Below the pieces are notes generated by a model. The model was given only the letters and a program-made list of their open reading frames with translations. It did not search any database and was not told the DNA's origin. Both the position numbers and the translations under genes were made by a program. Positions 1 through 37,728 of a stretch of 37,728 nucleotides of DNA are shown piece by piece. This stretch comes from Flavobacteriaceae bacterium (GTDB lineage: Bacteria > Bacteroidota > Bacteroidia > Flavobacteriales > Flavobacteriaceae). The stretch spans positions 1 to 37,728 of the forward strand of contig JASJDL010000004.1 in assembly GCA_030065775.1 (NCBI GenBank), written 5' to 3'. Numbering within the stretch: position 1 is the stretch's first letter; the number at the start of each line of letters is the position of its first letter.

Positions 1-587
1 CTTTGAAATGATGCACGTGGTTGAAAATAATCTTGCTTCAAGTCTAACCACCCTAAACGCCTGAAGTTCTTCAATGCTGTATACACCACATTATCGATTC
101 TTTCATCGTCATCATCGATTTTTAAATCTCCTGATGATTGTGCTATGAGTTTAACAAGGCCATCTTTATACTCCTCATAATCATTTCGAATCATTTCTTG
201 AAGCTTCGATACCGAATCAAGTTCGATATTACCCTCATAATAAATAATCTTATACATAATAAGGCCTATGATTATGTATTCGTTTTTTAATACATCCCTG
301 TATGGCGAAGGAATATTACCTCTGGATGCAGTATTAAAATCTAAAAAGAAGTAGGAATCTGATTGAAGGTTTTCTTCTTTCAAATGAATTCCATAATAAT
401 AATCGTAGTAGGAATCGAGATCTTCTTTATGCCGTTTAAGAAATCTGTAATAAGGAATTTGGTCTCCATATTCTTGTATGTGTACACCGTCCTTTAAATA
501 ATAATCAAGTTCGCCAAAATACGTCTCGGCATCTTTGTCAAAGTAGAACTTTAAAAAGCTCAATGCTCCTGTAATACTGTGCTCCAT
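1..587 (-). CDS. MukE/MksE (JetB)-like condensin accessory protein, partial (continues beyond the window's left edge)
   Basis: Manual minus-strand translation from ATG at 587-585: MEHSITGALSFLKFYFDKDAETYFGELDYYLKDGVHIQEYGDQIPYYRFLKRHKEDLDSYYDYYYGIHLKEENLQSDSYFFLDF...NVVYTALKNFRRLGWLDLKQDYFQPRASFQ; open to the window edge. Overlaps the upstream gene by 28 nt. Winged-helix-like segment (ALKNFRRLGWLDLK) and position after a putative kleisin suggest MukE/MksE. Confidence 0.55.
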   Translation of the reverse strand, partial: MEHSITGALSFLKFYFDKDAETYFGELDYYLKDGVHIQEYGDQIPYYRFLKRHKEDLDSYYDYYYGIHLKEENLQSDSYFFLDFNTASRGNIPSPYRDVLKNEYIIIGLIMYKIIYYEGNIELDSVSKLQEMIRNDYEEYKDGLVKLIAQSSGDLKIDDDDERIDNVVYTALKNFRRLGWLDLKQDYFQPRASFQ

Positions 588-1900
588 AGTATCAATCCTT
601 CTTTTCTTATCAGGTTACTTTTATTAATTTTTATTGTACAATCATCCCTTTCATGACCCATATCAATAACTTCAAAATATACTTTAGTGGCAATTGTAAA
701 ATCGGATGTATCTCTAAGCACTCTGTAAAAGAGCTCGGAGATGTTTATTTCTTTATTCTTTCTTAACTCAGCGAATATTAGATTGACCCAATTATCAATT
801 GTTTCTGAATCGTTAAAAGCTTTATCTAAAATGGCCTTGCTTTCCTTTTCAGCTTTTATGTCTCTGGTATATTTTTTTCTTTGTTTTGAGCGTATCGGAA
901 ATAATTCCTTATCCCTATCAAAGTGTATGTATTTTGGTCTTTTAAATCGGGTAGTGACTTCACGTACTTCTTTAGGAAATATGACTCGTTTTTCCCCGGT
1001 TCCTTCTTGTCTAATTAGTTCGGAATATTTAAGTAAAAACCGTATGAACCTATCGGTTTGGGCGCTGTATTCAGGGTTGCGAAATGCGGCAAAAAGCTGC
1101 TTGATTTTTGGCTGAATTCTGTTCAGCCTTCTATCAGTACCTCTCAACCTGCTTTGTATGCTGTCAAAGAAATAGACCTTAGAATCGATAAGACCCAATA
1201 TTGCACTATTCTCAGAATCTATTTGGGTTAGTATAAGGTTAATCGAGTTGGTTTCGGTAAAAGCGCTTCTTAGTTCTTTGTTCTTATTTTGTATTTCGGT
1301 TAAATCATCATTAACTGTTCGCAATAGCTCAAGAGGTTCTAAATGCTGAGCCAGTGTATCTTTTCTAAGTTTGCTTACGGATTCGTCAATCTGCCTGTCC
1401 AAAAAGTCTATATGTTGCTTTAATGTTGGATGATAATGTTCAAAATGAACCTCTAACCATTCACGGATGAGATCTTCTGAATAAAGTGCATTATTCAATT
1501 GATTCTTTAATTCCGAACAAATAACTTTTATTTTAGTAGGCTTGAAGCTACCTTCTAGCGTAGCCTTGACAATTTTGCAGAGGTTTAAACCATATTCTTG
1601 AAAAGAATATGTTCTGGTCTCTTCATCGTAGTTGAGAAAATACTTTTGCAGCCTCAGTATCCTCTCCTTATTGTATGCCCTTACATAATGAGTTTCTTTT
1701 TCCCTGGTAGTCATTGTCGATTCAAAAAGCCTATGGATTTCTTCACCAGAAAATCTGCCATTTTCATAGACCTTATTAATAACCCCTTCATATAGATGAA
1801 CAATCACCAGCCCCTCACGTTCTTCTGGGAAAAGTTCCCGATAAGTATCTGGTTTTAAAATCTCCTCTTTAAAATTGAATATGCTCTTGTCGTCTTTCAA
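560..1900 (-). CDS. Putative MukF/MksF (JetA)-like kleisin-type protein, 446 aa
   Basis: ORF track; all-helical, charged, N-terminal HTH-like region, coiled-coil-like middle (IDFLDRQIDESVSKLRKDTL...LTEIQNKNKELRSAF). Starts 15 nt after the TrlF-like stop and overlaps the MksE-like start. Confidence 0.5.
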   Translation of the reverse strand: MKDDKSIFNFKEEILKPDTYRELFPEEREGLVIVHLYEGVINKVYENGRFSGEEIHRLFESTMTTREKETHYVRAYNKERILRLQKYFLNYDEETRTYSFQEYGLNLCKIVKATLEGSFKPTKIKVICSELKNQLNNALYSEDLIREWLEVHFEHYHPTLKQHIDFLDRQIDESVSKLRKDTLAQHLEPLELLRTVNDDLTEIQNKNKELRSAFTETNSINLILTQIDSENSAILGLIDSKVYFFDSIQSRLRGTDRRLNRIQPKIKQLFAAFRNPEYSAQTDRFIRFLLKYSELIRQEGTGEKRVIFPKEVREVTTRFKRPKYIHFDRDKELFPIRSKQRKKYTRDIKAEKESKAILDKAFNDSETIDNWVNLIFAELRKNKEINISELFYRVLRDTSDFTIATKVYFEVIDMGHERDDCTIKINKSNLIRKEGLILWSTVLQEH

Positions 1901-1915
1901 TACTTTAAAAACATC

Positions 1916-4759
1916 TTAGAAATTATACTTCTTCTTGCGTTTATCAAAAGCCTCTGGGCCACCTTCTAACACATCACAAATATGCTCTTGTATACCACGC
2001 TTGTATAAAACTTCTTCTATGCTATTGTCCTCATTCATAGTATTTTCTATCGAGCCTGAAACATACTCAAAAGTAAATGCCTTGTTCTTGGTGTCTTCTC
2101 CATTTTGATTAGCCACGACAGCAAGTTCAGCGTCAGCGCCGAGCACTAAATTTGGGTTATGGGTAACTATTAGAATTTGCCTCTTCTTTTTTCGCTTGCG
2201 AAGGAATTTCACAACTTGATTGTAAATTGAACGGTTATCTAAGTCATCTTCAGGTTGGTCCACTAGAATGGGGCATTGACTATCATCTAAATCAATAAGA
2301 AGCCTAAGCAAAACGAACGACTTCTTACCAGGGGACATTTCAGAAATATCGTCATTTTGATAGGTAACTTTAAAGTCGTGCATAAACCAATTTTTAAATA
2401 GGGAGGTAATTGCTTCCCTGTTGCTCACTCCTTCTCGTTTCGGAATCTCATTATTTATAATCTTCCACGCTTCACCTTTTAGGAATTTCTTATGTTTTTC
2501 AGAATTTTCAAAGGCATACTCAGTTAGGTATTCGTAGTCCTTACTTCTGGTGGTTCTTCCATCAAAATTTTTGTTCACGTAAGACTCCTGAAAGTAGTCT
2601 TTTCGAAATTTCGTAACAATATCAAAGGATAAGTCATCATCGAACTCGGAAAGGTTTACTGCATTTTTTGCTTCCAGGTACAGAGTATAGTATTCTGTGT
2701 TGCAACTGGCTAGCAGTTCGATATTTTTTTCTATCTGACTGTATGAGATTCTGATTTCATTTTCCAATTCTTTTATGGTCAATATGGTTTTTTCCTCTCT
2801 TTCTTTTTCCTTAAGGAGATCGTTTAAGGCATTTTGGTCCTTTAATGCCTCCCTTAAGTCCGCAATCCCCTTTTCCTCACTAATTATCTCGTCATTGATT
2901 TTTTTAACTGTGGAATTCAAATCTGATATTTTCCCATTCAAAGAAGTTCTCCAATCCAATTTGTAGGAATCAAATTTCTTTTCTGCAAGTGAAGAAATTT
3001 CACTTCTTAAAGTATCACTTGTTAAGTTCTGAATTATACTTTCATTAGCATTTACTGCAATGCCCTTCAAAGACTCTAACTTGGAGATATCTTTATTAAT
3101 TGAATCAACATTTGCCTGTTTTTCTTTTATTAAGTTTGTCACTCTGTTGAAGCGTTCTAAATCGTCTTTGCTTACTTTGGACTTTTGCTGAAAACTCCGG
3201 ATTTCTTCTTCTAGTTTATCAATTTGTTTTGCTATACCATCTTTATCACCTAATTCCTTCTTAAGTCTGTTCTTCTCAATGTTCAGGTGGATATTTTCGA
3301 AGAGGTTTTTAATTGCCCCTTCAATTTTATCAGCAATGTTTTTCTTGTTCCCTTTCAATGAATCATACCATGATTTAAAATCTTCTTTTTGAAGTAGTAC
3401 ATCTAGAATTATTTCATCGATATCACTGGTAGTCTCGCCTTCATCTACGACACGATTTAGATAAGATTGGGGAATATAAATGATTCTTTTACCTGGGTTG
3501 GTCGAGGAGTTCAGATTACTTGTTTGCCCATCTTTCCATAAAACCTCAAAGCCTTGTACCGGTCTTTTGTCCTCAATTCCTGCCGATTTATTTCTTTTTT
3601 CAAACTCTGTAATATCAGCAGTTTTTGCAGTACTCCTTAATAAAATCGATTTTCCAGTAGACTTTCCACCAATAATAGTTGTTAGATTTTGATTAAACTG
3701 AATATAATCCGTTGTGAAAGAAGGATCAAGAAATCGTACTTTATCAATAACCTCGTAGATTTTTTTCTCATCTGGCTTTCTGTCTGATAGAGTTACTCTT
3801 TCTTCAGGCTCATATACGATTTGTTTTAGACCTTCAAACGTAGGATCAGCTTTTATCCAGCATATTCGATTGCCATTTTTTGTAAAAAGTTCATCGAAGG
3901 TATGTGAGTCACTACCCCAAATACATGGTTTAAGTGACTTAAATTCGTCAACATATTCTTTCTGCGAGGCATTAAACTTACCCAGCCCCCATTGAATAGT
4001 TTTAGCATTCGAAGCAAATAAACAATCTGATTTTTGAATCAAGACCTTGCGAGTTAGATGTCCTTGATTATTCCAATCAACATCACTCAAGTCTTCATCT
4101 GATGGTACTGCGGTAAGATATTTCCCCTTGAATATTGACGGTTGACTCGTTAAGAGCTTCGTGATTTTTTCATCAGAAACCACCGCATTCATCATTCCGG
4201 TATATAATGGGCTTGGATGTTGTCTGAACTGCTCATGCTCTTGTTGAAGTCTCGTTCCTAAAGCAGTAAGATTGTTAATTGTTAGTGATCGGCTCTCCCC
4301 AGCTTCTTGAGGCATGCCAGCATACATTATCCTTAATTGTTGTAAGAAATTCTCTTCGATATCTTCAATAGATATATGGTCAGAAAATATAATATGAAAA
4401 TTGACTCTGTTATCTTGCACTAATTTGTCTAGCCTAAACTCTATATTTGGTAGGATTAGTATTTCCTTTATTATAGCTATTTGTTCCCTACTAAATTGTA
4501 GCTCTTTCAATTTAGCATCATTGGCCAAATATTCAGTTTTTAATTTTTTGTAGCCTTCAATGGTAAAATAATCTGTAATCCCAATTACTGCAATCTCATT
4601 ATCTATAGCCCTTGTGAAAAGCTGTTTGACATATTCGTCCCAATCGGAACCGAAACCATTGTGCAAAACAGACTCAGGAGTATGCACATGTAAATCCCAT
4701 TTTCTCCATTCAGAACCTTTACTGTAAATCTTATTCATAAACGAAAATATTAAGCCCAT
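1916..4759 (-). CDS. TrlF-like protein: N-terminal PHP domain fused to SMC/ABC-type coiled-coil ATPase, 947 aa
   Basis: PHP motifs KWDLHVHTPES, GITDYFT, WGSDSHTFDEL; Walker A GGKSTGKS; long coiled coil; ABC-signature-like SEMSPGKKS; Walker B PILVDQPEDDLDN; H-switch ILIVTHNPNLV. A second Met (MNKIYSKGSEWRKWDLHVHT) may be the true start. Confidence 0.85.
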   Translation of the reverse strand: MGLIFSFMNKIYSKGSEWRKWDLHVHTPESVLHNGFGSDWDEYVKQLFTRAIDNEIAVIGITDYFTIEGYKKLKTEYLANDAKLKELQFSREQIAIIKEILILPNIEFRLDKLVQDNRVNFHIIFSDHISIEDIEENFLQQLRIMYAGMPQEAGESRSLTINNLTALGTRLQQEHEQFRQHPSPLYTGMMNAVVSDEKITKLLTSQPSIFKGKYLTAVPSDEDLSDVDWNNQGHLTRKVLIQKSDCLFASNAKTIQWGLGKFNASQKEYVDEFKSLKPCIWGSDSHTFDELFTKNGNRICWIKADPTFEGLKQIVYEPEERVTLSDRKPDEKKIYEVIDKVRFLDPSFTTDYIQFNQNLTTIIGGKSTGKSILLRSTAKTADITEFEKRNKSAGIEDKRPVQGFEVLWKDGQTSNLNSSTNPGKRIIYIPQSYLNRVVDEGETTSDIDEIILDVLLQKEDFKSWYDSLKGNKKNIADKIEGAIKNLFENIHLNIEKNRLKKELGDKDGIAKQIDKLEEEIRSFQQKSKVSKDDLERFNRVTNLIKEKQANVDSINKDISKLESLKGIAVNANESIIQNLTSDTLRSEISSLAEKKFDSYKLDWRTSLNGKISDLNSTVKKINDEIISEEKGIADLREALKDQNALNDLLKEKEREEKTILTIKELENEIRISYSQIEKNIELLASCNTEYYTLYLEAKNAVNLSEFDDDLSFDIVTKFRKDYFQESYVNKNFDGRTTRSKDYEYLTEYAFENSEKHKKFLKGEAWKIINNEIPKREGVSNREAITSLFKNWFMHDFKVTYQNDDISEMSPGKKSFVLLRLLIDLDDSQCPILVDQPEDDLDNRSIYNQVVKFLRKRKKKRQILIVTHNPNLVLGADAELAVVANQNGEDTKNKAFTFEYVSGSIENTMNEDNSIEEVLYKRGIQEHICDVLEGGPEAFDKRKKKYNF

Positions 4760-4911
4760 CTAGGGCAACTTTTAAAAGCCAAAATAGTTAAGGGGATATA
4801 TAAAATATAGCTTGGTAAGATACAAAAAACTTGTGGGAAAATTGATTGTGAAATGTAGAAATAATATGTGTACCTAAAATGTAATTTTACCACTGGGCTA
4901 TTACTTACGAT

Positions 4912-5568
4912 CTAGCTCCTCTTATCTCCAGCTCGAACATCAAAAGCCACCAAATTAAACAATTGCCGCATCCGACTACGCACACGTACTCCATAAAGGT
5001 CTTCTAGTTCTTGGGCATTGAGATTGGTGGTTGCGTGGGTCTTGATGTTGTGTTTTAAGAAAAGTTCGTATCGGGAGAGCAAAATTTCACCCATCACATT
5101 ACAGTCCTTTCCGTAGTGACGACCCATAGGTTCCACACCCAAATCGTCAAAACAAAAAGATTGTGAATTGCCATAATCATCGATGGTTTTATACCCTAAG
5201 TGGTTAAATGAAAAAGCGATGTTTCTGCACGGGATAACTGAATAAGGCCGCTGATGGGGAACAAGATGCTTCAGCAATTTCATTAAACTGGTTTTTCCAC
5301 AGCCTACTGGTCCGGAGAGTAGTAAACCTTTTTCAGGATCTATGTTGAACTTGGCACAATTCTCGTAATCCCTCACAAAATAGTTGGCGAGTTTCCAAAG
5401 AATTTTTCGGTCTTCCTCATAGATTTTAAAGTGCTTACCAAAGAGCAGCTTCCCCTTTGCATTGAGATAAATAAGAATCTTGTCAAAGTCGTAGGACACA
5501 TTTTTACCGTCAAACTTGCCAAGCGAATATTCCACGGCACCTTCTTGTATTTTAGAGGGGTTCACCAT
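4912..5568 (-). CDS. DnaC/IstB-like AAA+ ATPase of a mobile-element replication module
   Basis: Walker A GLLLSGPVGCGKTSLMK, Walker B-like SFCFDDLGVEP, sensor-like THATTNLNAQEL, arginine-rich RVRSRMRQL. Confidence 0.7.
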   Translation of the reverse strand: MVNPSKIQEGAVEYSLGKFDGKNVSYDFDKILIYLNAKGKLLFGKHFKIYEEDRKILWKLANYFVRDYENCAKFNIDPEKGLLLSGPVGCGKTSLMKLLKHLVPHQRPYSVIPCRNIAFSFNHLGYKTIDDYGNSQSFCFDDLGVEPMGRHYGKDCNVMGEILLSRYELFLKHNIKTHATTNLNAQELEDLYGVRVRSRMRQLFNLVAFDVRAGDKRS

Positions 5569-6199
5569 AGTTTTTTTCGGTACTTGTTTTCAAGTTGTCT
5601 TGATTTTGAGACAGCTGTTTATCCGTTTGCAGTTCTTTTGCCTTGAGCATCCAACTACTCGCAGTAGCATGCCAGTCGGTAATTTTCATTTTGCCACCCA
5701 ACTTCCAGCCAATGGCCTGGTAGTGGTTAAAAAATTTCAGCCCTTCAAGGGCTGGCCATTCTTTCGATTTAAAAAATTCAACAACTTCAATTTCAGTTTT
5801 TGGTAACTTACGTTTAGGTATGTTTTCTTCCTGTTTATTATGGTTTGTATTAGGTACTACTACTTGTTTATTGCTGGTTTCAACCTCGTCCACAACTTGT
5901 TCAGAAGTTGTACCAAAAATGAGCATCTTAATTTTACTCCCTTTGTAGGGATTGTGTGAGGGCAGATATTTAATGTAGTTCCAATCGTCCATATTTTTTA
6001 AGCATCGATGATAAGTGGCTTTAGAGCCTATTTTGGAAAGTTGCATGATTTCCTCCCGATTTATGAAGAACAACTCAGGAAAGCGATTCAAATTCCAATA
6101 CTGGAAGAGCGCCATATATAAACTTATGTGCGTAGCATTTAACCGAGAATCCTTAGCGAAGGCCTGAAAGACACCATTGAGATGTTTTATATAATTCAT
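5552..6199 (-). CDS. Replication/primosome-type helix-turn-helix protein (DnaD/initiator-like)
   Basis: N-terminal wHTH (NATHISLYMALFQYWN...INREEIMQLSKIGSKATYHRCLKNMDDWNYIKYLPS) as in Bacteroidota integrative-element replication proteins; overlaps the ATPase gene. Confidence 0.55.
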   Translation of the reverse strand: MNYIKHLNGVFQAFAKDSRLNATHISLYMALFQYWNLNRFPELFFINREEIMQLSKIGSKATYHRCLKNMDDWNYIKYLPSHNPYKGSKIKMLIFGTTSEQVVDEVETSNKQVVVPNTNHNKQEENIPKRKLPKTEIEVVEFFKSKEWPALEGLKFFNHYQAIGWKLGGKMKITDWHATASSWMLKAKELQTDKQLSQNQDNLKTSTEKNYGEPL

Positions 6200-6207
6200 A
6201 CATCTTT

Positions 6208-6486
6208 CTAGAATTTATTATGCACCCGGTTGTCTACCATTACCTTTTGAATTTCCTCTGAATCATAAAAGATAATACCACCCACTTTAGTATAAGGCAA
6301 AGTACCATTGATTCTAAGGTTTTGTAAAGTCCCTGGGCTAATTTGAAGAAGTTCCATTACCTCGTTTGATTTGAGGTAGCGTTTAAGTTTTCCCTGAGAC
6401 TGCTTGGTCAAGAGGCTTTTGAATTCATCGAGCAATTCAATCTTGAAATCTCGAAGGTCGTCTGTGGTCACAATATTTGCTGGCAT
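6208..6486 (-). CDS. Small MerR/excisionase-like HTH DNA-binding protein, 92 aa
   Basis: RYLKSNEVMELLQISPGTLQNLRINGTLPYTKVGGIIFYDSEEIQKVM: HTH_17-type fold as in Bacteroides Xis proteins. Confidence 0.75.
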   Translation of the reverse strand: MPANIVTTDDLRDFKIELLDEFKSLLTKQSQGKLKRYLKSNEVMELLQISPGTLQNLRINGTLPYTKVGGIIFYDSEEIQKVMVDNRVHNKF

Positions 6487-6594
6487 AGAAATAGTTTTTT
6501 GAAAGAGACCACCTCGTTGCTTTCACCCAATTTGATGGCCTCCCTACTGATTTGACTTTCGTTGTACAAAATTGAAGTGCTTTGATGGGATTTG

Positions 6595-6620
6595 TTCACA
6601 AGTCAAACACAACTTGTGAA
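6595..6620. promoter_or_regulatory. 26-bp dyad 1: TTCACAA-N12-TTGTGAA
   Basis: TTCACAAgtcaaacacaacTTGTGAA read directly; 7-bp arms, 12-nt spacer. Confidence 0.75.
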
Positions 6621-6718
6621 AGATTTTTGTCTCATTTTAAATGTGTAGAAATAGTATGATTTGCGAGTCCAGAATAGCAGCGGGGCAATTGAATGAAATT
6701 TTAGGGATGTTTTGGAGA

Positions 6719-6744
6719 TTCACAACATCAACACAACTTGTGAA
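6719..6744. promoter_or_regulatory. 26-bp dyad 2: TTCACAA-N12-TTGTGAA
   Basis: TTCACAAcatcaacacaacTTGTGAA; same geometry as dyad 1 and same 8-nt end of the spacer (aacacaac). Confidence 0.75.
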
Positions 6745-6753
6745 AAAAATAAG

Positions 6754-7584
6754 TTAGTCATCGGCTTCCTTCATACGCTCGATGAGGCTTGATTTTAAGC
6801 GGTCTATAAAGCGGGTGCGTTCGACCAATTTTCTGCTACGTAGCTCTATGAACTTACGGTAATAATTACCCAAATCAACATTAAAAAGTGATTCACATGC
6901 AGAGGCAACTTCCTTAACACCAGATTCGCCACCTTGAATAGCACCTGAGGCTTGAAGGGCATAAACAAGCTCTATTAAATCAATTTTAGTGCCTGTCCAC
7001 CGCAAATGTTGTGCTTTACCATTCACTGCGTTCCCATTGTGGGTGAAAGAATGTAGCTTCTCATTTAAGTACAAAGTGAGTTTCCCATAAGCTTTGAATT
7101 TAGCTAGGGTTAAATCTTTTGGTGTACTAAATTCCGGATCTTCTACATAGTTACTGAAACCTAATATTGGAAGTTCGTCAATTGGCTTTCTGGTAAAGTA
7201 GTTATTATCAAAATGAGTATGACTAAGTTGGGTGTATTGACCAAAATCTATATTACGCAAGAAGAATTGATTGTAAGTTTCAAGCTGTTCTTTGATGAAT
7301 TTCTTTTGCCTATTGGAGGTAGAACTGGGAAAGCAAATTTCTAACTGATAAATCTTTTTATGATAAATTAATTCAACTAACGGCACTTGCTTGATTTCCT
7401 TAAAAAATTGGATTTCATCGGATTCTGATTGAAACCCCTTTTGGATAATTTCTTTTCTAAATTTCGAGAGCAATACCCTGCAAGATTGAATACTTCGACG
7501 TGACCGCTCTATAATTGAGGGAGCTGACCTTTCAATTCGGCTTAATTCTTCGAGTAGATTATCTGCCAATAATTTTAATTTCAT
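6754..7584 (-). CDS. RteC-like regulator of a conjugative/integrative element (start moved to MKLKLLADNLL)
   Basis: ORF track gives 6754..7617; pattern (FFKEIKQVPLVELIYHKKIYQLEICFPSSTSNRQKKFIKEQLETYNQFF...DNNYFTRKP; C-terminal HTH-like LVYALQASGAIQGG) is typical of the RteC family. ATG at 7584 seems the more likely start. Confidence 0.8.
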   Translation of the reverse strand: MKLKLLADNLLEELSRIERSAPSIIERSRRSIQSCRVLLSKFRKEIIQKGFQSESDEIQFFKEIKQVPLVELIYHKKIYQLEICFPSSTSNRQKKFIKEQLETYNQFFLRNIDFGQYTQLSHTHFDNNYFTRKPIDELPILGFSNYVEDPEFSTPKDLTLAKFKAYGKLTLYLNEKLHSFTHNGNAVNGKAQHLRWTGTKIDLIELVYALQASGAIQGGESGVKEVASACESLFNVDLGNYYRKFIELRSRKLVERTRFIDRLKSSLIERMKEADD

Positions 7585-7826
7585 AGTACTCCATAGAATC
7601 AGTATTTCCAACTGCATATGGAGCCAACTTTAGTAGGTCAGTTTGGAGTTTTACGAAAATCAAACCCAGAATACAGTAGGAATTGAGGGCAACCCCTCAT
7701 TATATCCTTGTTTTCCACAATACTTTTTAGGTTAAAGAGTTGATTCTCAAAAATAGAGAAAGAGTGTTTTTTCAAAGCTGTGTGAAGGCGTATATATCTA
7801 CGGAATAACACGTATTTTCATACGTA

Positions 7827-8747
7827 TTACTTTTTCTTCTGACAAAATTTTTTAAGAAACTCTGTTCTGTTTTTGACCCCGGTTTTTTTGAAAATATTGG
7901 AAGCATGTTTAGACACGGTTCTTTCTGCAATAAAAAAATCATCCGCAATTTGTTTGTAGGTTTGTTTGCTTAGAATTGACATTGCAATCTCTATTTCTCG
8001 TCTCGTAAGACTTTGGTAAATCAGCTTGGTATCTTGCAACTTGGTCTTATTTTCCCGGTAAAAGGAAAAAATTTCAAATAACCTGTTCTTGTTCTCAAGA
8101 AAGTAAAGATACCTATCTATCTCGATTGCTGTGATAGCGAAAAAGGCCAAATTCATAATGGTGAAAGTAAGCCATTGATAATCTCCGATTACCGTTAATA
8201 TTGGTAGCAACACTACACAGCTCACACTAAGGACAGAAAGTCTATTACGTCGTAGAATGAATCTATTGGATTTTTGAAAATGGCTAATACGTTCATGAAA
8301 TACGCCTAGAAAGTAAAATCCAATTAACGCAACTGGAATGGTGAAATAGTATCTCGCAACGTCCAGCGAACCTGTTATGAAATATGGTACTAAAAAAAGA
8401 CAAATGAACACAAGTCCTATTAAGATAGAAATGTTAGGAATTGACCAATAAACCCTAAGAATAATAATGTCAAATTCCTTGTACAGGTAAAAAATTAGGT
8501 AAATACAAGTTGTAATGGCCACACCATATGTGATGATGTATTGGAGGATAAAAGGTCCAGGGAAATGATCGGTCGGAAGAAAGCCACCTGTGGCATTGTA
8601 AGTTACATACAGAATACCTAAGAGAATATATCTGTTTAAACTGGCTCGTTTGAATTTAGCCCACTGAGTCAATGCAAAGCCTACTATTATTGCATCTATC
8701 AGAAGATAGAAAAAAGTTGTCCAATGTATTGAGGTGCCAAACATCAT
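7827..8747 (-). CDS. Membrane-anchored LuxR-type response regulator
   Basis: Several TM helices then LTRREIEIAMSILSKQTYKQIADDFFIAERTVSKHASNIFKKTGVKNRTEFLKKF (LuxR HTH). Confidence 0.85.
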   Translation of the reverse strand: MMFGTSIHWTTFFYLLIDAIIVGFALTQWAKFKRASLNRYILLGILYVTYNATGGFLPTDHFPGPFILQYIITYGVAITTCIYLIFYLYKEFDIIILRVYWSIPNISILIGLVFICLFLVPYFITGSLDVARYYFTIPVALIGFYFLGVFHERISHFQKSNRFILRRNRLSVLSVSCVVLLPILTVIGDYQWLTFTIMNLAFFAITAIEIDRYLYFLENKNRLFEIFSFYRENKTKLQDTKLIYQSLTRREIEIAMSILSKQTYKQIADDFFIAERTVSKHASNIFKKTGVKNRTEFLKKFCQKKK

Positions 8748-8750
8748 TCA

Positions 8751-9242
8751 TCACTTTTTTACTTTTTCAAATCGTTTTTCCTGAATGTTTTTCTTCACAT
8801 TGTTCCAAGGAAAAATAGATTGATGCATTGCCAAATAAACCCCCTGTTCTAAATCTGATATTTTGGTCAATGCAAATGAAAGATTTTCAAAAGCATCTGT
8901 TTTTGGGTCAGTTCCCAATATGAATGCTCCGGTCAGGACAATTGTCTTGTCAATTCTAAGTTTCCCTAAAAATTTTGCAGTTTCTACCATAGTAAGTGTA
9001 CCATGAGTGATTATGACTTTTGAATATTTAGATTTTACAATTTCGGATGCTATAAGGGCTCTGTCAGCATCATTTATAAAGCGACTGTCTTTTAGGAATA
9101 CCCTTTTGATATGATATTCAGGGAGATTATCTATGTGATAAAGAAGGCTATCCAATGGCATAGGAGATTCTGTGGGTACTTGATTTAAGTTATCATACTC
9201 AAACCCTTCGATAGTACCTCCAGTTGTTAAAATATAAATCAT
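8751..9242 (-). CDS. Single-domain asparaginase-like protein, 163 aa
   Basis: IYILTTGGTIEG start, VIITHGTLTMVETAKFL, KTIVLTGAF: N-terminal asparaginase domain motifs; C-terminal domain absent. Confidence 0.75.
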   Translation of the reverse strand: MIYILTTGGTIEGFEYDNLNQVPTESPMPLDSLLYHIDNLPEYHIKRVFLKDSRFINDADRALIASEIVKSKYSKVIITHGTLTMVETAKFLGKLRIDKTIVLTGAFILGTDPKTDAFENLSFALTKISDLEQGVYLAMHQSIFPWNNVKKNIQEKRFEKVKK

Positions 9243-9436
9243 CAGATGAAAACAATTACTAAAATGTATCCTACAATTTTATTTGAGCCAATAAACCAAA
9301 GTTTCGTATTTATTAGATAGAATCAGGTAGTAATTAGTAACATACTATCCATTGTTACCAATACTTAATTGTCATACAATAGCATTCCTACACAAGAAAT
9401 TATTTTAGACGCTTAGTTCAAAAAACAATCCTGATT

Positions 9437-10495
9437 ATGAAAAAACTTATAGTACTTATATCAATCACATTTTTTAGTACTTCTCAATTTTGCGAAGCTC
9501 AATGGCTACTACGGTTGCCTGAATTGAGCAAAGAGAATCGAGTAGCTCAAACCATTGGAATAACCGAAATTGAAATATTATATCAAGCCCCAGTTGCAAG
9601 GGGAAGAAAGATAATGGGAAAATTGGTGCCGTATGATAAAGTATGGCGTTCTGGTGCTTTTGAATCTACTCTAATTTCGTTCGAACACGAGGTGTCAATT
9701 GAAGGGCAACATCTACCCGCTGGTACATATAGTTTTCATACCATTCCTTCAGAAAATGAATGGACAGTAATATTTTCTACAAATACAGAACAATGGGGAA
9801 GCTTTAGCTACAGCGAGAGTGAAGATGCCCTTCGAGTCAAGGTAAGACCTCAAAATGTAGCTACCTATAGAAATGTAATGCAGTTTGGTTTTGAAAATTT
9901 TGCTGACTATTCAACAAACATATATTTACACTGGGCAGATACCAAAGTATCTTTTAATGTAAAAGTAGACCACTTAAAGACAAGCCTTGCCTATATAAAA
10001 GACCAAATGAGAACTCTACCGGGTTATCAATGGCTTGGTACTATGGAGGCAGCTAAGTATTTAGCGACATATAATTATGAATTAGATTATGCCTTGCAGC
10101 TTATAGATAGGTCGATAAGGCAAGAAGAAAGGTTTGAAAATCTTATCACCAAATATGAAATTCTAAGAAAATTAGGGAAAATAGAGGAGGCTCAAAAGTT
10201 CTTAGAGAAAGCCAAAGAAAAGGGTGATTTCAGAAAGTTTTCCAGACATGCTCAAGGAGCTTTTCGCTATCATGCTAACCCGGAGGACGCTTTCCATATG
10301 TTTGATTTAATAATGAAAATATATCCCGTAACATGGAGGTCGTATGCAAACTATGGAGATGCCTTTGCATTTATGGAGGATAAAGAAAAGTGCCAGGAAT
10401 GGTATCAAAAAGCTTGGCGTGCAGCTAAGAATGAAAATGACAAAGAACGTATTTTATCAAACGCTGAACTTTACCAGATTACAATTAAACAATGA
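9437..10495 (+). CDS. DUF2911-like secreted protein with C-terminal TPR-like helices
   Basis: Signal peptide; ...TEIEILYQAPVARGRKIMGKLVPYDKVWRSGAFESTLISFEHEVSIEGQHLPAGTYSFHTIPSENEWTVIFS typical of DUF2911. Confidence 0.8.
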   Translation: MKKLIVLISITFFSTSQFCEAQWLLRLPELSKENRVAQTIGITEIEILYQAPVARGRKIMGKLVPYDKVWRSGAFESTLISFEHEVSIEGQHLPAGTYSFHTIPSENEWTVIFSTNTEQWGSFSYSESEDALRVKVRPQNVATYRNVMQFGFENFADYSTNIYLHWADTKVSFNVKVDHLKTSLAYIKDQMRTLPGYQWLGTMEAAKYLATYNYELDYALQLIDRSIRQEERFENLITKYEILRKLGKIEEAQKFLEKAKEKGDFRKFSRHAQGAFRYHANPEDAFHMFDLIMKIYPVTWRSYANYGDAFAFMEDKEKCQEWYQKAWRAAKNENDKERILSNAELYQITIKQ

Positions 10496-10986
10496 AAGCG
10501 TATTTAAACATAAGCATCATTGCAATAATTTTTCTCTCACTGTTAAATTCATGCAAGAAAGAAGTTCCCCGGACAAAACGAGAGATGCTTACAGGAGAAT
10601 GGGAGTCCAAGTATATGTATGTAAAGAAGAATACTTTTAACAATAGCGATAGCACGGTCATTGTTGATGTAAATCCTGACAACTATAAAGAAATACTTAA
10701 CCTTTCGACTGCGATAGTGGATTTTAAAAAAAGGGGCTCCTTTACTGAAAAATACATTGGAGTAAATGGCGATACATTATTTGAACAACAAGGTTATTGG
10801 TCATTTGTTGGAGACAGCATTATTATGAGTGTTTATAAACCCTTGAAGAGTCAATCTGTTTTGAAGTATCACATTGTTATAGAAGGTGATACGGCAAAAT
10901 TCAATTCTGTAATGGATTACGATGGGGATGGAAGTGAGGATGACGAGTTTAAAGGTATTTCAATAAGAAAAATATCAAAAAAATAA
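10492..10986 (+). CDS. Hypothetical lipoprotein
   Basis: N-terminal lipobox (IIAIIFLSLLNSC); start overlaps the preceding stop. Confidence 0.65.
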   Translation: MKAYLNISIIAIIFLSLLNSCKKEVPRTKREMLTGEWESKYMYVKKNTFNNSDSTVIVDVNPDNYKEILNLSTAIVDFKKRGSFTEKYIGVNGDTLFEQQGYWSFVGDSIIMSVYKPLKSQSVLKYHIVIEGDTAKFNSVMDYDGDGSEDDEFKGISIRKISKK

Positions 10987-10997
10987 GCATAGCAATA

Positions 10998-11585
10998 ATG
11001 AAAAAATCAATTCTAAAACTATTTATAAACCTATTCCTTTTTGTTAGTTCAATTAGTCTATACAGCCAGGAGTTTGATGTAATACCTGGATACAAACCAG
11101 GACCGGCACCAGAACTTGAAAAGCTAAGTTTTCTTATCGGAAATTGGAACGTACAACCCTTTTTTAGAGAAAAAGAAACCGACCAGTGGACAAAAGGAAG
11201 GCAATCTACTTCCAAAATTACTCTAGCTATGGATGAGGGTTTTATAAAAGAAGAGTCCATGGTATATTTCGTAGATGTGCCTTGGAAAGGATTAAGCTTT
11301 CGGGGATACGATAAATTTAGCAAGACTTTCAGGATGGTATATCTTGATAACATCTGGACTTTGTTAGATGTTTATGAAGGCTTTTTTGAAGGTGAAAAAT
11401 TAATATTTAGCAATGAACGAAGTGGGACGCATTATATCGTACCTGATGGTTCGGGTAATCGTGCATTAGTTAAAACAATTACCTACCCTTCACAAAGTGG
11501 GTTTACAATGGATTCTTACAGCTCATATGATAAAGGTGAGACCTGGACAAACCTTTTCAGGCTACAATACTCTGAGTCCAATTGA
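10998..11585 (+). CDS. Secreted protein, DUF1579-like
   Basis: Signal peptide; PELEKLSFLIGNWNVQPFFREKETDQW...SKITLAMDEGFIKEES pattern. Confidence 0.55.
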   Translation: MKKSILKLFINLFLFVSSISLYSQEFDVIPGYKPGPAPELEKLSFLIGNWNVQPFFREKETDQWTKGRQSTSKITLAMDEGFIKEESMVYFVDVPWKGLSFRGYDKFSKTFRMVYLDNIWTLLDVYEGFFEGEKLIFSNERSGTHYIVPDGSGNRALVKTITYPSQSGFTMDSYSSYDKGETWTNLFRLQYSESN

Positions 11586-11610
11586 ATAGCATTGTGTCTC
11601 ACAAAAAAAT

Positions 11611-12036
11611 ATGAATCAAAGAATAGCGCATATAGCCCTAGTCATAAAAGACTATGATAATGCTATAGATTTTTACACAAAAAAACTTGATTTTGAACTG
11701 GTAGAAGATTCTAAACTAAGTGAAGAAAAGCGCTGGGTATTGATTGCTCCTCCAGGAGCAAAAGATTGTTGTATACTACTAGCCAGAGCTGTTAATGAGG
11801 AACAGGAAAAAGCCATTGGCAATCAGACCGGAGGGAGAGTGTTTCTTTTTCTGTTTACTGATGATTTCTGGAGAGATTATAACAAAATGCTGGAAAGAAA
11901 GGTAAAGTTTATTAGACCTCCTAAAGAAGAAGAGTATGGAACAGTTGCGGTATTTGAAGATTTGTATGGAAATCTGTGGGATTTACTACAGCCAAATCCT
12001 AGCAACAAGGGACTATTTATAGACAAAGCAGATTGA
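11611..12036 (+). CDS. VOC/glyoxalase-like protein
   Basis: RIAHIALVIKDYDNAIDFYTKKLDFELVED... EEYGTVAVFEDLYGNLWDLLQP. Confidence 0.9.
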   Translation: MNQRIAHIALVIKDYDNAIDFYTKKLDFELVEDSKLSEEKRWVLIAPPGAKDCCILLARAVNEEQEKAIGNQTGGRVFLFLFTDDFWRDYNKMLERKVKFIRPPKEEEYGTVAVFEDLYGNLWDLLQPNPSNKGLFIDKAD

Positions 12037-12135
12037 TAGTCCTTGTTGTAATAGGATTCTATGTTCCTATGAAAGATGAGTCCCTTGTAATAACAAATAT
12101 TAGTAAGGCCAAATTTATTATCAAAATATAACGCA

Positions 12136-13296
12136 ATGAATCCACTAAAAATAATTCACGTCATTCTATTAGTAGCCATAGTTATTTTACTATCAAATTG
12201 TAATACTAAAACCCAAAATAACTCTAAAAATATACCTGAAGTTAAAATCATTGAGGTTGCCAACAATCTTAAAATTCCTTGGACAATTGATTTTACCGAT
12301 GACGGCAGATTATTCTTTACCCAGAAGGAAGGAGAGATTATGGTAATGAACAAAGAACAAAGCAAAACAGATATTTGGGCCAAGTTAGCTGTAGCCAAGA
12401 CAGGAACAGCGGGATTAACGGGTATGGCCATTCATCCTCAATTTATAGATAACAAATTCATTTTTGTTTATGCTGTATTTCCATACACTGACAGGGAAGA
12501 TACTTTTTTTAGTCGGGTAATTCGATTTAAGGATTCATCTAATATTGGTGTGGATAAAACCATTATTCTTGATAGTCTACCAGTTTATGATACCCACTCA
12601 GGAGGCGGCCTTTCTTTTGGACCTGATGGCAAGCTTTACGTTTCCCTCGGAGATGCTGAAAAACTTGATTCCGTTCAAAGTATGTCAAGTTTAATTGGTA
12701 AAATTCTCAGAGTAAATTCTGATGGGACAATTCCACATAATAATCCGTTTAAAGATTCTCCAATTTTTTCAATTGGTCATAGAAACCCTCAAGGTTTTGC
12801 TTGGCATCCAGAGAAATCAATCTTGTTTGCTACCGAGCACGGACCTAGTGACTTTCCAGGAGAAGGAGGAAGACGCGACCAGGACGAGCTAAATGTGATT
12901 GTTGCCAAAGGGAACTACGGTTGGCCACAATATTCGGGGATTCACAATTTAGAAGGGTATTATGACCCCCTTGTCGACTGGACTCCAGGTATTGCTCCAA
13001 ATGGTATTGACTTTTATATCAATGAGAAATCTAAATGGCATCACCATCTTTTTGTAGGGGGCATGAAAGGCCAGCAATTAAGGAGGGTTAAATTGAAGGA
13101 AAATACTACTACATTTGGCTGGGAGATAGTTGAAGAAGAATCACTGTTCTTAGAAAAGTACGGGCGTATAAGGGCGGTGAAAATGGGTCCGGATGGATAT
13201 CTATATTTTTCAACCACAAATAGAGATGGGTTTGGGAGACGAAGAAATCTGATTAAAGAAAACGATGATAAGATTTTTAAAGTGAAATTTTATTAG
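12136..13296 (+). CDS. PQQ-dependent soluble aldose dehydrogenase-like lipoprotein
   Basis: Lipobox LLSNC; ..NLKIPWTIDFTDDGRLFFTQKEGEI, GLTGMAIHPQF, HSGGGLSFGPDGKLYVSLGD, GHRNPQGFAWHPE, ATEHGPS, YGWPQYS. Confidence 0.85.
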   Translation: MNPLKIIHVILLVAIVILLSNCNTKTQNNSKNIPEVKIIEVANNLKIPWTIDFTDDGRLFFTQKEGEIMVMNKEQSKTDIWAKLAVAKTGTAGLTGMAIHPQFIDNKFIFVYAVFPYTDREDTFFSRVIRFKDSSNIGVDKTIILDSLPVYDTHSGGGLSFGPDGKLYVSLGDAEKLDSVQSMSSLIGKILRVNSDGTIPHNNPFKDSPIFSIGHRNPQGFAWHPEKSILFATEHGPSDFPGEGGRRDQDELNVIVAKGNYGWPQYSGIHNLEGYYDPLVDWTPGIAPNGIDFYINEKSKWHHHLFVGGMKGQQLRRVKLKENTTTFGWEIVEEESLFLEKYGRIRAVKMGPDGYLYFSTTNRDGFGRRRNLIKENDDKIFKVKFY

Positions 13297-13327
13297 TAAG
13301 TTCTTATTTTGTTGTTACGAATTATTT

Positions 13328-14458
13328 ATGGACTATCTTCAATTACTTTTCATCATATGTGCATTCAATGGATTTTTTCTTTCGCTTATACTACTTGTAC
13401 AGAAACGAGGCAATCGAAAATCTAATCATACACTTGTATTTCTTCTAATAATTATTTCTGTCTGCTTAATTGAGGTTTATCTCATGAACAGAGGGGTTTA
13501 CCCATTTCATATTCCACATATATACCAGTATTCATTCCCTCTTCTTTTCCTAATTGGCCCAACATATTTTATCTATACAAGAGCCAAATTATTTGAAGAA
13601 CCATATTTGAGCAAAAAAGACATTATTCACTTCATTCCATTTGTGCTCTCTTTTGCTCTTCTTTCAAATAGATATTTTCTAAGCAGTTATGAAAGAGACA
13701 GTTTCCTTAAAGACAAACTAGGTGGACAATTGTTAGTCGTAGAGGACATTAATGTTATTCTGATGATATTGATGTTATTGCAAAACGCATTTTACATTTA
13801 CGTTTCGTGGCAACTACTAAGAAAAAATGAATCATTGGTTAAAAGCTATCATTCGAACTCTTCCCTTATTCAGTTTTCCTGGACAAAAAATTTAACTCTT
13901 GCTTTTCTAATATTCTTAGTAATCTATTTATGCATTTTTCTACTAATGAATATTATAAGACATTATACACCAATGATTGATTCATTGGTATTAGTGGGGC
14001 TTTCAATAATCATTCTGCTTACAGCATATTTTGCGTTAAAAAATCCAGAAATATATTTAGATGATTTTATTAAAACTGCAAAAGAGAAATATAAATATTC
14101 AGTTTTATCGCTAGCAGAGAGGCAACAATTGATCAAAAAATTGGATAATTTAATGGAATCTCGTAAACCCTACTACAAGTCAGACCTAAAGATGTCCGAA
14201 TTGGCTGAAATGATGTCGTTATCCAATAACTACCTCTCCCAAATAATCAATCAAGAAAAAGGCGTGAATTTTTTTGATTATGTGAATTCCTTTCGCGTAG
14301 AAGCAGCAAAGAAAAAATTGATCGATCCTGACAATAGACATCTTACAAATTTTGCAATAGCGTATGAGGTTGGGTTTAGCAATAAAACCTCATTTCATAG
14401 GATTTTTAAAAAACATTGTAATATTACTCCTTCTGAGTTCGTAAAAGCCAATTCTTAA
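13328..14458 (+). CDS. AraC-family regulator with N-terminal multi-TM domain
   Basis: TM segments followed by AraC HTH (MSELAEMMSLSNNYLSQIINQEKGVNFFDYVNSFRVEAAKKKL...FAIAYEVGFSNKTSFHRIFKKHCNITPSEF). Confidence 0.9.
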   Translation: MDYLQLLFIICAFNGFFLSLILLVQKRGNRKSNHTLVFLLIIISVCLIEVYLMNRGVYPFHIPHIYQYSFPLLFLIGPTYFIYTRAKLFEEPYLSKKDIIHFIPFVLSFALLSNRYFLSSYERDSFLKDKLGGQLLVVEDINVILMILMLLQNAFYIYVSWQLLRKNESLVKSYHSNSSLIQFSWTKNLTLAFLIFLVIYLCIFLLMNIIRHYTPMIDSLVLVGLSIIILLTAYFALKNPEIYLDDFIKTAKEKYKYSVLSLAERQQLIKKLDNLMESRKPYYKSDLKMSELAEMMSLSNNYLSQIINQEKGVNFFDYVNSFRVEAAKKKLIDPDNRHLTNFAIAYEVGFSNKTSFHRIFKKHCNITPSEFVKANS

Positions 14459-14573
14459 TTTCTTTCTAGTCATTTTATTGTATTGCTATATAGATTGTTA
14501 CCAATTTAGGGGTTAGCCACATGACATGTTTTGTTCTATTGAATTAGCTTAGAATTCATTAGAATAAAATGTT

Positions 14574-15110
14574 ATGGATCGGAAAATATTAATTATCCCT
14601 CTTTTCTTTTCACTTTCTCTCTTTTGCATCATGCTGATAACACAGGAAAATTATGCTACAAACATTTTAAGGGAAGGTACAAAGTCAAATCAAGACGATG
14701 ATTCAAATGGCTTTATACTAAACATGCATGAGGGAACGAGAATTAATCGGCATTTGATCAAAGTTGATAAACATGTTGGCTCTGAGAATTTAGGGCTCGG
14801 TGTATACGAACTGGCATCTGGGCTAAAAGTTCCAATTCACAAACACGAGCATGAAGATGAAATCCTTGTTATTGATGAGGGTAAGGGGATTGGTTATGTA
14901 GGGAATAAAAGTAAAGAAGTGAAGGATGGTTCCATAATTTTTATACCTAAAGGAGTTTGGCATGGGGTACATAATACAGATTCCAAGAAGATGAAAATTA
15001 CTTGGATAGTGTCCCCTCCAATTTTTCCAGAATTTCTAAAAGACAAGGAACCGGGAAGTGGCGAACGGCATGGCCATATCTACAAAAAACTAAATCCAGA
15101 TGAAAAGTAA
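14574..15110 (+). CDS. Cupin-domain protein
   Basis: LASGLKVPIHKHEHEDEILVIDEGKGIGYVGNKSKEVKDGSIIFIPKGVWHGVHN. Confidence 0.85.
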   Translation: MDRKILIIPLFFSLSLFCIMLITQENYATNILREGTKSNQDDDSNGFILNMHEGTRINRHLIKVDKHVGSENLGLGVYELASGLKVPIHKHEHEDEILVIDEGKGIGYVGNKSKEVKDGSIIFIPKGVWHGVHNTDSKKMKITWIVSPPIFPEFLKDKEPGSGERHGHIYKKLNPDEK

Positions 15111-15725
15111 TAAAAATAGAAGATCGTTTATCCAAAAAATAGTCGTGTCGTTAATTGGTTTAGGCTTAATCCCAAAGACAGCTTGGTCACACTTGTCAGT
15201 CAAGAATTGTTCTACAGGTAGCGATCAGGCTGGCCCATTTTATCGCAAGGGTGCACCTACCAGGTATGATCTCACCAATGGAAAGAAGGTAGAAGGGGTT
15301 TCCCTTATAGTTTCGGGCACTATATATGATTCGGATTGTCAAACCCCAATTTCAAATGCAGAATTAGATATATGGCATGCTGGTCATAGTGGAAAATATG
15401 ACAATAGTAGCACGGAATTTATGTTTAGAGGTATTATTATTACCGATGACCGGGGAAAATATGAGTTTAAAACTGTTCTTCCTGGCTTATATGACCGTCG
15501 ACCACGTCATATTCACTTTAAAGTCAGGCATAAAGAATATCGTGCCTTAACCACGCAATTATCTTCCAGGGAGATAAAAGGCTTGATACTGACCCTCTAG
15601 CGATTTCATCTAAAGGTAAAAAGAGAGCTATGTCGTATAATGAGGACGTCTCTGGAAATTTGAGCATGGTATTTAACATATATCTTGATAAAAAAAGTAA
15701 CCATCTATATAATGAATCTTATTAG
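15100..15725 (+). pseudogene. Intradiol ring-cleavage dioxygenase-like protein with apparent frameshift near 15562
   Basis: Frame 1 (15100-15600): GSDQAGPFYRKGAP, ELDIWHAGHSGKYDN, GLYDRRPRHIHFKVRHKEYRALTTQL. After TTQL the family-like continuation FQGDKRLDTDPLAISSKGKKRAMSYNEDVSGNLSMVFNIYLDK lies in another frame (15564-15725). Confidence 0.75.
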
Positions 15726-15795
15726 AGCCCTAAACACTTGGATACAAACAGTTTCTCATATTTTCTTTGAAAGTGAACTTTAAAATAATAAGTTA

Positions 15796-16629
15796 ATGAA
15801 AAACAATATTCTTTTTTTTCTCTTTTGCTTGGGAGCTATTAATATTTCATTTAGCCAGGGACAATCGTTTAACTTAGACTATTCAAAGAAGTCAGGCTCA
15901 ACTTTACGTTATTATTTTTCTCAGGACGCATCTCAAAATATGCCCGCTTTCGGCGCTGGCGGTGTCGTTATGAGCGGAAGGTTTAACTATAAAATTGTCA
16001 AATCTGGAAACAAGCTTACTCATGAACTTGGTTTTGTTGATCTCTCGTCGATAATTTTTGACGCCAATAGAACGATGTACTATCAGCCAACGGATAAACT
16101 CATTGATAGTTATTTTAAGTTCAGTACAAATAGCCATGGTGGCGAAAAAATGTTCATTAACGATGGTACCTTACCTATAATTGGGAGAATTTCGCCATCT
16201 ACTACCACGGAATTGAGGTTCTTTCTTCCCGAACTACCAAATAAGCCTGTAAAAGTAGGAGATAGCTGGAAGGTTGAAGAAAATTATAGCATGAAAAAAG
16301 ATCAGCGGAAAGATGATGTTATCAATGTACAGGAGTCAGGAGAATTCACGATATCAGAATATATTAAGGATTATAAAGATCCAATTTCAAATGGTAATGC
16401 GTGGACCTATGACGTCTTAAAAGTTACTGGAAAAGGCACAAAAACAACAAAAACTAAATGGGGCCCGAATGAGGTCGAATTGAAAGATTATGAAACTTTC
16501 ACTGGTTATTATGCACCAAGTGAAGGGATTTGGGTGTCTTTTGAAGTGAAAGCTGCAGGCACTGCTGGAAACATGGGTATTATGGGATATACAAACAAGT
16601 ATATTTACTGGCCCCCTTCAGAAAAATAA
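15796..16629 (+). CDS. Hypothetical secreted protein, 277 aa
   Basis: Intact ORF with signal peptide; no confident family. Confidence 0.6.
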   Translation: MKNNILFFLFCLGAINISFSQGQSFNLDYSKKSGSTLRYYFSQDASQNMPAFGAGGVVMSGRFNYKIVKSGNKLTHELGFVDLSSIIFDANRTMYYQPTDKLIDSYFKFSTNSHGGEKMFINDGTLPIIGRISPSTTTELRFFLPELPNKPVKVGDSWKVEENYSMKKDQRKDDVINVQESGEFTISEYIKDYKDPISNGNAWTYDVLKVTGKGTKTTKTKWGPNEVELKDYETFTGYYAPSEGIWVSFEVKAAGTAGNMGIMGYTNKYIYWPPSEK

Positions 16630-16673
16630 TAGTTTGGAATTTTCATGTAGATTGGTTCGTGTAGTTTTAAATT

Positions 16674-16703
16674 AAGCGAGAAAGTCATTTGATTTTCTCG
16701 CTT
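16674..16703 (+). terminator. Hairpin terminator
   Basis: AAGCGAGAAA-N10-TTTCTCGCTT perfect 10-bp arms after the 16629 stop. Confidence 0.65.
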
Positions 16704-17240
16704 CACCAATTTTCAGAATTTAGATATTCATCTAACACATATATTGCAAAGAACAAGTAACCACATTCTAATTTAGAATGATAATTACTTATTTTGTTCT
16801 ATGAAACTCGCTAGACTTTTTGCCCTTGTTTGAACTTTCCTTATGCCATTAGTTGTGTACACGACGATTAAAGAAAAAGAAGTAATTATTCTTCGATTGA
16901 AAGGTAAATTTCAAGGTTGGTTGTTCAATAATTAATGATAGATGGTTACTAGGAGGGTTTATAGGAATATATAAGGGCCTTGATAATAAGTACGCATCTT
17001 GGAATACCTATATTTTATGATTTAACGAAGTCGCCAGCAAATAGAGAAGACTCCTTTTGTCCTTAAGAATTAATCTAATTGTTATCCAGGATAGCATTTG
17101 TTTGACTAACTTGATAAAGGATTAGTTTGGTAATTTGATTATTGGTCATTTAAGCAGTTTACTCCTTGAAAAAAATTGAGAATACGGAAAGAAAACTTGA
17201 ATTAGATAACAAAAAAAATTGGGAAAATGACTGTAAAACA

Positions 17241-17301
17241 ATCCCCCAAAGTTTCTAGATGATCTTTGGGGGATCTGAGCTATTTGGGACATACCCAAAT
17301 A
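17241..17301. repeat. Two consecutive hairpins
   Basis: ATCCCCCAAAG-N12-CTTTGGGGGAT (17241-17274) then TATTTGGG-acata-CCCAAATA (17281-17301). Confidence 0.7.
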
Positions 17302-17328
17302 ATTCTCACATTATACAACAAAAAACAA

Positions 17329-17871
17329 TCATGGTTGGGTAGATACTTCCTGCCTATTTCTTTTTTTAACATTCACTAATCTTTTGACAATTAAACCTAA
17401 GGCAGTAAAGATTACTGCGTAGATATACCAGTAAATTGGTGGAGGAATAGAGAATCCAATTCTATTGACAACCGCGACCAAAAATGCATAGTCAACAGCA
17501 CCAATGACCAAGGCATTAAGTAAAAAACCATCAAGACGACCTCTTAAGTTGTAAATCAAAGCAATTACAATCGCAAAAATGCCAAAAAAAAGCATGTTAT
17601 AATGATGTTGCTCCAGAAGCCCTACGGCTAACTGTTCATTTTCAGCACTCCAACTTGCGTTCGGAATAATTTGATTTATGAAGGCCTGGTCCCCGCCTTT
17701 ACTTAATGCGTTGAGAGGGTCGTAACCTACTTTTATATGTATCCAGCCCCATCTGATATACCAAAACACACCAATTGCGTTTAAAGCATAGTACAGGTAG
17801 GTAAAATAGTTTTCTTTTATTATCATTTGAGCATTCCTAATTGGTTTCTTAGCCATAATTTCAAAAATCAA
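17329..17871 (-). CDS. Hypothetical multi-TM membrane protein
   Basis: Intact ORF with about four hydrophobic segments. Confidence 0.6.
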   Translation of the reverse strand: MIFEIMAKKPIRNAQMIIKENYFTYLYYALNAIGVFWYIRWGWIHIKVGYDPLNALSKGGDQAFINQIIPNASWSAENEQLAVGLLEQHHYNMLFFGIFAIVIALIYNLRGRLDGFLLNALVIGAVDYAFLVAVVNRIGFSIPPPIYWYIYAVIFTALGLIVKRLVNVKKRNRQEVSTQP

Positions 17872-18139
17872 AACTCAAATGTATAGATGTCGCAAATATT
17901 CTTAAACTAGATTTAACTAATATCAGGTACTATTGTAAAGAGTGTTACTTTTTTTTATAGGCAAATTATTTTCCAAGTACTATCCGATTTTGTTTAAGCT
18001 AATTCATTAGCTAAAGACTAACCCTTGATTCCTTGGGGAACAACCTTGATGTGTTACGATACTAAGGTTTTATGCCAGGCAAGAGAATTAAACGAAACTT
18101 CATTTCTTTAAGTCAACTGCCATAGAATAGTAGATGAGA

Positions 18140-19402
18140 TTATCGATTACTTGTTGTTTTCTCAATAATAGAATTGTTCAACTTCTGCCTTAAAATTTCC
18201 ATATCTTCACTTATTTTTTTATCCAGTACTCTGGCATAAATCTGTGTGGTTGCCAGCTTGGTATGCCCCAAAAGTTTCGACACAGTTTCGATGGGCACTC
18301 CGTTGGAAAGTGTGACTGTTGTAGCAAAAGTGTGCCGTGCCATATGAAAAGTCAGATTCTTTTTGATACCCACAGCATCTGCAATTTCCTTTAGGTACAG
18401 GTTGATTTTTTCATTGGTCAATACTGGCAATAACGTACCAGACACCATGGTAACAGCGTGTTCAGCGTATTTTTCTAAGATGGTTTCTGCTTTATCCAGC
18501 AATGGCACTTTCACTGGAGTTTTTGTCTTTTGACGCTTGGTAACTATCCAGCGACTTCTATCCATTCCCAATACAATATTATCTGATGTCAGTTTTATGA
18601 TATCCGCATAGCTAATACCGGTATAGCAGCTAAAGACGAACAAATCACGAACTCTGTCCAATCGCTCTAAAGGAAACGTATAGGTTTCTAAATTGGACAA
18701 CTCATTGACACTTAAAAACTCACGTTGTTTGGATTCATAAGTTGGTTTCCATCTTATGAAAGGGTCTTTTTCTATCCATTCCAGATGATAGGCAAGGGTT
18801 ATAATCTTACGCAGTCTTTGAAGATGTTTCATAACAGTATTGTGACACATTGCCTTTGGGTGGCCAACAGGGTAGTATCCAACGAGAAAGGTTTCAAAGT
18901 CAGAAATAAACTTATAGTCTAGCTGTCTCAAATATATGTCCGTGGTTTTAATTTTCTTTTTTAGGTAACGATTGATGTAGTTCTCTGTCACCTCAAAGTT
19001 TCTAATGGTTCCTGCAGCTAGGGTATTCTCAATCTTCCGATTGTGATACGCGAGAATTTCCTGTAAGGTTTTGGAGTTATCATCTTCACCGTTATACTTG
19101 GCTTTGATAAGTTGTGCTGTAATGAGCTCTCCATTATATTTTAGCTCCTGGTAAATATCATATAACCTGACTCGCACCGATTCAATATGGTTGTTGATTT
19201 CTCTTGCGATAGCAGAATTCCCGAAAGCCTTTTTTGCCTTATTATCCCAGCGTTCAACTTCGATTTTACGTTTTAATCCTAGATTGGTTCTTCGACCATC
19301 TACAGTTACTCTGGCAAATAATTCTGCCTTACCATCAGTGATACGTGATTTGTTAATCCAGAACAGGATTGTGAATGTGTGTGAAGACTTCATAGTTGTC
19401 AT
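18140..19402 (-). CDS. Tyrosine recombinase/integrase (Bacteroidota type, Arm-DNA-binding + SAM-like + catalytic domain)
   Basis: Catalytic motifs FSCYTGISYADIIKL, HMARHTFATTVTLSNGVPIETVSKLLGHTKLATTQIYARV. Confidence 0.95.
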   Translation of the reverse strand: MTTMKSSHTFTILFWINKSRITDGKAELFARVTVDGRRTNLGLKRKIEVERWDNKAKKAFGNSAIAREINNHIESVRVRLYDIYQELKYNGELITAQLIKAKYNGEDDNSKTLQEILAYHNRKIENTLAAGTIRNFEVTENYINRYLKKKIKTTDIYLRQLDYKFISDFETFLVGYYPVGHPKAMCHNTVMKHLQRLRKIITLAYHLEWIEKDPFIRWKPTYESKQREFLSVNELSNLETYTFPLERLDRVRDLFVFSCYTGISYADIIKLTSDNIVLGMDRSRWIVTKRQKTKTPVKVPLLDKAETILEKYAEHAVTMVSGTLLPVLTNEKINLYLKEIADAVGIKKNLTFHMARHTFATTVTLSNGVPIETVSKLLGHTKLATTQIYARVLDKKISEDMEILRQKLNNSIIEKTTSNR

Positions 19403-19462
19403 CTTTAAGGTTAAACAATAAGATGAAAGTCAAATCAACTATGGTTTGTGTTTTTGAATAAT

Positions 19463-19510
19463 CGTCAACAACTGTTGACGATTAAAAATCTGTTGACCGA
19501 TTTGTTGACG
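19463..19510. promoter_or_regulatory. Cluster of TGTTGAC sites between integrase and tRNA (candidate recombinase/Xis arm sites)
   Basis: CGTCAACA-ac-TGTTGACG (19463-19480), TGTTGACC (19491), TGTTGACG (19503). Confidence 0.55.
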
Positions 19511-19556
19511 TTTGAAACCAAATCAATTCAAATAAAATGATAGTCCAAAAACAACG

Positions 19557-19588
19557 AAACCTTGCAAATCATAGATTTTGCAAGGTTT
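19557..19588. terminator. Perfect 12-bp inverted repeat just downstream of tRNA-Arg; terminator and/or part of att region
   Basis: AAACCTTGCAAA-tcatagat-TTTGCAAGGTTT. Confidence 0.65.
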
Positions 19589-19614
19589 TAGTTTTAGTCG
19601 GAGTTTCCTCCCAG

Positions 19615-19688
19615 TGACCTCGGCAGGATTCAAACCTGCAACCTTCTGAGCCGTAATCAGATGCGCTATTCAGTTGCGCCACGAGGCC
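19615..19688 (-). tRNA. tRNA-Arg (anticodon ACG)
   Basis: Reverse complement GGCCTCGTGGCGCAACTGAATAGCGCATCTGATTACGGCTCAGAAGGTTGCAGGTTTGAATCCTGCCGAGGTCA folds as a cloverleaf; anticodon stem TCTGA/TCAGA, loop TTACGGC; CCA not encoded. Confidence 0.95.
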
Positions 19689-19885
19689 ATTTCAATTTCG
19701 GGATGCAAATATATTTCAATTTAAACTACTAACAAAATAAACCTAAGAATTAATTACTTCTCTGGCAAGAATTGATCTGAACGACATAGTGGCAAAATTG
19801 CACGCTGTAATTTTATTATGGAACTATCTTTCTTGACGGAAGTAAAATAAATAAAGGACTTTACCACAAGAGTGGTGATCACGGA

Positions 19886-20038
19886 TTAATCCAGTGCACG
19901 TAAGGTAACAAAAGAGCGCCATCCAATAATCGCTAATTGTAACTTGGATGCCTTTGTTATATCCAATCTTTTCTTAGTAAAGCTTGGTAAAATAGCTTTG
20001 TTTAACTTCGCTAACACCTTAAAGAGTTGTTTCTTCAT
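19886..20038 (-). CDS. Small conserved-looking basic protein, 50 aa
   Basis: Manual translation: MKKQLFKVLAKLNKAILPSFTKKRLDITKASKLQLAIIGWRSFVTLRALD*; absent from the ORF track because it is short. Resembles small Flavobacteriia proteins often labelled as SsrA-binding in annotation (recalled, unverified). Confidence 0.65.
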   Translation of the reverse strand: MKKQLFKVLAKLNKAILPSFTKKRLDITKASKLQLAIIGWRSFVTLRALD

Positions 20039-20059
20039 AAAACAAACATACAAAAGAAA

Positions 20060-20092
20060 ACTCTTGTTCCTTTATAATTTGGAAACAAGAGT
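20060..20092 (-). terminator. Rho-independent terminator, minus strand
   Basis: Minus strand ACTCTTGTTTCC-N10-GGAACAAGAGT followed by TTTTCTTTT. Confidence 0.7.
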
Positions 20093-20550
20093 TGCAATCT
20101 GGTTGATTTATCTATGGTTTTAAACCATATTTCTTTCTCATAGCATTAAGGTCGTTGTCAGTACTCTTACGCGTACCTAGAACAAGTTAATAAGCACCTC
20201 AATGAGGTAAATAATTAATACAATCATAGTTAGTAGTTAGATTTAGTTGTTATTTGGATTTCAAGTCTAGGAAGTTTTCTGGAATTAGATTTAAAAAAAT
20301 CAAAAAATCGACGCATTTGCCTATCAAATTTTAATTTTATTGATTTTTAATTCCCACAAGTGTAAGAGCATTATCTACAATTGGCTTATTATCTTTAATT
20401 GAATATGTTTTTTTACTAAAAAATTATAACAATTGTAGTAGCTTTTTTAGACATTTTTCGCTGAATTGATTAAAAACCGTCTTTTTTTACCTTATTTTTT
20501 GCCGTTTCATCTTTCAAATGAATTTTTTGTATCAATTTTGGCGCAATAAA

Positions 20551-20582
20551 AAGCCTCACTATTTATGAAATAATGAGGCCTT
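20551..20582 (-). terminator. Hairpin terminator after blaR1-like gene
   Basis: aagcctcactatttatgaaataatgaggcctt imperfect inverted repeat downstream of the 20602 stop. Confidence 0.55.
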
Positions 20583-20601
20583 ACTTGAATAAATAATTAG
20601 G

Positions 20602-22188
20602 CTAGTTTTTCTTCTTTTTTTTGACTTCTTTTTTTACTTCCAGCGTCTTAATTTTATCCTTATCCATTTTCTTCAACTCCTCTTTGGTCACTTTTTTTCC
20701 ATTAACGATATAAGTAATCGTCGCATTCGGGTCATCTTCATCTTCAATGAGAATAAAGTCAGACTGGTCGCCTTTACCCCGAATTTTTATAATTTCTTTT
20801 TTGGTCTCATTGCCATCGTCATCAACTTCAACAATAATCTCCTTACGTCTTTTCATCTTCTTATGCTTACCATCTTTACTTGTCCAGATATGTACTTCAG
20901 CATCACTATCATGATCACCATCAGATTCAATATGTATAACGTCCTCAGTTTGACCTTTTCCATCCCTTTTAATGATGAATTTCTTGTCACCGGCCGTTCT
21001 AAAACGATATGCATGCGTCGAACCATGGGTGGCACCGATGGAAAGGCTGTTGTTTTCACTGTCATAAGCTATTTTTATTGGCTTGATGGCCTGATCATTA
21101 TCCGCCGCATAAGATGCCGACGATTTTCCGTTATCAGCTTTAGCGTCAACTTTAATTGCTATAATCTCGTTATCACTATTCCTTTTAATCCCTGAAAAGG
21201 TGACCTTAAGACCTTTTTCCGCAAATTCATCTTTAAGATTGTTTAAGTCTTCCCTAGAAGCCTTTTTCGAGATGATTAATTCTATAATTTCAGATGCTAC
21301 TTTTATGATCTGCTTATCATCCGCGGTTTGTGCTATCGTTTTTGTATTAAATGCTAGTAAAAAAGCCACTAGCAGGGGGACAATCAATGCGAATTTCCAT
21401 TGATGATTGTGTTTTGATTTTTCTTTGTGTAACATATGAATTCGTTTTTTTAAAAGTGAATTATAAAAATTGTTTACGAGCACCAGTTGATAATCGTGAA
21501 CACTCGTTTTTACCAAGAGTTGCTGGTAGCCTTTTTTGTCAGCAACTTGTTGTTGTGTTATTTCGTCGGTAATAAACTCCAAATTTTGTTGAAGTTCTTT
21601 TCTGTATAGCCAGATAAGCGGATTGAACCACTGAAAAATAGCAAAGAGCTGAATCATTATTGTGTCGATTGAGTGGAGATGCCGCACATGTACTTTTTCA
21701 TGTATGATGATTTGCTCAAGTTCTTCTTTTTTGAATTGATCAGGATTGTATACGATACAGTTGAAAAAGGAAAATGGCGAAACTGACGTAGCCGTTTCTA
21801 CGAATAAAAAACCGTTTTCTTTCTTGATAAGACACTTTAATAAAAGCAATAAGAGCGAACCTAACTGAAATAAAAACTGAATAAGTAAAATAGCAATGCC
21901 AAGTGCATAGCCATAAAAGAGGACCTGATAGATATCAAGAGATGCTTCCGGACTTACTACTATCGACTTTGGTCCGGCGGATTCGTTAATGATATATGGG
22001 GTACTCGATACTACTTGAGTTGCCTCTACATATTTCGTAACAACCACTAAAGGCAACACTACTGAGAGTAACAATCCCGCTAAAAAGAACCAGCGAATAT
22101 TCTTGAAATAGGTCTCATTTTTTAAAAAGAGCATATAAAACAAATAGAAAATGCTGATAATGGCCGATGATTTTAGAATATATTCCAT
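20602..22188 (-). CDS. BlaR1/M56-family membrane metallopeptidase
   Basis: TM segments, HEKVHVRHLHSIDTI zinc motif, FQWFNPLIWLYRKELQQNLEFITDE; long charged C-terminus. Confidence 0.9.
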   Translation of the reverse strand: MEYILKSSAIISIFYLFYMLFLKNETYFKNIRWFFLAGLLLSVVLPLVVVTKYVEATQVVSSTPYIINESAGPKSIVVSPEASLDIYQVLFYGYALGIAILLIQFLFQLGSLLLLLLKCLIKKENGFLFVETATSVSPFSFFNCIVYNPDQFKKEELEQIIIHEKVHVRHLHSIDTIMIQLFAIFQWFNPLIWLYRKELQQNLEFITDEITQQQVADKKGYQQLLVKTSVHDYQLVLVNNFYNSLLKKRIHMLHKEKSKHNHQWKFALIVPLLVAFLLAFNTKTIAQTADDKQIIKVASEIIELIISKKASREDLNNLKDEFAEKGLKVTFSGIKRNSDNEIIAIKVDAKADNGKSSASYAADNDQAIKPIKIAYDSENNSLSIGATHGSTHAYRFRTAGDKKFIIKRDGKGQTEDVIHIESDGDHDSDAEVHIWTSKDGKHKKMKRRKEIIVEVDDDGNETKKEIIKIRGKGDQSDFILIEDEDDPNATITYIVNGKKVTKEELKKMDKDKIKTLEVKKEVKKKKKN

Positions 22189-22190
22189 AA

Positions 22191-22556
22191 CTACTGATTC
22201 TTTTTTTCAATGAGTTCAATAATTTCTTTCAGTTCATCAATACTTATTTTTTCTTCCTTGGCAAAGAAGGAAACAACGTTTTTATAAGAATTTTCAAAAT
22301 AATCACTGATGGTCTTTTTCATGTAAATTTTTTTATAGTCTTCCCTCGAAATGGCAGGATAATACTGGTGTGTCTTTCCATAGGCATAGTGCTTCACATA
22401 ACCTTTAGTTTCCATATTTCGTATAATAGTAGAAATAGTATTATAGTGAGGTTTAGGATTGGGAAGGGCAGCAAGAATTTCCTTCACAAATGCCTTTTCA
22501 AGTTTCCACAGAACCCGTAAGACTTCTTCTTCTTTATTGGTGAGTTTTTCTTTCAT
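22191..22556 (-). CDS. BlaI/MecI/CopY-family repressor
   Basis: LTNKEEEVLRVLWKLEKAFVKEILAALPNPKPHYNTISTIIRNMETKGYVKH. Confidence 0.93.
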   Translation of the reverse strand: MKEKLTNKEEEVLRVLWKLEKAFVKEILAALPNPKPHYNTISTIIRNMETKGYVKHYAYGKTHQYYPAISREDYKKIYMKKTISDYFENSYKNVVSFFAKEEKISIDELKEIIELIEKKNQ

Positions 22557-22566
22557 TTGTATCTTA

Positions 22567-24015
22567 TTAATTTCTTAACTTTTCAAGGATGTTTTTCGTA
22601 GACTCTGAATCTGGGTTTAGTTGAAGCGCTTTTTCATAGGCCGAAATAGCTTCAGCTGTTTGCTTATTTCGCAAAAGCCCTTCACCATAGCTATCCCAGC
22701 AATTTGCGACATCAGGGAATAATTGGGTATTTAATTGAAAGATTTCAATTGCTTTCAAAGGATTATTTGCCTCATAAAGATATGCATAGCCGAGCATATT
22801 TAAAATGATGTCCTTAGGATCGGTCGGGTGAAAATTAGTAATCAACTCTTCAAAGTGTTCTTTGATATATTGAGAGCCATGTTTCTCGAAGTTTATGCGT
22901 ACGTTCTGAATAGCTGGAAGTTGCGGATTATTAGTTGTTTCTCCTCTATGAATCCTCAGTAGATCCAAGGCTATCAGTTCTGCGACTGGTTCGTCCATAT
23001 TAGCAAATACGATAATGGTCACGTCTTCACTTAAAATTTGGTACAGGGCAGTGTTAAAACCATCAAAACCCCCAAAGGCACCGGTTGCTTTACCCGAGGG
23101 GAGTTCATTTAAGTATTTGAACACTTCATCCTTGGACTTCATGGATGCAGATACAAGCAATGTGTCATTGTAATAGGAACGATAAAATCTCATGATGTCT
23201 TCGGTGGTTGACAAGAAACCGCCATCTGGATTGGGCAAATCCTGTATAGGAGCACTTTCTTTAAGCTGGCCAAGAGGTGAAAAATAGTAGCCTTTAGCAA
23301 TAACCGAATCAAGACCCACAAAATGATGAAGATATGTATGCTTTAAATTTAATGGAGTTAGAATTCGTTCTTTTACATTTTCAAAGTAAGACTTATTGTC
23401 TGAAACTTTTTCTATGATTGCACCTAAAATAACATAACCCAGGTTTGAATATTCTTGCTCTTCACCGGGTTCAAAAAGTAATTCAGATGACTTAGAGCGT
23501 TGAACAATGGCATCTAAAGTTCGTTCACTTCGTGGAAGATCAAAATAATCAGGAGTGTGATAATCTCCGAAACCTGATTCATGATTTAATAGATGCCTTA
23601 TTGTTATCTTTCTGGCATCCGCGTCCTTAAAGCCTTTAATATGATCTGTTAAAAGGTCATCAAACCTTAGTTTACCTTCAGCTATTAATTGCTTAACAAC
23701 AACTGACGTAAAGGTTTTATTCATAGATCCGATGTCAAAAAGTGTAGTCAGTTCATTGGGTCTCGATGTGCTTCTATCGGCAAGACCGAATGCTTTGTGA
23801 TACAGCATATTCCCTTCTTTCGCGACAAGAACAATTCCAGAAAATATATCGAGATCGATATAGTTTTGAATCATGGAATCGGCCCGTTGTGCGAATTGCC
23901 TGTGAAGAGAAGCAGAATCAACTATTTCCAAGCTCTTATGATGCTCATTTTTACACGCAAACAAACAGATTGCTATTAGTGATATAAAAATCTTTACAGT
24001 TGTAGATATCTTCAT
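22567..24015 (-). CDS. Serine hydrolase (class C beta-lactamase/PBP fold) lipoprotein with C-terminal TPR
   Basis: SxxK in DIGSMNKTFTSV, YSN in EQEYSNLGYV, TPR-like AISAYEKALQLNPDSES. ORF track starts at 24042; MKISTTVKIFISLIAICLFAC at 24015 gives a proper lipoprotein signal. Confidence 0.88.
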   Translation of the reverse strand: MKISTTVKIFISLIAICLFACKNEHHKSLEIVDSASLHRQFAQRADSMIQNYIDLDIFSGIVLVAKEGNMLYHKAFGLADRSTSRPNELTTLFDIGSMNKTFTSVVVKQLIAEGKLRFDDLLTDHIKGFKDADARKITIRHLLNHESGFGDYHTPDYFDLPRSERTLDAIVQRSKSSELLFEPGEEQEYSNLGYVILGAIIEKVSDNKSYFENVKERILTPLNLKHTYLHHFVGLDSVIAKGYYFSPLGQLKESAPIQDLPNPDGGFLSTTEDIMRFYRSYYNDTLLVSASMKSKDEVFKYLNELPSGKATGAFGGFDGFNTALYQILSEDVTIIVFANMDEPVAELIALDLLRIHRGETTNNPQLPAIQNVRINFEKHGSQYIKEHFEELITNFHPTDPKDIILNMLGYAYLYEANNPLKAIEIFQLNTQLFPDVANCWDSYGEGLLRNKQTAEAISAYEKALQLNPDSESTKNILEKLRN

Positions 24016-24045
24016 GCACTTAACATTATTTTTACTACCCAAACA

Positions 24046-24084
24046 TATAACTATTTTTATAGTTATACAACTATTAATATAGTT
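24046..24084. promoter_or_regulatory. Tandem AACTAT/ATAGTT palindromes, candidate BlaI-type operator
   Basis: TATAACTAT-TTTT-ATAGTTATA (24046-24067) and AACTAT-TAAT-ATAGTT (24069-24084) just upstream of the serine hydrolase/blaI/blaR1 operon. Confidence 0.65.
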
Positions 24085-24142
24085 ATTTAACTAAAAATTA
24101 AGATTTCAAATCTTTAGTACCGGGTCAATCTATTTTAAAATT

Positions 24143-24150
24143 TATATTTG
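24143..24150 (+). promoter_or_regulatory. Bacteroidota -7 element TAnnTTTG
   Basis: TATATTTG 15 nt upstream of the 24165 start. Confidence 0.55.
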
Positions 24151-24164
24151 CCCAAAATATATCT

Positions 24165-25106
24165 ATGAGCATACTTTACATTGTTTTAGGATTGACTTTC
24201 TTAATACTTGGTGGTAATTGGTTACTGAAAGCGGCGGTGGGATTATCATTGCAGTTGAGTATTCCTAAAATAGTTATAGGTATGACCGTGGTATCTTTTG
24301 CTACTTCGGCACCCGAATTAATTGTGAGTATAAATTCTGCTCTAGATGGCGCTACAGGACTGGCCATAGGTAATGTCATCGGCTCAAATATTGCCAATCT
24401 CGGACTAGTGCTCGGAGTAACAGTTATTTTAGGAAGCATAGAAGTGCAGAGAAGTTTTTATATCACAGATTGGCCGGTCATGATGATCGCATCGGTCATG
24501 TTATACTTTTTTATAACAAAAGATGCATTAATTGAGCGCTATGAGGGCATAATTATGTTCGCCAGCTTAATTGCTTTTTTAATCTATCTATTGCGATTTC
24601 AAAAACCTGCTGTTGTCGATGAAATGCCTGAAGATGACGAGTTATTACCGCTCTATAAAATCGTGTTGTTTTTGTCTATCGGCGGACTTGGACTCTGGGG
24701 AGGTTCTGAGTTACTGATCAGGGGGGCTGTTTCATTGGCGACAAGCCTCGGTGTAAGTGACGCAATTATCGGGGTAACCATAGTTTCTGTTGGTACAAGT
24801 GTTCCAGAACTGGCAGCATCAATAATTGCTGTATTAAAAAAGGAAAAAGCTATTTCATTGGGAAACCTTATCGGATCCAATGTATTTAATATCCTCGCGG
24901 TCTTAGGCATTACATCAATGATCTTACCTGTAGAAGTCAAACCAGACGGAATGAGTTTGATCACTAATGATATCTACTGGATGCTCGGTATATCCTTTTT
25001 AATATTGCCACTGGTGTTTTTACCCCGGGGTTTACGACTGAACTGGCGCGATGGTATCGTTTTATTAGGCATATATGTGACATTCGTCTACTTATCATTT
25101 AATTAA
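24165..25106 (+). CDS. Calcium/sodium antiporter (YrbG/CaxA-like)
   Basis: Two alpha repeats: SFATSAPELIVSINSAL...GNVIGSNIANLGLVLG and SVGTSVPELAASIIA...GNLIGSNVFNILAVLG. Confidence 0.95.
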   Translation: MSILYIVLGLTFLILGGNWLLKAAVGLSLQLSIPKIVIGMTVVSFATSAPELIVSINSALDGATGLAIGNVIGSNIANLGLVLGVTVILGSIEVQRSFYITDWPVMMIASVMLYFFITKDALIERYEGIIMFASLIAFLIYLLRFQKPAVVDEMPEDDELLPLYKIVLFLSIGGLGLWGGSELLIRGAVSLATSLGVSDAIIGVTIVSVGTSVPELAASIIAVLKKEKAISLGNLIGSNVFNILAVLGITSMILPVEVKPDGMSLITNDIYWMLGISFLILPLVFLPRGLRLNWRDGIVLLGIYVTFVYLSFN

Positions 25107-25111
25107 ACCAA

Positions 25112-25139
25112 AAAAAGCCAGCTGATAAGCTGGCTTTTT
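25112..25139. terminator. Bidirectional rho-independent terminator
   Basis: AAAAAGCCAGCT-gata-AGCTGGCTTTTT between convergent genes. Confidence 0.92.
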
Positions 25140-25159
25140 ATTTTATTGAATCCTAAAGT

Positions 25160-26182
25160 TTATGCCGGTACGGCAACTTCAGCGGCTTTTACGGTTTGAA
25201 CAATTCTACCCGCAACTTTGTATGGATCTGCATTTGAGGCAGGACGTCTGTCTTCCAGCCATCCTTTCCAGCCACTTTCTACAGTTGCGATTGGAATACG
25301 GATTGAAGCACCTCGATCTGAAACACCATACGAAAATTCGTGTATTGATTGTGTTTCATGCAAACCAGTCAAGCGCTCGTCATTAAATTCACCATAGACA
25401 GCAATATGTTCTTCGGTAACAGGTCTAAAGGCTTCACAAATTTTTTCATAAACATCTTTAGAACCGGCAGTTCTCAATGTTGAATTCGAAAAGTTAGCGT
25501 GCATACCAGAGCCATTCCAGTCACCTTTAACCGGTTTCGGGTGGTATTCAATATAATAGCCATATTTTTCTGTTAATCTGTCCAATAAGTACCGAGCTGC
25601 CCAGACCTGATCACCCGCATTCTTAGCACCTTTGGCGAAGATCTGGAACTCCCACTGGCCACAAGCTACCTCTTGGTTAATTCCTTCAAAATTAATACCC
25701 GCTGCTAAACAAAGATCGGCATGTTCATCAACAAATTCTCTTCCATGGGTGTTTCTACCTCCAACTGAACAATAGTATAATCCTTGTGGGCCCGGATATC
25801 CACCTACTGGGAATCCTAAAGGTAATTGGGTGTGGGTATCCATAATAAAATACTCTTGCTCAAAACCAAACCAAAAATCATCATCATCATCGTCAATCTT
25901 TGCTCTTGCATTTGTTGGATGAGGCGTGCCGTCGGCATTTAGAACTTCAGTAATTACTAGATATCCATCCTTACGCACCGGATCCGGAAATATTGCCACC
26001 GGCTTTAATAAACAGTCTGAAGAATTCCCTTCTGCTTGTTGCGTAGATGAACCATCAAAAGACCAAACAGGGCAATCTTCTAATTTACCACTAAAATCTT
26101 TTTCAATTTTAGTTTTACTTCTCATATTTTGGGTAGGAAAGTAACCGTCTAACCAAATATACTCTAGTTTAGCTTTGCTCAT
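25160..26182 (-). CDS. glnII: Glutamine synthetase type II (GlnII, eukaryotic-like)
   Basis: KLEYIWLDGYFPTQNMRSKTKIEKDFSGKLEDCPVWSFDGSSTQQAEGNSSDCLLKPV; WFGFEQEYFIMD; GDWNGSGMHANFS. Confidence 0.93.
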   Translation of the reverse strand: MSKAKLEYIWLDGYFPTQNMRSKTKIEKDFSGKLEDCPVWSFDGSSTQQAEGNSSDCLLKPVAIFPDPVRKDGYLVITEVLNADGTPHPTNARAKIDDDDDDFWFGFEQEYFIMDTHTQLPLGFPVGGYPGPQGLYYCSVGGRNTHGREFVDEHADLCLAAGINFEGINQEVACGQWEFQIFAKGAKNAGDQVWAARYLLDRLTEKYGYYIEYHPKPVKGDWNGSGMHANFSNSTLRTAGSKDVYEKICEAFRPVTEEHIAVYGEFNDERLTGLHETQSIHEFSYGVSDRGASIRIPIATVESGWKGWLEDRRPASNADPYKVAGRIVQTVKAAEVAVPA

Positions 26183-26255
26183 AGTATAAATTTTTATATA
26201 AACAGTGCAAAAATGAGTATTTTTATTTAAACATTAAAATTTTGAGGGGTGATTT

Positions 26256-26335
26256 TAATAAAATTGTTATTTTTTTATTTTAACCCCCTATTTTTTATGG
26301 GATGTATAATAGAAACTAATAAAATTGTTATTTTT
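26256..26335. promoter_or_regulatory. Exact 19-bp direct repeat TAATAAAATTGTTATTTTT (26256-26274 and 26317-26335) in the glnII/glnN divergent region
   Basis: Both copies read directly; starts are 61 bp apart. Confidence 0.65.
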
Positions 26336-26359
26336 ATACCCGAAATTTAATAACTAAAA

Positions 26360-28543
26360 ATGTCTAGAATACGATTTGATGCGCTAAATGAAGCATCCAA
26401 AAGAAAACCCATAAAGGTTAAGGAAAAAGGCAGGAGGTCGGAAACGTTTGGTTCAAATGTGTTTAATGAGCATGCTATGCGGCAATACCTCACAAAGGAC
26501 GCATTTACAAGCGTGAAAGATGCTATTCAATATGGAACAAAGATCGATAGAAAAATAGCTGATCAGATAGCTGCCGGAATGAAAGATTGGGCTTTGTCCA
26601 AAGAAGCGACTCACTATACACACTGGTTTCAACCTTTGACCGGAGCAACAGCCGAAAAACATGATGCTTTCTTTGAACCTATGGCCGGTGGCGGTGCCAT
26701 GGAAAAGTTTGGAGGCGATCAACTGGTGCAGCAGGAACCAGATGCCTCAAGTTTTCCCCACGGCGGAATTCGCAATACGTTCGAAGCGCGTGGGTACACG
26801 GCTTGGGACCCATCTTCTCCAGCCTTTATCTATGGAACAACATTATGTATCCCCACGGTATTTGTTTCCTACACTGGTGAGGCTTTAGATAATAAAGCTC
26901 CGCTATTACGCGCTTTGCAAGCAGTAGATCACGCAGCTACGGCCATAGCCAAATATTTTGATAAGAATGTTACGAAGGTCAATGCTACTTTAGGTTGGGA
27001 GCAGGAATATTTTTTAATAGATACCGCACTCGCTGCATCAAGGCCGGATATTACCTTAACGGGAAGGACTTTGCTTGGTCACTCTCCCGCTAAAGGACAA
27101 CAACTAGATGACCATTATTTTGGATCGATCCCTTCCAGGGTCATGAGTTTCATGCGAGATTTAGAACAAGAATGTATGTTACTCGGAGTTCCGGTAAAGA
27201 CACGGCACAATGAAGTGGCACCTAATCAATTTGAATTAGCACCCATTTTCGAAGAAGCAAATCTCGCTGTTGACCACAATTCATTACTTATGGATGTTAT
27301 GGAAAAAGTAGCCCAGCGCCATAATTTTAAGGTACTATTCCATGAAAAACCATTTGCCGGAATTAATGGATCAGGTAAGCACAATAATTGGTCCCTGGCA
27401 ACTGATACAGGTGTTAACCTGTTAAGTCCGGGTAAAACCCCGATGAAAAACCTGCAATTCTTGACCTTTTTCGTAAATACGATAAAAGCAGTTCATAATA
27501 ATGAAGAACTCATACGGGCCTCTATTGCGAGCGCGAGTAATGATCATCGCTTAGGTGCAAATGAAGCCCCACCGGCCATAATTTCTGTTTTTATTGGCTC
27601 ACAGCTTTCCCAAGTGTTAGATGAGTTAGAGAATGTCACCAAAGGAAAACTATCACCTCAAGAAAAGACAGATCTCAAATTGAACATTGTAGGTAAAATC
27701 CCTGAAATTCTTTTAGACAATACTGATAGAAACCGAACTTCGCCATTTGCTTTTACAGGGAATAAATTTGAATTACGCGCAGTAGGCTCATGGACCAATT
27801 GTGCAGGGCCGATGACGGTATTAAATACGATTATCGCTAAGCAGCTCAAGGATTTCAAAAAGGAAGCTGATCTCTTAATCGAGAAGAAAAATCTGAAAAA
27901 AGACGAGGCTATTTTTAATGTACTCAGAGAATATATCAAAGCCTCAAAGAAGATCCGTTTTGAAGGGGATGGATACGGTGAAGCCTGGGAAAAAGAAGCA
28001 AAGAAAAGAGGATTGAGTAATCACAAAACAACACCGGAGGCATTAAAAGCGAAAATCTCTAAAGAATCGATCATACTTTATGAAGAAATGGACGTTATGA
28101 GTAAGATTGAGGTACAGGCGCGTCACGAAATTGAATTAGAAGAATACACCATGCGCATTCAAATTGAAGGCAGGGTAATTGGAGACATTGCTAGAAACCA
28201 TGTGATTCCAACAGCAGTTGGCTATCAGAATACCTTAATCGAAAATGTTAGAGGGTTAAAGGAAATTTTTGGTGCCGGTTTCAAAAAACAGGCAAAAGAA
28301 CAGATTGAACTGATCGAACAGATTTCGCATCACATCGCTGAGATTAATTCTAAAGTGGAAGCCATGATTCAAGAACGTAAGAATGCAAATAAACTTTCTG
28401 GTCAGAAGGCCGCTGATGCCTACTGTAATAAGGTGAAACCATATTTTGAAGAAATACGTTACCACTGCGATAAGCTCGAAATGATGGTTGATGATAACTT
28501 ATGGCCACTGACCAAATACAGGGAATTATTATTTACCCGATGA
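26360..28543 (+). CDS. glnN: Glutamine synthetase type III
   Basis: FGSNVFNEHAMRQYLTKDAF, HWFQPLTGATAEKHDAF, GWEQEYFLID, HEKPFAGINGSGKHNNWSL. Confidence 0.97.
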   Translation: MSRIRFDALNEASKRKPIKVKEKGRRSETFGSNVFNEHAMRQYLTKDAFTSVKDAIQYGTKIDRKIADQIAAGMKDWALSKEATHYTHWFQPLTGATAEKHDAFFEPMAGGGAMEKFGGDQLVQQEPDASSFPHGGIRNTFEARGYTAWDPSSPAFIYGTTLCIPTVFVSYTGEALDNKAPLLRALQAVDHAATAIAKYFDKNVTKVNATLGWEQEYFLIDTALAASRPDITLTGRTLLGHSPAKGQQLDDHYFGSIPSRVMSFMRDLEQECMLLGVPVKTRHNEVAPNQFELAPIFEEANLAVDHNSLLMDVMEKVAQRHNFKVLFHEKPFAGINGSGKHNNWSLATDTGVNLLSPGKTPMKNLQFLTFFVNTIKAVHNNEELIRASIASASNDHRLGANEAPPAIISVFIGSQLSQVLDELENVTKGKLSPQEKTDLKLNIVGKIPEILLDNTDRNRTSPFAFTGNKFELRAVGSWTNCAGPMTVLNTIIAKQLKDFKKEADLLIEKKNLKKDEAIFNVLREYIKASKKIRFEGDGYGEAWEKEAKKRGLSNHKTTPEALKAKISKESIILYEEMDVMSKIEVQARHEIELEEYTMRIQIEGRVIGDIARNHVIPTAVGYQNTLIENVRGLKEIFGAGFKKQAKEQIELIEQISHHIAEINSKVEAMIQERKNANKLSGQKAADAYCNKVKPYFEEIRYHCDKLEMMVDDNLWPLTKYRELLFTR

Positions 28544-28562
28544 GTTTTGGTTAAAAAAAATT

Positions 28563-28588
28563 AAATCCCGCGTAAGCGGGATTTTTTT
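28563..28588 (+). terminator. Rho-independent terminator
   Basis: AAATCCCGC-gtaa-GCGGGATTTTTTT. Confidence 0.9.
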
Positions 28589-28617
28589 ATCTTTAGAAAA
28601 AATAAAAATACACTAAA

Positions 28618-29907
28618 ATGAAACGACTTCTTGCCATCACTATGACTTTTTTATGTATCAACGTTTATGGTCAAAATGCCAAAATCGATAAAATGATTGA
28701 TGCAGTAGAATCCAAGGTTATTGAATGGCGACGTGACTTTCATCAGAATCCTGAATTGTCAAACAGGGAATTTAAAACAGCAGAGAAGATTGCAAAGCAT
28801 TTAAAAAGTTTAGGTCTCGAAGTTGAAACAGGCATTGCCCATACGGGTGTGGTTGGAATTTTGAAAGGGAGCAAACCCGGGCCAGTCATTGCACTGCGTG
28901 CAGATATCGACGCCCTACCGGTAACTGAAAGAACACCGGTTTCATTTGCGTCGAAAGTAAAAAGTATTTATAACGGTATAGAAACCGGAGTGATGCATGC
29001 ATGTGGTCATGATACCCATATTGCCATTTTAATGGGAACGGCAGAAGTGCTGACAAAAATTAAAAAAGACTTGAAAGGAACTATAAAGTTTATCTTTCAA
29101 CCTGCAGAAGAAGGAACTCCGCCGGGGGAAAATGGAGGGGCAAAAATGATGGTAGAAGAAGGCGTACTTAAAAACCCTGATGTAGATGCTATTTTTGGCT
29201 TGCATATTAGCGCCGGTATGACCGTTGGCAATATCTCTTATAAGCCTGCAGGGATCATGGCGGCGTCACAGCGCTTCGTGATTAAGGTAAAAGGAAAGCA
29301 AACACATGGTTCACGGCCTTGGGGAGGTATTGACCCGGTGGTAATCTCTGCGCAAATCATTAACGGACTGCAAACTATTGTTAGCCGGGACACTGAGTTG
29401 ACAAAAGAAGCGGCAGTAATCTCCGTAGGCTTAATTCGAGGTGGCGTTCGAAATAATATTATTCCTGAGGAGGTTGAAATGATCGGTACCATCCGTACGC
29501 TAGATTATGATATGCAGAAAAAGCTGAATGATGAAATGAAGAAACGGGTTCCGGCAATCGCTAAAGCCTTTGGTGGTGAAGCCACTATCGAAATCGACAA
29601 AGGATATCCGATTACTTATAATGATCCAAAGTTAACAGCCCAGATGCTACCTGCTCTGCAAAAAGCGGCAGGTAAAGAACAGGTGCATTTGATTAATGCC
29701 ATTACGGGAGCAGAGGACTTTTCGTATTTTCAAAAAGAAGTACCGGGATTGTACTTTTTCCTCGGCGGGAAGCCGGCTGATGTCAAGCCAGAAGATGCAG
29801 CATCACACCACACACCGGACTTTTTCATCGATGAAAGCGGATTAAAATTAGGGGTACAAACGTTTGTAAACTTGACTTTAGACTACATGAATGCAGCGAC
29901 TGAATAA
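28618..29907 (+). CDS. M20 family amidohydrolase/carboxypeptidase, secreted
   Basis: WRRDFHQNPELSNREFKTAEKIAKHL, MHACGHDTHIAILMG, AEEGTPPGENGGAKMMVEEGVL, GAEDFSYF. Confidence 0.95.
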   Translation: MKRLLAITMTFLCINVYGQNAKIDKMIDAVESKVIEWRRDFHQNPELSNREFKTAEKIAKHLKSLGLEVETGIAHTGVVGILKGSKPGPVIALRADIDALPVTERTPVSFASKVKSIYNGIETGVMHACGHDTHIAILMGTAEVLTKIKKDLKGTIKFIFQPAEEGTPPGENGGAKMMVEEGVLKNPDVDAIFGLHISAGMTVGNISYKPAGIMAASQRFVIKVKGKQTHGSRPWGGIDPVVISAQIINGLQTIVSRDTELTKEAAVISVGLIRGGVRNNIIPEEVEMIGTIRTLDYDMQKKLNDEMKKRVPAIAKAFGGEATIEIDKGYPITYNDPKLTAQMLPALQKAAGKEQVHLINAITGAEDFSYFQKEVPGLYFFLGGKPADVKPEDAASHHTPDFFIDESGLKLGVQTFVNLTLDYMNAATE

Positions 29908-29995
29908 GGTTTGCTTTATCAGGTACTACATTCAGAAAACGAACACTTACGGCTAATGCTAATTTAGTATTGCCTGTAATGTTTTATTGATCGGT

Positions 29996-31495
29996 TTACT
30001 TGTAACTCTTGGAGAGCACGCCATTTTTCCATTCGCCAATCTGTTCTTTATTGGTCTTGCCATTTTTGTAATAGCCTAAGCCATCTCTATTATTATTTCT
30101 GTATTGACCGGCATAATAGCTTTTATCCTTCCAAAAGAAGAAAGCATTTCCATCAAATGAACCATTTAATGAAAATTCACCAAAATAGATATTTCCTGAA
30201 GCATAGGTATATCGGCCCAACCTTCTTTTACCATTAATGAAGAACCCCTGAAATGTATCTCCGTTCGTCCATTTAAATTTACCATAGCCATTTTGGCAGT
30301 TACCTGCAATGCAACCTGTGGTGCTATTTTTATTGGTGAAGAAAGTGTGTTTATTTTTTAAGGTACCATTTTCCCAATAGCCATAGTTATATTTATTATT
30401 CAGCTCTTTTTTCTCACCATACCCAGTGATCTTGCCATTGGTCCATTCTCCTTCATATTTCGTGTTATTCTTCCAAAGGTACTGTCCAAAACCGTGACGA
30501 ATATTATTTCTCCAGTTGCCGAAATACTTATCGCCATTTTTCCATACATAACTGCCGTAACCATTTTTCTGTTTGTTTGAGAAAAAACCTTCATAACTTC
30601 CATTATCATAGACATATTTTCCCCAACCTTCAGTACAATTACCTTTTATACAACCTTTAGCAGTTGAGTTCACTGATGTTAACCATGCATCCTGTGACTT
30701 GTCTTCCTTCCATTGACCATCATAGGTTAATTTGCCCTCTAGATTGTAGAATTTACCCGCCCCATCTCTTTTACCTTCTTTCCACATTCCAATATATTTT
30801 CCATCCGTATAATATTTCGTGCCAAAACCACCTAATGTACCATTGATATAATTTCCTTCATATAAAAGATTTCCAGATTTATCATATTCTTTACCATACC
30901 CATTGAATGTCCCATTTTTATTTTCACCTACATGCTTTGCACCTGACGCAAAATAGTACGAACCATTGCCGTCTCTTTTATTATTTTTATAGGTGCCGAC
31001 GTAACGATCACCATTTGGCCAATTCATAGTTCCTTGCCCCTCTCTTATTCCATTTTTATATTGGCCAGTATATGAACCACCATTTGTAAAAAATTCAGTT
31101 CCTTTTCCGTCTTTTACTCCTTTTTTCCAATTTCCTTTATATATCAATTTACCGTCATTACGATCGTAAGATTTTCCATAACCATTCAATTTTCCACCGT
31201 AAAAAACACCTTCAAAAGAGAGCTTTCCCATAGCATTGTATTGCTTACATTGCCCGTTAGCAATATTATTTTTAAATACACCTATAATTTTGGTTCCATT
31301 TTTATAGAAATAGGTCCCTTGCCCGTCTAAAAGTCCACCTTTAAAGGTGCCTTCATAACTGTCACCATTTCCATAGGTTCTTTTCCCAAAGCCATTTTGG
31401 CAATCACCTGAAACGCAGGACGGTTTTACTTCTTGAGAATAAAGATTTAAGGTAGCTAGTACAAGAGATAAAAATAAGAGCTGATATTTTCTCAT
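29996..31495 (-). CDS. Secreted MORN-repeat protein, 499 aa
   Basis: Many GxGxxxxxNGxxYxGxxxxG repeats plus three CxxGxCxxGxGK modules; signal peptide. Confidence 0.93.
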   Translation of the reverse strand: MRKYQLLFLSLVLATLNLYSQEVKPSCVSGDCQNGFGKRTYGNGDSYEGTFKGGLLDGQGTYFYKNGTKIIGVFKNNIANGQCKQYNAMGKLSFEGVFYGGKLNGYGKSYDRNDGKLIYKGNWKKGVKDGKGTEFFTNGGSYTGQYKNGIREGQGTMNWPNGDRYVGTYKNNKRDGNGSYYFASGAKHVGENKNGTFNGYGKEYDKSGNLLYEGNYINGTLGGFGTKYYTDGKYIGMWKEGKRDGAGKFYNLEGKLTYDGQWKEDKSQDAWLTSVNSTAKGCIKGNCTEGWGKYVYDNGSYEGFFSNKQKNGYGSYVWKNGDKYFGNWRNNIRHGFGQYLWKNNTKYEGEWTNGKITGYGEKKELNNKYNYGYWENGTLKNKHTFFTNKNSTTGCIAGNCQNGYGKFKWTNGDTFQGFFINGKRRLGRYTYASGNIYFGEFSLNGSFDGNAFFFWKDKSYYAGQYRNNNRDGLGYYKNGKTNKEQIGEWKNGVLSKSYK

Positions 31496-31648
31496 AGCTG
31501 GTTGCTGTTAATCTTTTGAAATAGGGCTGAATTTTAAAGTAAATTCTGTAATAATGCATTGATAACCAACTCTTAAAATTAATAAATTTAATTTATTTGC
31601 CATAAGTTTTAGCAATTAATTAATATGAACACTACATTCTTTAATCAT

Positions 31649-31656
31649 TATATTTG
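31649..31656 (+). promoter_or_regulatory. Bacteroidota -7 element TAnnTTTG
   Basis: TATATTTG upstream of the 31676 start. Confidence 0.5.
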
Positions 31657-31675
31657 CAGCATTAAATAGCATTTA

Positions 31676-31978
31676 ATGGGATTTTTTAACTTTAGACAAG
31701 AATTTGGTGACGTGCAAGCCTATTTAGAGAAAGGAGCCATAGTTTTAGATGTGCGAACCGAGGCAGAATATGAAGAGGGGCATGTTGAAGGCTCTAAACA
31801 TATTCAATTAGATTTTATTCCAGATCATATAGAAGAAATAAAAGCATGGGGTAAACCTGTTATTACTTGTTGCAGGAGTGGTGCCAGAAGTGGTACTGCT
31901 GAAGAATTTTTAGCAGAGCACGGTATAGATGTCATCAATGGAGGCCCCTGGGAAAATGTAGATCAGTATGTGGAATAA
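31676..31978 (+). CDS. Rhodanese-like domain protein
   Basis: VLDVRTEAEYEEGHVEGSKHI, active-site loop CCRSGARSGTA. Confidence 0.93.
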   Translation: MGFFNFRQEFGDVQAYLEKGAIVLDVRTEAEYEEGHVEGSKHIQLDFIPDHIEEIKAWGKPVITCCRSGARSGTAEEFLAEHGIDVINGGPWENVDQYVE

Positions 31979-32028
31979 ATGGTATTTCCGCTTATTCTGG
32001 TCTGTATCGAAATAGTGTCAAGAAATTT

Positions 32029-32979
32029 TTAAAACTTCATAAATGGAAATGCTTTTTGTAGTCTTTCCATTTTTTGTTTTTGAATAGCAAGAAACTTTTG
32101 GTGCTGCTCTGAATCAGGACGAAAGGGTTTGTGCAAATTCCCTTTTTGAATGTTATCAACTTCTGACATGGTTGGTTTGGCCTTGTCAGAAATCCAAACC
32201 AATTGAAATTTTTCCCAGATGTAATCAATCGCAATTTGACTGGGATGGATCATATCTTCGTTATAAAAACGATAGTCACGTAATTCATCCATCATAAGTT
32301 CATAACCAGGGAAATAATGAATGTTATTTCTTGGATCAACAACCTGGTGAACTCCTGAGATCAAATGTGCTTTACTCTGATTGTTTTCTGTGATCCCGTC
32401 CTTTAAATGACGAATAGGTGACACGGTTAGAATAATAGTTACTTTCGGGTTTAAACTGCGAATCAACGAAATAATCCCTTCTAAACTTTCGGTAATTTCA
32501 TTAACGGATAATAATTCTTTCGAAAACTCCTTTTGTGGCACTTTATGGCAATTCGCGACGATGTTATCAGTTGCGATATGTCTGTAGACCCAAGCAGTAC
32601 CTAAAGTAATGATAATATGAGTCGATTCATTGATCTGTTTATATGTTGATTCAACAGATAAGTTCAGATCATGAATCAGTTGCTCCATACTAGAATTATT
32701 GAGTTTAGAATGAACTTCAAAACTACTCCACTGCTCATTGAACCGAAAGAGATCAGGTTCACCATATTTTTTCTCGTTAATAGCATTTGTGATGAGGTTT
32801 TCGATAGCCCTAGGATGAAATAATATTCCGAACGGATTGATAAGGTTTTGAAATTTAAAATAGTCAAGCTTTACTCCAATATTTTCTGCGAAGCATGATC
32901 CCAGCAATAGCAGTTTTGAATCGTAATCGATTTGATGCTGCTGTTGCGGCTCGAATGGAATATGGGTTTGGAGCTGCAT
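32029..32979 (-). CDS. GSCFA-domain protein
   Basis: LLLLGSCFAENIGVKLDYFKFQNLINPFGILFHP. Confidence 0.92.
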   Translation of the reverse strand: MQLQTHIPFEPQQQHQIDYDSKLLLLGSCFAENIGVKLDYFKFQNLINPFGILFHPRAIENLITNAINEKKYGEPDLFRFNEQWSSFEVHSKLNNSSMEQLIHDLNLSVESTYKQINESTHIIITLGTAWVYRHIATDNIVANCHKVPQKEFSKELLSVNEITESLEGIISLIRSLNPKVTIILTVSPIRHLKDGITENNQSKAHLISGVHQVVDPRNNIHYFPGYELMMDELRDYRFYNEDMIHPSQIAIDYIWEKFQLVWISDKAKPTMSEVDNIQKGNLHKPFRPDSEQHQKFLAIQKQKMERLQKAFPFMKF

Positions 32980-33064
32980 TATTAATGTTCAGATCATTCC
33001 TGTGAAAGCATGAATCCATAATTTTTGAATTTATGATGATTCCGCGTCAAGTGTAGAATGACAA

Positions 33065-35674
33065 TTATTTTAAATACTCTTTTGCTTTTACTAGAGCTTC
33101 CTTGATTCCGTCAGGGTTTTTGCCACCGGCAGTTGCATAAAAGGGTTGTCCGCCGCCGCCGCCTTGAATAAGTTTACCCAATTCGCGCACGATAGTTCCG
33201 GCATGCAATTTCTCACCGGCGATATTTTTTGAAATGAAAACAGTCAACTGTGCTTTTCCATTCGTTTTTGAGCCGGCGATAAAAAACAGGTCATTAATTT
33301 CACCACCTAACTGAAATGCCAGGTCTTTAATAGCGCCTTGGTCTAATGCTATTTCAGTAGCTATAAAATTAATCCCATTTATAGACTCCACATTGTTTTT
33401 TAGATCACTTTTCAACGAAGAAGCCTTGTCTTTCATGAGCGCTTCAATTTCTTTCTTAAGCTGAATATTTTCCTCTTGCAAAGCTTTGACAGACTCCACC
33501 GGACTTAACGAACTTTTGAACAAGTCTTTTATTTCAAAATAGGCGCGGTTGGTTTCTGAATAAAAATCCTTTACGGCGTCATAAGTTATTGCTTCAATAC
33601 GACGTATTCCCGCTGCGATAGCACTTTCTGATCTAATTTTAAAATGCCAGATATCACCTGTATTCTGCACGTGGGTACCGCCACATAATTCAATGGATTT
33701 TCCAAAGCGAATGGTGCGAACGGTATCACCATATTTTTCGCCAAATAAGGCTAAGGCGCCATCTTTTTTGGCTTTTTCCATAGATACGGAACGATGCTCC
33801 TGTAACTTTAACTTATTAGTTATGCGCGCATTGACAAAATCTTCTACCTCACGCAGTTCATCAACCGTAAGTTTTGAGAAATGCGAAAAGTCAAACCGTA
33901 AATATTTTGAATGTACTGCCGATCCTTTTTGCTCCACATGTTCACCTAAGATTTCGCGTAATGCCTGGTGTAAAAGGTGTGTAGCCGTATGGTTGCAAGC
34001 AGTTCTGAAACGCTGTTTTTCATCTACCACAATTTTAAAGGTATCTGAAACATTCTCAGGTAAGTTTTCGACAAAATGAATAATAAGGTTGTTTTCTTTT
34101 TTGGTATCAACGATATAATTCACATCTCCATTTGGGGCTTCCAAATAGCCCTTATCGCCGACCTGACCACCTCCTTCTGGATAAAAAGGGGTTAAGTTAA
34201 ATACCAATTGGTACTGATCACCTTCTTTTTTAGAAGATACCTTTCTGTATCGGGTGATTTTTACATCTGCCTCCAAGGAATCGTATCCAATAAATTCTTC
34301 GTCATGGTCATCGATCAAGATATTCCAGTCATCTGTTTCAATGGCAGAAGCAGCTCGTGAACGATTTTTCTGTTTTTCAAGCTCCACATTAAATTCTTCC
34401 TCGTTAAAAGAAAGATCTTTCTCAGCTAATATTAAGGCAGTCAAATCTTTTGGAAAACCATAAGTATCATACAGCTCAAAAGCTTTCGCTCCCGAAATTA
34501 TCGCATCTCCGGATTCTTTTACAATTCCATCCAACATAACCAAGCCCTGTTCTAGGGTTTTTAAGAATGAATGCTCTTCTTCCTTGATAACATTGGTGAC
34601 TAATTGCCGTTGTTCTTTTAGTTCCGGGAAAACCTCGCTCATTTCTTTGCTTAGAATATGTACCAGTTTAAAGATAAATGGCTTTTTTTGGTTCAAAAAG
34701 GTAAATCCGTAGCGAATCGCACGACGTAAAATTCTACGAATAACATAACCGGCGCCGGTGTTAGAAGGTAATTGCCCATCCGCAATAGCGAAAGCAACTG
34801 CACGCACATGATCAGCTACAACACGAATGGCAATGTCGGTTTTTTCATTACTGCCATAGTTGGTTTGAGTAATGGTTTCTACCTCTCGAATAAGCGGTGT
34901 AAACACATCGGTATCGTAATTAGATGTTACGTTTTGCAATACCATACATAAACGTTCAAATCCCATTCCGGTATCGATATGTTTTGCAGGTAAATTTTCC
35001 AATGACCCGTCGGCTTTTCTATTGTATTGTATGAAAACCAGGTTCCAGATTTCGACCACTTGTGGATGATCTTTATTGACCAATTCTTTACCCGGAATTT
35101 GCGCTTTTTCTTCGTCAGAGCGAATATCTACATGTATTTCTGAACAAGGTCCGCTAGGGCCTGTTGCTCCCATTTCCCAGAAATTATCCTTTTTATTTCC
35201 GTTGATTATTCTGTTCTCATCAATATGTTCCTTCCAATGATCATAAGCTTCTTGGTCAAAAGCCAAATTTTCACTTTTATCACCCTCGAAAACCGTTACA
35301 TACAGGTTATCTTTATTGATCTTATAAACTTCAGTAAGCAATTCCCATGCCCAAGCAATGGCTTCTTTTTTAAAGTAATCTCCAAAGCTCCAATTACCGA
35401 GCATCTCAAACATCGTGTGGTGATACGTATCAAGGCCTACTTCTTCGAGGTCATTGTGCTTCCCAGATACACGCAGACATTTTTGTGTGTCTGCTATTCG
35501 TTTTATTTCGGCTTTTTTCTGTCCCAAAAAATATTCTTTAAACGGTACCATACCGGCATTGGTGAACATCAGTGTAGGGTCATTTTTTAATACCATGGGG
35601 GATGAAGGCACAATTTTATGGGCTTTCGATTCGAAAAAATCTAAAAAATGCTGTCGTATCGCTTGCGATGTCAT
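33065..35674 (-). CDS. alaS: Alanyl-tRNA synthetase
   Basis: [61 protein letters not shown], editing domain HTATHLLH and CGGTHV, C-terminal [14 protein letters not shown]. Confidence 0.98.
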
Positions 35675-35810
35675 AAACTGTTAATTAAAAGCCAAATAAA
35701 ACACTTGTTTTTTCGGTTTGGAAACATTTTGTAAATTTGGCGTTAGGCAATAAAAATAAAGAGTTTTTTACCCCTTAGTTTGGGTTGCAAAAATAGCACA
35801 AATTAATAGT

Positions 35811-36782
35811 ATGGCGAAGGTAAAATATTATTACGATTCAGAAACATTATCTTACAGAAAAATAGAGCTTCGCAGAAGAGATAAGTTCAAGAATACATTG
35901 GTGTTTTTGGCAAGCTCGGCTTTATTTGGAGCCTTAATTGTTTTAATTTCATATCAGTTCATCGAATCTCCAAAGGAGAAGGCACAAAAGCGTGAACTTG
36001 ACAATATGATGCTTCGCTATGAATTATTGGATAAAAAGATGTCACAGGCGGAGAAGGTTCTGGAGAATATTCAGCAACGAGATAATGATATCTACCGTAT
36101 GTATTTCGAGGTAAACCCAATACCGGAAGAACAACGCAAAGCAGGTTTTGGGGGTGTCAATCGGTATAAATCATTGGAGGGCTTTGAGAATTCTGATATG
36201 ATCATTGACGCCACCAAGAATATGGATATTTTGGCTAAGCAGCTATATGTTCAATCTAAATCTTTGGATGAGATTATTAATCTGGCCGAAGATAAAGAAA
36301 AGTTACTGGCTTCAATTCCGGCTATTCAACCCATCAAAAAAGAAGACCTAACCCGTATGGCATCAGGTTATGGATGGCGTTCTGATCCGTTTACCAAAGC
36401 ACGCAAAATGCATCGGGGGATGGACTTTACCGCGCCTAAAGGCGTACCTATCTATGCTACAGGTAATGGCATTGTGAAACGAGCAGATAACGGTGCCTCA
36501 GGTTTTGGGAATCACGTTCGTATTGACCATGGTTTTGGTTATGTGACTTTATATGCCCACTTGTCAAAATACAATGTGAAAAGAGGCCAGCGTGTGAAGC
36601 GTGGTGACCTTATAGGATTTGTGGGCAGCACCGGAAGGTCCATGGCACCGCACTTACATTATGAAGTACATAAAGATGGTAAACCCATCAATCCTATAAA
36701 TTTCTATTACGGAAACTTGACCCCAGAAGAATTCAAACAGATGTTAAAAGCGGCATCTCAGGAAAATCAATCATTCGATTAA
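35811..36782 (+). CDS. M23-family (LytM-like) peptidoglycan endopeptidase
   Basis: SGYGWRSDPFTKARKMHRGMDFTAPKGVPIYATGNGIV...GNHVRIDHGFGYVTLYAHLS...GRSMAPHLHYEV. Confidence 0.95.
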   Translation: MAKVKYYYDSETLSYRKIELRRRDKFKNTLVFLASSALFGALIVLISYQFIESPKEKAQKRELDNMMLRYELLDKKMSQAEKVLENIQQRDNDIYRMYFEVNPIPEEQRKAGFGGVNRYKSLEGFENSDMIIDATKNMDILAKQLYVQSKSLDEIINLAEDKEKLLASIPAIQPIKKEDLTRMASGYGWRSDPFTKARKMHRGMDFTAPKGVPIYATGNGIVKRADNGASGFGNHVRIDHGFGYVTLYAHLSKYNVKRGQRVKRGDLIGFVGSTGRSMAPHLHYEVHKDGKPINPINFYYGNLTPEEFKQMLKAASQENQSFD

Positions 36783-37111
36783 TGCATATCAACTTACCAG
36801 ACAAACGCTATTATAAGATAGGAGAGGTTGCCAAAGCCTTTAATGTGAACGCTTCACTCATACGGTTTTGGGATAAAGAATTTGATATCATAAAGCCCAA
36901 AAAAAATGCGAAGGGCAACCGAATGTTCACGTCAGAAGATATCAAAAATCTTCAGATGATCTATCACTTGGTAAAAGAAAAAGGATTTACCCTCGATGGT
37001 GCCCGTACGAAACTGAAGGAAAATCCTGAAAAACTTAAAGAGAATCATTCAATTATAGCTCGATTAGAGGCTATAAAGGATGAACTTATTCAAATAAAAA
37101 ATCAATTATAA
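36782..37111 (+). CDS. MerR-family transcriptional regulator
   Basis: YYKIGEVAKAFNVNASLIRFWDKEFDIIKPKKNAKGNRMFTSEDIKNLQMI. Confidence 0.93.
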   Translation: MHINLPDKRYYKIGEVAKAFNVNASLIRFWDKEFDIIKPKKNAKGNRMFTSEDIKNLQMIYHLVKEKGFTLDGARTKLKENPEKLKENHSIIARLEAIKDELIQIKNQL

Positions 37112-37133
37112 TCAACTTTAAAAATTTAGTGTC

Positions 37134-37728
37134 ATGAAAAAAGGGTTAATAGTATTAATAATACTTGCAATTGTTGGCTTCGGTTTATATAATTGGGCGG
37201 TGGGATTTAATAATACTGCAGTTGAGCATGAAGCAAATGCTAAAACTGCTTGGTCTAATGTTGAAAGTTCATATCAACGAAGAAATGACCTTATCGGGAA
37301 CCTTGTAAAAACGGTTCAAGGGGCTGCCGATTTTGAAAAGGAAACTTTAGAAAGTGTCATTAGCGCTCGTGCTAAAGCAACACAGACTACCATAGACCCT
37401 ACCAATATCACAGCTGAAAATATGGCTGCTTTTCAGGAAGCCCAACAAGGATTAAGCGGTGCACTTTCAAGATTACTAGTTACGGTTGAGCGTTATCCTG
37501 AATTGAAAGCGAATCAGAATTTCTTAGAATTACAAGCGCAATTGGAAGGAACTGAAAATAGAATTAACGTGGCCCGCGACAGATATAATGAAGCAGTGAA
37601 TACATATGATATTTTTACGACGAAATTTCCCGGTAAGTTGTTGGCTGGATTATTTGGTTTTGAAGAAATGCCTCGCTATAAATCAGATCCAGGCTCAGAA
37701 AAAGCCCCGGATGTTAATTTTGATTTTG
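37134..37728 (+). CDS. lemA: LemA family protein, partial at the right edge
   Basis: Manual translation MKKGLIVLIILAIVGFGLYNWAVGFNNTAVEHEANAKTAWSNVESSYQRRNDLIGNLVKTVQGAADFEKETLESVISARAKAT..., open to the edge. Confidence 0.93.
   Translation, partial: MKKGLIVLIILAIVGFGLYNWAVGFNNTAVEHEANAKTAWSNVESSYQRRNDLIGNLVKTVQGAADFEKETLESVISARAKATQTTIDPTNITAENMAAFQEAQQGLSGALSRLLVTVERYPELKANQNFLELQAQLEGTENRINVARDRYNEAVNTYDIFTTKFPGKLLAGLFGFEEMPRYKSDPGSEKAPDVNFDF

What the first reader, a model, noticed from the sequence alone, without database searches (positions are those of the whole stretch)
1..4759. Operon coupling a TrlF-like PHP-SMC ATPase with MukF/MksF- and MukE/MksE-like proteins: candidate variant condensin/Wadjet-like defence system
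Seen: three minus-strand genes, tightly coupled (15-nt gap, then 28-nt overlap). The first has a PHP domain with metal-binding-type motifs (DLHVHT, GITDY, GSDSH) fused to a complete ABC/SMC ATPase. The next two look like a kleisin and its wHTH partner. Known: Wadjet (JetABCD) and MksBEFG use a MukF/MukE/MukB-like complex plus a Toprim nuclease (JetD/MksG) against plasmids. Inference: the PHP-ATPase could supply a hydrolase effector or a second SMC engine for a condensin-like complex on a mobile element. Whether a MukB-like SMC and a JetD-like nuclease follow to the left decides between 'Wadjet plus TrlF' and a minimal TrlF-MksF-MksE system; either would be notable. Weakest point: the MksF and MksE assignments are from pattern only.
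Basis: partly seen in the sequence, partly recalled or inferred. Interest (0 to 1): 0.85.

Follow-up and report, generated by a model that had tools for sequence, protein, structure and literature searches.

The report
Anti-phage gene joined to truncated Wadjet
A mobile element in a Flavobacteriaceae-like bacterium carries one operon that joins a probable anti-phage nuclease (TrlF) to a divergent anti-plasmid machine (Wadjet, cut off by the contig end), and relatives show this same kind of Wadjet cassette sitting directly behind many different anti-phage systems, which suggests a portable add-on defence unit.

Summary
The three genes are real and the fold guesses were right: TrlF (PHP nuclease plus ABC/SMC-like ATPase), a MukF/JetA-fold protein, and a MksE/JetB fragment. 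The contig begins inside jetB. A close relative (L133) has the same order complete: DnaC-TrlF-JetA-JetB-JetC (1070-aa SMC)-JetD (320-aa Toprim). So this is "Wadjet plus TrlF", not a minimal TrlF-MksF-MksE system. It lies in the cargo hotspot of a Flavobacteriaceae ICE, probably inserted at tRNA-Arg. TrlF-Jet linkage recurs in three genomes; those TrlFs form one clade but pair with two very different Jet lineages (JetA 29% identical). More broadly, this divergent JetABCD behaves as a portable ~6.1-kb cassette with borders at the jetA start and jetD stop. In 22 of 57 dereplicated loci it lies within 50 nt behind another gene, nearly always part of a known anti-phage system (Gabija, Lamassu, Avs3, Avs4, DRT, TrlF and others), and loci with 85-95% identical JetA+B often have unrelated upstream modules. 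Best reading: two autonomous defence modules, co-expressed. Function is untested; the repeated coupling is the novel part.

The parts
3..587 (-). jetB/mksE-like gene (KITE subunit), 195 codons, cut by the contig end
   Evidence: PF21980 MksE E 1.3e-14; 74% identical to complete JetB (216 aa) in L133
560..1900 (-). jetA/mksF-like gene (kleisin, MukF fold), 446 aa, TTG start
   Evidence: Foldseek: MukF 1.5e-6, Wadjet-II JetA 6.7e-4; 68% identical to JetA of L133
1916..4759 (-). trlF: PHP domain plus ABC/SMC-type ATPase, 947 aa (likely start at codon 8)
   Evidence: NF045780 600.9 bits; catalytic residues conserved
4912..5568 (-). DnaC-like ATPase, left border of the cargo slot in the ICE backbone
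   Evidence: 71-73% identical to the DnaC of L010, L047, L133; homology to relatives ends at its stop codon
5552..6199 (-). Rep-like protein of the ICE backbone
   Evidence: recurs next to DnaC in related loci
6208..6486 (-). HTH_17 excisionase-like protein of the ICE backbone
   Evidence: PF12728; recurs
6754..7617 (-). RteC, CTnDOT-type ICE regulator
   Evidence: PF09357 E 1.7e-66
18140..19402 (-). tyrosine integrase, probable ICE integrase
   Evidence: PF00589, PF13102, PF17293; assignment to this element is inference
19614..19688 (-). tRNA-Arg (acg), probable insertion site of the ICE
   Evidence: ARAGORN; insertion site is inference

Best explanation
The window holds the 5' part of a compound defence operon on a CTnDOT-like ICE of Flavobacteriaceae. 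Module 1 is TrlF, a single-gene anti-phage protein in which the ATPase half senses a phage-induced change (such as DNA ends or nucleotide loss, as reported for Ppl) and licenses the PHP phosphoesterase to cut nucleic acid. Module 2 is a divergent Wadjet: JetA (kleisin) and JetB (KITE) with JetC (SMC motor) extrude DNA and detect small closed circles, and JetD (Toprim) cuts them; jetC and jetD lie just beyond the contig end. The modules are transcribed together but act independently, one against phages and one against plasmids. The Jet part is a portable cassette that elsewhere sits behind other anti-phage systems. Shown: gene identities, folds, order in relatives, recurrence, exchange of the upstream module, ICE backbone. 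Inferred: presence of jetC/jetD in this genome, co-transcription, the activity of each module, their independence.
For: Complete orthologous operon in L133: DnaC-TrlF-JetA-JetB-JetC-JetD, JetA 68% and JetB 74% identical. TrlF, MksE and MukF-fold identities. JetC: MukB_N above cut-off in L010 and MukB structures. JetD: invariant Toprim E and DxD, model closest to topoisomerase VI-A. Independence: the same Jet lineage occurs with Gabija, TrlF, Lamassu, DRT or no module; other TrlF loci lack JetA. ICE context.
Against: jetC and jetD are not seen in this assembly (contig end; 80% complete). JetD matches its Pfam model only below cut-off and PADLOC hardly sees this Jet. No activity data. All known Jet-linked TrlFs form one clade, which also fits a specific TrlF-Jet partnership.
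Confidence: 0.75

Rival explanations
1. TrlF and JetABCD form one integrated system: TrlF is an extra effector or sensor that acts on DNA captured by the JetABC motor.
For: The three Jet-linked TrlFs form one clade and are the only Jet-linked ones found; that clade was joined to two distant Jet lineages; gaps are 2-21 nt.
Against: The same Jet lineage as in L047 works with Gabija in L010 and with no module in L060; other TrlF genes have no Jet; JetD already supplies a nuclease.
Confidence: 0.12
2. Ordinary defence-island stacking: two unrelated cargo genes that happen to be neighbours in an ICE hotspot, with no meaning in the coupling.
For: The hotspot between DnaC and tra carries varied cargo or none; Jet flanks vary on both sides; defence genes cluster in general.
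Against: TrlF-Jet recurs in three genomes and with two Jet lineages; tight upstream coupling exceeds downstream, 22/57 against 8/50, p 0.01; coupling also occurs outside this ICE backbone.
Confidence: 0.25
3. Minimal TrlF-MksF-MksE system without an SMC of its own kind or a Toprim nuclease; TrlF provides the engine and the effector.
For: Only these three genes are visible in the window; no jetC found elsewhere in the assembly.
Against: The contig ends inside jetB; the orthologous L133 locus has jetC and jetD directly after jetB, as do relatives in general.
Confidence: 0.04
4. A housekeeping MksBEF-type condensin for chromosome organisation, not defence.
For: The JetB part matches the Pfam family named MksE, condensin complex protein.
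Against: A Toprim gene follows in relatives; the type is rare (2 of 396 phylum genomes at E<=1e-15) and sits in mobile cargo next to defence genes.
Confidence: 0.04

Closest known systems
Wadjet (JetABCD / MksBEFG), types I-III
   Same: Kleisin, KITE, MukB-like SMC and Toprim subunits in the same gene order (PMC10586767)
   Different: Divergent sequence: PADLOC JetA model not matched, JetC1 and JetD3 weak; placed behind another defence module; this copy is truncated
TrlF family ATPase (NF045780)
   Same: Full-length match with conserved PHP and ATPase residues
   Different: A separate clade found only next to Jet; the PHP half is variable (32% identical between window and L133)
Ppl anti-phage protein
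   Same: PHP domain joined to an NTPase; partial profile match in the ATPase part; Ppl is described as a PHP exonuclease gated by NTPs and 3' ends (PMC12904381)
   Different: 92.8 bits against a cut-off of 1000, so not a member; the mechanism of TrlF is untested
Gabija-JetABCD operons of the same Jet clade (L010, L012, L042, L050)
   Same: Anti-phage module 2-39 nt or a short overlap upstream of jetA; L010, L042 and L050 share the same ICE backbone as the window
   Different: Module is GajAB instead of TrlF
Defence hotspots of ICEs and genomic islands
   Same: Variable defence cargo between conserved backbone genes (DnaC and Amidase_3/tra), as described for other islands (PMC12629846, abstract only)
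   Different: Here an anti-plasmid cassette is placed in-operon behind the anti-phage module, also outside this ICE backbone

Membership tests
Wadjet (JetABCD) | Four-gene order jetA-jetB-jetC-jetD | tested here: inconclusive
   Met in L133 and relatives; in the window only jetA and part of jetB exist before the contig end
Wadjet (JetABCD) | JetA with MukF-like kleisin fold | tested here: met
   Foldseek MukF 1.5e-6, Wadjet-II JetA 6.7e-4; whole-chain TM-scores are low, 0.41 and 0.31
Wadjet (JetABCD) | JetB of MukE/MksE type | tested here: met
   PF21980 E 1.3e-14
Wadjet (JetABCD) | JetC MukB-like SMC | tested here: met
   In relatives: PF04310 25.8 bits against 23 in L010; PDB MukB 9.5e-8. 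Not visible in the window
Wadjet (JetABCD) | JetD Toprim nuclease | tested here: met
   In relatives: invariant E and DxD, model nearest topoisomerase VI-A 1.3e-3; JetD_C below cut-off, 17-18 against 22 bits. Not visible in the window
Wadjet (JetABCD) | Restriction of plasmid transformation | not testable with these tools
   needs an experiment
TrlF family | Match over the curated NF045780 cut-off | tested here: met
   600.9 bits against 350
Ppl | Match over the curated NF042955 cut-off | tested here: not met
   92.8 bits against 1000
MksBEF (three-gene condensin) | No Toprim nuclease gene | tested here: not met
   Toprim gene follows in L133 and relatives; not visible in the window itself
ABC-3C / Lamassu | ABC-3C middle component, or LmuB-type SMC | tested here: not met
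   446-aa protein: no Pfam family; TrlF against LmuB only 15.7 bits

The most novel reading that the evidence does not exclude
A divergent Wadjet of Bacteroidota, largely missed by PADLOC models, is a portable ~6.1-kb anti-plasmid cassette that selection repeatedly places in-operon directly behind unrelated anti-phage systems (at least eight kinds), making compound phage-plus-plasmid defence operons; TrlF-Jet is one of them, and the coupling itself (shared expression or shared trigger) has a function.
Probability: 0.4. Interest if true: 0.78.

Novelty: new variant of a known kind. Interest (0 to 1): 0.62.

Why it matters
It shows a Wadjet lineage that current models largely miss, and a repeated, positionally precise joining of an anti-plasmid machine to many anti-phage systems. 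That makes a testable case for compound defence operons: do the halves act alone, or does one gate the other? It also raises a sharp question: an ICE must circularise to move, yet this one carries a relative of a machine that cuts circular DNA. The gene before jetA may also be a practical guide to new anti-phage modules, since in most coupled cases it belongs to a known defence system.

Tried and rejected
Sequence searches for the 446-aa protein in Pfam, NCBIfam, PADLOC and PDB gave only coiled-coil noise, so a fold model was used. No plasmid record encodes a relative of JetA. 'Minimal TrlF-MksF-MksE' was rejected because of L133. A shared recombination sequence at the cassette border was looked for by eye in the 70 nt before jetA: none seen. 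A Bacteroidetes-type promoter (TTTG-N17-23-TAnnTTTG) in the DnaC-trlF gap: no match. A second copy of the tRNA-Arg 3' end as the other att site: not found in the incomplete assembly. The claim that only the upstream side is exchanged was dropped: downstream flanks differ about as often, so the Jet unit is mobile on both sides; what is asymmetric is tight same-strand coupling (22/57 upstream, 8/50 downstream, Fisher p 0.01; the loci are dereplicated at 90% but still related, so p is approximate, and I chose the 50-nt limit). An earlier count with neighbours of 80 aa or more gave 23/57 against 11/51, p 0.04. Canonical Wadjets of the phylum as a control: by my reading about 1 of 15 has a gene within 50 nt upstream, but most come from one genus, so this control is weak. 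Literature searches (open-access PMC only) for TrlF, Wadjet with PHP, a type IV Wadjet, and Wadjet operons with other systems found no description of this coupling.

Full report
Observation. The three minus-strand genes exist at the stated places with a 15-nt gap and a 28-nt overlap. The window is the whole of contig C156, so position 1 is a contig end and jetB is truncated. TrlF is a full-length NF045780 match with conserved PHP and ATPase residues. The 195-aa piece is MksE (PF21980). The 446-aa protein has no sequence-level hit, but its model (pLDDT 84.5, 40-sequence alignment from fetched loci) matches MukF at E 1.5e-6 and Wadjet-II JetA at 6.7e-4.

What lies beyond the contig end. A search with the 446-aa protein in 298 genomes of the order found five relatives besides the window itself. 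In all five, jetA-jetB is followed by a ~1050-1100-aa SMC and a ~300-325-aa protein. The SMC is MukB-like. The last protein keeps the Toprim E and DxD residues, hits JetD_C below its cut-off, and its model is closest to topoisomerase VI-A, a resemblance published for JetD (PMC10586767). A scan of genome contigs with the SMC alignment gave 80 loci, nearly all with the same gene order where flanks and genes are intact; a few are broken or lack a detected JetD. The decisive relative is L133 (G773): RteC-HTH17-Rep-DnaC-TrlF-JetA-JetB-JetC-JetD, with JetA 68%, JetB 74% and the TrlF ATPase half 67% identical to the window. The window is thus most likely the left-truncated form of a TrlF-Wadjet operon. 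jetC was not found elsewhere in the ~80% complete assembly.

How specific is the TrlF linkage? Among 30 TrlF loci from a phylum sample, only the window's own has a JetA neighbour within about 1.5 kb. Of seven other TrlFs found in the family at E<=1e-60, the two at 67% identity (G815, which is L047, and L133) are Jet-linked; the five at 34-36% are not. The three Jet-linked TrlFs form one clade (100*). Yet the Jet of L047 belongs to a different lineage: JetA 29% and JetB 38% identical to the window, and JetA 84% identical to that of L010, which carries Gabija instead of TrlF. The same TrlF clade has therefore been joined to two distant Jet lineages.

The wider pattern. Genes directly upstream of jetA in other loci belong to anti-phage systems by PADLOC and Pfam: Gabija (BLAST cluster), Lamassu, PDC-M62, DRT UG5 and UG6 with nitrilase, PDC-S21, HerA-type, Avs4, Avs3, DRT UG10, TmtA with caspase, and Drt3 and type I R-M at larger gaps. 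In 57 dereplicated loci, 22 have a same-strand gene of 150 aa or more within 50 nt upstream of jetA, against 8 of 50 downstream of jetD (Fisher p 0.01). Two of the 22 (L015, L037) are an unrecognised 341-aa protein that follows HerA-type genes. DNA comparison shows homology beginning at the jetA start codon and ending close to the jetD stop even at 90-93% identity, while the module before it is unrelated; in several groups homology resumes at the stop codon of the preceding backbone gene, DnaC or a 1083-aa helicase. Among pairs with 85-95% identical JetA+B, 33 of 53 have unrelated upstream 2.5 kb; at 75-85%, 42 of 45. Downstream flanks vary about as much, so the Jet unit itself is portable. 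L060 shows the same element and Jet with no module. On a quick JetA+JetB tree the module type changes at least 17 times among the labelled loci. These pairs are not independent, and defence islands are dense in defence genes, so the pattern supports but does not prove selection for coupling.

Element. The RteC-HTH17-Rep-DnaC backbone of the window recurs in L010, L037, L047, L050, L054, L060, and without RteC in the fetched stretch of L042, and in L133. In L133 and L047 the other side of the cargo is a tra operon with TraG. This DnaC is in 55 of 201 sampled family genomes, and the stretch between DnaC and Amidase_3/tra carries varied cargo or none. In the window a tyrosine integrase sits beside tRNA-Arg, the probable element end (inference). 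The operon is cargo of a common Flavobacteriaceae ICE family.

Mechanism. Shown: gene identities, folds, order, recurrence, exchange. Inferred: TrlF works like Ppl, described as a PHP exonuclease released by nucleotide depletion and 3' ends (PMC12904381); TrlF is not a Ppl member by the curated cut-off. JetABCD works like Wadjet, extruding DNA and cutting small circles. The two act independently, because Jet occurs with many partners or none and the other TrlF genes sampled lack Jet. Co-transcription is inferred from gaps of 2-21 nt and was not measured.

Novelty. Each part belongs to a known kind. This Jet lineage is largely missed by PADLOC models, and no paper found in open-access PMC describes TrlF-Wadjet operons or the repeated placement of Wadjet behind anti-phage systems. 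Subscription literature and preprints were not searchable, so novelty is provisional.

Noticed in passing
L133:11409-14066 against window 1916-4759: TrlF halves have different histories: ATPase half 67% identical, PHP half 32%, so the PHP domain looks swapped.
   Followed up: partly
L178-L197: DnaC to Amidase_3/tra interval is a cargo hotspot in Flavobacteriaceae ICEs; L178 looks CBASS-like by eye, L190 is empty with 96 nt.
   Followed up: partly
L176 (G379:C5): A TrlF (1019 aa) lies about 5.7 kb downstream of a canonical-type JetABCD, with other genes between.
   Followed up: no
L174:4859-9763: Genes resembling type III R-M (by eye) end 41 nt before a canonical jetA, perhaps the same coupling in another Wadjet type.
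   Followed up: no
L177 (G462:C33): Three jetD-like genes on one contig, some next to shortened upstream genes.
   Followed up: no
L047:2850-4994: A KAP-family NTPase gene (PF07693) on the opposite strand lies between DnaC and TrlF.
   Followed up: no
window:7827-17871: About 10 kb of metabolic and regulatory genes (AraC, glyoxalase, cupin and others by eye) between RteC and the integrase may be further ICE cargo.
   Followed up: no
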